Origin: Undibacterium umbellatum
Lineage (GTDB): Bacteria > Pseudomonadota > Gammaproteobacteria > Burkholderiales > Burkholderiaceae_D
Reading direction: 5' to 3'
Length of the DNA: 64,000 bases
NCBI RefSeq assembly: GCF_014284125.1
Contig: NZ_JACOFX010000009.1
Span: 124,001-188,000, forward strand
Of this stretch, positions 1 to 64,000 are shown one piece after another. Both the position numbers and the translations under genes were made by a program. Under the pieces are notes generated by a model. The model searched no databases. It worked only from the letters and a program-made list of their open reading frames with translations, and had not been told where the DNA came from. How positions within the stretch are numbered: the stretch's first letter is position 1; every line of letters starts with the position of its first letter.

Positions 1-108
1 GGCGTTTTCAATTGCGCATTTACAAAGAAAGCTCTACCATGGCGTTGCATTAATGGCATTGCAAAAACACTCTCATCTTGCAGCAGATAAACTCGGGGCG
101 GGTAATTC
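1..108. other. Left edge, upstream region of the HD-GYP gene
   Basis: No gene or recognisable site is visible in this short stretch. It presumably carries the leader and promoter of the HD-GYP gene that starts at 109. A purine/G-rich stretch (cggggcggg) lies a few bases before that start and may be its ribosome binding site. Confidence 0.4.
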
Positions 109-3021
109 ATGCGCAATAAGAAAAATGTTCACTTTCATATTTACATCTCGTATTTTTTCACCGGCCTGATACTCATCTTCGCGATTGCCATGGGCACCGT
201 ATTGTTTACGCGCATGAGTACAATCATTCTCTCTCAGGCCGACAGCAGCTACGCACTCATCGGGAATGAAGTTGCCAGTAATGTCAAAGATATTTACGAG
301 CCAGTCAGGAACCAAACCGAAATCCTGGCGCAATCGCAACCTGTTTCAGGTAAAAATCTGAATGAGCGCCTGAACCATGTCAATTATCTGGCCAAGGCCA
401 TCGTCAGTGTCAAATCTGCTACCTCCGCCTATGTCGGTTTTTCCAATGGAGAATTTTTTCTTTTGCGGCAATACGCCAAGTCGAATGGCAGCAAAGGTAT
501 TTTCAAAGCGCCCTTAAATACTGCATGGATAGTACAAAGCACCAGTGTGGAGACGGACAAGCTACAAGAACATGTCGTCTATCTGGATGACAAACTCAAT
601 GAAATCGAGCGCCAGTCTATTCCAGCTCGTAACTTTGATCCTCGCTCACGTGGCTGGTATGAAACTGCCATGAAGAATCCTGCACAGGCAAATGTATCAG
701 AGCCATATTATTTTTTCACTACCGGGCAAATAGGCGTCACCTATGCGCAAAAGATCGTTGATGCCGATGCAGTTGTGGGCATAGACATAGAGTTACCCAC
801 GATACATGAAACTATCAGAAACAGCAGTGTCACCCCTTCGACCAGGATGGCCCTGATAGACCGCAAGGGCCAATTACTAGCCTGGCAAAATGGCAAACAA
901 TCTGCCTACAAACCGCAAATCATTACCCGTCTGGACGGCGTGCAGAGCTTGCCCACTCTGGCAGAGCAGGACGCACCTGTACTTAATAAAATCAACGAAA
1001 TGGCAAGCGCGAATACACAGAGTAGCCAGGCACTGGAAATGATAGGCAAAACCTGGGCTACTTATCAGGCAAGCATACAAATCCCTGGCGGACACGACTT
1101 GCGCATCCTGATTGCCAGCCCCCATGATGAACTGCTGGCTGGCATCATCAAGATGCGCAGACAAAGCATTGCCTTGTTTGTCGTGCTGCTGGTGTTGGGT
1201 CTGGGTCTGACCATTTATTTCTCACGTCTGGCATCCAAGCCTCTCAAACAATTAAATGACGAGGCCAGCAAGATTGCCCGCTTCGATTTCAAGAGCCCCA
1301 TCAAGATCGAGTCACGCATCAAGGAAATCGCCGACCTCAGTAATTCCATGCGCGGCATGAAAGCAACCATCCGTTCCTTCCTCGACATAGCCAGTAGCCT
1401 TGCATCAGAAACCAATTATGACAAATTGCTCGCTCGGGTACTCAAAGAAATGTCGGAAATCACCGAGGCCAAGTCAGGCATACTTTATCTCTATCAGCCT
1501 CAAGAGCAGGCCATGCAAGTAGTGCAAGCCTATGTCGACCATCAAGTGCTGGAAACCAGTGCTCACGGCATCAGCATGACAGACGAAAACCACCCGGTCA
1601 TCAAGGCTTGTAAGTCGCGTAGCAGCATTTGCCATTTGCAGGCAGACGAACTGGCAAGCCACTTCAGTGCCCTGCCCGCCACAGACCACGCCACTACCCT
1701 GATCGCCATCCCTTTAAAGGATAGAAACAATACCCTGGTCGGTGCAATCGCCCTGGTCATCGATGATGCAAGCATAGACCCCGGCAGGCAAGCCATGGCC
1801 GAGGCCGTGTCTGGTGCTGCAGCAGTCGCCATAGAAAACCAGCGCCTGATACAAGAACAAAAAGCCTTGCTGGAAGCCTTCATACAACTCATCGCCAGCG
1901 CCATCGATGCCAAGAGTCCTTACACCGGCGGCCACTGCCAGCGAGTGCCAGTACTAACCAAGTTATTGGCCCAGGCCGCCTGCAAGGAAACAGAGGGCCC
2001 GTTTGCCGGCTTTCAGCTGAGCGAAGCAGAATGGGAAGAACTGCACATCGCCGCCTGGCTGCATGACTGCGGCAAAGTCACCACGCCAGAATACATCGTC
2101 GACAAAGCCACAAAACTCGAAACCCTGTATGACCGCATCCATGAAATACGCATGCGCTTTGAAGTCTTGAAACGCGATGCGCAGATTGACTATTGGCAAG
2201 CCATTGCCAATGGTGGCAATGCGACGGAACTGAAAACCCAGCTCGACGCCAATCTGGCAAAGCTAGACTGCGATTTCGCCTTCCTTGCCGAATGCAATGA
2301 AGGCGGTGAGTTCATGGCCCCCGACAAAGTCGCCCGCATTCAAGACATCGCCGGACGCCACTGGCTCAGGACCCTGTCTGACCGCATCGGCATTTCACAT
2401 GATGAAAAAGAACGCAAGAACCGCACAACAGAACCGTGCTTGCCAGTGCAGGAACAACTGCTGAGCGACAAGCCAGAACACATCTTCACTCGCTCAACCC
2501 GCGACACCATCACACCTGACAACCCCTGGGGCTTCAAAGTCAAAGTGCCAGAGCACCTGTACAACCGTGGTGAGGTGTATAACCTGACCGTCGCACGAGG
2601 CACCCTGTCAGAAGAAGAACGCTATAAAATCAATGAACACATGATACAAACCATCATGATGCTGGAAAAACTGCCCTTCCCGCGCCACCTTGCCAGAGTT
2701 CCGGAAATCGCCGGTGGTCATCATGAAAAAATGGATGGCACAGGCTACCCCAAACGACTGGCCGCCGCCGACATGAGCATCCCCGCCCGCATGATGGCGA
2801 TAGCCGACATCTTCGAAGCCTTGACCGCAGCCGACCGCCCCTACAAAAAAGGCAAAACCTTGTCAGAAGCCATCAAGATCATGAGCTTCATGAAAAAAGA
2901 CCATCATATAGATGCCGAGTTGTTTTCCCTGTTTTTAAAGTCTGGCACTTATCTGGAATATGCCAAGATGTTCATGAATACAGATCAGATTGATGAATTT
3001 GATATTCATGCTTATGTTTGA
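109..3021 (+). CDS. Membrane-bound HD-GYP domain protein with extracytoplasmic sensor and GAF domain
   Basis: A 970-residue signalling protein. A membrane span lies near residues 10-35. A periplasmic dCache-like sensor region follows to about 340, then a second span near 348-370, HAMP-like and GAF-like regions (about 370-590), and an HD-GYP domain. The HD pair is in LHDCGK (about 651) and the GYP signature in HHEKMDGTGYP (about 870). HD-GYP proteins usually hydrolyse cyclic di-GMP to GMP, so a ligand-responsive phosphodiesterase is the likely role. Roughly 200 residues separate HD from GYP where about 60 is usual, so this is an expanded variant. It stands alone and converges on the downstream 2OG-oxygenase gene. 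The ligand is not predictable. Confidence 0.88.
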   Translation: MRNKKNVHFHIYISYFFTGLILIFAIAMGTVLFTRMSTIILSQADSSYALIGNEVASNVKDIYEPVRNQTEILAQSQPVSGKNLNERLNHVNYLAKAIVSVKSATSAYVGFSNGEFFLLRQYAKSNGSKGIFKAPLNTAWIVQSTSVETDKLQEHVVYLDDKLNEIERQSIPARNFDPRSRGWYETAMKNPAQANVSEPYYFFTTGQIGVTYAQKIVDADAVVGIDIELPTIHETIRNSSVTPSTRMALIDRKGQLLAWQNGKQSAYKPQIITRLDGVQSLPTLAEQDAPVLNKINEMASANTQSSQALEMIGKTWATYQASIQIPGGHDLRILIASPHDELLAGIIKMRRQSIALFVVLLVLGLGLTIYFSRLASKPLKQLNDEASKIARFDFKSPIKIESRIKEIADLSNSMRGMKATIRSFLDIASSLASETNYDKLLARVLKEMSEITEAKSGILYLYQPQEQAMQVVQAYVDHQVLETSAHGISMTDENHPVIKACKSRSSICHLQADELASHFSALPATDHATTLIAIPLKDRNNTLVGAIALVIDDASIDPGRQAMAEAVSGAAAVAIENQRLIQEQKALLEAFIQLIASAIDAKSPYTGGHCQRVPVLTKLLAQAACKETEGPFAGFQLSEAEWEELHIAAWLHDCGKVTTPEYIVDKATKLETLYDRIHEIRMRFEVLKRDAQIDYWQAIANGGNATELKTQLDANLAKLDCDFAFLAECNEGGEFMAPDKVARIQDIAGRHWLRTLSDRIGISHDEKERKNRTTEPCLPVQEQLLSDKPEHIFTRSTRDTITPDNPWGFKVKVPEHLYNRGEVYNLTVARGTLSEEERYKINEHMIQTIMMLEKLPFPRHLARVPEIAGGHHEKMDGTGYPKRLAAADMSIPARMMAIADIFEALTAADRPYKKGKTLSEAIKIMSFMKKDHHIDAELFSLFLKSGTYLEYAKMFMNTDQIDEFDIHAYV

Positions 3022-3051
3022 TAGCCCATGCTGCACGTCAGAAGCATCAAC

Positions 3052-3765
3052 TCATGCAGCATCATGAAAGATGATGCCTGCAGTAAAACGCTGACCTTGC
3101 CTGATGCGGCTGACGCCGTGGCGCAAATTGACACGGTAAAACCCCCTGCTACCTTTTGCTGGCCGCATACTGACGGCAAAGATGACACCCTCTCCTTTGT
3201 CCAGATGGACAACCTCAGCCTTGCTTTGCATGCGTGGCCGCTGTTCCACCAGGACAAATTCTCCACCGCCAAAGTCCTGCCCTGGTGCGGACAGCAAGAC
3301 CGCAGCCTGCAAAGGGAAAACATGCTCACCGTATAAATCCTGATGCAGGCAATTATAGTCGTCAGCCTGGTATTTCAGGATCAATGGTGTCGGTCTGGTC
3401 TGCCCAGCATCATGGCAGCATCGCAGCATGTCATCGAGTTGCTGGGGAAATTCTTGTGACAAGCCCATGAGTTTATTCCAGCGGTTGGCCAGCCCGGCAA
3501 GATGGGGGTAAAAATACTCGCGCATTTCCTGTATCACAGGAGGTAAAGGATACTTGAAGTACTGATACTCGCCCTGGCCAAAGCCATGTCTGGCCATGAT
3601 GATTTTACTGCGATACAAATCCTGTGCTGCATATAGTGCCTGCAGATTGTCGCATTCATCCATCGTCAGCAAACTGCCCGTCGTGGCAAAACCCCGCGCG
3701 TCCAGTTCAGCCAGTATCCTGTCCCATTCCAGCGAGGCAATACGTTTGGACAAATCACCTGTCAT
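3052..3765 (-). CDS. 2OG-Fe(II) oxygenase encoded with Ada
   Basis: A 237-residue protein of the 2-oxoglutarate/Fe(II) dioxygenase superfamily. The iron-binding facial triad is visible as HQD (in NCLHQDLYGEH) and a C-terminal His in NLRHGVSRIRQGQR, whose Arg would bind 2-oxoglutarate. It resembles prolyl-hydroxylase-like oxygenases more than AlkB in its spacing. Its ATG overlaps the ada stop codon (ATGA), so the two are almost certainly co-transcribed and translationally coupled. The context suggests a part in the alkylation response, for example oxidative removal of alkyl groups or repair-linked protein hydroxylation. The substrate is unknown. Confidence 0.82.
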   Translation of the reverse strand: MTGDLSKRIASLEWDRILAELDARGFATTGSLLTMDECDNLQALYAAQDLYRSKIIMARHGFGQGEYQYFKYPLPPVIQEMREYFYPHLAGLANRWNKLMGLSQEFPQQLDDMLRCCHDAGQTRPTPLILKYQADDYNCLHQDLYGEHVFPLQAAVLLSAPGQDFGGGEFVLVEQRPRMQSKAEVVHLDKGEGVIFAVSMRPAKGSRGFYRVNLRHGVSRIRQGQRFTAGIIFHDAA

Positions 3766-4853
3766 GTTTCAGATTCCCGCTTCAGTAAGGCTTTCTTGCG
3801 TTCCATCCCCCAGCGATAGCCAGTTACATCACCATCAGAACGTATGACTCTGTGACAGGGTATCGCCACAGCAAACTGGTTGGATGCACAGGCATTGGCC
3901 ACCGCCCTTACAGAACTGGGCGAGCCTATACGCTTGGCAATTTCTGCATAACTGGCGGTCTGCCCCGGAGGGATATCCTGCAAGGCTTTCCATACTCTTT
4001 GCTGGAAAGCCGTACCCTGCACATCCAGCGGCAAATCCAGTAATCCTCGTGGTTGCTGTATATATGCCAGGATGCTGGTGACCCATTCTTTGAAATGCGT
4101 TTCTGCCGCTCGGATGCTGGCTTTGGGGAAACGCTGCTGCAATACCTGCTCCAGCACACTGGCTGAATCACCAAATTCTATTGTGCAAATGCCCTTTTCT
4201 GTCGAGGCTATCAACAACAAACCCAATGCGCTTTCACAAACCATATACTGCATCTGCAAATCCTCAGCACCCGCCCGGTAAGCCTTGGGCGACATACCCA
4301 GCATTGCCCCGGCCATTTCATAAAAGCGACTGGCAGAATTGTAGCCTGCATCATAAATTGCCCCGGAGATTGAAGCGGACTGATTCAGCAAAGACCTGAC
4401 TTTTTCTTTTTGCAGGGCAGACTGATATTGTTTGGGAGTGACTCCAGTAAGCTCTTTGAAAATGCGGTGAAAATGATGAGGACTCATTGCCATCTTGCTT
4501 GCAAGGGTTTCAAGCTTCAGAGGTGCTTCGCTGTTTTTGATCAACTGACAGGCAGTTTCTATCATGCTGTTTCTGCTGTGCTCCTGGCTCACGCCATCCG
4601 GGTGACAACGCTTGCATGCGCGATAGCCCGCTTGCTGAGCCAGCACTGTTGTTTCATAAAATTCCACATTCTGCCGCTTGGCCGTTTTGGCGGGACAAGA
4701 AGGCCGGCAATATATGCCCGTAGTTTTTACTGCAAAAACAAACTCGCCATCCAGGTCGCGGTTCTTTATACAAACTGCGTCCCAACGCACATCATCAAGA
4801 TCAACTGGCATGGCTGGTCCCTTTTTTTCCCTGACATTTGCATATGTAAGCAT
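3762..4853 (-). CDS. ada: Ada: bifunctional methylphosphotriester/O6-methylguanine-DNA methyltransferase and transcriptional activator
   Basis: A 363-residue protein with all three Ada parts. The N-terminal zinc domain has Cys49, Cys53, Cys80 and Cys83 (TGIYCRPSC ... CKRC), matching the methyl-accepting centre of E. coli Ada. An AraC-type helix-turn-helix region covers about 95-190. The C-terminal O6-alkylguanine transferase has the acceptor Cys333 in AIPCHRV. Methylation of the N-terminal Cys by phosphotriesters turns Ada into an activator of its own promoter. The start is supported by GGAG seven bases upstream. An Ada box lies about 65 bp upstream, which supports autoregulation. The gene is first in an operon with the 2OG oxygenase. 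Confidence 0.95.
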   Translation of the reverse strand: MLTYANVREKKGPAMPVDLDDVRWDAVCIKNRDLDGEFVFAVKTTGIYCRPSCPAKTAKRQNVEFYETTVLAQQAGYRACKRCHPDGVSQEHSRNSMIETACQLIKNSEAPLKLETLASKMAMSPHHFHRIFKELTGVTPKQYQSALQKEKVRSLLNQSASISGAIYDAGYNSASRFYEMAGAMLGMSPKAYRAGAEDLQMQYMVCESALGLLLIASTEKGICTIEFGDSASVLEQVLQQRFPKASIRAAETHFKEWVTSILAYIQQPRGLLDLPLDVQGTAFQQRVWKALQDIPPGQTASYAEIAKRIGSPSSVRAVANACASNQFAVAIPCHRVIRSDGDVTGYRWGMERKKALLKRESET

Positions 4854-4919
4854 ACTGATTCTCCGCCTTGAGCAATGCTCTCAATATAGAGAATTGCTAC
4901 ATTGCCCGCATCCCGTTTC

Positions 4920-4932
4920 TTGCTTTCAAATT
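4920..4932 (-). promoter_or_regulatory. Predicted Ada box facing ada
   Basis: On the minus strand this reads AATTTGAAAGCAA, an exact match to the AAT-N6-GCAA pattern bound by methylated Ada in enterobacterial ada promoters. A TATATT -10-like hexamer begins 31 bases further on, so the box would lie just upstream of a -35 position, as in Ada-activated promoters. Confidence 0.7.
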
Positions 4933-4975
4933 TTGTCTTCATTGTAAACGATGCAACCAAGACAAATCGCAAGCA

Positions 4976-4988
4976 AATTTGAAAGCAA
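4976..4988 (+). promoter_or_regulatory. Predicted Ada box facing the flavin reductase gene
   Basis: The same AATTTGAAAGCAA sequence occurs on the plus strand. An AATACA hexamer about 30 bases downstream (near 5018) could serve as the -10, mirroring the ada side. If functional, it places the flavin reductase gene in the adaptive response. Confidence 0.6.
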
Positions 4989-5123
4989 GAAACAGGGTTT
5001 CAAGCGAGGCACAGCGCAATACATTGGCGCTGTTGTCAATCCCAACCACTTAACAATTGCTGCCCGGCCAACTGAAGGACAACACATCTTGTTCCAACAT
5101 TTCTTCCATTTTGAAAGCCATAT

Positions 5124-5789
5124 ATGCATAAGACCATAGAACCAGCCATACACTATTGGGGCACGCCCGTCGTCTTGATCAGCACCCTGAATGAAGATGA
5201 CAGCAGCAATCTAGCGCCCATATCCTCAGCCTGGTGGATAGGCTGGAGCTGCATGCTGGGCCTGGATGCCAGCTCACAAACCAGTATCAACCTCATGCGT
5301 GAACGCGAATGCGTACTCAACCTGGCCTCTGCCGACCTCGTGCCGGCCGTCAACCGCCTGGCCTTATTAACAGGTGCAGCCGATGTTCCCAAACACAAGC
5401 GATTTCTGGGATACCAGCATGAGGCCAATAAATTTGCCGTCGCCGGCTTGACACCGGAAGCATCGCTGGACGTCAAACCACCCCGCGCCAAAGAATGCCT
5501 TGTGCAACTGGAAGCCAGAGTAGAAGACATCAAGTCTTTCGGCAGCAAAGACCCGCGCATGGCCATACCCACCATTGCCGTCGAATTGCGCATCGTCAAA
5601 ACCCATGTCGATGAAAGCATATTGCAAGCACCAGATTCTCATCGCATCGACACCGAAGCCTGGTCACCACTCCTGATGACATTCAGAAAGCTATATGGCA
5701 ATCCCCAGCACCTGGCAGAGTCACGCCTGGCAAATGGGCCAGAAGAGTTCTACGCTCCCTGGAAATTTGCTAACCCCAAGATTGCCTGA
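5124..5789 (+). CDS. Flavin reductase family protein
   Basis: A 221-residue protein of the FMN-binding split-barrel flavin reductase / flavoredoxin-like family. Features seen are an early strand TPVVLISTLNEDDSSNLAPISS, the family pattern for the FMN-binding face, and the segment RECVLNLASADLV. Such proteins bind FMN and either pass electrons to partner oxygenases or act as flavoredoxins. It has no signal peptide, so it is cytoplasmic. It is divergent from ada across a symmetric pair of Ada boxes, so it may be induced by alkylation. The partner and substrate cannot be told from sequence. Confidence 0.83.
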   Translation: MHKTIEPAIHYWGTPVVLISTLNEDDSSNLAPISSAWWIGWSCMLGLDASSQTSINLMRERECVLNLASADLVPAVNRLALLTGAADVPKHKRFLGYQHEANKFAVAGLTPEASLDVKPPRAKECLVQLEARVEDIKSFGSKDPRMAIPTIAVELRIVKTHVDESILQAPDSHRIDTEAWSPLLMTFRKLYGNPQHLAESRLANGPEEFYAPWKFANPKIA

Positions 5790-6000
5790 TGCACCTGAGC
5801 CGCCCAATCACCATGCAGCGTGCCCAAGTTTGCCCCGTTCTGCTTGCACGCCTGGGCACATCAATTCAATCTCCTTCGATGGAAAAGACCTGCCGTGCGC
5901 AGCCTGATTGATATGCTGGATGAGAGGCTTAAGGGCGCGAAGTCACCTGTCTCGAAAAAACCGAGCTGATATTCTGACATTTTCATGATCTGCAAGGCGA
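5790..6000. other. Intergenic region, no recognised feature
   Basis: This 211-bp stretch separates two genes read in the same direction. I see no clear hairpin terminator or known operator. The sequence aaggcga immediately before 6001 is a plausible ribosome binding site for the GTG start of the next gene. Confidence 0.4.
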
Positions 6001-8178
6001 GTGGCACTCATCCCATACTTAAGTATCGACGACATGCCAGCCAAGCTCAGCGATGCAGATGACCGATATAATTCGCCAGAATCTCACTTACATAGAACCA
6101 GATTACCCGTGCCATTATCCCCTCTTCTTGAACAAAACATCCGTCACTCCTGCAATACGCAGGCCCTGCTCAGGGCAGCGTTGCTGCGAAGTGACTTTGA
6201 GTATCTTGAACATTTCTTTGCCGATATTGACACCAGGAGCAAGAACAATGGCGGGGATAACCACGAGGAAGTGCAAGCCTTTGTACATTTCCATGTCTTG
6301 TTCGATGCCTATACATTTCCCGAAACCAAAAAGCAGCTAGCTTTGCTGCATGCATGGACGGCAGCATACCCGCACAGTTATTACGCACACTATTTCTTAG
6401 GTGAATTTTGGGAACTGGTAGCAGCAGACATTCGTACTACCGGGCTGGCCATGGATGTTGAACCAGATCGCTGGGAAGCTGCAGCATTGGCACGAGACAA
6501 TGCCGCGATCACTTTGTTGCATGCGCTCACTCTGGACGCGCAACCAGTGCGTGCTCTTTCCTTAATGATGCGCCTGTTTGCCTATCTGGGTGAACCTGCC
6601 TGGATGGACAATCTGTTCCGCCATCAAGCTGGTGAAGTCACTGACAACAGCGACGACATCTCGCCCGCCGGGCATCAACGATTTGCAACATATGGCGGCA
6701 GTTTGCTGACGCCCCCCACGCAGTTACCTGCCTTGTTGCAAACTCGTGATCCTGATGAAGCCGGATATTCATACTGGCTGGCGCAAATTCTACGCTTTTG
6801 TCCAAATTGCCTTGACGCACTGACCACAGCCACCTACTACCTGACACCACGCTGGTATGGCAGCCACCGGCACATGAAAGCCTTCATCAACGGGCCCCAA
6901 TGCGCGGCCCTGACGGAAGGGCAACGTGGTGACCTGTGGTGGGTGAAGGAATTCGATTATCTGGAAGACTTGCCCGATCATGCCGAAGATCACGATGATA
7001 ATAACCCGGGAACAGATAAGTCCCTGCATCGCCAGGCTTACCAGCGATTGCTGGCACGCCCCCTACTGGACCATACCCGTATAGACACACTGTTTGCCTA
7101 TGCCAAGTTTTGCAGCTACTACGGCGAACTGGATGAAGCATATGCCATGGCGGCAGAGGCTTGCAAATTGCAAGCGCAATGTGGCTGGCACAAACCCGTC
7201 AAACTCAGCAATTTTGAGTATCTGGCCCAAGACCTGATTGTGGAAGGCATACCCGATCCGGACGGAGTACTGGCGCATGTATTGCAAGTGGCCGAGTACT
7301 TTGAAGAGTCGTCCTGGTTCCTGCTACTGGCCTGTGCCGCACGCCACGAAGGAAAATGGGGCATGCCGCAGGAACCGTTTCCAGGCCAATTTGAGCGTTT
7401 ACTGACATTAATCGCCGCTATCGAGAGCAAACATGACAGCGTAACCGAAGTACTGGAATTGCTGTGGAACGGCGGTCATGAGCAAGCCAGTTGGTGGCTG
7501 GCTCATGAGTTGGCGCATCGCGGCGTGGCGCTTGCACAGTGTTTTCTGGCAAATGTCTATCGCGGCGAGTATGAAGATGGCCCGGAAATCCAGGTGGATG
7601 AAAAAATGGCGGAACAATGGCAGCGCAGTGCCGCTGCAGCGGCGATCCCCCATTCCAAGGCAGCTTATCTGCTTGCCAGAAATTACTTGGTGCCACCTGC
7701 CTTTACCAGACAAAAAAAACCTGAATATCTTTATACGAAACAATTACTGGAAAAGGCATTGGCAGCCGACATCGACGGCGCAAAATTATTGCTAATGCAG
7801 ATCATTGTCAATAGTGGCAGTCCTGAAGAAGCAGCCTGGGTACATGCAGAACTAATACCGTCATTGCTGGAAAGCGACGATAACACCGAGCAACTGATCA
7901 CCAGTGTATTCCTGTCTTACATGTATGGAACGGGGCAAGGCGTTGCCCTTTCACCGTTTCTTGCGCATGCCTGGGCCAATTATGCACAATCCATAGACGA
8001 AGAAGAAGTCCATAAATACTATCTGGATACCACATTGCTGCTCTATCGCAAGCTACTAATCAACAATGGCATCCGTGGCTGGTTCAACCGCCTGCGCAAA
8101 GACACCCCTTGGCGCGAACTGGTTCGCACAGCAGAAGCCTATCTTCCACCTGATTTTGATGGAGATGCGGATGACTGA
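6001..8178 (+). CDS. DUF4034-type tetratricopeptide-like protein
   Basis: A 725-residue protein starting at a GTG codon. It has no signal peptide or membrane span and is built of helical repeats. The N-terminal part, with LHAWTAAYPHSYYAHYFLGEFWE near residues 120-140, resembles the DUF4034 family. A WWLAHELAHRGVALAQCFLANVY-like segment and later stretches resemble Sel1 repeats (about 500-640). A cytoplasmic scaffold or interaction role is the most that can be said, and no catalytic motif is seen. It stands alone, flanked by short non-coding gaps. Confidence 0.75.
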   Translation: MALIPYLSIDDMPAKLSDADDRYNSPESHLHRTRLPVPLSPLLEQNIRHSCNTQALLRAALLRSDFEYLEHFFADIDTRSKNNGGDNHEEVQAFVHFHVLFDAYTFPETKKQLALLHAWTAAYPHSYYAHYFLGEFWELVAADIRTTGLAMDVEPDRWEAAALARDNAAITLLHALTLDAQPVRALSLMMRLFAYLGEPAWMDNLFRHQAGEVTDNSDDISPAGHQRFATYGGSLLTPPTQLPALLQTRDPDEAGYSYWLAQILRFCPNCLDALTTATYYLTPRWYGSHRHMKAFINGPQCAALTEGQRGDLWWVKEFDYLEDLPDHAEDHDDNNPGTDKSLHRQAYQRLLARPLLDHTRIDTLFAYAKFCSYYGELDEAYAMAAEACKLQAQCGWHKPVKLSNFEYLAQDLIVEGIPDPDGVLAHVLQVAEYFEESSWFLLLACAARHEGKWGMPQEPFPGQFERLLTLIAAIESKHDSVTEVLELLWNGGHEQASWWLAHELAHRGVALAQCFLANVYRGEYEDGPEIQVDEKMAEQWQRSAAAAAIPHSKAAYLLARNYLVPPAFTRQKKPEYLYTKQLLEKALAADIDGAKLLLMQIIVNSGSPEEAAWVHAELIPSLLESDDNTEQLITSVFLSYMYGTGQGVALSPFLAHAWANYAQSIDEEEVHKYYLDTTLLLYRKLLINNGIRGWFNRLRKDTPWRELVRTAEAYLPPDFDGDADD

Positions 8179-8433
8179 TGGACTGTAACAGCAGAGACGC
8201 TTAAAGAACACGGGAAACCATCAGGATCTGTATCATGCTCAAGCAAGGAAGTCGCTGATCCCATGTATGCAGCGCCAGAGAGCCAGCCATTTATTCTGCT
8301 GGCCTTGCGGCAAGCATTACAATGCATCGCACCAGATGTACTTTGTCCGTTAGTAAACACAGCAAAGTCAGCTTGGGTTGAATACTACTTTCTTTGGTAT
8401 CCTGCAAGCCCGCATGAATAGCCACTTCCTGAC
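8179..8433. other. Intergenic region, no recognised feature
   Basis: About 255 bp without a supported gene. No clear terminator hairpin or operator was found. The start of the following gene lacks an obvious Shine-Dalgarno sequence. Confidence 0.35.
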
Positions 8434-9117
8434 ATGAAATACTTGATCCCCACTACCCTGCTCTTCTTGTCTGTGCTGGCTTTCGGCCAAGGCAAAGATG
8501 GAAAAAATACCTGTACAGACGCGTTACCGCCAAGCGCAGACAACTTGAAAAATTTGGGAATGCAATTGCCCCTGACCAAGCATTTTTGCTACAGCGATCA
8601 CGGTGGCAACTATGTTCTTTACCTGACTGAAAAGCAGGACAAGGTGTTTGCAGCGGATAAATTATCCAGTGCAATAGAGGCCCATCTTTTCCAAGTCCAG
8701 AATGATAAATCCCTCACCAAAGTGCTTAGCATACGTGACAAGGCCGGGAACAATGAAGCAGGCCTGGAATTCTGGAGCAAGCTGACCGAGATCACCGACA
8801 TAGACAAGGATGGCAACATCGACCCCATCCTGGTCTATCGCTTTTATAACGCCGACGATGATAGCAAAGTCAACTATGATACTTTTGCCGGACGCATCAA
8901 GATCATCCTGTTTTACAAGGGCGAGAAAGTCGTGATAAGTGCGATTACAGGTGATCTGGATGGTGAACGCCTGACAACTGCAACAGAGAATTTTTTCTCA
9001 CTGCCTGCGTCAGTGCAAAAACATCTGGTGAAGAAGATGATAGGAATGTACAAGGATAATTTGTACGGATTTGATAATAGTTACAAATATTTTCCGCAAA
9101 AGCCTAAAGGGAATTAA
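8434..9117 (+). CDS. Exported hypothetical protein
   Basis: A 227-residue protein with a short signal peptide (MKYLIPTTLLFLSVLAFG, cleavage near residue 18-20). Two Cys residues in the N-terminal third (about 27 and 50) could form a disulfide. The central DIDKDGNIDP segment resembles a calcium-binding EF-hand-like or FG-GAP-like loop, as seen in secreted proteins that report a dissolved-mineral or surface state. I do not recognise the family with confidence. It is followed by REP sequences rather than by another gene of the same operon. Confidence 0.7.
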   Translation: MKYLIPTTLLFLSVLAFGQGKDGKNTCTDALPPSADNLKNLGMQLPLTKHFCYSDHGGNYVLYLTEKQDKVFAADKLSSAIEAHLFQVQNDKSLTKVLSIRDKAGNNEAGLEFWSKLTEITDIDKDGNIDPILVYRFYNADDDSKVNYDTFAGRIKIILFYKGEKVVISAITGDLDGERLTTATENFFSLPASVQKHLVKKMIGMYKDNLYGFDNSYKYFPQKPKGN

Positions 9118-9134
9118 TCAGCGCTTTTTAATTT

Positions 9135-9222
9135 CGTGGGAGTGGCTTTAGCTGCGAACAGCTCGCCATATAGATCTTTCCCACTTGTGTAGGGCATTCG
9201 CGGCTGAAGCTGCTCCTACGGC
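9135..9222. repeat. REP-type inverted pair
   Basis: The segment near 9135-9163 (GTGGGAGTGGCTTTAGC...) and the reverse complement of 9189-9222 (GTAGGAGCAGCTTCAGC...) are near-identical. They match the Pseudomonas/Xanthomonas-type REP core (a GTGGGAGCGGCTTTAGCCGCGAA-like sequence). Two REPs in opposite orientation about 25 bp apart form a REPIN-like unit. These are normally mobilised in trans by RAYT transposases, and none is encoded in the window. Confidence 0.75.
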
Positions 9223-9226
9223 GGCA

Positions 9227-9424
9227 AGAATTCTGCTGTGCGCCTATGAATTTGATGTAGAGAACACCTAACTGGTCATCTAGCGCAACAATCAAGCGAT
9301 GATGATTGCCATTGATATTGAATACCACGCGGTTGTTACCGACAAAACTGACACAGGCATAAAGCGCCCTGATGTCTTGCCACGGCCTCTATTGCGCCTT
9401 GATCGATTCGTCATGCCATATCTT
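9227..9424 (-). pseudogene. HigB-type toxin remnant
   Basis: Read on the minus strand, the frame gives LKIWHDESIKAQ, a TAG stop (9389-9391), then RPWQDIRALYACVSFVG and NRVVFNINGNHHRLIVA, followed by VLYIKFIGAQ. This is the conserved core of HigB/RelE-superfamily mRNA interferases (typically VVFNIxGNxYRLIVA ... YIKFIGTHxEYD). The in-frame stop, the lack of a start, the change of GTHxEYD to GAQQNS, and the end at the REP pair all indicate a decayed gene. No HigA-type antitoxin lies next to it. Confidence 0.65.
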
Positions 9425-9496
9425 CAATTTCCATCCACTAAAATATCACACAGTCTTTGACCTGACCTTATGAAAAGTCTCCCGTCATGTCTGGAT

Positions 9497-9844
9497 TTAC
9501 TTGCATTGAAAACTTACCTGATTTTTTTTATTGATTTGGTAGTTGCATTTGCTGACCCTTTGAGCGAGATCAACCCGCTCAATGTATCCATCAGCGTACT
9601 TGCATAGCACTGTAACAGGCCGATTTTGATCGTAGATGTAAGCCAATGCCCAGTAGCCTGAACGCCTTCCGGTCTCCTCTGGTTTTAGAATGGCAAGTTC
9701 TTCGGGCGTACCGTCAAAAACCTCTACCGAGAGCAGGGAAGAGGCTTCCCGACGCGGACAAGTCTCTGCAGAAAATGCTGGCTGGAGTATGCTGACTGTC
9801 ATACATGCACAAACCAAGCTTTTCAATTTGAGTTTACTAAGCAC
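9497..9844 (-). CDS. STY0301-type small exported protein
   Basis: A 115-residue protein that starts at GTG with a strong AGGAG six bases upstream. A signal peptide (about residues 1-26, ending PAFSA) is followed by CPRREASSLLSVEVFDGTPEE, then VLCKYADG and SKCNYQI. The pattern of CP...FDG.P.E...L.P and C-Y...C matches small periplasmic proteins annotated as the STY0301 family, whose function is unknown. Three or four Cys residues in the mature part suggest disulfides in the periplasm. It is monocistronic. Confidence 0.7.
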   Translation of the reverse strand: MLSKLKLKSLVCACMTVSILQPAFSAETCPRREASSLLSVEVFDGTPEELAILKPEETGRRSGYWALAYIYDQNRPVTVLCKYADGYIERVDLAQRVSKCNYQINKKNQVSFQCK

Positions 9845-9964
9845 AGAATCTCCTGCTTAAGTGTCAACAAAGTGACGACAAAAGAACATATTTCAGATTG
9901 TCACATTGATGCAATACGCTATTCACAGCAATCACACAAACTCTACACCCGAATACAAGAAAGA

Positions 9965-9990
9965 CTCAAAAAGCATTCCTACTTTTTGAG
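9965..9990. terminator. Possible hairpin downstream of the U32 gene
   Basis: The arms CTCAAAAAG (9965-9973) and CTTTTTGAG (9982-9990) form a 9-bp AT-rich stem with an 8-base loop, shortly downstream of the minus-strand U32 gene. It lacks a GC-rich base and a clean T tract, so termination is only a possibility. Confidence 0.35.
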
Positions 9991-10015
9991 CCTGCAAGTT
10001 TCATCTACTTCTACA

Positions 10016-11989
10016 TTACGCCGTCTGCGGCCTGTTCTTATGAAAAGTCACCGTACTGTATTGCACCGATGACGGCGGTGCCGCCTGCAAGATGTGTTTT
10101 TTCATTGCACCGATGATGTGCATTTCGCAGGGCTTGCAGTCAAACTTGAGCGTGTATTTTTCTTCGCCTGTGACCAGGGTCATGGGTTCGGCCTTGACCT
10201 GGCCTTGTACGCCTTGCACGCCTTTGGCCTGTTTGGGGCAGAGGTTGAAGGAGAAACGCAGGCAATGCTTGGTGATCATTAGCGAAACTTCGCCCGGTTC
10301 TTCATGCGACTCGTAGGCGGCGGCAATCAGTTGTACGGCGTGTTTTTCATAGAAGCTGCGGGCCTTGTGGTTGTACACATTGGCGAGGTAGCTCAGGGTT
10401 GTTTCTGGATACGCGACTGGCGGCTCGACTGCAGGTGTGCGCTCCGGGCGCTGCCATGCGGCCAGGCGCGCTGCTTCATGTGCAGCCACAGCGTCACGGC
10501 GCAGGGCGTTGATGACGGAAGATGGGACGAACCAGGGCTGCTGCAAATCGAGGTTGACCTGGGCAGCTTCAAACATGGTGTTGCCCAGCTTGGCGAGATT
10601 ATCGCGCAGGCCTGCTTCTGCCTTGTCGCGGTTCTGTGCCGGTTCCAGTGCTAACTGTGTGCTGACTTCAGAAGTCACGCCATCTTCATCAGAGATTTTC
10701 AGCAGCAAGCCATCTGCCAGTTCTGTCAAAGTCATATAGACAGGAATGCGGCGTTCTGCAGATTTTTTGGTCAGCGCATGTTCCCAGCGGTGGTCGCGGT
10801 TGCGGTTGATCAGGGTGCCGACTTTCAGACCTGTCAGCTCGGCCATTTTTTCATTCGGGAAGACGCGCCAGATTTCACCGTTCTCTGATGCGCCTACGCG
10901 TTCTACTGTGTTGGCCTGTACGCCTGCGACTTCGCGTTTGACCATGTAGTTGAGGCCGTCACCATTGGACATGGGTTCATTGGCTTCTATCTCAAAAAAG
11001 TTCGCAGCCAAACGCGTGACATAACCCAGATGCAAACCTACATATTTGGGGGAATCGAATGCGCCTATGTCTTCGAGGCGGCCATTGGCAAAATAATCGG
11101 TGTGGCCACGGTGGAAGTTCTTGTCCACATTGGGGCTGAATGACACCTGGCTATGGCCGCTGGAAGCGCGGCTGAATTCTGGCCTGCGTTCAAGGATTTC
11201 ATCAAGCAGCAAACGGTAATGGGCAGTGATGTTCTTGACATAACCCATATCCTTGTAGCGACCTTCTATCTTCAATGACTGTACTCCAGCATCGAGCAGG
11301 GCTTCAAGATTGCGGCTCTGGTCATTGTCTTTCATCGACAGCAGATGCTTTTCATAAGCGACTACCCTGCCCTCGCCATCGCTCAACGTATAAGGCAGGC
11401 GGCAGGCTTGCGAGCAATCGCCACGGTTGGCGCTGCGGCCATTGTCGGCATGCGAGATATAGCATTGGCCAGAAAAAGCCACGCATAATGCGCCGTGAAC
11501 GAAATATTCGAGTGGGGTGGCCACTTGTGCCTTGATGGCCTGTATCTGTTTGATAGTCAGTTCACGCGCCAGTACCAATTGCGAGAAGCCGACGTCGCCA
11601 AGGAACTTGGCTTTTTCCGCACCACGGATATCGCACTGTGTGCTGGCATGCAGTTGGATAGGCGGGATATCCAGTTCCAAAATACCCATGTCTTGCACGA
11701 TCAGGGCATCGACACCTGCGTCGTACAACTGACGAATCTGCTTGCGCGCCGGTTCCAGTTCTGAATCATGCAGGATGGTATTCATGGTCACGAAGATGCG
11801 CGCATGATAGCGGTGGGCAAATTCCACCAGACCAGCAATCTCGCTGATTTCATTACTGGCATTGTGACGCGCACCAAATGAAGGACCACCGATATAGACG
11901 GCATCAGCACCATGCAAGATCGCTTCGCGGCCTATCTCTACAGTTTTGGCAGGTGATAACAGTTCGGTCTGGTTGGCAAGCAAGCTCAT
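10016..11989 (-). CDS. rlhA: U32 family protein, RlhA-type 23S rRNA hydroxylation factor
   Basis: A 657-residue protein. It begins with the U32 signature region (LLSPAKTVEIGREAILHGADAVYIGG). A Cys-containing core follows, QCYISHADNGRSANRGDCSQACRLPY (split around residues 170-200), and then the DUF3656-type middle region. C-terminal Cys residues (LCPKQ, CKPCEMH) complete the likely iron-sulfur ligands. The length matches E. coli RlhA (YdcP, about 650 residues), needed for hydroxylation of C2501 of 23S rRNA, rather than the shorter TrhP/YegQ (about 450). Annotation as a collagenase-like peptidase would be misleading. It is a single gene divergent from dacB. Confidence 0.85.
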   Translation of the reverse strand: MSLLANQTELLSPAKTVEIGREAILHGADAVYIGGPSFGARHNASNEISEIAGLVEFAHRYHARIFVTMNTILHDSELEPARKQIRQLYDAGVDALIVQDMGILELDIPPIQLHASTQCDIRGAEKAKFLGDVGFSQLVLARELTIKQIQAIKAQVATPLEYFVHGALCVAFSGQCYISHADNGRSANRGDCSQACRLPYTLSDGEGRVVAYEKHLLSMKDNDQSRNLEALLDAGVQSLKIEGRYKDMGYVKNITAHYRLLLDEILERRPEFSRASSGHSQVSFSPNVDKNFHRGHTDYFANGRLEDIGAFDSPKYVGLHLGYVTRLAANFFEIEANEPMSNGDGLNYMVKREVAGVQANTVERVGASENGEIWRVFPNEKMAELTGLKVGTLINRNRDHRWEHALTKKSAERRIPVYMTLTELADGLLLKISDEDGVTSEVSTQLALEPAQNRDKAEAGLRDNLAKLGNTMFEAAQVNLDLQQPWFVPSSVINALRRDAVAAHEAARLAAWQRPERTPAVEPPVAYPETTLSYLANVYNHKARSFYEKHAVQLIAAAYESHEEPGEVSLMITKHCLRFSFNLCPKQAKGVQGVQGQVKAEPMTLVTGEEKYTLKFDCKPCEMHIIGAMKKHILQAAPPSSVQYSTVTFHKNRPQTA

Positions 11990-12331
11990 GATGATGGCCG
12001 GTGACAGGGAAAGGGCGAAATTATAAAGGAAATCAAGGGCTTATGTCGTGTTTGCTGCTACGGAAGAGCATTAATCCGATGCTAATCGAACAATATTTAA
12101 GGCCGCAAACCCGCTTTCTTGGGTTTCAATTAACTTTAGCAAGCAGTTTTTGCCATTTGCAGTGTAGGTCAAAGCCTGAAGATAAAAAGGAAATAAGCAG
12201 AAGATATACAGTACAAACAAATTTTCATTGCGTAAAAAGAACGCTTTCCTGTTTCCACTACTTGCCTGCTCTACAATGCAGATTATTATTTTCCCGTCTG
12301 CAATTACAGCTTCATATCGCTGCCCCAAACT
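11990..12331. other. Divergent intergenic region between the U32 gene and dacB
   Basis: This 342-bp stretch must hold both promoters. A TACAAT hexamer near 12271-12276 could be a -10 for dacB. No operator, riboswitch or coding segment is convincing here. Confidence 0.35.
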
Positions 12332-13843
12332 ATGCGCCTCACTCCTGTCAGCCTGTTTTTTGTTATACCCCTGCTCCCTGCATTTGTTTTCGCCCAAACC
12401 AGCCTGCCTCCAGCAGTCGAGGCCGCGTTCAACAAGGCCAATGTACCGGTCCAGGCGCTGAGCGCCATCGTCATACCCGCCACTGGTGGCGCGGCAGTCC
12501 TGACGCAAGCTGCTGACAGACCCATGAACCCGGCCTCTGCCATGAAGCTGGTGACGACCCTGGTTGGACTGGAAGAGTTGGGGCCCAACTTTCGCTGGAA
12601 GACGCAGATACTGGCTGATAAGGCAGCGAAGAAAATCAATGACAGCCTGACTGGCACTCTGTACTTACGGGGTGGTGGCGACCCTAACCTGACGATAGAA
12701 AAACTGGGCAGCATGTTGCGCATTTTGCGTAACCAGGGTTTGCGTCGCCTGCGTGGCGATCTCATACTTGATCGCAGTTATTTCCAGCCTGAGCGACCTG
12801 ACATAGGCGCGCCGCAATTCGATGAATATCCGGACGCTTATTACAATGTGATACCGGATGCACTACTGGTGAACAGCAACCTGAGCAGCATTTCCCTGGA
12901 ATCGACAGGGGATAAAATCGAGGCGCGCCTGAACACGCCGCTGGATAAAGTCAAAATCACCAATCACCTGCATTTCAATGAACTGCCCTGCTCAGCCTGG
13001 GAGACGGAATGGCTGCCGCCTGTGATTGAAACCATGCGCAGTGTGGCCGATGATCCTGAGACAAACAATCCGAATGCACCAACCGGTAAAAAAACAGAGC
13101 GACAGACCACGCGCGGCGGGCTGGAAATCACTCTGAATGGCGGTTTCCCCAAGCGCTGCAAGATCACCAATAACATCAATATCCTGGACCGCAACCAGTA
13201 CCTGGCGCATTTGATACGCGCCCTGTGGCAAGAGATGGGTGGCACCTGGCAGGGTGAGGTACGTGATGGCAAAACACCGGCGTCAGCCACGGTATTGACT
13301 GAGCGGGTGTCCGAGCCCTTGGCAGACATCCTGCGCCCCATCAACAAGCAATCTGACAATGTCATGGCACGCATGCTCTACCTGACCCTGGGTACGGAGT
13401 CAGCCAACAAACAAGGCATGAGCAACTTGCAGGCAGCAGATGCGCGCATCCGGCAATGGATGTTCAGACAGGGCATCAACGATGCCGGGCTGGTGCTGGA
13501 AAACGGTTCTGGCCTGTCGCGTATGGAGCGCATCAGCCCGCTGCAAATGGCCGGTTTATTACAAGCAGGTGAGCGCAGTAACTGGTATGCAGAATTTGCC
13601 AGCAGCCTGCCGGTTGCCGCCATGGATGGCACCATGCGACGCCGTCTGAAGGGAGGGCCGGCAGAACTGCGGGCGCGCATCAAGACTGGCACACTGAAAG
13701 ATGTGGTGGCCATTGCCGGTTATGTCAGAGATATCAATGAGCAGCAATGGGTGGTGGTGGCCATGATCAATCATGAAGAGGCTGTCAAGGCCAAGGCAGC
13801 GTTGGATGAGTTGATCAACTGGGTGGCCGCTGGCAAACCTTGA
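12332..13843 (+). CDS. dacB: D-alanyl-D-alanine carboxypeptidase/endopeptidase PBP4
   Basis: A 503-residue class C penicillin-binding protein with a signal peptide (about residues 1-22). Active-site motifs are seen in order: SAMK (Ser69, Lys72), SDN (in NKQSDNVMARM) and KTGT (in RIKTGTLKDV). The large insert between the SxxK and SxN motifs is typical of PBP4. It trims or cleaves peptidoglycan cross-links in the periplasm. It ends 11 bp from the convergent lipoprotein gene. Confidence 0.93.
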   Translation: MRLTPVSLFFVIPLLPAFVFAQTSLPPAVEAAFNKANVPVQALSAIVIPATGGAAVLTQAADRPMNPASAMKLVTTLVGLEELGPNFRWKTQILADKAAKKINDSLTGTLYLRGGGDPNLTIEKLGSMLRILRNQGLRRLRGDLILDRSYFQPERPDIGAPQFDEYPDAYYNVIPDALLVNSNLSSISLESTGDKIEARLNTPLDKVKITNHLHFNELPCSAWETEWLPPVIETMRSVADDPETNNPNAPTGKKTERQTTRGGLEITLNGGFPKRCKITNNINILDRNQYLAHLIRALWQEMGGTWQGEVRDGKTPASATVLTERVSEPLADILRPINKQSDNVMARMLYLTLGTESANKQGMSNLQAADARIRQWMFRQGINDAGLVLENGSGLSRMERISPLQMAGLLQAGERSNWYAEFASSLPVAAMDGTMRRRLKGGPAELRARIKTGTLKDVVAIAGYVRDINEQQWVVVAMINHEEAVKAKAALDELINWVAAGKP

Positions 13844-13854
13844 ACTAGGTCTGC

Positions 13855-14799
13855 TTATTTGGCCTTCACTGGTTTGTCATTGACAAGCACATATTTTTGC
13901 TTATCGGCATCAAAGAGCAGTTTCTTTTTACCTTTTTGGGCAGTCACGACAAACTCGTAACTGGTCGTGCGTTCTCCATTGCCATCCGTCATGTGGCTGA
14001 CGACACGGTAGCCGTAGGTTTTACCAGCAAATTCGACCAGTAATTGCCCCGGTGCCGTGGTGCCGGGAGCCAACTCCCAACTGGCCAGATAATCATAGCA
14101 GTTTGGTGGCTCCTGTTCGTTTTCGTGCAAGCGCAAACGTGGATGTTTGCCTTTACCTGGATGCATCATGCTTTCACATTCCGGTCCACTTTCATAGTGC
14201 CTGACCAGTTCCAGATCTTTGTCAAACAGGGGATGGATACTATCCGCCTGAACACGCAACAGGCGCAGCCAGACATTGACTTCATTTTTTTCTACATGAC
14301 TGTGCTCCAGGGCAAGGGCAAAATCACCGGGGAATAGTTCCACCATGCTGGCCTTGCTGATACGACCATTGGCTGCCAGCCATTCAACGACGTCCTGACG
14401 CTTGACCAGCGACCAGGCTTCGCCACGGCGCTTGAACCAGTAAGCCGCGATCAGATTAGGCAAACCAGATTCCAGCGGCTCGCCCTTGACCAACAAGACT
14501 GCTGTATCTGCATCGATTTTTTGCACATGCAGGGCATGCATGCGCAGCGCCAGTGCGGCTACCGGTTTGACAGAAACTGGTAATTCCGCTTTTAGCTGCG
14601 GTGTTTTGACGATGGCCTTGTCTGCGCTTACGTCCCAGCCCTTGAACACCAGACGCATGAGGTCACGTTGCTCCAGCGTTTGCACCGATTCATTACGGGT
14701 GCATGCAGCCAGCAGGCAAAGCAAAGCCAAGGAAAAAATAGTGAGACGCAGGAAACGCTGTTGTAATTGCACGAGAAAAAATATTCTTTTAGGAGGCAC
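13855..14799 (-). CDS. Predicted lipoprotein of unknown function
   Basis: A protein of up to 314 residues with an N-terminal hydrophobic segment and lipobox LLAAC (Cys about residue 33), so probably lipid-anchored. The first available codon is GTG, and no good ribosome binding site supports any particular start. The mature part has no domain I recognise. Its C-terminal half contains a pair of Cys residues (PECESMM and PPNCYDY) that may form a disulfide, and it ends in a lysine-rich tail. Next to dacB it may act in the envelope, but this is only proximity. Confidence 0.65.
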   Translation of the reverse strand: MPPKRIFFLVQLQQRFLRLTIFSLALLCLLAACTRNESVQTLEQRDLMRLVFKGWDVSADKAIVKTPQLKAELPVSVKPVAALALRMHALHVQKIDADTAVLLVKGEPLESGLPNLIAAYWFKRRGEAWSLVKRQDVVEWLAANGRISKASMVELFPGDFALALEHSHVEKNEVNVWLRLLRVQADSIHPLFDKDLELVRHYESGPECESMMHPGKGKHPRLRLHENEQEPPNCYDYLASWELAPGTTAPGQLLVEFAGKTYGYRVVSHMTDGNGERTTSYEFVVTAQKGKKKLLFDADKQKYVLVNDKPVKAK

Positions 14800-14852
14800 A
14801 CAGATTCTAACTGATCACTGGCGCTGAGCAGATATCAGAAGCGCAAGCTCCC

Positions 14853-16238
14853 CTATTCACCATTTTTGAATCGCCTGACAGCCTCATCCCGCTTGGCGAT
14901 CAGTTTGTCACCCTTGGCTTGCATGCCCAGGGCAAAGTATGACTGGGCCAGGGCTTCCAGGGTATAAAGATTCCACTCATTGCCGTTGGCCATGCTTTTT
15001 TCCAGCAAGGCGATGGCTTGCTTGTGGCTATTCTTTTTAGCGTACATCAGGGCCAGTTCATTGACGAGCAATTGATAGGGCTGACTGTTCAAGCCTTTTT
15101 CAAACCAGACACGTGCGCCTTCCGGGTCTTCCTTGAAGATAGCACTACCACGGTAATAGCATAAACGTGATTTCAACTGTTCAACCAGCACCTGGTCACC
15201 AGTGACTTTGTTCATATTTTCTATGAAGGACTCCATATCGGCGAATGAACCGCCCCATTGCGGCAGCAGTTTGCTCAGGTAGGCATAGGCTGGTGTGTAC
15301 AGGCTGGGGTCTAGTCGTAATGCGGTTTTGAGCAAACTGACATCATCGCCTCGGATGCTGAGTGCCTTGTTATTGCCGATCAGTTCACCTGCACACATGG
15401 CACAAGCCCTGATTTTTTCATTTGCCTTGTTCAAGTCCACTCTGGCCTGGGCAGACAATTTATGGAACTCGGCAAATTGTGCCTTGTTGGTTTCTGCCGC
15501 CAGTTTGCCACCACGGGCTTCCCAAGCCTGCTCTTGCAAAAACATGCCGCGCGCCAGATGGGCATAGCCAAGCTGGCTGGATTTCACCCAGCTATCAAAC
15601 TGCTTCTTGAAATCTTTGTCGAGACGCGACAAGGTAGCAAAGCGTGTGTGCAGGGTGTTGGATTTCAGCCTGCCTGCATGGTTTTGTGCAAAGCCACTCT
15701 CCAGCGCCACATCCAGTTTCTTGAATTCACCGCGCCACAACATGGCCACCAGGATGTTTTGCTCATGCTCTTCATCGGCATAATTGCTACCCAGCTTGGG
15801 CATCTCAGGATTTTCTGTCGATGTTTTTTGCCACACGGCCTGATGCAATTCAGTATTGCCAGCATCGCGATAAGACTGATGCCAGATTTCTTCATAGCCC
15901 TCTTGCGCCATGCTGGTTTTGCGAGCGTTATACCAGGCTGCTGTCATGCCCCAGTAGGAATAAAACCGCTCCATGTCCGCCGGGAATGGGCGGAAATACG
16001 CCTTGTAAGTCAGCATGTCCTTGCTATTTTTTTGCCCCAATACCTTGTAAGGCATGTAGCGGCTTTCCACCATCTTTTGCACAAACCTGGTCAGCTCAGG
16101 ATCGGACAACCAGGCGCTTTCCTTTACTTTTTCTTTGGCAACCACTTGCTGTACAGGCTGCGTTTGCGCATATACCTCGACAGCGATGAAGGTGGATACC
16201 AATACCATGGCAAGGCTGAATTTTCTGGACATTGACAT
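14853..16238 (-). CDS. Exported TPR-repeat protein
   Basis: About 461 residues from the chosen ATG, which has TGGAG about six bases upstream and begins a signal peptide (MSMSRKFSLAMVLVSTFIAVEVYAQ). An in-frame upstream extension of 32 residues is possible but does not look like a leader. The rest is helical, with TPR-like units in the last 180 residues (for example YLLVNELALMYAKKNSHKQAI, shown split in the protein, and LYTLEALAQSYFALGMQAKG). A CAMCAG pair in the middle could be redox-active or structural. A periplasmic interaction or scaffolding role is inferred. It transcribes towards the lipoprotein gene and may share its operon. Confidence 0.7.
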   Translation of the reverse strand: MSMSRKFSLAMVLVSTFIAVEVYAQTQPVQQVVAKEKVKESAWLSDPELTRFVQKMVESRYMPYKVLGQKNSKDMLTYKAYFRPFPADMERFYSYWGMTAAWYNARKTSMAQEGYEEIWHQSYRDAGNTELHQAVWQKTSTENPEMPKLGSNYADEEHEQNILVAMLWRGEFKKLDVALESGFAQNHAGRLKSNTLHTRFATLSRLDKDFKKQFDSWVKSSQLGYAHLARGMFLQEQAWEARGGKLAAETNKAQFAEFHKLSAQARVDLNKANEKIRACAMCAGELIGNNKALSIRGDDVSLLKTALRLDPSLYTPAYAYLSKLLPQWGGSFADMESFIENMNKVTGDQVLVEQLKSRLCYYRGSAIFKEDPEGARVWFEKGLNSQPYQLLVNELALMYAKKNSHKQAIALLEKSMANGNEWNLYTLEALAQSYFALGMQAKGDKLIAKRDEAVRRFKNGE

Positions 16239-16482
16239 CAGGGCTCCAGAGGAAGATTGCAAAGTGTGCGAGGACATGGGGAGTAAATTTTCCATATTGT
16301 GCAGCATCATATCTGTGATTCTGGCAAAGTCCAAGCATACAAAAGCATGTGGACACCCTATGCATTTACGGAAATAAAATAGTCATTTCTCTTCAAAAAT
16401 AATTTGCAAATGATTAATCTTTGCACTATGCTCATTTCTACAACCTGCACAAGTGGTTGAGCACAATGGCGCAAGCCAGGTG

Positions 16483-16685
16483 ATATCGGGAGAGACTGTC
16501 CATTAAAGCAAGGGCAGCGCCGAAGGAGCAACCACCCCGGAAACTCTCAGGCAAACGGACCGTTATTACTTTCAAACTCTGAAGAGCTGCCGGACTACGT
16601 CGCCCGGCACACCGAAGGAGCAAGCATTGCACCGCTACCCGTGGTTGCAGGCGAAATCTCTCAGGTCCAGGACAGAGGGGGTATC
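16483..16685 (+). ncRNA. Tandem glycine riboswitch (two aptamers)
   Basis: Two aptamer copies are visible in series. The first has GGGAGAGAC, then GCCGAAGGAGCAA (near 16530) and GGAAACTCTCAGGCAAA. The second has CACCGAAGGAGCAA (near 16611) and GCGAAATCTCTCAGGTCCAGGACAGAGG. These are the conserved core sequences of the gcvT-type glycine riboswitch, which normally turns on glycine-cleavage genes in betaproteobacteria. Here no gcv gene follows: the next frames are a 53-codon ORF with a good ribosome binding site and then an exported protein/protease pair. Confidence 0.93.
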
Positions 16686-16737
16686 CGTTGCGTATTTTGC
16701 GCGCAGATATCCCTTTGACGTCTGGAGTCCATATACC

Positions 16738-16899
16738 ATGAAATCCAAGATAGTTAACGGTGACATTGCCACCGCGACGGCTGACGCATGCGCGCGGCAA
16801 AAATCTGCAACCCTTGGCGACAAAAACAACTGCGCAATTCATCCCCATCATTTGAAAGATGAAGGCGTACGACAGCCACGCCTACACTTCCTTCATTGA
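16738..16899 (+). CDS. Short ORF directly behind the glycine riboswitch
   Basis: A 53-residue frame starts at ATG 16738 with TGGAG about nine bases upstream, exactly where the riboswitch-controlled gene should begin. The product (MKSKIVNGDIATATADAC at the N-terminus, His/Arg-rich at the C-terminus) has no signal peptide and resembles no glycine-cleavage subunit or glycine transporter I know. It could be the stub of a lost gene, a leader peptide, or a real small protein. Confidence 0.4.
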   Translation: MKSKIVNGDIATATADACARQKSATLGDKNNCAIHPHHLKDEGVRQPRLHFLH

Positions 16900-17078
16900 C
16901 GCTATTGCGTCATACAGCCCAGCGCCTATAGCTCATTTGTACAGCGCTTCAAGCTGATTCCTTATTCCCGCGTGTGCGGGTAATGATGTCCGGCATGTGA
17001 ACCATGCCATGTTTCAAGCCGCCCAGCCCGCTTGGACAGGTGGGCTATTGTCTCAATCCAAACCAGGAGCAAACCATC

Positions 17079-17828
17079 ATGCATTTGCACTCTGTTTCCA
17101 GATTCAAAAAATCCACTCTGGCCGCTTTGATATTCAGCATCAGTTGCGCATTGGCCAGCCCGGCACTAATGGCACAAAACCAGGCCACCGACATGGCAGG
17201 CACGACCGATCAGGCACGCCTGGTCAACGCCGCTGCGCAACGCGATTTTGCTGAGTTTGTACAATTCAATATACAGCGACGGGGCGGTACTTTGCCCTCA
17301 GAATTCCCGCTGGATGTGAATGATGTGCATGACCTCAAGGATGCCAGGATAGACTATGGCTTTCAGGTCTATAGCGTGCCGCCGCAAGATGTCATGAATG
17401 GTCGCGGTGATTTACGCAGCATCGCCAGGGCCACTGGCGAATGGCGCTTTGTTATCAGCTTGAACAATAACCCGATAGGCCTGGCAACACTGAGGCAAAA
17501 CAATGGCCGCTGGGGCATCACTTCTTATGGCGGTGCCGTGCTGGCGAAGGATGTGGATGCAGCGATCGCCATGCATGGCAATAGCACCCGTTCCAATCTG
17601 CGCTTCATTCGCGTCTATCAGGCCATGTCGGATTTTCTGGAGGTAGTTTCGCCCATCGACGCCCGCGCCCGCTTTGCCCCCTTGCATGCAGCACGTCAAA
17701 GCCTGCTGTTGCAACAGCGTAGCGAAAAAACCGGGACATCGTCTACCAACACTGGTTTACTGGAGCAAAGCGACATCCTTGACCCATTGCGCGTCAGTGT
17801 CAAACGCAATATCGAGAACTTCCGCTGA
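17079..17828 (+). CDS. Exported hypothetical protein paired with a cysteine protease
   Basis: The start is chosen at the ATG with CCAGGAG ten bases upstream. The 249-residue product then begins with a signal peptide (MHLHSVSRFKKSTLAALIFSI..., ending near ALMAQ). The mature protein has no recognised domain. The stretch FVISLNNNPIGLATLRQNNGRWGI appears (split in the fold) and could be an NTF2- or inhibitor-like beta region. It lies 44 bp upstream of the C70-type protease gene and is probably co-transcribed with it. A chaperone, propeptide-like or inhibitor role for the protease is an inference from this pairing only. Confidence 0.72.
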   Translation: MHLHSVSRFKKSTLAALIFSISCALASPALMAQNQATDMAGTTDQARLVNAAAQRDFAEFVQFNIQRRGGTLPSEFPLDVNDVHDLKDARIDYGFQVYSVPPQDVMNGRGDLRSIARATGEWRFVISLNNNPIGLATLRQNNGRWGITSYGGAVLAKDVDAAIAMHGNSTRSNLRFIRVYQAMSDFLEVVSPIDARARFAPLHAARQSLLLQQRSEKTGTSSTNTGLLEQSDILDPLRVSVKRNIENFR

Positions 17829-17872
17829 ACCTAAAGCCAACATCGCATACCACCAATAGTTACGGAGATATC

Positions 17873-18460
17873 ATGCAAAAAAATCTGTTAAAACTGATCC
17901 TTGCTCTAGGCATCATGCTGAGCTTCCCAAGTGCCTTTGCCCAATGGCGCGCTTTGAATGTGCCGCTGGTAACGCAAGAACACAGCCAGTGGTGCTGGGC
18001 CGGCAGCGCGAAGGCCGTGCTGAATTTTTATAACAAGACACCCAGCCAGTGCCAGATCGTGAATTGGGCGTACGGCCTGAACTACGCTTGCGGCAATACC
18101 AACTTTAACTGGAACAGCAATGCCAACCAGCCCAATGCCATGTATGGCAGCAACGGCAGTGTACAAAAAATCCTGGCAAATTGGGGCGTGCCAAACACGG
18201 CCTATAGTTATGCTTCTTCATGGAACACCGTGGTCAGCGACATCAATGCCAACCGCCCATTTGTGATTCGCTATGGCTGGAGCAATGGCGGCGGGCATAT
18301 CATGGTAGGCACTGGTTATGAAGTGTATAACGGCACCAACTACGTCTACATCATGAACCCATGGCCAGGCGAAGGAAAAACCTACAGGACCTACGGCTCT
18401 GCCGTGTCTGACTATGATCATCAGTGGACACATACGCAGCGTATGAATGTCAGTGGCTGA
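17873..18460 (+). CDS. Secreted papain-like cysteine protease (C70/AvrRpt2-like)
   Basis: A 195-residue protein with a signal peptide (cleavage near residue 23, AFA) and ACGGAG before the ATG. Catalytic motifs are visible: Cys41 in HSQWCWAGSA, His142 in GGGHIMVGTGYE and Asn162 in MNPWPGEG. This Cys-His-Asn order and spacing fit papain-like cysteine peptidases of the AvrRpt2/C70 or related C39-like families. There is no long propeptide, so activity may be controlled by the companion encoded just upstream. A role outside the cytoplasm is expected, for example in predation, nutrient release or interbacterial competition. Confidence 0.85.
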   Translation: MQKNLLKLILALGIMLSFPSAFAQWRALNVPLVTQEHSQWCWAGSAKAVLNFYNKTPSQCQIVNWAYGLNYACGNTNFNWNSNANQPNAMYGSNGSVQKILANWGVPNTAYSYASSWNTVVSDINANRPFVIRYGWSNGGGHIMVGTGYEVYNGTNYVYIMNPWPGEGKTYRTYGSAVSDYDHQWTHTQRMNVSG

Positions 18461-18483
18461 GATTTGACATAGTTGAATAGCAA

Positions 18484-18519
18484 ACAGGTTGCAGGTAATC
18501 ACATTTTACTGCAACCTGT
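18484..18519 (+). terminator. Hairpin after the cysteine protease gene
   Basis: The arms ACAGGTTGCAG (18484-18494) and CTGCAACCTGT (18509-18519) form a perfect 11-bp stem with a 14-base loop, 24 bp after the stop codon. The T tract is poor, so this is a probable but imperfect terminator. Confidence 0.55.
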
Positions 18520-18583
18520 CGGCAAATTTCATGGAGTAGCTTTCTGCTGACAGAAAACTGCCCACATCCATTAAAATGCGCAC

Positions 18584-18868
18584 ATGAGTACCTATTTTTC
18601 CTGCCGCCCCCACTGCGCCGCCTGTTGCATCGCGCCGTCCATCAGCAGCCCCATTCCGGGCATGCCGAATGGCAAACCCGCAGGTGTACCCTGCATACAG
18701 CTTGATGAGAATTTAGCTTGTAAAATTTTCAATCACCCTGAACGACCCGCAGTTTGCGCTGGCTTGCAGGCATCGTTTGACATGTGCGGGGAGAGTAAGG
18801 AGAAGGCCATGTTTTATTTGACACAGCTTGAAGTAGCGACCGCGCCGACTTGCCTCAGCAGTTCATGA
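18584..18868 (+). CDS. YkgJ family cysteine-cluster protein
   Basis: A 94-residue cytoplasmic protein with the CxxxCxxCC-type cluster near the start (Cys7, Cys11, Cys14, Cys15) and later Cys residues at about 37, 46, 58 and 68, including [12 protein letters not shown]. This pattern defines the YkgJ (UPF0153-like) family of presumed zinc or iron-sulfur proteins, whose function is unsettled. It is monocistronic. Confidence 0.85.
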
Positions 18869-19085
18869 GCAAATTCACAATTTCATGTCTTACTTATCAA
18901 CAATATAAGCGGGCCTGACATAACCAATCATGAATAATATTCATACAAACTTCATACAATTAGGTAATGACTTCCAAGTATAATTGCCGCACGGGAATTT
19001 CATTTCCATTCTTCACCATGCAGGTTCTCCAAAAAGCTCCGGGCCTGCATTTTCAATTTGTCTTACGACAACAAAAAGAAAATCT

Positions 19086-20792
19086 ATGTTCTCTCTACTT
19101 AAACACCTTTCGGTGGGTAAACGCTTAGGCTTGGGCTTTGCACTCATACTTGCGTTATTTTTTATTACCACCCTCATTGCTATTTTTAAACTCAATACTG
19201 TCGCCGCTGCCGCTGACGATTTATTGAAAGACCCGCTCGCCACTGAACGTATGGTCAGCGACTGGTATCGCAATATCCATACCGGCGTGCGCCGCACGAC
19301 TGCCATTGCCAAAAGCACCGATCCTTCACTCGCGAGTTTTTTTGCAGCAGACCAGGAAGAGTCAACCAGAACCTCCGGCATTTTGCAAAAAGAGATTGCG
19401 GAGCATATGAAGAGTCCGGAAGAAGTCGCTCTTTTCAAGGAAATTGGCGAACAGCGCCAGGTTTATATCAGCGCCCGCAATAAAGTCGTTGATCTTAAAA
19501 AGAACGGCCAGGTAGATGAAGCCAACACCGCACTGGATAAGGAGTTCATTCCCGCATCAGTGCTGTATGTCAAAAAGATAGAAGAAATGCTGCGCTTGCA
19601 GCGCAAGCAAATTGATGAGACTTCGGCCGGAATCCAGCAAACCTATCATTCCAGCCGCCTGTTGTTGATCACCCTGTCCTTGCTTGCTGCCCTGCTTTCA
19701 GCAATTTGCGCCTGGTTGATGACCATATCGATTACCCGGCCACTCTCCAGGGCGACTGCTGTTGCCGAAAAAATGGCGCAGGGTGACTTGAGTGAGACTA
19801 TTGATGTCTTGCGCAATGATGAAATCGGCAAGATGATGCATGCCATCAATGGCATCAACACTGGGCTGAGCAGCGTCATTGGTGATGTGCGTCATGGCAC
19901 TGAAACCATCAATGTAGCAGCAGCTGAAATTGCCTCTGGCAATGCGGACCTGTCATCACGCACAGAATCACAAGCCAGCTCTTTGCAGGAAACCGCATCG
20001 TCGATGGAAGAGCTGACATCCACGGTTAAACAGAATGCCGACAATGCGCGCCATGCGAATCAACTGGTGATTTCTGCATCCGGCGTTGCGGTCAAGGGTG
20101 GTGAAGTGGTTGGACAAGTGGTAGAAACCATGGGTTCGATCAAGGAAAGCTCACGCAAGATTGTTGATATTATCTCGGTCATTGATGGCATCGCATTTCA
20201 GACCAATATCCTGGCCTTGAATGCCGCTGTTGAAGCTGCCCGGGCAGGGGAACAGGGCCGGGGCTTTGCGGTAGTAGCCACCGAAGTGCGCAACCTGGCG
20301 CAACGCAGTGCCTCTGCTGCCAAGGAAATCAAACACCTCATCGATGACTCGGTAGGCAAGGTAGACCATGGTAGCAAGCTGGTCGATACTGCTGGCCAGA
20401 CCATGACGGATATTGTCTCCAGCGTCCAGCATGTGGCTGACATCATGAGTGAAATCACTGCTGCCAGCCAGGAACAAAGCGCCGGTATCGAACAAGTCAA
20501 TCTGGCTGTCACGCAGATGGATGAGATGACACAACAAAATGCCGCGCTGGTGGAACAAGCTGCAGCGGCAGCAGAAAGCATGCGCGAGCAATCTGGTAAG
20601 TTGTCTGAACTGGTTGCGCAATTCAATATCATGGAGCAGGCTCAGAAGCCGGTAGTGTCGGCGACTCGCCCGGTCAGCAATCGACGCCCGCCGGTACTTA
20701 CCAGGACGACCAGCAAACCAGCCAGGGTGCAGCCACGTCAGATTCCGCAGAGAAAAACCATTGCAGCTGAACAGGATTGGGAAGAGTTTTAA
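19086..20792 (+). CDS. Methyl-accepting chemotaxis protein
   Basis: A 568-residue chemoreceptor from the chosen ATG (MFSLLKHLSVGKRLGLGF). Membrane spans lie near residues 12-32 and 190-212. Between them is a four-helix-bundle type periplasmic sensor, followed by a HAMP domain and a long methyl-accepting coiled coil. The hairpin tip contains the conserved sequence IAFQTNILALNAAVEAARAG. It ends in DWEEF, a CheR/CheB-docking pentapeptide of the xWxxF type, so it should be methylated efficiently by tethered CheR. An in-frame upstream extension lacks a ribosome binding site. The ligand is unknown and no che genes are nearby. Confidence 0.93.
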   Translation: MFSLLKHLSVGKRLGLGFALILALFFITTLIAIFKLNTVAAAADDLLKDPLATERMVSDWYRNIHTGVRRTTAIAKSTDPSLASFFAADQEESTRTSGILQKEIAEHMKSPEEVALFKEIGEQRQVYISARNKVVDLKKNGQVDEANTALDKEFIPASVLYVKKIEEMLRLQRKQIDETSAGIQQTYHSSRLLLITLSLLAALLSAICAWLMTISITRPLSRATAVAEKMAQGDLSETIDVLRNDEIGKMMHAINGINTGLSSVIGDVRHGTETINVAAAEIASGNADLSSRTESQASSLQETASSMEELTSTVKQNADNARHANQLVISASGVAVKGGEVVGQVVETMGSIKESSRKIVDIISVIDGIAFQTNILALNAAVEAARAGEQGRGFAVVATEVRNLAQRSASAAKEIKHLIDDSVGKVDHGSKLVDTAGQTMTDIVSSVQHVADIMSEITAASQEQSAGIEQVNLAVTQMDEMTQQNAALVEQAAAAAESMREQSGKLSELVAQFNIMEQAQKPVVSATRPVSNRRPPVLTRTTSKPARVQPRQIPQRKTIAAEQDWEEF

Positions 20793-20798
20793 TCCCAG

Positions 20799-20837
20799 GC
20801 CGGAAATCCTTAATTGTATAAATTCTGGATTTCCGGC
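20799..20837. terminator. Bidirectional hairpin between convergent genes
   Basis: The arms GCCGGAAATCC (20799-20809) and GGATTTCCGGC (20827-20837) are perfect reverse complements with a 17-base loop. The element lies between the stop codons of the chemoreceptor (plus) and the WG-repeat gene (minus), as expected for a shared terminator. Confidence 0.65.
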
Positions 20838-20895
20838 TTCGATCCCACTGGTAATTTTCCTGTCCTTGATCATTAGCAGAGTTGGCGATCAGGCT

Positions 20896-23800
20896 TCAAT
20901 TACCTTCCTCCTCGTCCTTATGTTTTGCAGCGATTGCTTTGGCAGCCTTGAGATAAATCAGGCGAAAGCCAAAATAATGAACCAGCACCATTGTGGCAGT
21001 CGCCGCCAGCGCGAAGCTGGCTGGTGTATCGAACAAAAAGCGCCACAGCCAATACACTTCGGCATATCCCAACAGGACGATGGTCGGTATTCCATACCAG
21101 ATACCATTCGCCTGCCAGGCGGCATAACTGACAAAGCCGTGGCAAATCAGGGCGATCAAGCCGAAGATACCATTTAACATCATCGCCAGAAAAGCGCGTT
21201 GCTCCAGCCAGCCGGCCAAGCCCCGCTGAGTTGGTGCCTCATCCGATTTGGCACTGAGGGCGACACCAGCGAACCAGGTGAAGAACAAGCCCTTGCGTTT
21301 GATGCGCTGCAAGCGCGTTTCATCTTCAGGCGGCCCTGCCAGGGTTTGCAAAAGTGCGTTGGTCATCAGCTCTGAAGTTTTGCTGGGCTCACTCACTTCA
21401 TTGGCCTCCAGCTCTTCATCAACTCCTGCCTCCAGCTTTAATTTCGCAAGTAGCTGCTGCGTCTCGTCTTTCACGGCATCAGGCACATGGTCGGTCACAT
21501 AACTGGCACGCATCAATGCATGTGCGCAGACCGTGGCAGTGCGCCATGGCAGAGGAACTTCGGCCAGCCTGCCGTGTGTGCTGACATGCGAGATACAGGC
21601 AGCCTCGCTTAACATGGATGCAGGCACATGATGCAACTGCTTGACATTTTGCTCAAGTGCCATGACGTAACGCGAGGGATTCATCCAGCGCTTGGGTACG
21701 AAGGCAATCGCATCAGGGTCAGCCGCCAGAGCTGTGGCAACCAGCGTCTCGTCGATGCGTGCCCTTGGCACATCTGCCAAGGTCAGCGGATGTGACCCGA
21801 TAGCTTGCAGCAGAGCAGCAGCATCCATTTGATCGAACTGTGTTTTGCTGATGTCCTGTAACCAGGATGTGTCCGTGTTTTCGTTGAACTCGGCTTCATA
21901 GGGATTTTGCAATGACAATACTGTGGCAGCTTCCAGCGCAGCTTCTTCCATACGCCCCTGGGCGCGCAAGGCGTCGGCCATGACATAGTGGGCATGCTGT
22001 GGATAAGGGGTAACTTGCAGTGCAAGTCTGGCATCTTCGATTGCTCCCTGATAGTCTTTCGCCCACAATTTGGACCATGCCCGGTAGGCATGCCATTCTG
22101 TGGCAGGCACAGCATCTACAGCTTCGCCCGCAAGCTCATCTTCATTCTTTTTTTGCAGCTCTGCCGTCTTTATTTCTATCAGTTTGCTGAGAACTTCCAG
22201 CTCAAGTGCCGTTGGTACGGCAAAAAACACTCTACGGTCTTCCTGCAAGGCTGCAATGCAGACTTCAACTGTGCGCATCTCTTCTGGCACAAATTCCAGC
22301 GACATGCCATTGCACTTGACGGAAGCCATGCACAGGGCAGGCATCAGCAACTCTCGCGGGATTGACTCTATCAGCTTGCCATAAGAATGATGGACGGCAC
22401 GTCTGGCCAGTTCAGGCGTGATCTTGTGTTTGGCGATATAGCTGATATTGTAGATATCTGCCTCCAGCGCGGCCCGTTCTACCCGCTCTGTCCACAGGGC
22501 ATCTGGCACATTGTTCAGGGCCACGCCAGCTTTCACCGCCTTCAGGCAATCTTCTTCATCCAACAAACAACCCCAGACATCATACAAACTATTCTTGTCC
22601 CATTCGCTGGGCTTGCTGGAATTCCTGTCATCACGCCAATGCCAGTCTGCGTCATCTGCGTACAAAGAGCGGGCCAGCGCCAGCGCCTCTGTCGTCATGC
22701 AGCGCACCGGGATACTGGCGGCATCGCTGGCGCTCTTGCGCACGATAGCTGCCATTCTTTCTGGTGTACACCATTGAGCCGGCAGATAGTCCAGCGCCTC
22801 TACATCGGCGTCGATGGCGGCATCGACCATGGCATCGTCGAGTATCTCTGAGGGCACAGCCTCCAGCTCATACTTGCTTTCCAGCACCGCATCCAGCCAT
22901 TGCTGATAAGTGCGCGGCTCTGCTAGCTGATTATCTTCATCATCAACTTCATCCTGATCATCGTCTTCATTGTGTGCTTCCGCCTGATCGCCGTCTTCAG
23001 ATGTCACCCCATCCACATCGGGCTCTTGATATGATGCAGCGCGTATGCTCCTGGCTGCTTCCAGTGCATCCATACTGGGAGCGCAAACCAGATAGACGTT
23101 ACTCCAGGCATCACCATCACCAGAGTCTGAATCTGCATACATGCCCAGCCAGAGTTGGCGGGCCTCTGGCAACAAAATATTACCTGACACTTGCTCATCG
23201 AAAGGTTTTTTGAGCGGCACTGCCCAGGCGCGCGTGATACTGCTATTGCGGTAATCGCGATTGGCAAATTCAGGATCGCAATCGACAGGGCCAAATTTTT
23301 CTATCAATGCTTTTTCTATTTGCAGCTCTGCCTCCGCGATCCTGGCGAGCTGGTCTTCCCACATAAAATCATAGACACCATTGTGGTGCTCATTTATGTA
23401 CACACGTAACAAACGATGGCGTGTGGTGAGCCGGCGTTCTTCTTGCCTCTGCTCACTATCATCTTCATCGTCGTCATATTCATCATCGTCCTCATCTTCA
23501 TCTTCATCCCCGTCCTCTTCATTGTCATCATCTTCGACAACTGAGATGTTGATGTATTCTTGCAGCAACTCTTCGGTTTCTGCCAGCATCTCTTCTGCAA
23601 AGGGGATAATAGAATCCAGCGAGTTCAACGCATCGAGCGTACCTTCTATCGTTTGGGTAAAGAACAATCCTGGTGGATAAACCGGGCCTTGCAGCTTATC
23701 AGCATGCAATTCCCATAAGATTTCTCCACCTGCATCAAGCAGGCTAACGGCTGCCTGTCCTGGTTTGCCATAGCTGATACGGTAGGCGATCTTGCCATCT

Positions 23801-24891
23801 TTAGCAATGTAAGCAATCTCTCCATCGTCAGTGAGGAAGGGTGAAAGTGGGGTATCGACCAAGGGACTAAGCACCCAGCCATTACTATTCGTCAGGGGTT
23901 CCAGTATGTGCGCTGGCACGCTGGCAAAACTGCCGTCTGCAGACAAGATGCCCCAGCCCGCTCTTGCCCTTACTACCGCATATTCAAACTGGTTAAAGTG
24001 ATCGCCCCATCTCAGCGGTGGCGTTTCCAGGGCTTGACCATTCTTGCGCAAGTAAGTGCTGCCGTCATAATCATTGGCAACGACACCGCTTGCCATGTAC
24101 TTGGCCAGATGACGCCCACCATCTACAACGACTTCACCTTTGTCATTCAGGTAGCCGTTGCCGTCATCCCATGAATCTTTGCGGGAAAAGTAGGCCAGAC
24201 CGTCTGCATTAAATTCATTGATGCGTGAATAGACAGGTTTCAATATCCATTCACCTTGCGTATTAATCAAACCATACAGACGGTCGTCTTCGGTGGCAGG
24301 GGCCACGCCAGTATCGCTAAAATCCAGGTTTACGCGAAAACGCGGTTCAATGGCCCATGAAGTATCGCGTCGGATATAGCCTATCAACTTCCTGTCTTTG
24401 ATATCGATGGCGGATGCCAGACCGCAAGCACTGAAATTTGAAACATGGAAAAAAGTCTTATCTGAAACCAGTTCACCGCTGGTATTAATCACTGCCCAGC
24501 GATGCTTGCCCAATTTGGCAGAAGCCAAGCCATGACTGAATGCAGAAACTTCCTCATATTGCGGCACGATGACAACTTCACCGCGCAAGTTCAGATAACC
24601 CCATTTCCCCAGTTGGCAAAACCTGGCCAGACCATCCTCGGAAAAAGCCCTTGCCTCGTCCAGTTCTGCCGCAACTACCCATTGGCACTGCGCATTGATA
24701 TACCCCCATTTGCCATTTTGATGGCGCGCCACACTGATCCAACCGCCCTGTCCATCAGAGAGAAAGCCGGCAATATTGACGATATCGGGGTAGGCAGACA
24801 CAGCCTGACCCTGATGAAGCACTATCAGGGCAATGTTTGATCTGGATACATCCAGCGGGATGGAAAACAGCAGAGGTGGGGTAGTTTGCAT
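20896..24891 (-). CDS. Giant WG-repeat protein with acidic linkers and C-terminal membrane spans
   Basis: A 1331-residue protein. The first 400 residues hold WG beta-propeller-type repeats (for example NGKWGYINAQCQW and LGKWGYLNLRGEVV). An extremely acidic stretch follows (about 451-481, nearly all Asp/Glu), and a second acidic patch lies near 629-655. The middle repeats helical units of the form LP..W.T.E...A, resembling DUF4116-type repeats, and a TPR-like pair lies near 935-985. The C-terminus has two or three hydrophobic spans (about 1220-1320), so it is probably anchored with most of the chain in the cytoplasm. Function is unknown. Its architecture suggests a large interaction platform. 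Confidence 0.8.
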   Translation of the reverse strand: MQTTPPLLFSIPLDVSRSNIALIVLHQGQAVSAYPDIVNIAGFLSDGQGGWISVARHQNGKWGYINAQCQWVVAAELDEARAFSEDGLARFCQLGKWGYLNLRGEVVIVPQYEEVSAFSHGLASAKLGKHRWAVINTSGELVSDKTFFHVSNFSACGLASAIDIKDRKLIGYIRRDTSWAIEPRFRVNLDFSDTGVAPATEDDRLYGLINTQGEWILKPVYSRINEFNADGLAYFSRKDSWDDGNGYLNDKGEVVVDGGRHLAKYMASGVVANDYDGSTYLRKNGQALETPPLRWGDHFNQFEYAVVRARAGWGILSADGSFASVPAHILEPLTNSNGWVLSPLVDTPLSPFLTDDGEIAYIAKDGKIAYRISYGKPGQAAVSLLDAGGEILWELHADKLQGPVYPPGLFFTQTIEGTLDALNSLDSIIPFAEEMLAETEELLQEYINISVVEDDDNEEDGDEDEDEDDDEYDDDEDDSEQRQEERRLTTRHRLLRVYINEHHNGVYDFMWEDQLARIAEAELQIEKALIEKFGPVDCDPEFANRDYRNSSITRAWAVPLKKPFDEQVSGNILLPEARQLWLGMYADSDSGDGDAWSNVYLVCAPSMDALEAARSIRAASYQEPDVDGVTSEDGDQAEAHNEDDDQDEVDDEDNQLAEPRTYQQWLDAVLESKYELEAVPSEILDDAMVDAAIDADVEALDYLPAQWCTPERMAAIVRKSASDAASIPVRCMTTEALALARSLYADDADWHWRDDRNSSKPSEWDKNSLYDVWGCLLDEEDCLKAVKAGVALNNVPDALWTERVERAALEADIYNISYIAKHKITPELARRAVHHSYGKLIESIPRELLMPALCMASVKCNGMSLEFVPEEMRTVEVCIAALQEDRRVFFAVPTALELEVLSKLIEIKTAELQKKNEDELAGEAVDAVPATEWHAYRAWSKLWAKDYQGAIEDARLALQVTPYPQHAHYVMADALRAQGRMEEAALEAATVLSLQNPYEAEFNENTDTSWLQDISKTQFDQMDAAALLQAIGSHPLTLADVPRARIDETLVATALAADPDAIAFVPKRWMNPSRYVMALEQNVKQLHHVPASMLSEAACISHVSTHGRLAEVPLPWRTATVCAHALMRASYVTDHVPDAVKDETQQLLAKLKLEAGVDEELEANEVSEPSKTSELMTNALLQTLAGPPEDETRLQRIKRKGLFFTWFAGVALSAKSDEAPTQRGLAGWLEQRAFLAMMLNGIFGLIALICHGFVSYAAWQANGIWYGIPTIVLLGYAEVYWLWRFLFDTPASFALAATATMVLVHYFGFRLIYLKAAKAIAAKHKDEEEGN

Positions 24892-24975
24892 AGGTGGTGG
24901 TCATTCCATTTCATCAACACCCGCAGCATAAACTCAATTCGACAAAAAACCAGCCCATACCAAAGCATGTGACCA

Positions 24976-25022
24976 GGGCGTGTTGCCATGCCTTTTAGTC
25001 TAAAAGGTATGGCAACACGCCC
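24976..25022. repeat. Long near-perfect hairpin
   Basis: GGGCGTGTTGCCATGCCTTT and its continuation TA (24976 onward) pair with the following complementary arm ending at 25022. The stem is 22 bp, with a single G-T wobble and a three-base loop. It lies between two minus-strand genes and has no T tract on either strand, so it is not a classical terminator. It may block exonucleases or act as a protein-binding palindrome. Confidence 0.75.
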
Positions 25023-25080
25023 AATTTCTTACAAATGTTACGATGAGCTTACATACTCGCCCACAAGCAGGAGATGCGCT

Positions 25081-25701
25081 CTAAATCTTGATGCGCATCG
25101 AATCGCCGCTCAGAAAGAACAAAGAGATTCCATCGGCATTTTGAATGACGCGCACGACAGATTGCTCCAGGCTGGCAGCATACAGCTTGCTGCCGTCTGG
25201 ACGGAAGATGCCAAACCACATGCGCTGGGTACTGGTGCGGGAGTTGGCAGCCAGCAAGAGGTAGTCACGCCCACCTATCTGCACTTCGCTGGCTTGCAGC
25301 TCGCCCATGTAAAAGGCTGAAGGTATGCGTTCCAGCATAATGCGCAGGCCATCATGATAGACCTGGATCAGCACGCCATTGTCGATGCCTGAGCGCACGA
25401 AATTGAACTCGAAGGAACCCATTCTGGTGGGGGTATTGCGGCGCACGTGGACATGGTCGGCAAAGTCGGCAAAATAATTATTGCGGTCGGTGCGAGCCTT
25501 CGTTAATGCTACTTGGGTGATTTCTGTTTGCACATGTTTCTCCTTAAATTCAGGGTAATTCCAGGCTTCTTCTCTGACTGCGTCGCTGTCCCGCCCTGCG
25601 CCTGCAATGCCACCACCGACTATGGGTAAAGGTGCCAGGCAGCCACTCAAATTCATACTCAGACAGGCAAGCACTGCACAATGCCGCAGCCTGCCTTTCA
25701 T
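25081..25701 (-). CDS. Predicted lipoprotein, second of a paralogous pair
   Basis: A 206-residue protein with a lipoprotein signal (lipobox LSGC, Cys about residue 21). The mature part shares its plan with the upstream neighbour: a strand-rich domain with a VQIGGRDYLLLAANSRTSTQRMW-like core, then FRPDGSKLYAASL, and a final hydrophobic strand. Its ATG overlaps the upstream stop codon by four bases, so the two are translationally coupled. No family is recognised. The pair probably forms an envelope-anchored complex. Confidence 0.72.
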   Translation of the reverse strand: MKGRLRHCAVLACLSMNLSGCLAPLPIVGGGIAGAGRDSDAVREEAWNYPEFKEKHVQTEITQVALTKARTDRNNYFADFADHVHVRRNTPTRMGSFEFNFVRSGIDNGVLIQVYHDGLRIMLERIPSAFYMGELQASEVQIGGRDYLLLAANSRTSTQRMWFGIFRPDGSKLYAASLEQSVVRVIQNADGISLFFLSGDSMRIKI

Positions 25702-26390
25702 TGCAGCGCTGGCCTGATCAACAAGCGCCTGCCTGATCCCGAGGTATCCACCATGGAGATACCGTCGGCATGCTCAGTAAACTGCCAGTGCCCATGCGGC
25801 AATCCGATGCGATAAACCGGGCTGCCATCAGCCGCAAATATGGCCAGCCACATGGGACGATGCAGAAATCCATTCGCCACTGTCAGCACATAGCTGTCAT
25901 CACCGACCTTGAGTCTGGCAGCTTCCAGGCGACGATAGCTTTGCTGGCCGGTAAAGGCTGGCGCGATGGATTCACGGACCAGAAACTGCCCATTCCTGCT
26001 GATCTGCACTTCATCCACCATGCTGGCTGTCATCAGGGCATTGTCTGCCGAGGCACTGCGCGACAAATGTTGCGGCTTGCGATAGCTGATGACAAAGTCT
26101 TGCAAACGCGAGGGGACACTGCCATCGACCTGTATATGATGTGTAAACTGCGCGAGATGCTGGTTCGCATCCGGCAAGCGCCAGACATATTGCTGCCGCA
26201 CCACCGTGACTTCAACCTGATTGCTGCGGTACTCAGTCAAAGCCACTTCGCTCTCAGCGAGCTTAGCCTGCGATGGCTGCACCGGCATGGTGCCACTGCA
26301 GGCGACCAGGTTCATGGACAAACCAACAACCAGACCAAGGACCAGGCCATGCTTGCAATACGCGCTATATCGTTTGGGCAGTTTGGGCAT
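25698..26390 (-). CDS. Predicted lipoprotein, first of a paralogous pair
   Basis: A 230-residue protein with a signal sequence and lipobox MNLVAC (Cys about residue 31). The core segments KVGDDSYVLTVANGFLHRPMW and FAADGSPVYRIGL line up with VQIGGRDYLLLAANS...MW and FRPDGSKLYAASL of the downstream protein, so the two arose by tandem duplication. Function is unknown. No good Shine-Dalgarno sequence is seen before the ATG. Confidence 0.72.
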   Translation of the reverse strand: MPKLPKRYSAYCKHGLVLGLVVGLSMNLVACSGTMPVQPSQAKLAESEVALTEYRSNQVEVTVVRQQYVWRLPDANQHLAQFTHHIQVDGSVPSRLQDFVISYRKPQHLSRSASADNALMTASMVDEVQISRNGQFLVRESIAPAFTGQQSYRRLEAARLKVGDDSYVLTVANGFLHRPMWLAIFAADGSPVYRIGLPHGHWQFTEHADGISMVDTSGSGRRLLIRPALQ

Positions 26391-26612
26391 GGATGGTTCA
26401 GTTACACGATGTATTAAGAGCCTGAAGTATCGCGATTGACAAGTTTGCCCACAATGAAATTCTTAAAAGTATTAAAATACAGCACCTTAAGTGCAGATAA
26501 CTGCCATCTGGCAAGTCGCGTCCCTAAGCCCGTTGCAGCAAATTTCTGAGCAGGCCTGGCAGGCGACATGCTAAGCTTCGTCCCGACTAAAACTTCATTA
26601 TTCTTGCGTTTT

Positions 26613-27458
26613 ATGGATTTACTACTGGCTGTCAAAATCATCATCATGGGTATCGTCGAAGGTTTGACGGAGTTCCTGCCAATTTCCTCTACCGGCCACC
26701 TGATACTGACAGGCAGTTTGCTGAATTTCACTGGCGAGAAAATGAAAGCCTTTGAGATCGTCATACAGGCGGGTGCAATTTTTGCAGTGTGCTGGGAATA
26801 CCGCGCCAAGATTGCCAGCGTGCTGGCCGGCCTTACCAATGACCCCAAGGCGCGCAAGTTTGCCCTGAATCTCATCGTCGCCTTTTTACCCGCTGCCGCT
26901 TTGGGTCTGGTGTTTTCCAAAAGCATCAAGGCAGTATTGTTCGCCCCGGTACCTGTGGCCCTGGCCTTTATCATAGGCGGCATCATCATCCTGTTTGTTG
27001 AGCGCAAGCACGCTGGCACAGATACCCATGACGGCAGCCACGCACGCATACAGTCAGTCGATGACATGAACCTGATGGATGCCTTGAAGATAGGTCTGGC
27101 CCAATCTTTTGCCCTGATCCCCGGCACCAGCCGTTCTGGCGCCACGATCATAGGCGGCATGCTGTTTGGCCTGTCACGCAAGGCTGCCACTGAATTCTCG
27201 TTCTTTCTGGCGATACCTACCCTGCTGGGTGCCACCGTGTATTCGCTGTACAAGGCGCGCGATGAATTGTCGATGGCAGATTTGCCCATGTTCAGCCTGG
27301 GTACAGTTGCGGCCTTTATCTCCGCCTTCTTTTGCGTGCGCTGGTTATTGCGTTATATCAGCTCGCATAATTTCAATGTGTTTGCCTGGTACCGTATTGC
27401 CTTTGGCATCATGATCCTGATTACCGCCTACACTGGCGCGATTACCTGGGCAGAATAA
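26613..27458 (+). CDS. uppP: Undecaprenyl-diphosphate phosphatase
   Basis: A polytopic membrane protein of 281 residues from the ATG at 26613. This length is usual for the BacA/UppP family, and an in-frame start 15 codons upstream would be unusually long. Active-site motifs are visible: [15 protein letters not shown] near the N-terminus and [10 protein letters not shown] in the second half. It recycles undecaprenyl diphosphate for cell wall synthesis and contributes to bacitracin resistance. recQ follows after only two bases, which suggests co-transcription although the functions are unrelated. Confidence 0.93.
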
Positions 27459-27460
27459 GG

Positions 27461-29323
27461 GTGATAACAGCAGTGACAGCAAGCACCCACAGCAATGCCA
27501 GCGGCAACACCGTGGACCAGGCCCTGCATTTATTGCAGACCATCTTCGGCTATCCGGCTTTCCGTTCCCAGCAAGGGCAAATCGTTGAACATGTAGTCAA
27601 TGGCGGCGATGCCCTGGTGCTGATGCCGACAGGTGGCGGTAAGTCGCTGTGTTATCAAATACCTGCCCTGTTGCGCAATGGCGTAGGCATTGTCGTATCG
27701 CCGCTGATTGCCCTCATGCAAGACCAGGTTGATGCACTGGCCGAAGTTGGTGTACGTGCCTCCTTTTTGAATTCCACCCAGAGCTTTGATGAAATCCTGG
27801 CGGTGGAAAAGAAAATGCGCGAAGGTGATATAGACCTTGTGTATATCGCCCCTGAACGCCTGCTGACCCAGCGCTGCCTGGAACTGCTGCAAGTCGTCAA
27901 CATCGCTCTGTTTGCAATTGATGAGGCTCACTGCGTCTCGCAATGGGGTCATGATTTCCGGCCTGAATACATCAAGCTGTCGGCCCTGCACGAACGTTTC
28001 CCGAACGTGCCGCGGATTGCCCTGACAGCCACCGCCGACCAGCAAACCCGCGATGAGATCATACACAGGTTGCAGCTGGAAAACGCGATGCAGTTCGTGT
28101 CGTCTTTTGACCGCCCCAACATCCGCTACCAGATCGTCGAAAAAGCCAATGGCCGCAAGCAATTGCTGGACTTCATCACTGCCCAGCACAGCGGTGACGC
28201 TGGTATCGTGTATTGCCTGTCACGTAAAAAAGTAGAAGAAACTGCTGAATTCCTGAATGAAAACGGCATCACTTCTCTGCCCTATCATGCGGGTATGGAC
28301 TTGCAAGACCGCAGCCGCAATCAGGCGCGTTTCCTGCGTGAAGACGGCATTGTCATGTGCGCTACCATTGCCTTTGGCATGGGTATAGACAAACCCGATG
28401 TGCGCTTTGTCGCTCACCTGGATTTACCAAAAAGCATAGAAGGCTATTACCAGGAGACTGGCCGTGCCGGTCGTGATGGTGCCAGCGCCAATGCCTGGAT
28501 GGCCTATGGCTTGCAAGATGTGGTGCAACAACGCCGCATGATCGATGAGTCAGAAGCGAATGAGACTTACAAGCGAGTGCAGAGCGTCAAGCTAGACGCC
28601 ATGCTTACGCTATGCGAAACCTTGAATTGCCGCCGCGTCCACATCCTTGATTATTTTGGCCAGCAGGCCGAGCCTTGCGGCAATTGCGATACCTGCATGA
28701 GCCCGCCGATTTCCTTTGATGGCAGTGTGGCTGCGCAAAAAATCCTGTCTACTGTCTATCGTGTCGACCAGCGTTTTGCGGCGGGCCATGTCATTGACAT
28801 CTTGCGCGGCATAGATACTGAACGTGTACAGCAATGGCGGCATGAAAAACTCTCGACTTACGGCATAGGTTCAGATAAGAGCGAAGCTGAATGGCGCGCC
28901 CTGTTGCGTCAGTTGATTGCCCTGGGCCTGGTAGCGGTCGATTATGAAAATTATAGCTCGCTGAAACTGACTGAAGCATCACGTGCCGTGCTGCGTGGTG
29001 AGATCAAGGTACAGCTGCGGCAGTACAAAAAAGCCGAAAAAGCCGTCAAACACAAGCGCCAGTCGGCCAAAGACTTTGCTGAATCTGACCTCGACAGCAA
29101 GGCGCAAAGCGTCTTCGACAAGCTGCGCTGGTGGCGCGTAGAGACTGCGCGCACCCACAATGTGCCAGCCTACGTCATCTTCCCTGACGCCACCCTGCGC
29201 GAAATCGCACGCCAGCAACCCGCCAGCCTGCCCGCTTTGCGCGCCATATCGGGTGTTGGTGACAAAAAGCTGGAAAGTTATGGCAAAGAGATCATTGAAT
29301 TAATTGAGGAATTGCAGCCTTAG
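27461..29323 (+). CDS. recQ: ATP-dependent DNA helicase RecQ
   Basis: A 620-residue RecQ of normal length. It starts at GTG (27461, with another GTG four codons later). Domains in order: helicase core with Walker A MPTGGGKS (Lys61) and DEAH box in [15 protein letters not shown], then the C-terminal helicase half with [11 protein letters not shown] zinc site follows (Cys in LNCRR and CGNCDTC), then a winged-helix RQC region, and an HRDC domain at the end ([13 protein letters not shown]). It unwinds DNA in recombination and fork repair. Confidence 0.95.
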
Positions 29324-29515
29324 GCGCAAGTCTTGCAAGCATTGAAAATGTCAGGGTACGCAAGCACTGGTGTGAAGCTGTCTTCTCACGCCCCCAGTAA
29401 GCAAACTGCTCCTATTTGACGAACCTGCTGATGGTGATCAGATAAGACCTGGTCCACCGCACCACTCCGTCATATGTCTCTTGCATTCCATTCATTTGTT
29501 GTGCTCGCATTTTAT

Positions 29516-29533
29516 TTTGGTTATACGACCAAA
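29516..29533. promoter_or_regulatory. Predicted operator 1 (TTTGGT-N6-ACCAAA)
   Basis: TTTGGTTATACGACCAAA has perfect 6-bp arms. The TTGGT...ACCAA core resembles sites of GntR/FadR-type or TetR-type repressors. Its centre is 59 bp upstream of that of a second site with the same core. Confidence 0.6.
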
Positions 29534-29572
29534 TATCTCTTGCACTTCAGTGTGACGTCATCTATATTCCAA

Positions 29573-29594
29573 TTATTGGTTAAACAACCAATAA
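29573..29594. promoter_or_regulatory. Predicted operator 2 (TTATTGGTT-AAAC-AACCAATAA)
   Basis: The arms are 9 bp, perfect, with a 4-bp centre, 40 bp upstream of the MFS start. The core TTGGTT...AACCAA matches operator 1, so the same dimeric regulator probably binds both sites. The regulator is not encoded next to the gene. Confidence 0.65.
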
Positions 29595-29633
29595 ATTATC
29601 GAATCAATTTCATAGAAGCAAGCCACAGCCATC

Positions 29634-30956
29634 ATGAATTCTCAAATTGCACTTGAAAAGGACGACACTCCCGGTACATCGTCCATTAGCAGCGTCTATG
29701 GAAATCGTGGTCGGACGATTATGCTGCTGGTATTTCTGACTTTGCTCAATATTCTGAACTTTGCAGACCGTTTTCTCATGCAGGGCTTCGCCGTCGACAT
29801 GATCCATGACCTGCAGTTGAGCAACCTTGAATTTACCCTATTGACTGGTTTTGTCTTCACTACGTTTTATACGATGATGGGTTTGTTCATGGGCGCACTG
29901 GCAGACCGTATCCACCGACCACGCCTGATTGCCATCGGCATCTTTAGCTGGAGCGCGCTGACTGCTGCCACCGGCTTTGCCAATAATTTCATGCAACTGA
30001 GCTTGCTACGCATGTTTACGGGCGTGGGTGAAGCAACCTTGACGCCTGCGGCATTGGGCTTGTTAGGGGATAGATTCAAGCCGCACCACCGCGCTTTTGC
30101 CGCAGGCTTTTACTATCTGGGTGCGCCAATAGGCATAGGCATGGCTTTCATTATTGCTGGCACGCTTGGGGCAGCAATAGGCTGGCGTAATTGCTTTTTC
30201 ACTCTAGGGGCAATCGGCGTGGTATTGACTGGCTTTCTGCTTTTCTTGCGTGAGCCGCGTGAAGAACAGCAAGCAAAGCAGGCCGCCAGCAAGCGCCCTA
30301 TCACTGCTATTTACAAAGAAATCCTGCAGACCTTGCGTGCCTCGCGCGCATTGTGCCTGCTCATACTTGGTGGCGTACTGGTCATCTTTGCTCAGGGTAC
30401 GTTCGTGCTTGACCAATTATGGCTGGTGCAAGAACGGCACATGAATCAAAAATCTGCCCAGCAACTGGCAGGAATCATGTTTATCTCAGGTGGTGTGCTG
30501 GGCTCGTTGCTGGGTGGTTATCTCGCTGATCTGCTGCAGGCCCGTCGCATTGGTGGACGCCTTTGGTTTCTGGCGCTGATTTATCTGCTTGGAGTTCCCG
30601 TGGGCTATATTTATCGCTTGCTTGATACAACAGGCATGGCATTCTATATCTGCATGTTCATCGGCAGCATGATGATCACCATAGGCTATGGTCCCATATT
30701 CGCCTGCTTGCAAGATCTGGTACCAGCACAACTACGCTCTACCATGACTGCATTCATGATCTTGTGCATGACTTTGTTTGGCACTTCACTTGGCAATTTG
30801 ACGGTGGGTGGATTGGCTGACGTATTCAGGGCCGCGAGTGACAGCGCACCCATCACAAAAGCCGTCATGGTGGGGATGACGCCCTGGCTACTGGCAATTC
30901 CTTGCTTTGTCCTGGCAGCAAGAATGATGGAAAACAAGGCTGAATTACATGATTAA
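29634..30956 (+). CDS. MFS transporter, spinster-like
   Basis: A 440-residue membrane protein with twelve predicted spans. The loop 2-3 motif GALADRIHRPRLI and the helix 4 segment RMFTGVGEATLTPAALGLLGD (near residues 125-145) are typical of spinster-type major facilitator proteins. The substrate is not predictable: relatives export or import lipids, sugar acids or aromatic compounds. It stands alone behind two strong palindromes, so it is probably induced by a specific compound. Confidence 0.85.
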   Translation: MNSQIALEKDDTPGTSSISSVYGNRGRTIMLLVFLTLLNILNFADRFLMQGFAVDMIHDLQLSNLEFTLLTGFVFTTFYTMMGLFMGALADRIHRPRLIAIGIFSWSALTAATGFANNFMQLSLLRMFTGVGEATLTPAALGLLGDRFKPHHRAFAAGFYYLGAPIGIGMAFIIAGTLGAAIGWRNCFFTLGAIGVVLTGFLLFLREPREEQQAKQAASKRPITAIYKEILQTLRASRALCLLILGGVLVIFAQGTFVLDQLWLVQERHMNQKSAQQLAGIMFISGGVLGSLLGGYLADLLQARRIGGRLWFLALIYLLGVPVGYIYRLLDTTGMAFYICMFIGSMMITIGYGPIFACLQDLVPAQLRSTMTAFMILCMTLFGTSLGNLTVGGLADVFRAASDSAPITKAVMVGMTPWLLAIPCFVLAARMMENKAELHD

Positions 30957-31139
30957 CAGCGCCCGCACAAAAGTGAAAAGACCTTTGAATGACCGAGGAC
31001 GAGTGTACAGGTCTGGCAATGGCGAATGAGAAAGGTTTTTGCAGCCTGTACACCCTGATGAAGGAAATAAAAATTGCCTGCCAAGTTGCTTGATTAATTG
31101 ATTGATAAATCCGGGCAGGAGCCGTCACTTCAATGCTAT

Positions 31140-31634
31140 TCAATACTCAAAAACTGCCATCACTCTCACGCCTCGATGAGCAGCGCCGCGCAAGCGTATT
31201 GCGCCTTTTTCGCTAAAACGGTATTCCAGCCAGATGCGGTCATTACCTGTGGGAGAATAACGCAGACCAAAACGGGACAAGGTGTCTGGGTTCTCCTTCT
31301 TGGCAGCGAGAGTAGTCGATTGACTGTAATACTCTTTCGTAACACGAGTATACAAGTCTTGTCCATTTGCTGACTGGGTAATGCCTGCCCTGCCTGTCAA
31401 CTGCGCATCAGAAACAGATGGCACTGGCGGGCCATTCAAATCAGCCGGGTTTGCTGCACGAACCAGTGCTGTCTTGTCGTCCGCCAGGCGCGCATCGGCC
31501 GGTAGTGTCCTGAATAGACTTGTCTGTTGCACCGCATTCTCCATACTGGCAGGAGCTTTAACATCCTGCGCACAAGCATATTGTGCACACATAAAGAGGC
31601 TGAAAATGAACAGAGCTAAATCGTGGGCGCTCAT
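31140..31634 (-). CDS. Exported hypothetical protein, coupled to a 24-residue ORF
   Basis: About 164 residues from the ATG at 31634, chosen because GAAGAG lies six bases upstream. An alternative ATG lies two codons earlier. A signal peptide (MSAHDLALFIFSLFMCAQYACA) is followed by a Pro/Ala-rich mature chain. The C-terminal half, FGLRYSPTGNDRIWLEYRF then VRVMAVFEY, looks like paired outer-membrane or lipocalin-type beta strands. No family is recognised. It overlaps the end of the 24-codon frame. Confidence 0.6.
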   Translation of the reverse strand: MSAHDLALFIFSLFMCAQYACAQDVKAPASMENAVQQTSLFRTLPADARLADDKTALVRAANPADLNGPPVPSVSDAQLTGRAGITQSANGQDLYTRVTKEYYSQSTTLAAKKENPDTLSRFGLRYSPTGNDRIWLEYRFSEKGAIRLRGAAHRGVRVMAVFEY

Positions 31635-31636
31635 GA

Positions 31637-31711
31637 TCATCTCTTCATGAAAACTGAAGTCAGCAAGACCAACGCCAATACCCCATACAAGATGACTTGT
31701 GGTGTACGCAT
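31637..31711 (-). CDS. Small membrane peptide, 24 residues
   Basis: The frame encodes MRTPQVILYGVLALVLLTSV then FMKR, a single hydrophobic span with a positive end. It has a strong AAGGAG six to seven bases before the ATG, better than most genes here. Its stop TGA overlaps an ATG of the downstream exported protein, so the two are translationally coupled. It is either a genuine small membrane protein or a coupling leader. Confidence 0.6.
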   Translation of the reverse strand: MRTPQVILYGVLALVLLTSVFMKR

Positions 31712-31736
31712 GATCTTCTCCTTCTGGCAAACCCGA

Positions 31737-31919
31737 TTAATTTTCGACCAGACTCATATGTCCTGGCAACTTGGAATACGAACGCCCTTGTGGCAACTCT
31801 ATCCGGATATGGGCGTATTCCCATTCAACTTCATTCGCTTCTGCCGCTGCCTTCGCGGTCCGTAATGCAACCATGAGCCATTGGTGCGCAGGCGCTTTAT
31901 TGATGGCGATGATGATCAT
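31737..31919 (-). CDS. Possible 60-residue small protein
   Basis: The frame begins MIIIAINKAPAHQWL and continues with an alanine-rich helix and a mixed C-terminal half. It ends 25 bp before the small membrane peptide, as the first gene of an operon might. The ribosome binding site is weak (AGG), and no family is recognised, so it may be a chance frame. Confidence 0.3.
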   Translation of the reverse strand: MIIIAINKAPAHQWLMVALRTAKAAAEANEVEWEYAHIRIELPQGRSYSKLPGHMSLVEN

Positions 31920-31983
31920 GATCTTGCCTATGCAAAAAATGTCATATGTGTTTTTGTCTTGTTTTTTTAAACTCTTGCTTTAC

Positions 31984-32252
31984 TAGAACTCATTTCATAA
32001 ATAGGGTGAGATGCGTTTGCCTCATAACGTGGGCTGGCAAGGCGGACGAGGCAGTCAATAGCTTTGCCTATTGACAACGAGTCCAACACAGTCCAGCACG
32101 CGTTATGAGGCAAACCCTTCGGGAACTGACGATTTGGGCGCATTGCAGCGTTGTGCCGCTTGCAAAGGCGGACGCCTTAGCTGCGCGTCACGTCTTGCAC
32201 TGCATCCCAAATCGTCTTGTTCGCACTCATCCTATTTATGAAATGAGTTCTA
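31984..32252. mobile_element. MITE-like element with TA target duplication
   Basis: About 269 bp bounded by near-perfect terminal inverted repeats of about 27 bp (GAACTCATTTCATAAATAGG at both ends), each flanked by TA. Inside are three further perfect stems: 32015-32029 with 32101-32115 (15 bp), 32054-32061 with 32068-32075 (8 bp), and 32129-32138 with 32206-32215 (10 bp). No transposase is encoded. TA duplication is typical of IS630/Tc1-type and some IS5-group transposases, which may move it in trans. The right-hand TA plus the first base of the element make the TAG stop codon of the neighbouring gene. Confidence 0.75.
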
Positions 32253-32582
32253 CTTGTTACGCTTGCCGTAATCCACTGCCAGTTCCAGTTCAGCCTTGTT
32301 CATGCTTGAGCGGCCCTTGACATTTTTCTTGCGAGCTTCCTGGTACAACTGTGCATAAGTGCGTCCCATTGGTCCGCTATGCGAATGAAGTCCGCCACGC
32401 CTACCTGCAGGCATATCCTGCAAAGAGGTTTTGCTCGCCTCCTTGCTTTCACCGTGCTGCGCTCTCTCTTTGTTAACGGTACGTGCAGCAATTTCTGTAG
32501 CCAAGTCTGGCTCACGGCCACTTTTAATCAACCCATCCTTGATATGTTTGAACTGGCGCTCTCTTTGCACTCCAGGTGGCAT
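32250..32582 (-). CDS. Small basic protein, Rho-N/plasmid-stabilization-like
   Basis: A 110-residue basic protein. The segments ERQFKHIKDGLIKSG, EIAARTVNKERA and RRGGLHSHSGPMGRT followed by the C-terminal SSMNKAELELAV define a widespread family, often annotated as plasmid stabilization or Rho-terminator-factor-like. The last part is a SAP/Rho-N-type helix pair that may bind nucleic acid. Its stop codon TAG is formed by the TA at the edge of the inserted repeat element, so the last residues may have been altered by the insertion. Confidence 0.72.
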   Translation of the reverse strand: MPPGVQRERQFKHIKDGLIKSGREPDLATEIAARTVNKERAQHGESKEASKTSLQDMPAGRRGGLHSHSGPMGRTYAQLYQEARKKNVKGRSSMNKAELELAVDYGKRNK

Positions 32583-32847
32583 GTGGCATTGTCAAATCCC
32601 CATGACTGGTTTTTACTTACTTCGCAACTTCAGCACGTTATCTTGCTTCCATGATCTGTATAGTAGTCGCCAGCCTCGTGGAACAACATCGGACCAGGAT
32701 GAAAGTGATGTAAGACTATGCTGACGAGGTTGCTGCCATGTAGCGCAAACTCCACAAGGCACAATACCAAGGTGCGACAGGGTAAAATTGTGCAAATTAC
32801 TGCTGACCGATTAATCACCATGCCCCGAACAACGACAGACTATCCGC
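32583..32847. other. Intergenic region, no recognised feature
   Basis: About 265 bp divergent between the small basic protein and the WYL regulator. It must contain both promoters. I found no palindrome or known site that stands out. Confidence 0.35.
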
Positions 32848-33540
32848 ATGTCACGCACTGAGCGCCTGTTGCAACTGATGCAAATCCTGCGCCGCCACCG
32901 CTATCCCGTCAGTGGTGCGACCTTGTCACAAGAACTGGGTATCAGCCTGCGCAGCCTGTACCGCGATATCGCCACATTGCAAAGCCAGGGCGCAAAAATC
33001 GCTGGTGAAGCAGGCATAGGCTATGTCTTGCAACCCGGCTTCACATTGCCACCGCTGATGTTTAGCGAAGAAGAAATTGCTGCGATTGCCCTTGGGTCAA
33101 AATGGGTAGCACAGCAGGCTGACCATAAACTGGCACTCGCCGCCCGTGATGCATTGGCAAAAATCGCCTCGGTCTTGCCATCAGAATCCAGACAGGAGCT
33201 GGAAACCAGCGGCCTCCTGATCGGCCCCAGCAGCAAGAACGCAGGCAATGATGAACAGCTACGCCAGATACGCCTGGCCATACGCAAGCAGCACAAACTC
33301 GTGCTCGACTATCAGGATGAAACCGGCCAGGCCAGCCAGCGCACCATCTGGCCCTGCGCACTGGCTTTCTTTGATAGCCTGCGCGTCATCGTGGCCTGGT
33401 GTGAATTGCGCAATGACTTCCGGCATTTTCGCACTGACCGCATACAGCACTTGCAGGTGGCTGAGCAAACCTATCCACGGGCGCGCCAGGCGCTGTTGAA
33501 GGAATGGCGTGAGCAACAGGGGATCAGGGCTGAACGTTAA
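32848..33540 (+). CDS. HTH/WYL-domain transcriptional regulator
   Basis: A 230-residue protein with an N-terminal DeoR/YafY-type winged helix-turn-helix (RHRYPVSGATLSQELGISLRSLYRDI, residues about 15-40) and a C-terminal WYL region (LVLDYQDETG ... RTIWPCALAFFDS, about 150-190). WYL domains sense small ligands or nucleic acids in regulators of stress and phage-defence genes. The nearby sucrose locus has its own LacI-family regulator, so the target of this one is open. A further gene follows after about 100 bp. Confidence 0.85.
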   Translation: MSRTERLLQLMQILRRHRYPVSGATLSQELGISLRSLYRDIATLQSQGAKIAGEAGIGYVLQPGFTLPPLMFSEEEIAAIALGSKWVAQQADHKLALAARDALAKIASVLPSESRQELETSGLLIGPSSKNAGNDEQLRQIRLAIRKQHKLVLDYQDETGQASQRTIWPCALAFFDSLRVIVAWCELRNDFRHFRTDRIQHLQVAEQTYPRARQALLKEWREQQGIRAER

Positions 33541-33638
33541 CAGCTGCTTGACCGCATAGTTTCCGCTCTGGCTGATTTCGGTTTTATAATGAATGTAAAA
33601 TACTTCAGCCGTACCACATTCAAGCCAAGAAAAAACAG

Positions 33639-34706
33639 ATGAAAGCCAAGACGGACACCACAATTGACGTACACAAGTCCGCCAGCAAAGAACAGCGCCG
33701 TTTACAAATGGCGGATATTGCACGGCTGGCTGGGGTCTCCACCTCGACGGTGTCGCGTGCCCTGAGTGGCAGTACCCTTGTTAATGACGAGACTCGTCAG
33801 CGCATTGCTGAGCTGGCGCGCTCGCTCAAATATTCCATCAATATGGATGCCCGCAATCTGCGCCTGAAGCAAACGCGCACGATTGCCGTGGTCGTGCCTT
33901 TTGACTCTGAAACCCGCCAGCATTTGTCCGACCCTTTCTTTCTGGGAATATTAGGTAGCCTTGCCGATGCATTGACTGACCGTGGTTTTGACATGCTGTT
34001 GTCACGTATCGATGCAGAACATCTCGATAATGCAGCGCAGATTTTTGATACCGGCCGGGTGCTGGGCGTGATCCTGATAGGCCAGTGGCGTCATCATGAT
34101 CAGTTGAACCAGTTGGCGGCGCGCCATGTGCCCATCGTGGTCTGGGGTGCGCAATTACCGCAGCAATTGTATGTGACCGTGGGTAGTGACAATGTCACTG
34201 GCGGACAAAAAGCCACAGAGCACCTGCTTCAAAGCGGGCGCAAGCGCATCGCCTTTTTTGGGGATACGCAACTGCCTGAAGTAGCGCAACGCTATGAGGG
34301 TTATTGCAAGGCACTGGCGCAGCACAGTATTACCCTTGACGAGAAACTGGTGGTGCCCGCTTCATTCATAGAAGAAGGTGGCAAGCTGGCGGTGGCTGAA
34401 TTGTGCAGCCGCAAAACCAGCTTCGATGCCCTGTTTGCCTGTAGCGATTTGCTGGCCATGACCAGCATCAACAGCCTGCGCGAAAATAATTACCGCGTAC
34501 CGGATGATGTCGCCGTAGTTGGTTATGACGACATAGAACTGGCACGCTACTTCCACCCGCCACTGACTACGGTACGCCAGCCAATGGCGCAGGCAGGCCT
34601 GGCGTTGGTTGATGCCCTGTTGACCCTGATAGAAGATGGCAATAGCAAAGCACAGTTGTTGCCTACCGAATTGATGGTCAGGGCAAGTAGTGTTTCCGTC
34701 GGGTAG
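33639..34706 (+). CDS. LacI-family regulator of the sucrose locus (SuxR-like)
   Basis: A 355-residue LacI-type repressor. The helix-turn-helix is MADIARLAGVSTSTVSRAL (residues about 24-42), followed by the hinge helix NMDARNLRLKQTRTIAVVVP and a periplasmic-binding-protein-like sugar domain. It is the first gene of a cluster with TonB-dependent receptor, amylosucrase, fructokinase and MFS transporter, the gene set known from the Xanthomonas sux locus. Two LacI-type operators lie between it and the receptor gene. Sucrose or a derived sugar is the likely inducer. Confidence 0.9.
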   Translation: MKAKTDTTIDVHKSASKEQRRLQMADIARLAGVSTSTVSRALSGSTLVNDETRQRIAELARSLKYSINMDARNLRLKQTRTIAVVVPFDSETRQHLSDPFFLGILGSLADALTDRGFDMLLSRIDAEHLDNAAQIFDTGRVLGVILIGQWRHHDQLNQLAARHVPIVVWGAQLPQQLYVTVGSDNVTGGQKATEHLLQSGRKRIAFFGDTQLPEVAQRYEGYCKALAQHSITLDEKLVVPASFIEEGGKLAVAELCSRKTSFDALFACSDLLAMTSINSLRENNYRVPDDVAVVGYDDIELARYFHPPLTTVRQPMAQAGLALVDALLTLIEDGNSKAQLLPTELMVRASSVSVG

Positions 34707-34846
34707 TGCAACTGGTGCCGGATAGCTCCTTCACTGACCAAGTTTCTTGTCTTCAAAATTTTCTTTTGAGGTTCCGCTATTCCGTGGTGCTTTGAAACAT
34801 ACCGCGGAATACGGCATACATCGTCCATTTAGCAAATGGACCCGCA

Positions 34847-34862
34847 TTGCAAACGATTGCAA
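34847..34862. promoter_or_regulatory. LacI-type operator O1
   Basis: TTGCAAACGATTGCAA has a central CG and one mismatch, the classic LacI/GalR-family half-site arrangement. It lies 297 bp upstream of a second, perfect copy. The pair is suited to DNA looping. Confidence 0.75.
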
Positions 34863-35143
34863 CAAATTATAGAAGTCGAAGTGTTCGCACAGAAATCCTC
34901 AAGAATTTCCCATGAATTTCATTGTGCATCGCAACATATACAGCTTTTCCCAATTCACCTGTTGTCCACAAAGCACATAGATCGATAAGTATTTTCACCC
35001 TGCCTTATTTGAAATAAGGGCGACAGATATCTGGCAAGACCTCATAGTACGCAATCCTTTGCCCTACCCCATCTCCAGCCCTTAACTGCACATTATGAAA
35101 TTTACCAGGGAGAAATGTTGCACCATTTTATTGCACTGCATCT

Positions 35144-35182
35144 TTGCAATCGATTGCAATTAAATTCTTTTTACCCGATAAT
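35144..35182 (+). promoter_or_regulatory. LacI-type operator O2 overlapping a predicted promoter
   Basis: TTGCAATCGATTGCAA (35144-35159) is a perfect 16-bp palindrome. Its right half, TTGCAA, could serve as the -35, with GATAAT (35177-35182) as -10 at an exact 17-bp spacing. A bound repressor would block RNA polymerase. This is the likely control point for the receptor gene. Confidence 0.72.
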
Positions 35183-35452
35183 TCTCTTCACCTGCACTAC
35201 AAAAGATCTTCAACAGCGTTTGCCTTGGCAAACCAGGGATCGCAAAAAAGCGCCATAGAGTACGACGGCTGATTTCGAATTGAACCAGCCTGAACGTCCA
35301 AAGAGCGCGGCGAAAATTGTTGGAGGTCTTTTGTGACTGGCACAGCATCACCGCTATGAGCATGGTGCCTGAGCTAAGGCAACAAGGTACTAGACATGCG
35401 TGCGCAGACTTGTTCTGTGCAGCTTTATAAAATGATGACAGCGGAGACAGCA

Positions 35453-37765
35453 ATGAAATCATCACACATCAAAATGACGCGCATGGCCAGCGTCATTTCC
35501 CTGGCCTTACTGCACATGAATGGTGCATGGGCGCAAGACAATACTGCAGTATCGGACAAGGATAAGAATTCCCTGAACTTGAATTCAGTCATCGTGACGG
35601 GCACCCCCACAGGTACCTCCAAGATGAAGGCCAGTGTATCCATCAGTACCATTGATGCTGACCAGATTTCCCAATCAGCCCCGACCAACGCTGCAGAAAT
35701 TTTGCGCTCTATTCCAGGCGTACGGGCAGAATCATCCGGTGGTGAAGGCAATGCCAACCTGACTGTGCGTGGCGTGCCTGTTTCTGCCGGTGGTGCGCGC
35801 TATGTGCAATTCCAGGAAGACGGTTTGCCACTACTGCAATTTGGTGACATAGCCTTTGTCACACCAGACATGTATTTGCGCGCCGACGGCAGCCTTTCGC
35901 ATCTTGAAGTAGTACGCGGTGGTACGGCATCGACAATGGCCACCAATTCACCCGGTGGCATCATCAACTTCATCAGCAAGACAGGCAAGGAAAAAGGCGG
36001 CAGCATAGGCATCACCAAGGGTGTGGACTTTAGTCAAACCCGCATTGATTTTGATTATGGCGCTGCACTCTCTGCCAAGACACACGCTTTCATCGCAGGC
36101 TATTATCGTAGCGGCGACAGTTCCCGCCCAGCTGGCATGACAGCTGAAGAAGGCGGCCAACTGCGCGCCAATATCACGCATGAACTGGACAATGGCTACC
36201 TGCGACTGAGCTTCAAGCATCTGGATGACAAAACACCGATGAATATGCCAGTGCCAGTCAAAACCGTAAATGGCAATATTTCTGAATTGCCAGGTATAGA
36301 CCCGCGCACCGCCAGTTTTTATTCCCCCTACTGGACACGCGACATAGTCCTGGATAAAAACAATAACAAGATAGCGACCAATGTGAATGACGGCCTGCAT
36401 GTCGTCAACAATGCCTTTGGTGCAGAAGCATCCCTGAAGCTGGGTGGCGGCTGGACTCTGGATGAAAAATTCCGCAAGTCGAATAACACTGGTCGCTTTA
36501 TTTCCATCTTCCCGGCTGATGCAGGCGTGACCGGGGCGGCAGCAACGAACATGACTTACGCCACCGGCCCCAACGCAGGCAAGGCATATACAGGTGCGGC
36601 ATTCACAGCAACTGTGTTCAATACCTCAATTGATGACCTGGGCAGTACCGTCAATGACATGAAACTGTCCAAGGCATTTGAGACATCTGGTGGTAAATTC
36701 ACCACCACGCTGGGCTGGTATTCTTCTTTGCAAAACCTGGGTGTGACCTGGAACTTCAATCAATACCTGATGCAAGCCAGCGGTGACAAGCCAGCTCTGC
36801 TGAATTCAAACGGCACGGTCGCTGGTACGCCGGGGCTGGTCGCACAAGGTACGGATACCTGGGGCGGCTGCTGCAATCGCAATATCGATGCACAATACAA
36901 GACCAATGCCATGTATGCCAACCTTGGCTGGGAAAGTGGCGACTGGAACCTGGATGGCAGCCTGCGCTATGATAAACAAGATGCCAGCGGCACCTTCAAT
37001 CAGGCAGTCAATCAAAGCTATCGTGCTGCCAATACCAAATTTATCAACTATGGCGTAAACCATACGTCTTACTCTTTCGGGGCGAATTATCGCCTCAACA
37101 AAGATATCGCCGTCTTTGCCCGTGTCAGTGAAGGCATCGCCTTCAATGCCGACCGCATCATGTTTGGCAACCCGCTCGATGGCAGCACGCCGATCAGCAC
37201 CAATATCGTCAAGCAGACCGAGGCAGGTGTGAAGTGGAAAGCAGGCAGCTTCAGCAGCTTTGTGACCCTGTTCCAGGCCAAGACAGAAGAATCGAATTTT
37301 GAAGCAACCACACAGAAATTCACCGCCAATAACTATGATGCCAAGGGTGTGGAAATTGAAACCAGCTATCGCTACAACGCCTTCCGCGTCACTGGTGGCC
37401 TGACCTACACCAATGCCAGCATCACTGCAGCAAACGACAAGTCTGTGGTCGGCAAGACCCCACGCCGTCAGGCCAGCTACACCTATCAAATTGCTCCAAC
37501 TTACACCATGGGCGATGCCGTCTTCGGTGCCAGCCTGATAGGCACCAGCAAATCTTACGGTGACGACGCCAACACCTTGACCCTGCCCGCCTTCCATGTC
37601 CTGAACGCCTTCGTCAACTACAACATCAACGACAAAGTGCAGGTCTCACTGAGCGTCAACAACCTGACGAACAACATAGGCTACACCGAAGTAGAAGGCG
37701 ACGGACACGCAGCAAGATCCATCAATGGACGCAGTATTAAAGCGTCATTGAAATATAGCTTCTAG
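35453..37765 (+). CDS. TonB-dependent outer membrane receptor of the sucrose locus (SuxA-like)
   Basis: A 770-residue protein from the ATG with GGAGA upstream. A signal peptide (about 1-28, ending AWA) is followed by a plug domain beginning near NSVIVTGTPTG, with NAAEILRSIPGVRAESSG and VVRGGTASTMATNSPGGIINF. The beta barrel ends with the aromatic terminus SLKYSF. It imports a ligand with TonB energy, and the locus suggests sucrose. This matches SuxA of Xanthomonas in role and position. It is the first gene behind operator O2, and a terminator hairpin follows its stop codon. Confidence 0.92.
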   Translation: MKSSHIKMTRMASVISLALLHMNGAWAQDNTAVSDKDKNSLNLNSVIVTGTPTGTSKMKASVSISTIDADQISQSAPTNAAEILRSIPGVRAESSGGEGNANLTVRGVPVSAGGARYVQFQEDGLPLLQFGDIAFVTPDMYLRADGSLSHLEVVRGGTASTMATNSPGGIINFISKTGKEKGGSIGITKGVDFSQTRIDFDYGAALSAKTHAFIAGYYRSGDSSRPAGMTAEEGGQLRANITHELDNGYLRLSFKHLDDKTPMNMPVPVKTVNGNISELPGIDPRTASFYSPYWTRDIVLDKNNNKIATNVNDGLHVVNNAFGAEASLKLGGGWTLDEKFRKSNNTGRFISIFPADAGVTGAAATNMTYATGPNAGKAYTGAAFTATVFNTSIDDLGSTVNDMKLSKAFETSGGKFTTTLGWYSSLQNLGVTWNFNQYLMQASGDKPALLNSNGTVAGTPGLVAQGTDTWGGCCNRNIDAQYKTNAMYANLGWESGDWNLDGSLRYDKQDASGTFNQAVNQSYRAANTKFINYGVNHTSYSFGANYRLNKDIAVFARVSEGIAFNADRIMFGNPLDGSTPISTNIVKQTEAGVKWKAGSFSSFVTLFQAKTEESNFEATTQKFTANNYDAKGVEIETSYRYNAFRVTGGLTYTNASITAANDKSVVGKTPRRQASYTYQIAPTYTMGDAVFGASLIGTSKSYGDDANTLTLPAFHVLNAFVNYNINDKVQVSLSVNNLTNNIGYTEVEGDGHAARSINGRSIKASLKYSF

Positions 37766-37834
37766 AACTTCGCTATATGTAAAGTGGCCTTGCATAAGCG
37801 TAGCGAGCGACGCTAGTTTGAACTAAGAAGCACA

Positions 37835-37852
37835 GTCGTACTTAAGTACGAC
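37835..37852. repeat. Perfect 18-bp palindrome
   Basis: GTCGTACTTAAGTACGAC lies between the receptor gene and the terminator that precedes amylosucrase. It could be a regulator site or part of a dispersed intergenic repeat. No function is known. Confidence 0.6.
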
Positions 37853-37943
37853 GACGAGCTTGCAAAAACAACAGGCCCAAAATCGCGCCGCGCAGTAGCT
37901 TAGGCAAGGCCACGAGTAGGAACCAGTCCCTGGTAGCACTTTA

Positions 37944-37982
37944 GGCTCCCCTACACCCCCAACATGTGGGGGAGCCATTTTT
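37944..37982 (+). terminator. Rho-independent terminator after the receptor gene
   Basis: GGCTCCCC (37944-37951) pairs with GGGGAGCC (37969-37976) and is followed by ATTTTTT. It lies 35 bp before the amylosucrase start, so the downstream genes need read-through or their own promoter. Confidence 0.8.
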
Positions 37983-38016
37983 ACTGACCCGTTTTTTCTA
38001 AGGCACTGCCTGCACC

Positions 38017-39963
38017 ATGTCTGTCGCATCGAACACAGCACCATTCACCCACACCTTGCTCGCCAACATCGCGCCGGGCATGCAAGCAAGCATTAATGCC
38101 AGGCTGACAAAGCACCTTCCCGATTTATACCAAACACTGCAGGCGTTGTACGGCGATCAATTCAGCAACGAGCAAGCATTTGCCACATGGCTGGCAGAAC
38201 TCTTGCAAGTCACAGGCGAAATTATCGCTGTACGCCCCCAGCCATTACAGGAACTCGACACCGCCAGAAGCACAGACAAGAGCTGGTTCGCCAAAGAAAA
38301 CATGCTCGGCTACTGCTGTTATGTAGACCGCTTTGCAGGTGACCTGCGCGGTGTACAACAACGTATCCCTCACCTGCAAGAACTGGGTGTGACTTACCTG
38401 CACCTGTTGCCTTTTTTAAAAGCCCGCGCTGGCGAAAATGACGGTGGCTTTGCCGTAGCCGATTTTGATGCGATAGAACCGCGTCTCGGCAACATGGCAG
38501 ACCTGGAAGAACTCAGTACCGCCCTGCGTGCTGCAGGTATTAGCCTGTGTTCTGATTTTATCCTCAACCATGTGGCGGACGATCACCCCTGGGCCATCGC
38601 TGCAAAACTAGGTGATCCACGTTATCGCGATTATTTTTATCACTACCCTGATTGCACAATTCCAGACAACTTTGAAAAGCATCTTGGTCAGATCTTCCCG
38701 CAAGTTGCTCCTGGCAATTTCAGCTTTGTGCCTGAACTGCAAGAATGGGTGTGGACTACCTTCTACCCTTATCAATGGGATCTGAATTACAGCAATCCGA
38801 ATGTCTTTGCCGACATGGCAGCAGCACTGCTGCGCCTTGCGAACCGTGGCGTAGAAGCGTTCCGGCTGGATTCAACCGCTTTTTTGTGGAAGCGGACAGG
38901 CACAAAATGCATGAACCAGCCTGAAGCCCACCAGATCCTGCAAGCCTTGCGCAGTCTGGTAGAAATTGCTGCCCCTGGTGTTTTACTGAAGGCAGAAGCC
39001 ATCGTTGAAACGGCAGAACTGCCAGCCTATCTTGGCAGCAAGGATGAGATAAATTTAAAACAGGAATGTCACCTCGCCTATCACAGCAGCCTGATGGCAG
39101 CCTCCTGGGTGGCCCTGACAGAACAAGACACCCGCCTGTTGCGTCACGTATTTGCGGGCACGCCAATGCTGCCAGAGCAAAGTAGCTGGCTGACTTATGT
39201 ACGCTGCCATGATGATATAGGCTGGAATGTGCTGCGACCAGAAGCCAGCATGGAAGCAGAAGACGTGCAGCAAAGGCTGGCCAGGGTATCCCGCTTTTAT
39301 GCTGGCGATGGCAGTTATGCGCGGGGTGCCAGCTTCCAGGCAAATGATCCGGCGGCAGTGCACGGCACAGTCGGTATGGCGGCGGCACTGACTGGCTTTT
39401 CCAGCGCACAAACAACAGCAGAAAAACATCTGGCCAGGCAACGTCTGCTACTCTTGTATGGATTAAGTTTTTGTTTCGGTGGCATGCCGCTGATTTATAT
39501 GGGCGATGAACTGGCACAGACGAATGACGAGGCTTACCAGCAAGTGCCAGCACAGGCAGCAGATAGCCGGTGGCTGCACAGGCCAGTCTGGGATGAAGAA
39601 TTATATGGGCAACGTCATTCCCGTTCGCATGATGCAGGTGCTGTATTCAATGCGCTTGTTTATATGTTGCAGCAACGCCGGCAATTGCCACAACTGGCAG
39701 CGCAGGCAGCAAGGCATTTGCTCAATGCAAAAGATTCTGCCGTGCTGGCTTTTATACGTGGCAACCCGGATGAAGCATTGCTATTTTTGGGGAATTTCTC
39801 GGAGAATAGCATCAGCCTGAATATCGCGGAACTGCTGGTGGACTATGATATTTCTGGGCAAGGCTGGGTAGATCAGTTGAGCAAACTTGATGTTGATGTC
39901 ACCGTAACATTGCAAGCATATTCGCAATTGTGGCTGGTAAGAAAATATGGAAATATAGTTTAA
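38017..39963 (+). CDS. Amylosucrase (GH13)
   Basis: A 648-residue GH13 enzyme. The catalytic residues align by position with Neisseria amylosucrase (nucleophile Asp286, acid/base Glu328): Asp285 in FRLDSTAF and Glu327 in LLKAEAI, with His398-Asp399 in VRCHDDIGW. The N-terminal helical domain and the NHVADDHPWA segment are also typical. It splits sucrose, transferring glucose to a growing alpha-1,4-glucan and releasing fructose. A hydrolytic relative (sucrose hydrolase) cannot be excluded. No signal peptide is seen, so it is cytoplasmic. The fructokinase that would use its product is encoded next. Confidence 0.92.
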   Translation: MSVASNTAPFTHTLLANIAPGMQASINARLTKHLPDLYQTLQALYGDQFSNEQAFATWLAELLQVTGEIIAVRPQPLQELDTARSTDKSWFAKENMLGYCCYVDRFAGDLRGVQQRIPHLQELGVTYLHLLPFLKARAGENDGGFAVADFDAIEPRLGNMADLEELSTALRAAGISLCSDFILNHVADDHPWAIAAKLGDPRYRDYFYHYPDCTIPDNFEKHLGQIFPQVAPGNFSFVPELQEWVWTTFYPYQWDLNYSNPNVFADMAAALLRLANRGVEAFRLDSTAFLWKRTGTKCMNQPEAHQILQALRSLVEIAAPGVLLKAEAIVETAELPAYLGSKDEINLKQECHLAYHSSLMAASWVALTEQDTRLLRHVFAGTPMLPEQSSWLTYVRCHDDIGWNVLRPEASMEAEDVQQRLARVSRFYAGDGSYARGASFQANDPAAVHGTVGMAAALTGFSSAQTTAEKHLARQRLLLLYGLSFCFGGMPLIYMGDELAQTNDEAYQQVPAQAADSRWLHRPVWDEELYGQRHSRSHDAGAVFNALVYMLQQRRQLPQLAAQAARHLLNAKDSAVLAFIRGNPDEALLFLGNFSENSISLNIAELLVDYDISGQGWVDQLSKLDVDVTVTLQAYSQLWLVRKYGNIV

Positions 39964-40058
39964 GCACTAGCTCCCTCCCCTTCAAGAGGAAGGAGAAAAA
40001 CTGGATATTGCACAAATACTCGCCATTCGTAATTCAAGCTCGTTACTGGAAAAAACCC

Positions 40059-41063
40059 ATGTCATTGCAAAGCAAACCCATCATCATCTTTGGCGAAACC
40101 CTGATCGATGACTTCCCTGATCAGCCTGTCGTTGGTGGTGCGCCTTTTAATGCGGCACGCAGCCTGGGTTATTTTGATTGTGCTCCCCTGATGATTTCAC
40201 GCGTGGGCAATGATGCCACTGCAGAATTGATACGTGCTGACATGCAGCGTTTCAAGCTGTCGGCTGTTGGCTTGCAGACTGACCGGCACTACCCCACCGG
40301 ACGGGTCAAGGTGACTCAGGACGATATTACAGACAAGGCCAGGCATAAGTTCGACATCTTGCCTGATCAGGCATATGACTATATTGATAGCCAGCTTGCT
40401 ATCGCTGTCATGCAACAAACCAGCCCTGTACATGGCCAGGGCATCTTTTACTTTGGCACACTGGCACAAAGAAATCCTGTATCACGTGACGCCTTGTATA
40501 GCCTGCTGAAACAAACACAGGCGCTCAAATACCTGGATCTCAATTTGCGCGCCATGCAATACAGCCTGACGACGATAGAGCAATCATTACAGTTTGCCGA
40601 CATACTCAAGGTCAATGAAGAAGAATTGCAGATACTGGCAGAAATTTACCTGGACAAGCCAAAGGCAGAAAGCGAAGCCGCACTGGATGATGCAGATATT
40701 CAGGCACATGCAACAGCATTGATCAAGCTATTCAAGTTGCAAGCCATAATCACCACGCTGGGTGAACGCGGTTATGCTTATCTGGATGAGGCTGGGGCCT
40801 TACTCAGTAGTGCATCGGAGCCTATCAAAGTTGAAGTCGTGGATACCGTCGGAGGTGGCGATGCCTTCTCCGCCATCTTTTTACTTGGCATGCAGCGCGG
40901 CTGGCCATTACACATCAGCCTGCAACGTGCCCATCAATTCGCAGCAGCAATCTGCGGCGTACGGGGTGCAGTAGCCAGCGATGCTGGCTTTTATGACCAA
41001 TGGCAACAACGCTGGGATGCTGAAACCCTGCCAGCCATTGAAAGCAGCGGAGCGAAGCCATGA
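40059..41063 (+). CDS. PfkB-family sugar kinase, probable fructokinase
   Basis: A 334-residue protein from the ATG at 40059, where the product begins MSLQSKPIIIFGETLIDDFP. An earlier in-frame ATG would overlap amylosucrase. It has the family signature GGAPFNAARSLG and the catalytic aspartate in DTVGGGDAFSAIF. Fructokinases of this family phosphorylate fructose to fructose-6-phosphate. Placement between amylosucrase and the sugar transporter fits that substrate. Its stop overlaps the next start (ATGA). Confidence 0.88.
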   Translation: MSLQSKPIIIFGETLIDDFPDQPVVGGAPFNAARSLGYFDCAPLMISRVGNDATAELIRADMQRFKLSAVGLQTDRHYPTGRVKVTQDDITDKARHKFDILPDQAYDYIDSQLAIAVMQQTSPVHGQGIFYFGTLAQRNPVSRDALYSLLKQTQALKYLDLNLRAMQYSLTTIEQSLQFADILKVNEEELQILAEIYLDKPKAESEAALDDADIQAHATALIKLFKLQAIITTLGERGYAYLDEAGALLSSASEPIKVEVVDTVGGGDAFSAIFLLGMQRGWPLHISLQRAHQFAAAICGVRGAVASDAGFYDQWQQRWDAETLPAIESSGAKP

Positions 41064-42391
41064 ATCCAGCCGCAAGCAGCGCACAGTCACTGACAGGCAA
41101 GCCCCGTCTGTCATTCTGGCAAATTATCAACATGAACTTTGGTTTTTTTGGCATACAGTTCAGTTTTGGTTTGCAGCAAAGCAGCATGAGCCCCATCTAC
41201 GCCTATCTGGGCGCTGACGAAACCAGCCTGCCTTATCTGTGGCTGGCCGGGCCGGTGACAGGTTTGCTGGTACAACCGCTGATTGGTGCCATGAGTGACC
41301 GCACCATCAGCCGCTGGGGGCGGCGCACGCCATACTTCCTGATTGGTGCCGTCCTGTGCAGCCTGGGTTTATTGATCATGCCCTTCAGTTCCACACTGTG
41401 GATGGCGGCTGGTTTATTGTGGATACTTGATGCTGCCAATAACGTGACGATGGAGCCATACCGTGCCTTTGTCAGCGACAAGCTCGATGCCAACCAGCAT
41501 TCTGTCGGGTTCCTCACACAAAGCGCCTTTACTGGCCTGGGACAAACTCTCGCCTATCTGACGCCATCGATCCTGGTAGTAGCGGGCATGAACAGCAATA
41601 GCGTGAACAGCCATCACATCCCCTATATTGTCATTGCGGCTTTCATCATAGGCGCAGTATTTTCCATCGCCTCGATCTTGTGGACTTTGAAGACAACACC
41701 CGAAATCCCTTTGACGGCTGAACAGTTGGCACAGATCAGGCAACAAGCAACAGGCTGGCGTGCCACCCTGGCTGAAATAGGTCTCGCAATAAAAGAAATG
41801 CCGCCGACCATGCGCCAACTGGCACTGGTTAAACTGTTCCAGTGGTATGCCATGTTTTGCTACTGGCAGTACATCATGCTGTCGCTGGGACGCAGCATAT
41901 TTGGCACCAGTGACCCCAGTTCTGCCGGTTTCCGCGAAGCGGGATTATTGAATGGGCAGATAGGCGCTTTCTACAATTTCATCGCCTTCATTGCCGCCTT
42001 TGCGCTGGTGCCATTTACCCGCCGTTTTGGCCCCAAGATCAGCCATGCTAGCTGCCTGACTCTGGCGGGCTTGTGTATGATAAGCATACCGGCCATACAT
42101 ACACCAGCCCTGTTATTCATTCCTATGCTGGGCGTGGGCCTGGCCTGGGCCAGTATCATGGGCACCCCCTATATCATGCTGGCAGGCAGCATACCGGCAG
42201 AGCGCACAGGGGTCTACATGGGCATCTTCAATATGTTCATCGTCATCCCCATGATCATACAAATCTTCACTCTGCCGCTGTATTACCAGGCCTGGCTGGG
42301 CGGCAATCCTGAGAACGTGATCAGGCTGGCTGGTGGCTTGCTGATTTGCGCGGCAATGGCGGTGGGCCTGGTTAAGTTGCAGAAAAAGTGA
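41060..42391 (+). CDS. MFS sugar transporter, probable sucrose importer (SuxC-like)
   Basis: A 443-residue membrane protein with about twelve spans. The segment [20 protein letters not shown] in loop 2-3 is the RxGRRxP pattern of the sucrose/H+ symporter (SUT)-like and related maltose/sucrose carriers, including Xanthomonas SuxC. It overlaps the fructokinase gene by four bases. The inferred role is proton-coupled inner-membrane uptake of sucrose delivered by the receptor. Confidence 0.88.
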
Positions 42392-42416
42392 CCGTGAGCA
42401 TAAATCGGCAACACAA

Positions 42417-44012
42417 TTAGCCTGTACAGCCTGAGTATTTCTTTTTCCTGCAAATTGACTTCAATCTTGCTTTTGATTGCAAATCGTCATGCATGGCGGC
42501 CTGGGCATACCATATACTGGCCTTGTCGAGATCCACAGCCTGGCCTGCCATGCCCTCATCATAAATTGCGGCCAATGCGCGCTTGGCAATCATGTCGCCT
42601 TGCGCAGCTGCCAGCTCATAAAAATATACTGCTTTGTTCACATCCTGATTGACCGTACTCAGGTAAAAATTTCCCATCATCACTTGCGACCTGCGCTCGC
42701 CCTGCTTTGCAGCTTTTTCATACCATTGGTGGGCTTGTTTCATGTCCTTGGCAACGCCATTGCCCAAGTCGTAAATCCAGGCCAGCTGATATGTTGCCTC
42801 AACATTGCCTTTTTCAGATGCCATTTCCCAAAAATATACGGCTTCAATCACATTGCGAACTTTGCCCCCATGTCCGCTAAAATATTGGTCGCCTATTTCC
42901 TTGAGCTCTTTACCGCTTAACAGTAAGTCTTGCTGTTTGCGCTCAACTATACTCAAGTAACTATTATTGAGATAGGTAGTTTGCTCGTGCAATGGGACAG
43001 GAGTGTAAACTCTCGATGTTTCAGGCCCCCTATCCATCAATCCAGCCATCCAAATAAAGAGGGCAAAACAGATCAGTATGCCGACCAAAAACCTGGTCTT
43101 GTAGCTCGTGTTCTCCTGATCGGCTATAGCAGTTTGGATGGCCTGTGCTGGTTCAACAGCCTCCCCTTGTTGCATGTCCGCATATCTTGCATGCCATGCC
43201 TCAATATTATTCCTGCTTGACACCATGAGCACCCAGGTCGGATACATTTCCAGCATGCGTAGCATCATGGGAAAATGTACCGATAGGTAATACTGTGCAG
43301 GTTCATTTTCATACCTTGCTTTCAATAGTAAAGCCCACTGCCCTTCGCGAATTGCCTCGCTCTTCTTATTGAATTCTGCCTGCTCTGTGAGCGCCCGGCT
43401 CAAGACGTATCCACCTTCGCCCCAATTATGCAAGCGCCTGACATCTTTCTTCCATCCATAATAGTCAGCGACAACATCAAGTAACTCGCCATTGCCCGGC
43501 TGCCAGCCTTGCAACAAGTAGTGCGCCAGCATTCTCTCAAAGATCAGGCCGGTTTCCATATGGATCAGACGTGTATCCTCCATCGTCTGCAAGAAGCATT
43601 CACCAGCGTAGGACGGAATACTGTAATGCCCACGCATGTCATTGATCATGGCGACGATGATATCTTCAGCAGTGGTTTCCGGATCGGCCAGTTCTGGCGT
43701 TTTGGCAGAAGCGGATAAAGTGTGATGCTGCGAATGTGTTGCATACGCGCCTGTGTTTTGCGGCGCTTCCATGCTGCTATCTCGATGTGCTCCTTCGTCT
43801 GATTCTGCACTTGTTTCTGGCATCCCGGTTTGCTGACGATACTGCAACCAGGCAATTGCTTCTTCAAATGTGTCACGCAATGCCTGAAAACCTTCAAGAT
43901 CGGTTTCCTGGTCTATCAGTTTCAGTTGGCGCGCATAGACGCGCTTGATGGCGCGCTCATCCGCATCTGCTGGCAAATCATATTGAACAAAGAAATCTGG
44001 CAACTTACTCAT
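42417..44012 (-). CDS. J-like/Sel1 membrane protein 1 of an Hsp70 operon
   Basis: A 531-residue protein. The N-terminal 60 residues form a J-domain-like helix pair (DERAIKRVYARQLKLIDQ then LEGFQALRDTFEEA), but where a J-domain has HPD this has IDQET. A linker and middle domain follow, then one membrane span (about 307-328), and a C-terminal run of Sel1 repeats (AEYDL-type units such as AYQLAWIYDLGNGVAKDMKQA). The two paralogs upstream share this plan. It probably works with the HscC-type Hsp70 encoded three genes upstream, but a lost HPD would normally abolish ATPase stimulation. Confidence 0.82.
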   Translation of the reverse strand: MSKLPDFFVQYDLPADADERAIKRVYARQLKLIDQETDLEGFQALRDTFEEAIAWLQYRQQTGMPETSAESDEGAHRDSSMEAPQNTGAYATHSQHHTLSASAKTPELADPETTAEDIIVAMINDMRGHYSIPSYAGECFLQTMEDTRLIHMETGLIFERMLAHYLLQGWQPGNGELLDVVADYYGWKKDVRRLHNWGEGGYVLSRALTEQAEFNKKSEAIREGQWALLLKARYENEPAQYYLSVHFPMMLRMLEMYPTWVLMVSSRNNIEAWHARYADMQQGEAVEPAQAIQTAIADQENTSYKTRFLVGILICFALFIWMAGLMDRGPETSRVYTPVPLHEQTTYLNNSYLSIVERKQQDLLLSGKELKEIGDQYFSGHGGKVRNVIEAVYFWEMASEKGNVEATYQLAWIYDLGNGVAKDMKQAHQWYEKAAKQGERRSQVMMGNFYLSTVNQDVNKAVYFYELAAAQGDMIAKRALAAIYDEGMAGQAVDLDKASIWYAQAAMHDDLQSKARLKSICRKKKYSGCTG

Positions 44013-44018
44013 GGATAG

Positions 44019-45923
44019 TCACTTTGCCTTAGTCACGACAGAAATCGTACTGACGCTTGCGGGCGTTGGCTTGCATTCTGAAAATTCCTGCTTCTTGCAA
44101 AGGCGCTGCAAACTTTTCACTGCATCCTTGTCGCCATGGTCACGTGCCTTGCCATACCACTTCGCAGCTTCAGCCAGATTGATTTTATAAGTCCCCAAAC
44201 CCTGTTCATGGACCAGGCCAAAATAGCGTTCTCCCACACGGTCGCCGTGCTTGGCGCTTAATGAAAACCAGTTGGCTGATTTAACTTCATCCCGTGGGAA
44301 TCCATATTCTCCGCGCAGGTGAAACTGTCCCATCAGCGACTCGGAGTGAGCAAAACCTTTGTCGGCCGAAGCGTTGACGAGACGCGCAGCAACTGCTTTG
44401 TCCGGCTTGATTCCATAGCCACGGTCTATCATATAGGCCAGCTTGAACTGGCCCTGTGCATCCCCCTGGTCCGCTGCCTTCTTGTAATGTTGAAAAGCTT
44501 CTTTGTAGTTGGGCTTGCCGCCCAAGCCGTCCATCAAGAGATCACCAACAATAATGCTGGCTTGGGTATGACCGAGTTCAGCCGCCCTCAGGAACCAGGC
44601 ATATTGCCTTTGCTCGTCTGCGGGTGCGAATTTACCGTCACGGAACAGCCAGCCCAGGCGGTAGGCGGCCTCACTGCTATCGTCCCCCGCCGCACTTTCG
44701 AGAGTACGGACTGCCTGTTTGAAATTTGCCTTTTGATTCCAGTTCATGGACAGCAATCTCTCTGCCTTAATGACTCTCTGTTGCGGTGTCAAACTGCGAT
44801 CAGGTCTCTCCAGAACAAACGAAGTCCCGTCTGCAGAGGTGAATTTTCCGGGATCATAGCTTGGTGTTGACCTGTCCTTGTTGGAAAACATACCCACCAG
44901 CACAACAAAGGCAATGACTATCCAATAGGCAGGATGGGCATTGTTATCTTCTTTGTGTGGCATTACCCGCTGATCACCAATGGGATTGCTGGATTGGATT
45001 TCTTCTGCATCTGCTGACCACTGCGCAAGATTCTCCTTGCTTGTGACCAATAGCAACCAGGACAGATAAGTATCCTGCATGTGCCGCAGCAAGCCCAGAT
45101 TCGCTTTCAGATAGCGCTGGCCAGGAGATTTTTCTTTTCTGATTTTTTTGATCACAACCCAAAGTTTTTCGCGTGCTTTTTTATCTTTGCGATAAAACTC
45201 AGCGGCGTCACTCAGAGCGCGATCAATGACGCGACCAGGCCTGCCCAGCTGAAGCAGACGCAAACGGTCCTTTTCCCAGCCAAAATTTTGCACAGCTACA
45301 TCAAACAATTCACCATTCCCTGGCTGCCAGCCTTGCAGCAGGTATTCTGCCAGCATGCCTTCAAAGAGCAAACGTGTTTCCATATGAAAAAGACGCGTGT
45401 CATCGAGCAATGCTGTCAGATTTTTCCCGGCAAAATCATCGTCACCGTCGTCACTATGCAGGCGCATTGCTGCCAGCATTTCATTGAAGATTTCCTTGGC
45501 AACCTGCGCCGAATTGATAGCAACGTCTGCTGTTTGAACGTTTTCTGGCTCTTGCTGCGTCGCTGCAGAAGCGGTCGCCTGAGTTTGCAAAGGCAGGGCA
45601 GCATCAAGGTCATCTTGACTAACTTCATTCTGTAGCGAAATCTCATCTGTCACCGGCGCTTCAGTTTCAGTGCCTGCGATTGCAATACCATCCTCATGCT
45701 CCTCCTGCGGCATCACCTTTGGCGGCAACTGCCACTGAAACTGCTCCCGGTATTTCAACCAGGTAAGCGCCTCTTCATAGGCATCACGCAAATCCTGGAA
45801 ACCCTGGAGGTCATTTTCCTGGTCTATTTGCTTCAGTTTGCGAGCATAGGCGCGTTTGACATCGCGCTCCTCAGCATCTGCGTTTAACTGATTTTCAACA
45901 AAGAATTGAGGTAAATTACGCAT
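44019..45923 (-). CDS. J-like/Sel1 membrane protein 2 of an Hsp70 operon
   Basis: A 634-residue paralog: J-like segment at residues 1-60 (DVKRAYARKLKQIDQ and GFQDLRDAYEEA, again no HPD), acidic linker (about 70-150), a helical middle domain, a membrane span (about 328-345, WIVIAFVVLVGMF), then five or more Sel1 repeats to the end. It is separated by only six bases from the third paralog downstream. The long Sel1 array suggests binding to other proteins in the periplasm or cytoplasm. Which face the repeats occupy is not certain. Confidence 0.82.
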   Translation of the reverse strand: MRNLPQFFVENQLNADAEERDVKRAYARKLKQIDQENDLQGFQDLRDAYEEALTWLKYREQFQWQLPPKVMPQEEHEDGIAIAGTETEAPVTDEISLQNEVSQDDLDAALPLQTQATASAATQQEPENVQTADVAINSAQVAKEIFNEMLAAMRLHSDDGDDDFAGKNLTALLDDTRLFHMETRLLFEGMLAEYLLQGWQPGNGELFDVAVQNFGWEKDRLRLLQLGRPGRVIDRALSDAAEFYRKDKKAREKLWVVIKKIRKEKSPGQRYLKANLGLLRHMQDTYLSWLLLVTSKENLAQWSADAEEIQSSNPIGDQRVMPHKEDNNAHPAYWIVIAFVVLVGMFSNKDRSTPSYDPGKFTSADGTSFVLERPDRSLTPQQRVIKAERLLSMNWNQKANFKQAVRTLESAAGDDSSEAAYRLGWLFRDGKFAPADEQRQYAWFLRAAELGHTQASIIVGDLLMDGLGGKPNYKEAFQHYKKAADQGDAQGQFKLAYMIDRGYGIKPDKAVAARLVNASADKGFAHSESLMGQFHLRGEYGFPRDEVKSANWFSLSAKHGDRVGERYFGLVHEQGLGTYKINLAEAAKWYGKARDHGDKDAVKSLQRLCKKQEFSECKPTPASVSTISVVTKAK

Positions 45924-46045
45924 GAAAATATTGTGTCGGTATAGCCAATTACTGGTCTATGCTGGTTGTACTGGTTGCGCTTGTTTTATTCCGTATCGCT
46001 GCGACAGAGATTTGATCACCAGCGGCAAATTAAACAGGGGCAAAT

Positions 46046-48013
46046 TTAAGTATCGCTGCAATCCGGATAGGTACCCGACTGGCACAGGCTTTTCAATTTC
46101 TTGCGGGCTTCGGCGTCGCCCTGTCTGGCAGCCCTGCCATACCAGTCTGCGGCAGCATTGAGGTCTTTGTTGTAACCGCCTAATCCTTTTTCATGGATGA
46201 GCCCAAACATGCGCTGGCCAACTGCATTATTTTGCCTCGCGCTCAACATGAACCAGTAGGCAGCCTTTTCAGCGCTAACCTGTGTCCCGTACAAGCCATT
46301 CATGCGTATCATGCCCAGTTCGCTTTGTGCCAGGGGCTGGCCTTTTTCTGCTGCCGCCGAAATCAGTTCCAGTGCGCGCTGTTTGTCTTTTTTCACCCCC
46401 TTGCCATCTGCGTACAAATGTGCCAGCTTGATCTGCGCCAGGCTTTGCCCCGATGCCGCAGCCTTGCTGTACCAGCGTACGGCTGCGTCCAGGTCCTTGT
46501 TGACGCCACGCCCTTCAAAAAAATAATCAGCCACCATGACAGCCGCTTCCAGATGCCCCTGTTCCGCTGCCTTGATATACCAATTAAGTGCCTTCGCTTC
46601 GTCTGGCCCTGGCTGTGTGCCTTCGCGATAGTACCAGCCCAATTGATAGGAGGCTTTGGCATAACCGCTTTCTGATAGTTGCACCAGTTCATACAGCGCT
46701 TTTTGCAGCTTGCCCGCGTTATTACCGGCACGACTCAACTCGCGGCTGGCAGCATCAAATCGCGCTGCTGGTGTTTTTGGCACAGGCTGCTGGACCACAA
46801 CCTCTGGTGGTATCACTGTCTTGGCATCGTGCACGATCAATTGCACGATGATCAGAGCAAGCACACACAAAAAGGCTGGCAGATAGTAGCGACCGAAAGG
46901 CCAGTGCCTGGCGCGCAAGGCGGCGAAGAAACCTGCTTTTCCAGAAGCTCCGGCCTCCTCACCAGGTACGGAAAATGTGCCACCAGTTCCTGGTCCTACC
47001 TTATTGCGGGCTTCGGTTTCTGCAGCTTCCCTGAGTGCCTTTGCCCTGGCGATCTCCTGTAGCGTATCGTATTGTGCTTTCCAGATATGAAAATTATCCT
47101 TGCTGGTCACCATCCATATCCAGACCGGATATAACTCATCCAGCACCAGCAATTTTTTAAAATTGGCTTCCAGATAGTCATTACCCGGATTTTTTTCCTG
47201 CCTGAGTTTTTTCAGCAGCTCCCATTGTGCTTTATGTACCTCGACAGGTCTTTCAAGGAATGCCTGCATCTCTTTGCAGGCACGCTCCAGCACATGGCCG
47301 GGACGGCCCAGGCTCAACAGGCGGCGCCTGTCCCTGGCCCAGTTAAAGATGTCAAAGGCCGCATCGAACAGCTCGCCGTTGCCGTGCCGCCAGCCTCTGG
47401 CGAGATAGGCAGCCACCAGGGTTTCAAAGGCGTAGCGTGCATCACTGCTACCCAGGCGCGGGTCGCTCATAGCAAGCTGCAATTGTTTTTCAGCATAGCC
47501 TTCTTCCCCAGCGCACTTGCGCATTGCCATGAGCATTTCGGCAAAAACACGCTCTGCCTTGCTGGCAGCCAGTTGGCCATCACTATCCTGCAAGGTCTGC
47601 GTTGCAGTCTCTGTTGCATCGGGTAGTGATTTTGCCTTTCCGGTTTCTGTATCCGGCGTCAGCTTTGGGGGTGCCAGCGGGCGTACTGGCTCTGGCCAGC
47701 TTATGGCGCCAAAGGCTGCCATATCTTCCGAGGAAGCAGAAACTGCCTCTTGCTGCGGGGCCGGGGTCTGACTCTCACTACTTGCCTCAGCAGCCTGCTG
47801 CTCTGCTGCGTAAGCCTGACTCAGCCTGCCGCTGTCTCTGTACCTGATCCACTCCTGCGCTTCTTCATAGGCTTCACGCAAAGCCTGAAAGCCAGGAAGA
47901 TCTGTTTCCTGATCTATCTTTTTCAGTTGCTTTGCATAAGCGCGCTTGACGGAGCGCTCGTCAGCATCGGGAGCTAACCCATGCTGTTGAAAAAACGGCG
48001 GAATATATACCAT
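46046..48013 (-). CDS. J-like/Sel1 membrane protein 3, adjacent to the Hsp70 gene
   Basis: A 655-residue paralog. Its J-like N-terminus (SVKRAYAKQLKKIDQ and GFQALREAYEEA) lacks HPD. A Pro/Ala/Glu linker, a middle helical domain and one membrane span (about 373-393) precede Sel1 repeats. It lies 31 bp downstream of the Hsp70 gene, so it is probably co-transcribed and is the most likely direct partner. In E. coli, HscC works with membrane-anchored J-proteins DjlB and DjlC encoded beside it. This set fits that pattern with an added Sel1 module. Confidence 0.82.
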   Translation of the reverse strand: MVYIPPFFQQHGLAPDADERSVKRAYAKQLKKIDQETDLPGFQALREAYEEAQEWIRYRDSGRLSQAYAAEQQAAEASSESQTPAPQQEAVSASSEDMAAFGAISWPEPVRPLAPPKLTPDTETGKAKSLPDATETATQTLQDSDGQLAASKAERVFAEMLMAMRKCAGEEGYAEKQLQLAMSDPRLGSSDARYAFETLVAAYLARGWRHGNGELFDAAFDIFNWARDRRRLLSLGRPGHVLERACKEMQAFLERPVEVHKAQWELLKKLRQEKNPGNDYLEANFKKLLVLDELYPVWIWMVTSKDNFHIWKAQYDTLQEIARAKALREAAETEARNKVGPGTGGTFSVPGEEAGASGKAGFFAALRARHWPFGRYYLPAFLCVLALIIVQLIVHDAKTVIPPEVVVQQPVPKTPAARFDAASRELSRAGNNAGKLQKALYELVQLSESGYAKASYQLGWYYREGTQPGPDEAKALNWYIKAAEQGHLEAAVMVADYFFEGRGVNKDLDAAVRWYSKAAASGQSLAQIKLAHLYADGKGVKKDKQRALELISAAAEKGQPLAQSELGMIRMNGLYGTQVSAEKAAYWFMLSARQNNAVGQRMFGLIHEKGLGGYNKDLNAAADWYGRAARQGDAEARKKLKSLCQSGTYPDCSDT

Positions 48014-48044
48014 GATTCAATTCACAAGCATCTGTATAGCCTAT

Positions 48045-49772
48045 TTAATTCTGCTGCGGGTCAAAATCCGAATGCAGGTGGCTATCGCTCTCTACGGAAT
48101 TGAGCATGTCGGAAAACTTGTTCTTGGCCGGATTGATCAGGCGCGGGTTTTGCGTTTCCAGCACTGCTTCAAACTCGGCGATCTGCACACTCAGCCAGGA
48201 GCGCAGGTCTCCACGCACCTGCTGGTAAATGCGGTCAGCCCTGGCCAGCAGGGTACGCATTTCAAGTGTGTCGCGCGGATGCATCTTGATTTTCTCCAGC
48301 TCGACAAAACGCTGTCTGATCTCTTCATCACTGAGCATGCCAGGGTTGCCCTCAATGATAAGGACATGGCTTTCAGTGCTATTGTTGACATTGACCCTGA
48401 CCTCAAGCAGGCCATTGACATCATAGGTAAAACGCACATCGACTGCTTTCTCGTCATTGCCATCCTGCTGCAAGGGAACATCAAGCTGGCCAAGCAGGAT
48501 ATTGTCTTTGACCAAGCGAGATTCGCCCTGAAAAACGCGCAACTGCACGATGGTCTGACGCGCATCGACAGCACGGTAATGACCAACGCGGCTGACCGGC
48601 ACTGCCGTATTGCGCTCGATAACAGGTGAAAAATGGCCATCAGACGATTTACCATCGGCCAGGCGCATGCAGACTTCTACACCAAGAGAGTAAGGCGCCA
48701 CGTCGGTCATGACGACTTCTTCCAGCGCGGCATCTTTCATCTTCAGGCCAGCCTGCACGGCAGCGCCCAGGGCCACGACTTCATCAGGGTTGATTTCACT
48801 GGTCGGGAAGCGCCCAAACATCAGCGTCACCAGACGCTTGATCACCGGCATGCGGGTCGCACCGCCCGCCAACACGATGCTGTCGAGTTCGTTGGCGCGG
48901 ATATTAGTATCACGCAGGGCGCGCTCGACCGGTTCGCGCATACGCTTGAGCAAGGGGGCACAGAGCTTGTCCAGTGCTTCTTCATCGATGTCCATGCTGA
49001 GGTCATTGCCATCCAGCTGGATTTGTACTTTCGCTTGCTGGCCTGCGGACAAGCTGCGCTTGGCAATCTCGGCCGAAGCGCCCAGCCTTTGCATGAACAT
49101 GGGATTATTGCGCAAGCTCGTGGCAAGCTTGTTACGCTGGAAGAACAGGTCAACGATGGCACTGGTGACATCTTCACCACCGAGATAATTGTCACCTGCA
49201 GAAGCGCGAACTTCCATCACGCCTTCAAACAATTCAAGGATGGAGACGTCAAAAGTACCACCACCAAGATCAAACACCAGGAAGCGGCTTTCACTATCCA
49301 ACTGGTGCATGCCATAGGCCAGTGCAGCAGCGCTTGGTTCGTTGAGCAGCCTCTCGACTTTCAGGCCAGCCAGTAAGCCCGCGGTGCGGGTCGCCTTGCG
49401 TTGGGCATCAGAAAAATAAGCCGGCACAGTGATGACGGCTTCAGTGACCGCTTCGCCCAGAAAAGCTTCTGCATCAGCCTTAAGAGACTTTAAGACGAGG
49501 GCAGACAATTCTTCGGCACGAAAATCTTTTTGCCCTAGCCTGACTTTCTTGTCGCTGCCCATGTAGCGCTTGAATACCGCCGCTGTACGTTCAGGGTGAG
49601 TCTGCAGACGTTCTTTGGCGGCCTTGCCGACCAGCACGCTGCCATCTTCATCAATACTGACGCAGGACGGAGTAAGCATGTCCCCCAGGCCATTTGGCAC
49701 CAGTTGGGACTTACCATCCTTCCAGACTGCAACCAGACTATTTGTTGTTCCCAAATCAATACCGATGATCAT
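48045..49772 (-). CDS. hscC: HscC-type Hsp70 chaperone
   Basis: A 575-residue DnaK-family protein. It has the ATPase signatures GIDLGTTNSLVAVW, FDLGGGTFDVSILEL and VLAGGATRMPVIKRL, then a short substrate-binding domain. It is shorter than DnaK (about 640) and close to E. coli HscC (about 556). It heads an operon with three J-like/Sel1 membrane proteins. Its GGGAG ribosome binding site is about nine bases upstream. HscC may serve specialised clients and not general refolding. Confidence 0.88.
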   Translation of the reverse strand: MIIGIDLGTTNSLVAVWKDGKSQLVPNGLGDMLTPSCVSIDEDGSVLVGKAAKERLQTHPERTAAVFKRYMGSDKKVRLGQKDFRAEELSALVLKSLKADAEAFLGEAVTEAVITVPAYFSDAQRKATRTAGLLAGLKVERLLNEPSAAALAYGMHQLDSESRFLVFDLGGGTFDVSILELFEGVMEVRASAGDNYLGGEDVTSAIVDLFFQRNKLATSLRNNPMFMQRLGASAEIAKRSLSAGQQAKVQIQLDGNDLSMDIDEEALDKLCAPLLKRMREPVERALRDTNIRANELDSIVLAGGATRMPVIKRLVTLMFGRFPTSEINPDEVVALGAAVQAGLKMKDAALEEVVMTDVAPYSLGVEVCMRLADGKSSDGHFSPVIERNTAVPVSRVGHYRAVDARQTIVQLRVFQGESRLVKDNILLGQLDVPLQQDGNDEKAVDVRFTYDVNGLLEVRVNVNNSTESHVLIIEGNPGMLSDEEIRQRFVELEKIKMHPRDTLEMRTLLARADRIYQQVRGDLRSWLSVQIAEFEAVLETQNPRLINPAKNKFSDMLNSVESDSHLHSDFDPQQN

Positions 49773-50006
49773 GCTGACACTACTCCCGCGCTTATTCCAA
49801 GCTCAAAACAAATAAAGTGTCATAACATAAACCAAAACAGATGTTTTTTGCGCTTTGCAGCAAAAATAATTTGCTGACGGGCCAGCCCTACAAAAGCGAA
49901 GCGAGCAAGCAAAAGGAAAAATCGCAGAAATTAGCGAAAGAAGAAGATCAAAACCCGTAAAATACTCATAGATGCCTGGAAGACAACATCCAGACATCTA
50001 CTCGCT

Positions 50007-51725
50007 TTAAGCCAGCATGCCAGGGTTACCAGCAACGCCAATCAAGCGAGGTGTATTCAATTTGCGCGGAGCAATTTTCTTGTGCGTACGCAGCCATTGT
50101 GCGACTACATCCCAGACTGGTTCGCCCTTTGCGCCTTCGGCCACTGGTGCCCAGCCTGCCACCTTGTACACTTTACCGTCAGCCAATGGCTGGCCGTTCA
50201 AACGCATGTCCTGTATGCGCTTACCCATCGCTGCTGCTGGTTCTATGGCATACGTCAAGCCACCGACACGCACCATGTCACCGCCTTGCTGGTAGTAAGG
50301 GTCGGGGTTGAACAGATTGTCGGCCACATCTTCCAGCACGGTCTTGATGGCGGCACCTGTCATTTCTGTCATGGTGGTATGCGAATAAGTCGTGGCGGTC
50401 TGGTCCATCACATGTTCCATGGTGATGGCGCTATTGGGCAGCAAGGATGTACCCCAGCGGAAGCCGGGAGAGAAGGCGATTTCTGCCCCCTTGACTTCCA
50501 AGAGCGCATCGACAATGAGCTGGTCAAAGCTGCCATTGAAATTGCCACGGCGGTACAGCGTGCCTTCAGTCATTGCCAGTTTTTCAGACAACTTTGTAGT
50601 GTAAGGCGCACGAATTTTTTGTATCAGCGCCTGCATCTCTGCATCCGCTGGCAGGAAATTGGCAAACACTGGCAACAGCTTGTACTGGAAGCCCTGTATG
50701 CGCCCTTCTTTCACATCAAAATCGAGCACACCAAGGAACTTGCTATTGCTACCCGCATTCGTCACCAGAGTCTTGCCGCCACCGTTTTCAACGATGACAG
50801 GTGCGGGCATGCCGTCATGGGTATGTCCGCCCAGGATGGCATCAATCCCGCGCACGCGCGAAGCCATCTTGAGATCGACATCCATGCCATTATGCGACAG
50901 GATGACCACCACTTTCGCCCCCTTGGCACGTGCCGCATCAACGGTCTTTTGCATATTTTCTTCCTGTATGCCAAAGCTCCATTCAGGCACCAGATAGCGC
51001 GGGTTGGCGATAGGGGTATACGGGAAAGCCTGACCGATGATGGCGACCGGCACGCCATTCATTTCTTTCATGGTGAAGGCTTCAAAGACCGGATCACCAA
51101 AATCGGTAGTCTGGATATTTTGCGCAACAAAATCGACCTTGCCCTTGAAGTCGTTTTCAACGATATGTTTGACGCGCTTGTCTCCCAGTGTCATTTCCCA
51201 ATGCGCCGTCATGACATTCACACCCATCTGCAAACAGGCATCCACCATGTCCTGCCCCTGCGTCCACAGTGCTGTCGCTGACCCCTGCCAGGTATCACCA
51301 CCATCCAGCAAGAGTGCACCGGGTCGATTGCCCTTGATACGTTTGATCAGCGTCGTCAAATGCGCAAAGCCACCGACCTTGCCATACGTCGCTGCGGCCT
51401 GTTCAAAATTCAGGCAGCTAAAGGCATGGGCTTCAGGTGTATTGGGTTTGATGCCAAACTGTTTCAGCAAATGCTCACCGACCAGATGTGGGCTTTTACC
51501 AAATGCCGTACCTACACCCAGATTGACGCTGGGCTCACGAAAATACAAGGGCAACAACTGCGCATGGCAATCGGTGAAATGCATGAGATGGACATTACCA
51601 AAACGTGGCAGATCGTACAGCTTAGCTGCTGCAGGATTAGCAATAGCAGCCAGTGCATCGATCTGCATGCCTCCAGCGGCGGCGATGGCCATTACTTGTA
51701 AAAAATCACGACGATTCAGACCCAT
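50007..51725 (-). CDS. soxB: SoxB thiosulfohydrolase
   Basis: About 572 residues from the ATG (MGLNRRDFLQVMAIAAAGG), a Tat-type signal with RRDFLQ. A 67-codon upstream in-frame extension runs through repeat sequence and is not real. The dimanganese 5-nucleotidase-like fold shows LMHFTDCHAQ, GGDTWQGS, LSHNGMDVD and GGHTHDG. SoxB releases sulfate from the thiosulfate-derived S-sulfonate bound to SoxY. It is the last gene of the sox cluster and is separated from soxX by a 465-bp repeat-filled gap. Confidence 0.92.
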   Translation of the reverse strand: MGLNRRDFLQVMAIAAAGGMQIDALAAIANPAAAKLYDLPRFGNVHLMHFTDCHAQLLPLYFREPSVNLGVGTAFGKSPHLVGEHLLKQFGIKPNTPEAHAFSCLNFEQAAATYGKVGGFAHLTTLIKRIKGNRPGALLLDGGDTWQGSATALWTQGQDMVDACLQMGVNVMTAHWEMTLGDKRVKHIVENDFKGKVDFVAQNIQTTDFGDPVFEAFTMKEMNGVPVAIIGQAFPYTPIANPRYLVPEWSFGIQEENMQKTVDAARAKGAKVVVILSHNGMDVDLKMASRVRGIDAILGGHTHDGMPAPVIVENGGGKTLVTNAGSNSKFLGVLDFDVKEGRIQGFQYKLLPVFANFLPADAEMQALIQKIRAPYTTKLSEKLAMTEGTLYRRGNFNGSFDQLIVDALLEVKGAEIAFSPGFRWGTSLLPNSAITMEHVMDQTATTYSHTTMTEMTGAAIKTVLEDVADNLFNPDPYYQQGGDMVRVGGLTYAIEPAAAMGKRIQDMRLNGQPLADGKVYKVAGWAPVAEGAKGEPVWDVVAQWLRTHKKIAPRKLNTPRLIGVAGNPGMLA

Positions 51726-52190
51726 GATGATTTGCTTTCTGATGTAAATGTTTGGGGTTGATTCTGGTTTTGAAGTTGGGGTTGCTGTTGATTTTGACCT
51801 TGCCGCTGTTTTTGATTTTAGCCTTTCCGATGTGTCGATGCCGATTGTGCAGCACAGAAAATGGAAATAGAAGGACCGCTGTTTGAGCGAAGCGAGTTTC
51901 GGGCCTTCCCATTTTTTGTGCTGCATAATCGGGAACCCCCTTTAGGGGGCAGCGACGCCTCGGTCGTCTTTCTTTGATTCCTTTCTTTGGCGAAGCAAAG
52001 AAAGGGATTCGGCCGCCGGGCCGAGACCCGGCCTGTGTCTACGAAGGGCAATCGTTTTAATCAAAGCACACGGTATGCAACGAACGCCACTAGGCTCCAA
52101 CCTTCGCTGGAGCGACGTAAATCGGGTTACAGTAACATGGAGAGTCACGGGCTCCGACAACAGCGGTATCAAAACAATAAAGCCAAGCTC
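51726..52190. repeat. Dispersed intergenic repeats in the sox operon (soxB-soxX gap)
   Basis: The 465-bp gap contains at least two repeat-like segments. One runs about 51850-51930, with palindromic TGCAGCACA / TGTGCTGCA ends around GCGAAGCGAG. Another runs about 51930-52060, with an AGGGGG/CCCCCT inverted end (CCCCCTTTAGGGGG) and the hairpin CCTTTCTTTGGCGAAGCAAAGAAAGG. Both resemble intergenic repeats common in Oxalobacteraceae genomes. The near part next to soxB is a low-complexity T/G-rich stretch. No gene is present. Confidence 0.6.
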
Positions 52191-52814
52191 CTACTTATTC
52201 ACCGGCGACTCAACATCCAGCAACAGTGCCATCACATCCTTCAACTGCTCCTCAGTCAACACCCCGTTATGCCCAAACCGCGGCATCTTGGAACAGGCGT
52301 TATAGGCTTGTGCGTTATACAGCTTGCCCCAGGTGTATTTCACAATCTCTGGGCTACTGCCGCGCAGCTTGCCATATTGATAGAGCGAAGGACCGATATT
52401 GCCGAAAGAAATCTCTGCCTTGCTCATCTGATGGCAGGCGTAGCAATTGCCGCCATTGACAGAACCGACAGCATCAGAAGATTGCATGCCACGACCATTC
52501 TGGGCGATTTTCTCGCCATTCTTCCAGTCGCCCATGTACTGGGCATCGGCAGGATATTTGACAGCCGCCAGTTGTGCCTGCTCCAGTTTTTTTGCTTGTT
52601 TGGGTTTCAAGCCTTGTGGATTGGCACTGCATTGCGCCTGTGCTTCATCCTGCTGCACCATGCGCTCCATGGTGGCCGGGCCTTTGGATTTGAAGTCAGC
52701 CTTCATCATTTCCAGTGCGGCTTTGGCATAGTCTGGTTCAGCAGCAGCAACCACCGCCGTGCTGAAAATTGCTGCCAGCAAAACACTGACATGGTGTACA
52801 CGTAAATTTTTCAT
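52191..52814 (-). CDS. soxX: SoxX, c-type cytochrome
   Basis: A 207-residue periplasmic protein with a signal peptide (about 1-26) and one heme c site CYACH (Cys124, Cys127, His128). SoxX forms a complex with SoxA that oxidises thiosulfate and attaches it to SoxY. It starts 10 bp after soxA, indicating co-transcription. Its length is greater than some SoxX (about 130), with an N-terminal extension ahead of the heme domain. Confidence 0.9.
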   Translation of the reverse strand: MKNLRVHHVSVLLAAIFSTAVVAAAEPDYAKAALEMMKADFKSKGPATMERMVQQDEAQAQCSANPQGLKPKQAKKLEQAQLAAVKYPADAQYMGDWKNGEKIAQNGRGMQSSDAVGSVNGGNCYACHQMSKAEISFGNIGPSLYQYGKLRGSSPEIVKYTWGKLYNAQAYNACSKMPRFGHNGVLTEEQLKDVMALLLDVESPVNK

Positions 52815-52824
52815 GCATGTCTCC

Positions 52825-53658
52825 TTAACGTTTCAAGGCAGGTGCATTCATGACCGCGCCGTCGGCTGATTTTGCCAGGAACATGGTCAGTGCAGTGATG
52901 GAGTCTGAAGCATAGTCAGGCGCAGGAAAGCGTTGCTGGCGGAAGCAGTCATTGAGCCTGTGCTGCATGGTCCTTACTTCACCTTGTGAGACGCGATAAG
53001 CAGGCCAGGTGGAATAAGCTGCCTGGGCATTGGCCTTGTTGTTCAGGTTAGGCAAATCCTGCATGCGTATGCGCTGGCCCTCGACGGAGTGACAGGACGC
53101 GCAAGAAAAATCATGTGAGCCAGCGCGGTAGTAAAAAATCTTCTTGCCGATTTCGTAGGCTTGTTTTTCTGCCGGATGTTTGGTGCTGATAGCCAGCTTG
53201 ATGCCACGTGATTCTGCCGTCAAGAACGAGACCAGCGCTTCAATATCGGACGGGTTGCCTGCAGAACCAAAAGGTGTTTTCACTGCCTGCTCACGCGTCA
53301 AGCCTTGCAGACTCATGCGGCAATGCATGAGCCGCTGTTCCAGGTCCATGACTTTATTGGTGTCCTTGAAATAGCGCGGCAATTCTGCATATGCGCCCTT
53401 GGTCACGCCCGGACCTTTGCCCAGATCACATTGCTCCAGTGATTGCTGATTGGGGCCCAGTTTTTTTTGCCAGAGTTCCTGGCCGCGCATTTCCCATAAT
53501 TCCGCGGGATTGCCATCGGCCAGCATTTGCCGGTACTTGGCGATTTCATCAGTAGCAGATTGATTGGCATTCTGCGCCTGGGCAGAAGACAAAACAGATA
53601 CTGCCAACAGGGCACCAAGCGACAAGCCTGGCAATGATTTAAGAGCAAGACGTGGCAT
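52825..53658 (-). CDS. soxA: SoxA, c-type cytochrome
   Basis: A 277-residue protein with a signal peptide (about 1-28). Only one CxxCH heme site is present (CASCH, Cys186, Cys189, His190). The N-terminal half keeps Cys77 and Cys113 but no heme motif, as in the monoheme SoxA type. Cys238 in HRLNDCFR is the likely heme ligand that carries the active persulfide. SoxAX links thiosulfate to SoxYZ. Confidence 0.9.
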   Translation of the reverse strand: MPRLALKSLPGLSLGALLAVSVLSSAQAQNANQSATDEIAKYRQMLADGNPAELWEMRGQELWQKKLGPNQQSLEQCDLGKGPGVTKGAYAELPRYFKDTNKVMDLEQRLMHCRMSLQGLTREQAVKTPFGSAGNPSDIEALVSFLTAESRGIKLAISTKHPAEKQAYEIGKKIFYYRAGSHDFSCASCHSVEGQRIRMQDLPNLNNKANAQAAYSTWPAYRVSQGEVRTMQHRLNDCFRQQRFPAPDYASDSITALTMFLAKSADGAVMNAPALKR

Positions 53659-53670
53659 GGGTTTTCCTTA

Positions 53671-53982
53671 TCAGGCTATGGCTGCTTCATCGCTACGCTG
53701 GTCACCTTTATTGTCTGTCCAGGTCACCGATACTTTATCGCCCTTGACTCCACCCTTGAACTTGAAGGACAGGAACGGGTCTTTGGAAACCGAAGGGCCA
53801 AACTGGGCATCCAGCACGACTTTGTCTTTCCATTTGGCTTGCAGGTTTTTAATGAAATGCGCAGGCACAACTTTACCCGTCAAATCTTTGCGCTGACCTG
53901 TTTCCATATCGTGACGCATCAATACTTTTACCTCAACAACGTCGCCAGTAACCGCTGCCCGAATACGCATAGGATCGCCCAT
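53671..53982 (-). CDS. soxZ: SoxZ, sulfur-carrier partner
   Basis: A 103-residue immunoglobulin-like protein without a signal peptide, as usual for SoxZ, which is exported with SoxY. It has DVVEVKVLMRHDMETGQR near the N-terminus and conserved SFKFKG. It heterodimerises with SoxY. It follows soxY after a 271-bp gap that holds inverted repeats. Confidence 0.9.
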   Translation of the reverse strand: MGDPMRIRAAVTGDVVEVKVLMRHDMETGQRKDLTGKVVPAHFIKNLQAKWKDKVVLDAQFGPSVSKDPFLSFKFKGGVKGDKVSVTWTDNKGDQRSDEAAIA

Positions 53983-54253
53983 GATGTCTCCCTTTTTTGC
54001 TAATTTTAAATGAATATCTGATCAAAACCTGAAAGCTCACCACAGAGACACTGAGGCACAGAGAAAGACATGAGAAAAACAGTAAAAATGATGACTTGAA
54101 ATTAAGTCTTACACTGTTGTTAGGCCGAGTGTTGGGCTGATAAATCATAGCCTAGCGAGGCCCGGCCCAACCTACTGCACGCCCCAACCTACGCACAATA
54201 CTTCCGCTTCTCTTTAAACTTCTCTGTGTCTCTGTGTTGAGAGGTCTTAAAAA
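53983..54253. repeat. Inverted-repeat insertion between soxY and soxZ
   Basis: A 271-bp gap where SoxYZ genes usually lie close together. Left arm CTCACCACAGAGACAC (near 54036) pairs with the right arm CTCTGTGTCTCTGTG (near 54222-54236), about 190 bp apart. Inside is a second palindromic unit around TGTTGGGCTGATAAATC and GGCCCAACCTAC (54119-54194). The pattern suggests one repeat inserted in or beside another. No gene is seen. Confidence 0.65.
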
Positions 54254-54742
54254 TTAACCGCCGCAACCGCCCAGTGTTACTTTAATTTCTTTAGAAGCCA
54301 CCAGCCACTTGCCGTCCGCTTTTACCAAAGCATGCACGTTCGAAGTTTCACCTATCTTGACGCGTGTGCTGACTGAGGCTTCGGTACCTTCCGGGATATT
54401 GAAAGCCGCGGACATGGCATTCGGGTTTTTTTCTATCAGGATGGCGATGTATTCAGTGTTCGCGGCCTTACTGCTGACACTGACTGGCACTACCGCACCG
54501 TTTTCAGCAATATCAGGCGCGGTGATGGTGATATCAGCACTGATCACCGGGCTACCTGCGCCCATTGCGGCGAATACATCTTGCAAGCTCTTGGCTTCAA
54601 AAGCCTTGCTATCCCATTCTGCAGCAAATACATCCGATGGCTTGAGCATGCCTGCCGCAAAGGCCAGGCCAAATACCGTGGATATGCGTAAAAAATCACG
54701 GCGTTGCTGACCGTCGTCTTTGCTCTTGATTGCCTGCTTCAT
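54254..54742 (-). CDS. soxY: SoxY, sulfur carrier
   Basis: A 162-residue protein with a Tat signal (RRDFLRISTVFG) and the family-defining C-terminus GGCGG, with Cys160 the site where thiosulfate sulfur is carried. With SoxZ it forms the substrate carrier of the Sox cycle. Confidence 0.93.
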   Translation of the reverse strand: MKQAIKSKDDGQQRRDFLRISTVFGLAFAAGMLKPSDVFAAEWDSKAFEAKSLQDVFAAMGAGSPVISADITITAPDIAENGAVVPVSVSSKAANTEYIAILIEKNPNAMSAAFNIPEGTEASVSTRVKIGETSNVHALVKADGKWLVASKEIKVTLGGCGG

Positions 54743-54871
54743 TACTGTCTCCTGAAATGGTGCATTTATCTATTGCTGCGGTGCTGCTATTGCTACTATT
54801 TACTGCTATTCGATAAGCTTAACGCGAAATCGTTCCATCGATATGACAAAGCTGAAAAAAACCTTGCTGCC

Positions 54872-55903
54872 TCACTGGCGCATGATCCAGTCCAGCATGG
54901 TCTTGATTTCGCTATCCTTGACATGGCCTTGTGGCGGCATGGGAATATCGCCCCAGGCACCACTACCGCCCAGCTTGATTTTCTTGCTCATGCTGGTTTC
55001 GGCGTTGGCATCGCCCTTATATTTTGCAGCGATCTGGGCAAAACCCGGGCCAACAACTTTATCCTTGATACCATGACAGGCGATACAGGCATATTGTTTG
55101 GCCAGCTTCAAACCTTCTTCGGCGGCTGGTGCGCTGACTTTGACAACCGCAGCCTTGTTCAAATCCACTCCCCGCACGGCGCCTATACTGCGGTTTTGCT
55201 CGACCGGGTTGCCATTGGCGTTGCGGGCAAAAGAAGGCAGCTCAGAGGTAATCTTGACTTCTTTTACACAGTCTTTCATGCAGGCAGTATTTTTTACATC
55301 CGGCCTGCCATTGGTCTGCCACAGGCCATGCTTTTCTGTCATGCCCAGACGATTAGGCATGCGTTTTTGCACTTCGGCGATGTTTTCATCCGACATGACA
55401 AAATCATCGGCAACGATGCCACCCATGTTCAGCATATAAGCGGTTACCGCATACACTTCATCAGTAGTCAGGGTCTTGGGTGCGTTCCAGGGCATGGCGC
55501 GGTTGACGTAGTCCCACAGTGTCGAGATTGTTGCCACTTTCATCAAGGTAGTGCGTTGCGGCTGGCTATTACCAGTCAATGCAGCGACGCGCCCATTCTT
55601 GATATCGTCCTTGGTAGTGCCGCCGACAATGGGCGTGAATACCTGATTGGATTCACCAAAGGTACCATGACAGGAAGCGCATTTACCATCCCAGATTTGC
55701 TGGCCCTGCTCTACACTGCCGCGGCCCTTTGGCAAACCCCTGAAGTCGGGGCGTACATCGATATCCCAGGCTGCCACTTCTTTAGGGGTTGCGGCCCGGC
55801 CTACGCCTGAATAATTATCGGCACTGGCTTTCAGGCTGACAGTTGCCAGCACCAGCATGCCCATCGCTTTAGTCAGCATTGTTAACTCAGGCCACTTGTA
55901 CAT
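54872..55903 (-). CDS. soxD: SoxD, diheme c-type cytochrome of sulfane dehydrogenase
   Basis: 343 residues from the ATG with GAGGT upstream, overlapping the end of soxC by 17 bases. Another ATG 24 bases later is possible. After a signal peptide come two CxxCH heme sites: CASCH (Cys75, Cys78, His79) and CIACH (near residue 272). SoxCD removes six electrons from the sulfane sulfur on SoxY, allowing full thiosulfate oxidation without sulfur globules. Confidence 0.9.
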   Translation of the reverse strand: MYKWPELTMLTKAMGMLVLATVSLKASADNYSGVGRAATPKEVAAWDIDVRPDFRGLPKGRGSVEQGQQIWDGKCASCHGTFGESNQVFTPIVGGTTKDDIKNGRVAALTGNSQPQRTTLMKVATISTLWDYVNRAMPWNAPKTLTTDEVYAVTAYMLNMGGIVADDFVMSDENIAEVQKRMPNRLGMTEKHGLWQTNGRPDVKNTACMKDCVKEVKITSELPSFARNANGNPVEQNRSIGAVRGVDLNKAAVVKVSAPAAEEGLKLAKQYACIACHGIKDKVVGPGFAQIAAKYKGDANAETSMSKKIKLGGSGAWGDIPMPPQGHVKDSEIKTMLDWIMRQ

Positions 55904-57251
55904 TTGTGACCTCGCCGTCTTCATTGATATTCCACGATTGGATAGCATTATTGTGATAAATCGATTTGGTGCCGCGCACTTCACGCAGTTGATTGATCTT
56001 GGGTTGTACATAACCGGTTTCATCAATGGCTCGTGATTGCAAAATCGCTGGTCCGCCATCCCAGTTCCAGTCAATATTGAAGCGGGTCAGGCATTTGCCC
56101 AGCACCGGGCCTTCCAGCCTGGCGGTACGCCAGCTGCGACCACCATCCGCAGAAACATCCACGCGCTTGACCTTGCCACGGCCCGACCATGCCAGGCCAG
56201 TAATATTGTGAAACCCTTTTTCCAGCAACATCTGTCCGCCCGATGGTGTGGTGATAACCGACTTGCACTCTTGCACCGAGGTATATTGCCTGTGCAATCC
56301 ACTGGGTTGTAAATCAATATAGTGAATAGCCTCATCCTTGCTTGCCCATGGCTGGTCACCCACTTCGATGCGGCGCAACCATTTGACCCAGGACACGCCC
56401 TGCACACCAGGCACGACCAGGCGCAGCGGGTAGCCATTTTCTGGCCGTAGCATTTCACCATTCATACCGTAAGCGACGATGACGTCATCCATGGCGCGGG
56501 CGATGTCGATGGTGCGCGTCATGGCAGAGCCATCGCCCCCTTCAGCCAGGACAAACTTGGCTTTCTTGCGGTCTATACCGCAATCATCCAGCAATACTGA
56601 CAAGGGTACGCCCGTAAATTCACAACAGCTCAGCATGCCATGGGTGTATTGCACCGTCGGCACGGCGACATTGCCCCATTCAGTGGCGCTATTGGCACCG
56701 CATTCGATGAAATGCATGCGAGATACCGAGGGCAGGCGCATCAGATCATCCATGGTGTAGACCTTGGCTTCGCGCACTAGGCCATTGATCATGAAGCGAT
56801 GCTGCTCAGGGTCTATATCTATCCAGCCCTGGTGGTGGCGTTCAAAATGCAGGCCACTGGGGGTGATGATGCCAAAGAAGCCTTGCAAGGGCGCGAACGA
56901 GACAGACGCCTGCGGCACCCGCGTCAGGCCGGGAGACTGGCGGCGCTGTAAATTGGCTTCAAACTTCGATGGCTGGCCATAGCCCTGCATGACGACAGGG
57001 TTGCCCAGGGTCTTGGCATGATCCTGCAAATTCAGTATCAGCGGGTCACCATCCCCCTCAGGCACAGTACCCGGCCTTGCCATTGCTACGCCAGACGCCA
57101 GCGCAGCCGTGGCGGCCGCAAAGCTCTTGCGCAAGAAGCCACGCCGCTCATCATTCAAGCCTTGTTCAGTGATGGACTGGCGCAAGGGTGCATCCAAAAA
57201 ATTCTCGGGTGCACGACGCAAAAGACCGGACTTTTTAATCTGCATAGACAT
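55887..57251 (-). CDS. soxC: SoxC, molybdenum sulfane dehydrogenase subunit
   Basis: A 454-residue protein of the sulfite-oxidase family, with a Tat-type leader (RRGFLRKSFAAATAALASG) about 30 residues in. The molybdenum-ligating Cys is in FIECGANSATEW. The dimerisation domain is C-terminal. It is first in the sox operon on this strand. The start is chosen at ATG 57251 because GGAAAG lies about ten bases upstream. Confidence 0.92.
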   Translation of the reverse strand: MSMQIKKSGLLRRAPENFLDAPLRQSITEQGLNDERRGFLRKSFAAATAALASGVAMARPGTVPEGDGDPLILNLQDHAKTLGNPVVMQGYGQPSKFEANLQRRQSPGLTRVPQASVSFAPLQGFFGIITPSGLHFERHHQGWIDIDPEQHRFMINGLVREAKVYTMDDLMRLPSVSRMHFIECGANSATEWGNVAVPTVQYTHGMLSCCEFTGVPLSVLLDDCGIDRKKAKFVLAEGGDGSAMTRTIDIARAMDDVIVAYGMNGEMLRPENGYPLRLVVPGVQGVSWVKWLRRIEVGDQPWASKDEAIHYIDLQPSGLHRQYTSVQECKSVITTPSGGQMLLEKGFHNITGLAWSGRGKVKRVDVSADGGRSWRTARLEGPVLGKCLTRFNIDWNWDGGPAILQSRAIDETGYVQPKINQLREVRGTKSIYHNNAIQSWNINEDGEVTNVQVA

Positions 57252-57521
57252 GAGACTGAAACTTTCCAATGAGATACTAGGTTCATCCTGTGCCAGCTTG
57301 TCTTCATGCTACATCCACAAGCGCTGGTTTATAAAGCACAGTTTTATTGATGCGAACTTGATCAAGCTCAAATAATACTATTTGCGCATATAATCAAATA
57401 AGGAAGGAGAAAAAGCAAATACTTTCTTTTGTGCAACGCACAAAACCCTTATCAAACAAGTCAAGCCTTGATGATCATGGTAGATTCTGCTCTTCCATTC
57501 TAGCTGCCAACGCGTCTCTCC
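57252..57521. other. Divergent promoter region of the sox operon
   Basis: A 270-bp AT-rich stretch between soxC (minus) and the rhomboid gene (plus). It contains the 10-bp palindrome CTTGATCAAG near 57357-57366. No sox regulator gene (soxR) is present in the window. No terminator is seen. Confidence 0.4.
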
Positions 57522-58118
57522 ATGAATCAAAAGAACTTTCTTTTCAGGTCACCCGCAGCAATATCCATCTTTATATTGATTTTGACAGGCTGGTTAATAT
57601 CAACCCAGTATTTCGGACTATCGCTGTTTGCCTCGCAAAAGTCCTTGCGCCTGCCGCAGTTGGGGGCAGCAACGGGCGACATTTATATCACGCATGAATG
57701 GTGGCGCTTGCTGGTCTCGCAATTTTTGCATGTGCATTTTTTGCATATGTTGTTCAATGCCATGTGCATCCTTATCCTTGCCAGCACGATGGAACGCAAA
57801 CATGGATGGCGGGTGTTATTGGGGATTTACCTGATTGGTGGCCTGACAGGCCAGGCCGCCAGTGTCTGGGCTTACCCTTTACTGGTGACTGACGGCGCAT
57901 CACAAGCCTTGATGGCGTTGTGTGCTGCCACGTTTATCTTGCTGCCAAGGAGTAGTCTGGTATGGTTTGCCAGCCTGATCGTGGCTATACAGGTAGCGCT
58001 GGACGTGCACGCCATCGCAGGGATCAAGGCCGGACATTTATATGGCTTTGTTGCGGGCGTATTCATCAGCCTCGCCATTTTCTTCATACCTGGAAAGCAA
58101 GCCCTGCCCGTCAAGTAA
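57522..58118 (+). CDS. Rhomboid family intramembrane serine protease
   Basis: A 198-residue protein with about six spans. The family motifs are visible: HVHFLHMLFNA with Asn79, GASQA with the active-site Ser127 (GxSx), and GHLYGF with His172. It cleaves membrane proteins in the bilayer. It lies seven bases upstream of the M23-like gene, so they form an operon. The small size suggests a rhombosortase-type or compact rhomboid, but no GlyGly-CTERM substrate is seen here. Confidence 0.82.
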   Translation: MNQKNFLFRSPAAISIFILILTGWLISTQYFGLSLFASQKSLRLPQLGAATGDIYITHEWWRLLVSQFLHVHFLHMLFNAMCILILASTMERKHGWRVLLGIYLIGGLTGQAASVWAYPLLVTDGASQALMALCAATFILLPRSSLVWFASLIVAIQVALDVHAIAGIKAGHLYGFVAGVFISLAIFFIPGKQALPVK

Positions 58119-58125
58119 CTCCAAT

Positions 58126-58797
58126 ATGAAAACACCCATCACTATTGAATTCCCTCTTGCCGGAGAATGGCTGGTCGGTGCCGATGGTACTGAAGCAGGA
58201 CATGAAAGAGCTTTCGATTTTTTGCGCGTCGATAAAAAGCTAAAGGCTAGCAGACGTGCTGCCTGGCGAGAGTTATTTCAGGCCGTGCCGCTGGAAGAAT
58301 ATTATGCCTGGGGCCAGCCCATGCTTGCACCTTTTCACGGCACGGTGCTGGCAGCTGTTGATGGCAGCGAGGAAATCGCTACAAGTTATCTGCGTACGTT
58401 GATAAACACACTATTCTCAAAACAAGGGAATGCAGAATTGCAGCAATTGCAGGAAGCGGGTGCTGGGGATATCCGTCACTTCGCGGGCAACCATGTAATC
58501 TTGCAATCAGCAGAAGATACCGAAGTTTATGCGTTTCTGGCACATGCCCGCAAGGGTTCGGTTTGCGTCACAGCCGGACAGCAAGTAGAACACTTGCAAA
58601 AGCTGGCAGAGGTTGGCAATTCTGGCCAGTCAATGACACCACATCTGCATTTTCAATTGATGAATCAGGCCAATCCCATCAATGCAGAAACTCTGGAATG
58701 CCGCTTTCGAGCTTATGAAGTTCTGGTCAATGACCATTGGAAAAAGTGTGAATTATCCGTCCCGAAGCGCAGGCAGCGCATACGTGCGGTGGGGTAG
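58126..58797 (+). CDS. M23-like peptidase domain protein, cytoplasmic
   Basis: A 223-residue protein from ATG 58126 with no signal peptide. An M23/LytM-like pattern is visible: GHERAFDFL with His26 and Asp31, and TPHLHFQLM with His173 and His175. A VYAFLAHARKGSV core with GQQV is typical. Most M23 enzymes act outside the cell on peptidoglycan, so a cytoplasmic form with apparent zinc ligands is unusual. Longer in-frame upstream starts overlap the rhomboid gene and are unlikely. Confidence 0.72.
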   Translation: MKTPITIEFPLAGEWLVGADGTEAGHERAFDFLRVDKKLKASRRAAWRELFQAVPLEEYYAWGQPMLAPFHGTVLAAVDGSEEIATSYLRTLINTLFSKQGNAELQQLQEAGAGDIRHFAGNHVILQSAEDTEVYAFLAHARKGSVCVTAGQQVEHLQKLAEVGNSGQSMTPHLHFQLMNQANPINAETLECRFRAYEVLVNDHWKKCELSVPKRRQRIRAVG

Positions 58798-58821
58798 TAT
58801 GATCTGACTATTGCGCCCACG

Positions 58822-59697
58822 CTACAAACCAAACCTGCTCAGCACAAATTCAATAAATGTAGCCAGCTTGGGTGTGGGTTGCCTGTCACGCGGATACAGC
58901 AAATGCATGGGGCGTGGCGCAGGCACATAGGCTTCCATCAGCGGCACCAGCCTGCCGGCAGCAACCTCGCCGGCAAGCAATAACTCGGATTGCATGACGA
59001 TGCCAAAACCGGCCACGGCAGCACTCTTCAAGGCCTGACCATTATTGGAGCGCAGGCGGCTGACCGGGATTTCACTTACCTCACCTGTCAAACGCCAGCG
59101 TACATGTTTGTTCCAGTGTAAAAAATCCAGGCATTCGTGAGCAATCAGATCCGCAGGCGTGCGGGGTATTCCCTTGCGCTTCAAGTACGACGGAGCGGCA
59201 CAGATCATCATACTGTAAGGCTGCAGGGGACGTGCAATCAAAGTGGAGTCTTCCAGCTGGCCTATGCGTATAGCAGCGTCGAAACCATCTTCCACCACAT
59301 CCACCACACTGTCGTTCATATGCAGGTCGGCACGCATTTCAGGATACTGCGCCAGGTAATCAACCATGGCCGGGGCCAGCATTTCACTGCCAAAGGTCAC
59401 AGGCGACGTGATCTTCAGTACGCCACGCGCGCCGCCACGCATTCTGGCCGCACCAGATTCTGCCTCGCCGATCTGCACCAGTATGGCCTTGCATTGCTCT
59501 GCGTATTGCAAACCCAGCTCGGTGAGGCTTTGACGGCGAGTGGTACGCGTCAGCAGGCGTGCGCCTAGCAGGTTTTCGAGAAACTGTATGTGCTTGCCCA
59601 CCATGACAGGTGATATCTCGCACTGCGCTGCCGCAGCAGTAAAACTGCCAGCATCAACCACGGCCACAAAAACTTCCATGCTGCGCAATTTATCCAT
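58822..59697 (-). CDS. LysR-type transcriptional regulator
   Basis: A 291-residue protein: N-terminal helix-turn-helix with FTAAAAQCEISPVMVGKHI (residues about 18-36), and an effector domain with LKITSPVTFGSEMLAP. It is divergent from the SDR gene. A LysR-box palindrome lies just upstream of its own start and probably controls both genes. Confidence 0.9.
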   Translation of the reverse strand: MDKLRSMEVFVAVVDAGSFTAAAAQCEISPVMVGKHIQFLENLLGARLLTRTTRRQSLTELGLQYAEQCKAILVQIGEAESGAARMRGGARGVLKITSPVTFGSEMLAPAMVDYLAQYPEMRADLHMNDSVVDVVEDGFDAAIRIGQLEDSTLIARPLQPYSMMICAAPSYLKRKGIPRTPADLIAHECLDFLHWNKHVRWRLTGEVSEIPVSRLRSNNGQALKSAAVAGFGIVMQSELLLAGEVAAGRLVPLMEAYVPAPRPMHLLYPRDRQPTPKLATFIEFVLSRFGL

Positions 59698-59714
59698 GAG
59701 TTCACCCTTTATTA

Positions 59715-59729
59715 CTAACTATTGGTTAG
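59715..59729. promoter_or_regulatory. Predicted LysR-box
   Basis: CTAACTATTGGTTAG has CTAAC/GTTAG arms and fits the T-N11-A rule of LysR sites. It lies 17 bp upstream of the regulator start in the shared intergenic region. Confidence 0.65.
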
Positions 59730-59836
59730 GAATATATGCATTTTCTGAATATTTATCTACATTAAAAATTGGAAGATACTTAATTTCAGGCCAAAAGCCC
59801 TTTGAATTAACTCAACCTAGACCAGCAAGGAAAGCT

Positions 59837-60436
59837 ATGAAACTCATCATCATCGGTGCCAACGGCACAGTAGGCAGCGCCACCAGCAATGAACTCGGCT
59901 CTCGTCATGACATCATCCGCGTTGGAAAAACCAGCGGCGACATCCAGCTTGATATCAGCCAGAGCGGGCAAATACGAGAACTGTTTGCCCGTACAGGCAA
60001 GGTCGATGGCGTTGTGGTAGCAGCAGGCAGCGTGCATTTTGCACCACTGGCTCAAATGGAAGAAGAACATTTCCACGTCGGCCTCAATAGCAAGCTCATG
60101 GGCCAGGTGAATGTCGCGCAAATCGCCCAGGCCTATTTGCAGGACGGCGGTTCCATTACCCTGACCAGTGGCGTGGTGGGTGAAATGCCTATACGTATGG
60201 GTGCCAGCGCTGCTATGGTGAATGCGGCGCTGGAAGGATTTGTGCGTGGTGCCGCGATAGAGTTGCCGCGTGGTCTGCGTATCAATGTCGTCAGTCCTGG
60301 CTTGCTGGAAGAATCAGTGGCTGAACTTGGCAGTTTTTTCCCAGGCTTTGAAGCTGTGTCTTCCAAACGCGTGGGCCTAGCCTATGCCAAAAGTGTGGAA
60401 GGCGCGCAAACCGGACAGGTGTATACCGTGCGCTAG
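59837..60436 (+). CDS. Short-chain dehydrogenase/reductase with atypical active site
   Basis: A 199-residue Rossmann-fold protein beginning KLIIIGANGTVGSATSNEL (nucleotide-binding TGxxxGxG-like GANGTVG), from the ATG with AAGGAAAG upstream. The NAG-type motif is replaced by VVAAGSVHF, and the catalytic Ser is in TLTSGVVG. The usual Tyr-x3-Lys is replaced by the ASAAMVNAALEGF region with no Tyr at the expected place. Either the active site differs or it binds NAD(P) without classical SDR chemistry. It is divergent from the LysR gene. Confidence 0.82.
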   Translation: MKLIIIGANGTVGSATSNELGSRHDIIRVGKTSGDIQLDISQSGQIRELFARTGKVDGVVVAAGSVHFAPLAQMEEEHFHVGLNSKLMGQVNVAQIAQAYLQDGGSITLTSGVVGEMPIRMGASAAMVNAALEGFVRGAAIELPRGLRINVVSPGLLEESVAELGSFFPGFEAVSSKRVGLAYAKSVEGAQTGQVYTVR

Positions 60437-60909
60437 CGAATGCAAGCAGCGTTAGCCAGTAGAGATGTCTTAGAGGCGGTCATAGATGAAGGCAATCTCG
60501 CTGACCGACATAAGGATAGCGCAGGGCGACGCCATCGCCCTGCCACCCAATTGCAGACACAAAGCCCCCCCGCAGGGAAGTACCCTGGCATCCCTATCCG
60601 GCAACCAGGCCGCCGGAACAGCATTGCAGGCAAGATGTATGACCAAAGCTGCCACAGGTTTGTGTTAATTTACAATTGTTAGCAATGATGGTCTGGTGTG
60701 CAATAGCAAGGCAGATCTTCAGCAGACAACACAGACAAGCCAGCATTGCAGAGCAACCCACTGTAGCCGAGCAACAAATACCCTGGCACCTGCTCCAATA
60801 TAGATCAATCCAATATTGGAATCCTGACAGCCAGTAGTCAGTCTTATCGTTTCGACTATTGCGTAACTTGCTTTAAGACACTAGGCTGAGGACAGGGTAG
60901 TTTCGGAGC
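60437..60909. other. Intergenic region, little recognised
   Basis: A 473-bp stretch. A 12-bp palindrome TCCAATATTGGA at 60809-60820, with a half copy TCCAATAT at 60794-60801, may be a regulator site for the solute-binding protein gene. Short frames on both strands have no support. Confidence 0.45.
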
Positions 60910-60915
60910 ATGTAT

Positions 60916-61731
60916 ATGCAGCGCATAGCACTTTTATTCTTGATACTGGGGTTGAATTGCATTGCTGCTGGCGCTGCTGAGCACAGCACTGCCTGCGGCA
61001 GCATGCAACTGGCCTACTATGAATTGGGAACCTTGTATTACCGCCATGCCGATGGCAGTTATACAGGCATAGACAAGGATGTGGTGGAAGAAGTCGCAAA
61101 GCGCAGTGGCTGCAAATTTGATACTGTGCTGGAATCGCGGGTACGCATCTGGACTCAATTGAAAAACAATACCCTGGACATGTCGGTCTCTGGCATTCCC
61201 ACACCCGAAAGAGAAAAATTTGCCGAATTCATTCCCTATTTTTCCACCAGAAATTATATTTTGCTACACCGAGACATGCCAGTGCATGGCCTGAGCATGG
61301 CTGGTTTCTTAAACGATGCCAATTTGAAAGTCGCTGTCATCAAGAGTTTCAAACATGGTCCAAAGTTTGATGAGTGGCTGGAAAAATTATGGGCACAAAA
61401 ACGGGTATATGAAGCATCCGATATTGATAGCCTGTTACGCCTTTTCCTGGCCCGCCGCGTAGATGCCATCATCGCTCTGCCTACAGTATGGCAACCCTTG
61501 TTGAAAAAAGAAGAAATCAATAAACAGGTACACTTATTTGACTGGGCGCCACAAGACAGCATTGTGCATGGCCTTATTGTCTCCAAAGAACGCGTTAGCA
61601 AAGCCCGGCGTGACTTGCTCAGAAAAGCCATCTACAGCATGGCAGATGACGGTACGCTGGAACAAATTTTTACCCGCCATATGGGCAGTAAGCTGGCGCA
61701 AGAACTGCGCTATGATGGGCCGAGATTTTAG
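60916..61731 (+). CDS. Periplasmic solute-binding protein (SBP family 3-like)
   Basis: 271 residues from the second ATG, which has GGAG about seven bases upstream (the first ATG is too close). A signal peptide (about 1-21) is followed by a solute-binding fold: MQLAYYELGTLYYRHADGSYTGIDKDVVEEV, as in amino-acid receptors (shown split at 995-1150 equivalent), and MSVSGIPTPEREKFAEFIPYF. There is no ABC permease nearby, so it may serve an orphan transporter or a sensor. Confidence 0.82.
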   Translation: MQRIALLFLILGLNCIAAGAAEHSTACGSMQLAYYELGTLYYRHADGSYTGIDKDVVEEVAKRSGCKFDTVLESRVRIWTQLKNNTLDMSVSGIPTPEREKFAEFIPYFSTRNYILLHRDMPVHGLSMAGFLNDANLKVAVIKSFKHGPKFDEWLEKLWAQKRVYEASDIDSLLRLFLARRVDAIIALPTVWQPLLKKEEINKQVHLFDWAPQDSIVHGLIVSKERVSKARRDLLRKAIYSMADDGTLEQIFTRHMGSKLAQELRYDGPRF

Positions 61732-61752
61732 AGCACGTTGGGCAAATAGACG

Positions 61753-62331
61753 CTAATCATCCAGACCCTTTCCATCAAGTATATGCGGGATCGCTTTTTC
61801 CACCCTTGCGTCCCGGGTCTTGGATTGCTTCGCCGCGGAAAAATGCAGCAGATAGGCTTTTTGCCGTCCAGGAGTCAGTGTTTCAAACGCTGTCTTCAAT
61901 GCTGGCATGCTATCGAGCTTCATTTGAAATTCTTCAGGCATGTTGAAATCTGCCGCCTTCTTGAACTCCACTTTCAAACCAGCCTTTTCCACTGCAACAG
62001 CCTCTTTGATATAAGCTTTAATGGTGGTTTTCAGCTTGGCTATTTCTCCGATACTGGTGAAGCGCAACTGTCTTGCTGCCTGGGTATTTTCTGTCTGCTG
62101 GATCAGGATACCCTTGACATCTTTCATCAAGGCACCCTTGAAAAACAGGAGTGCGGCGTACTCCTTGAATACGTGGATCAGGACAACATTGCTGCCCTCA
62201 AGTGTGTAACAGGGGCTGCCCCACTTCAACTCCTCGGTCAAGGGACATTCAAGAACGATACTGCGCAAATGCTCAATTTCTTCTTTCCATTTTTTTGCTT
62301 TGCTAACATAGGCATCAACTTGAGGATTCAT
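61753..62331 (-). CDS. YdeI-type DUF1801 protein
   Basis: A 192-residue cytoplasmic protein from the ATG with TTGGAG upstream. It has the DUF1801 core (LTEELKWGSPCYTLEG ... LLFFKGALMKD) and the YdeI C-terminal region with SKTRDARVEKAIPHIL. YdeI-type proteins form an iron-chaperone-like or peptide-resistance-linked fold, and the function is not settled. Confidence 0.85.
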   Translation of the reverse strand: MNPQVDAYVSKAKKWKEEIEHLRSIVLECPLTEELKWGSPCYTLEGSNVVLIHVFKEYAALLFFKGALMKDVKGILIQQTENTQAARQLRFTSIGEIAKLKTTIKAYIKEAVAVEKAGLKVEFKKAADFNMPEEFQMKLDSMPALKTAFETLTPGRQKAYLLHFSAAKQSKTRDARVEKAIPHILDGKGLDD

Positions 62332-62415
62332 TTTAGCATTCTCCAAAAAATGTGCGCTTCATGGTCGGCTACCGTAAAGTAGCGAATTACTCTTGAGCGC
62401 AAGAAAAAAATGCCG

Positions 62416-62937
62416 CTAATTGCCTGACATCTTGCCTGTCCGAATATCAAAATAAAGTAACTTTCCATCGGTTCTTTCCAGCACGAATTTGTTCTCTTCA
62501 TCAATACCTCTGAAATGGCCCCAGGCATAGTGCGACGCTGTTTTTCTCAACAAGTGCTTGCCAGGAGCGATTTCTTTCAAGCGCACTTTGTGCAAGAGCT
62601 TGCCACGCTGCCAAAAACTCAGCATGATCAGGTCATCACTATAATCCTCGGGAATGAGATTCAAGCCATCATAGACTGTCACTGCATACTCGCCATCATC
62701 ACTGATAAACGCCAGCCGAAACCAGGATGATAAAGTCCACAAGACTTTGTTTTTGTTTTTCTGATCAATTACTTTCGAGCCGAGGGCAGGATCCGAGATG
62801 AGTTGAACGCGATTGTTGTTACTGTTGAAAACAGTTTTAGCGGGGGCAGGCAAAGGCGCGTCAGCGTGGGCCTCATTAAAGAGCAAGGAACTGAGCAGCA
62901 AACTCAGAAAGCAAGAGGCAAGAAACCGTGCAGGCAT
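62416..62937 (-). CDS. Exported hypothetical protein
   Basis: About 173 residues with a signal peptide (MPARFLASCFLSLLLSSLLF, cleavage near HADA). The start is chosen at ATG 62937, with GAGAG eight bases upstream. The mature part is strand-rich (FRLAFISDDGEYAVTVYDGLN), like a beta-propeller fragment or WD-type blade, but no family is recognised. Not linked to neighbours by spacing. Confidence 0.62.
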   Translation of the reverse strand: MPARFLASCFLSLLLSSLLFNEAHADAPLPAPAKTVFNSNNNRVQLISDPALGSKVIDQKNKNKVLWTLSSWFRLAFISDDGEYAVTVYDGLNLIPEDYSDDLIMLSFWQRGKLLHKVRLKEIAPGKHLLRKTASHYAWGHFRGIDEENKFVLERTDGKLLYFDIRTGKMSGN

Positions 62938-62974
62938 ATTCATTTCTCTCAATCTGTATAAATAAAATCAGCAT

Positions 62975-63616
62975 CTACCACTTGGGCGCAATCCGCTCTC
63001 CCGGCAAAATATCGTAAGGAAAGGCCCAGCCAGGTATGGCACGCAGGCGTTCCAGCCAGGCGATGATATGTGGGTAGCGGCCTTCAAGCTTGTAGTCGCT
63101 TTCATTCTCAGGGTAAAACAGATAACCGCTGAGGGAAAAATCAGCGATCGTCGGTGCGTCACCCACCATGTATTCGTGCTTGGCCAGATGCTTGTTGACG
63201 ATATTAAAGGCATTGTCGATACGCCCAAGCAACCATGCCTGGACAGCGGGGTCAGGTGCAGCGGGGCCAAAGGATCTATTGAAACGGTAGCTGGCAAAAT
63301 AGCTGGTGAACTTGTGGTTATCAAACAAGAGCCAACGCAAGACTTCCAGTTTCTCATCTTCATTCCTGCCACCAAAAGCACCATGCTTGTTGGCCAGGTA
63401 GCTAAGGATGACACCAGACTGTGTCAGCACACGCTCACCATCTTCCAGCACCGGCACCTCCCCCATTTCATTGGCTTGTTCGCGCCATTCACTACTGCGT
63501 GTCACGCCCTGGAACATATCAACATAGCCGTTCTCAAACGGCTGGTTCAAGGCGCGTAACAAAAATGCGACTTTGAAGGAGTTGCCTGACTGGCAGAGGC
63601 TATGCAGTTTGTACAT
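62975..63616 (-). CDS. Glutathione S-transferase family protein
   Basis: A 213-residue protein from the ATG with AGGA upstream. The thioredoxin-like N-terminal domain has KLHSLCQSGNSFKVAFLLRAL and the cis-Pro segment EVPVLEDGERVLTQSGVIL. The helical C-terminal domain includes APTIADFSLSGYLF. The catalytic Ser or Cys is near the N-terminus (SLCQSGNS). Substrate unknown. Confidence 0.9.
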   Translation of the reverse strand: MYKLHSLCQSGNSFKVAFLLRALNQPFENGYVDMFQGVTRSSEWREQANEMGEVPVLEDGERVLTQSGVILSYLANKHGAFGGRNEDEKLEVLRWLLFDNHKFTSYFASYRFNRSFGPAAPDPAVQAWLLGRIDNAFNIVNKHLAKHEYMVGDAPTIADFSLSGYLFYPENESDYKLEGRYPHIIAWLERLRAIPGWAFPYDILPGERIAPKW

Positions 63617-63689
63617 GATCCGTGTCCTTGAGTGTGAAGAGGACAGGTATCTTACCAAGATTTACAGATTGTGCACGAGTGTGACTATG

Positions 63690-64000
63690 TCACCCAGCCA
63701 GCGCTTTTAAAAAGACTTCCGTCTGCGTGTCTGCCGGATAAAATAATTCCACGCAAAGCTCATGCAAAGTGATGTCGCGTGGACTGCCAAATGTAGTCAA
63801 GGTGGTGAAGAGTGAAAGCTCTTGCCCGTGCAATTCCATGATGCAGGGTATCAATAAGGAAGGCTCGGTCGATTGTATGACAGGTGTTTGCTGTTTCAAG
63901 GCGATCACATTGGGATAGGCATTTACCTCGTCCACCAGAGCAATGATGTCTTCATCCCGACCACTGAGCATCAGCCGCTGCAAGACTTGCAAAAGATAAC
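63690..64000 (-). CDS. C-terminal part of a probable MmyB-like XRE-family regulator
   Basis: The frame is open to the right edge of the window, so the N-terminus lies beyond 64000. The visible 103 residues include EVNAYPNVIAL, ELSLFTTLTTFGSPRDITLHE and ELFYPADTQTEVFLKAL. This ending is typical of the ligand-binding region in HTH XRE/MmyB-like regulators. The DNA-binding part is not seen, so the call is by resemblance only. Confidence 0.6.
   Translation of the reverse strand, partial: YLLQVLQRLMLSGRDEDIIALVDEVNAYPNVIALKQQTPVIQSTEPSLLIPCIMELHGQELSLFTTLTTFGSPRDITLHELCVELFYPADTQTEVFLKALAG

Follow-up and report, generated by a model that had tools for sequence, protein, structure and literature searches.

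A tandem glycine riboswitch that may have passed from a lost dadA gene to a secreted protease locus in Undibacterium

A tandem glycine riboswitch of Undibacterium umbellatum may have outlived the gene that it served. In the explanation that we hold, with slightly better than even confidence, to be the best, the switch formerly governed dadA, the gene for an FAD D-amino acid dehydrogenase; dadA was then lost, and the switch now heads the mRNA of a secreted protease locus. Of the two genes in this locus, 17079 would encode a separately secreted, pro-domain-like partner, and 17873, which follows it, a staphopain-like cysteine protease that lacks its own pro-domain. High glycine in the cell would fold the aptamers and raise expression of the locus, and control of the pair by the switch would thus amount to glycine-responsive proteolysis outside the cytoplasm. 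The preliminary description of this DNA had left a choice between a lost target and control of new genes. Parts of both seem to apply: dadA appears to have been lost (relic at 16738-16899), and the switch has stayed before the protease locus in several genera; the small open reading frame (ORF) behind the switch, by contrast, does not look like a new gene.

The riboswitch and the remnant of dadA

The window (the whole stretch of 64,000 nucleotides that was analysed, G000:C103:124001-188000) carries two glycine aptamers on its + strand, at 16477-16572 (65.2 bits) and 16569-16685 (47.5 bits). Both pass the gathering score of RF00504 (32 bits) and form a tandem glycine riboswitch at 16477-16685, as the preliminary description had recognized; they would presumably bind glycine. 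It was likewise right that no gcvT or transporter gene follows, as no gcv- or transporter-type target was found directly downstream among the proteins scanned. It had also proposed looking for a second riboswitch ahead of the true gcv operon, and one is present: another tandem glycine switch over the cut-off lies at C15:961382-961603 (minus strand) of the same genome, with gcvT, gcvH, and gcvP behind it (assigned by reading translations rather than by profile search). Because gcvTHP has its own switch, that of the window is additional to it, and the genome never lacked its gcv genes. A change of ligand was considered and rejected: aptamer 2 reads GAAGAG in the pair and dadA switches compared (except L193 and L194), against GGAGAG in the eight gcv aptamers 2 checked in the genus, but the gcv switch of G076 also has GAAGAG.

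Upstream of the switch, a promoter-like TTGCAA-17-TATGCT (16404-16432, + strand) was read from the sequence and missed by a consensus scan; in the alignment of related loci it is retained in L068-L070, altered at one base in L067, and absent in L071. Downstream, folding places a hairpin in the leader, behind the P1 stem of aptamer 2 (16675-16716, + strand). Such an adjacent hairpin is formed by all 15 leaders folded, and the 69-nt window leader has a folding energy of -23.0 kcal/mol. A ribosome-binding-site (RBS)-like CTGGAG follows (16722-16727, + strand; the identical string precedes dadA in G168), 10 nt before the ATG of the 53-codon ORF (16738-16899, + strand), which agrees with the ORF and binding site noted earlier.

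The evidence favours dadA as the original target of the switch, since lost from the window locus, because relatives have an intact dadA behind the switch, the ORF shows relic homology to dadA, and both edges of the dadA slot are kept. In four Massilia-type genomes (G224, G189, G254, and G214), the switch is followed by an open dadA (410 aa), and the same two secreted-protein genes come after it; the protein of G224 reaches 723.9 bits with the D-amino acid dehydrogenase profile NF009074 (cut-off, 494) and 230.1 bits with PF01266. dadA is internally deleted in G264 and G234, while scattered pieces of DNA alone match it in G173, where the switch before the pair has decayed below the cut-off. The switch precedes dadA in G244, with the protease pair located elsewhere, and in G168, with no pair behind; the G168 leader (CCCTTTGACGGTCTGGAGTCC..ATGAAAAC) is nearly identical to the window leader. 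In G184 (L223, reverse strand) the fate of the window locus is turned around: dadA is open, and the glycine switch before it looks decayed by eye. In a tree built from the partner and protease proteins, with grouping read from topology alone, switch-linked loci are spread over several groups and the deletions of M. frigida and M. aquatica sit among intact dadA copies; dadA was therefore probably lost more than once, in different lineages.

The start codons of the 53-codon ORF and of dadA align, after a leader that is itself alignable. When residues 2-20 were scored without gaps against five dadA proteins, the number of shuffles (of 20,000) that did as well was 2 for L068 and L070, 12 for L067, 165 for L071, and 195 for the window; with the window, L067, L068, and L070 taken jointly, 1 of 20,000 permutations did as well. 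Among 1,640 ATG-started 20-mers of the window, 6 (the relic itself included) score at least as high. A gapped test made earlier gave weaker results (0.046 for the window, 0.003 to 0.007 for L067-L069, 0.10 for L070, and 0.50 for L071), and tblastn gave no significant dadA match in the ORF. The right edge of the dadA slot is marked, ahead of 17079, by a block that is shared with Massilia and contains GTCCGGCATG and a GGACAGG hairpin; two small hairpins here (GGCATG..CATGCC and GCCCGCTTGGACAGGTGGGC; 16988-17045, + strand) also occur in the dadA-pair gap of Massilia. This hairpin block is present in 10 of the 38 loci checked, all 10 of them switch-linked and of Massilia or Undibacterium type, and is missing in seven other switch-linked loci, in L174, and in all switch-less loci of this set. 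The tandem hairpins at 16988-17045 could be an attenuator. Between the relic and 17079, at 16964-16986, there is also a repeat-like hairpin (ATTCCCGCGTGTGCGGGTAATGA), with similar forms in L067-L070.

Alternatively, the 53-codon ORF could be a real small glycine-regulated protein, the protease pair being incidental. An ATGAAAT start with a CTGGAG-type site in all six Undibacterium loci would fit this, as would the better conservation of the first 63 nt of the ORF than of its remainder. The part that is kept, however, is the dadA start, and the ORFs at this position (53 aa in the window; 72, 83, 83, 68, and 90 aa in the other five loci of the genus) align with no body common to all six. The window ORF has no Pfam or NCBIfam match and no protein-level match at an E value of 1e-3 in the five other Undibacterium switch loci. 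We thus regard a functional small protein as most improbable. The ORF appears to be what remains of the dadA start, with a decayed N terminus, and more likely survives as a translated leader.

The protease and its putative partner

The preliminary description had placed a secreted protease pair downstream. One member is indeed a protease by profile: the 195-aa protein encoded at 17873-18460 (+ strand) matches PF13529 (Peptidase_C39_2) with 60.6 bits (cut-off, 24) and, more weakly, PF12385 (32.1 bits), and may be described as a staphopain/C39-like cysteine protease. The other, a 249-aa protein encoded at 17079-17828 (+ strand), resembles a protease pro-domain instead; it is a likely pro-domain, inhibitor, or foldase of the protease. 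Both proteins look secreted, with signal peptides judged by eye. C41 and H142 of the protease are invariant in 40 sequences and, by analogy to papain-like enzymes, would be the catalytic residues. In the structural model, the catalytic fold starts at about residue 21, which leaves no pro-domain.

Profiles say little about the partner: it has no Pfam or NCBIfam family at E values up to 0.1, and a Pfam scan of 44 partner proteins gave no family in more than 3 (best E value, 0.0048). The best match of its predicted fold, with a modest score, is the prostaphopain pro-domain, and each of the two gene models matches one half of the single prostaphopain chain 1x9y. A sequence search of the PDB reached E values of 0.62 for the partner profile and 0.091 for the protease profile at best. 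Staphostatin and the streptopain zymogen are absent among the partner fold matches listed, which excludes neither. No fused partner-protease genes were seen; a profile search of 369 genomes of the class detected the partner in 2. The partner may be a pro-domain-like protein encoded apart from its protease.

Recurrence, coupling, and conservation of the switch

Inspection of the same locus in relatives, which had been proposed earlier, shows that the linkage of the switch to the two genes recurs in five other genomes of the genus and in other genera. A glycine aptamer match is present in 41 of 43 Undibacterium genomes, six of which have four matches (G000, G015, G021, G022, G026, and G029), and in the last five the same two genes stand behind the second switch. 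The first-gene product is 84 to 88% identical to that of the window in four of them and 52% identical in G029, and the protease 72 to 96%; within 10 kb of the G029 locus, none of the five other window neighbours queried was matched.

At the family level (195 genomes), the 17079 protein was found in 18 genomes and the protease in 19 (E values up to 1e-10), and a glycine aptamer match in 83. Thirteen genomes exceed two matches (four in 12 of them, three in G173), and the genomic context was read for these; the other switch was confirmed as gcv in G000 only. In 11 of these genomes (G000, G147, G189, G214, G224, G230, G234, G250, G254, G264, and, below the cut-off, G173) the pair has the extra switch upstream, and in 2 (G244 and G168) dadA alone follows it. 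Switch linkage thus holds for 11 of the 18 pair-bearing genomes, the others being G001, G003, G006, G195, G207, G259, and G244.

A wider census, in which candidates from 84,980 species genomes were collected with two peptide patterns and a protease profile, gave 58 loci, some of them from the same genomes as in the family survey. The partner gene stands just upstream of the protease gene in 57 of them (L164 matched in its second half only). In Rfam searches of 55 loci (L217-L219 left out), 22 showed a glycine aptamer that passes the cut-off ahead of the pair and 33 showed none; nine of the "no switch" loci, searched for relic switches, gave no RF00504 match at E values up to 1. By tblastn, dadA is detectable in 6 of the 22 switch loci (whole in L184, L189, and L190, in two frames in L164, and deleted in L187 and L191). 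The 16 others comprise three Undibacterium loci (L162, L179, and L200), 11 others, and the Mitsuaria and Pelomonas loci L193 and L194. The last two have one gcv-like aptamer 545 to 576 nt before the pair, possibly a separate capture, and nhaA-I riboswitch motifs downstream of it (L193, 4979-5029; L194, 6051-6101). In eight loci (L164, L165, L170, L171, L175, L188, L205, and L124), the pair lies near the end of an rRNA operon (5S or 23S, opposite strand).

The coupling of switch and genes is clearest in seven loci in which the switch directly precedes the pair (L168, L171, L178, L181, L182, L183, and L186). The start codon lies 51 to 55 nt past aptamer 2, and the RBS pairs with the 5' strand of P1 (-11.9 to -13.1 kcal/mol; 0 to 0.7% of 300 shuffles are as good). 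We propose an ON switch for these loci because glycine would form P1 and thereby free the RBS. According to one study (PMC12452182), expression platforms in the phylum mostly favour translational control. Among dadA-type leaders, the fraction of shuffles as good is 0.013 to 0.033 in G254, G214, and G234 and 0.147 to 0.750 in G224, G189, G244, and G264; in the window it is 0.447, and the pairing is not significant. A single mechanism for all loci was therefore discarded, since the pairing is clear in the seven direct loci only. In the window, our guess is that the switch is connected to the pair by read-through or by translation of the relic ORF, with a transcript that presumably reaches both genes.

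The hairpins after aptamer 2 and before 17079 could also mean that the switch transcript ends there and that, instead of leading an mRNA, it acts as a small RNA or decoy that responds to glycine. Given that a scan found no intrinsic terminator on the + strand between 16572 and 17079 and that the gene start adjoins the switch in the seven direct loci, we consider this quite improbable and retain the mRNA leader.

Sequence identities bear on whether selection keeps the switch. Between the window and L067-L070, aptamer letters are 85 to 91% identical, compared with 64 to 68% at third codon positions of the 17079 gene (L067, L068, and L070), 77 to 87% in the upstream DNA, 80 to 82% in the platform, 71 to 82% in the spacer (16900-17078), 68 to 71% in the first 63 nt of the relic, and 48 to 54%, with insertions, in its remainder; against L071, the values are 74% for the aptamers and 42% for the platform. 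By these letters, the aptamers are kept, with a margin that is modest. If gaps are scored as differences, mean identities over pairs are 0.61 for the aptamers (including insertions of 39 nt in L067 and 206 nt in L070), 0.70 for the platform, 0.66 for the relic start, 0.55 upstream, 0.53 in the spacer, and 0.31 in the rest of the relic, so that the conservation margin is narrower and our main reading slightly less sure. The insertion of about 206 nt in L070 (about 4078-4283; an Undibacterium MAG, same locus as L162) separates the two aptamers and resembles a small mobile element in its inverted ends, which match (GGAACTCATTTCAT / ATGAAATGAGTTCC). That in L067 (U. pigrum), about 36 to 39 nt and also seen in L200, lies in the P2 loop of aptamer 1.

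Stem conservation was assessed in 18 switch loci without a working dadA, chosen for having both aptamers recognizable (L069, nearly identical to L068, as well as L164, L174, L193, and L194 were left out). On the Rfam structure of aptamer 1, 380 of 396 cells are paired, a value that none of 500 shuffles reaches (mean, 349; maximum, 359), whereas slid structures, as a control, pair 114 to 174 of 396. Two-sided changes occur in 7 of 22 pairs (shuffle mean, 4.6; reached by 10 of 500 shuffles). These comparisons suggest that the stems were conserved after the loss of dadA, with the caveat that relatedness can lift sequences above such shuffles even where there is no structure, and that some of the changes may be older than the losses. 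Uncontrolled RNAalifold structures pair 421 of 432 cells in aptamer 1 and 398 of 414 in aptamer 2; they depart from the Rfam structure, and the loci were extracted by core strings, which makes the "unchanged core" partly a matter of choice.

The same data have to be weighed against a reading in which the switch is a slowly fading leftover of a dadA operon and the pair, with its own promoter, does not respond to glycine. The 33 of 55 searched protease loci without a switch over the cut-off fit such a leftover, as do the decayed switch before the pair in G173, the 394 nt, with two hairpins, between the switch and the pair in the window, and the fair conservation of the adjoining spacer and upstream DNA. 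A fading leftover accords poorly, however, with aptamer 1 stems that exceed all 500 shuffles and show two-sided changes in the 18 selected dadA-less loci, with aptamer letters better kept than third codon positions, and with the fit of switch and RBS in the seven direct loci; the consensus scan, a weak test, also found no sigma-70-like site on the + strand of 16200-19100. We regard this alternative as unlikely, though far from negligible, and prefer a dadA-derived switch that now governs the protease locus. It is possible, if rather doubtful, that the regulon changed hands repeatedly, with the switch kept for the pair as dadA was deleted in several lineages, and that glycine, perhaps set free from glycine-rich proteins, signals for secretion of more protease, which would yield glycine-rich peptides.

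Comparison with known systems

Glycine riboswitches are known to serve the breakdown and transport of glycine. One survey (PMC6944388) sorts them into gcv, transport, glycine metabolism, and other, and the words "protease" and "peptidase" are absent from its main text. In literature mostly outside subscription journals and supplements, we found no published link of a glycine riboswitch to dadA or a D-amino acid dehydrogenase or to a secreted or cysteine protease. Apparently, a known riboswitch class has reached a new target by the loss of an older one. If the switch is kept for the secreted protease, the reach of the class extends to extracellular proteolysis; and because present-day relatives carry dadA in intact, freshly deleted, and decayed form, the handover of a riboswitch target can be followed. 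The window switch resembles the tandem glycine riboswitch of gcvTHP (RF00504), including the C15 copy, in having two aptamers over the cut-off, and differs in preceding a dadA relic and a protease locus rather than gcv or transporter genes.

As for the genes, prostaphopain B and the staphopains (C47), which come with staphostatin, hold in one chain the halves that are separate genes here. Staphopains share 16 to 18% identity with the window protease over the catalytic half, and the best Pfam match of the latter is C39_2. The locus also resembles SpeB-Spi, a C10 protease and the gene of its propeptide-analogue inhibitor, in which a propeptide-like partner gene stands beside a secreted cysteine protease gene. 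SpeB, however, retains its own propeptide, whereas the window protease has none and its partner gene comes first. Spi is described in PMC2873492 as a propeptide-like partner encoded next to the secreted protease. With a pro-domain-like protein as a gene of its own, the protease locus would offer a testable case of a split zymogen.
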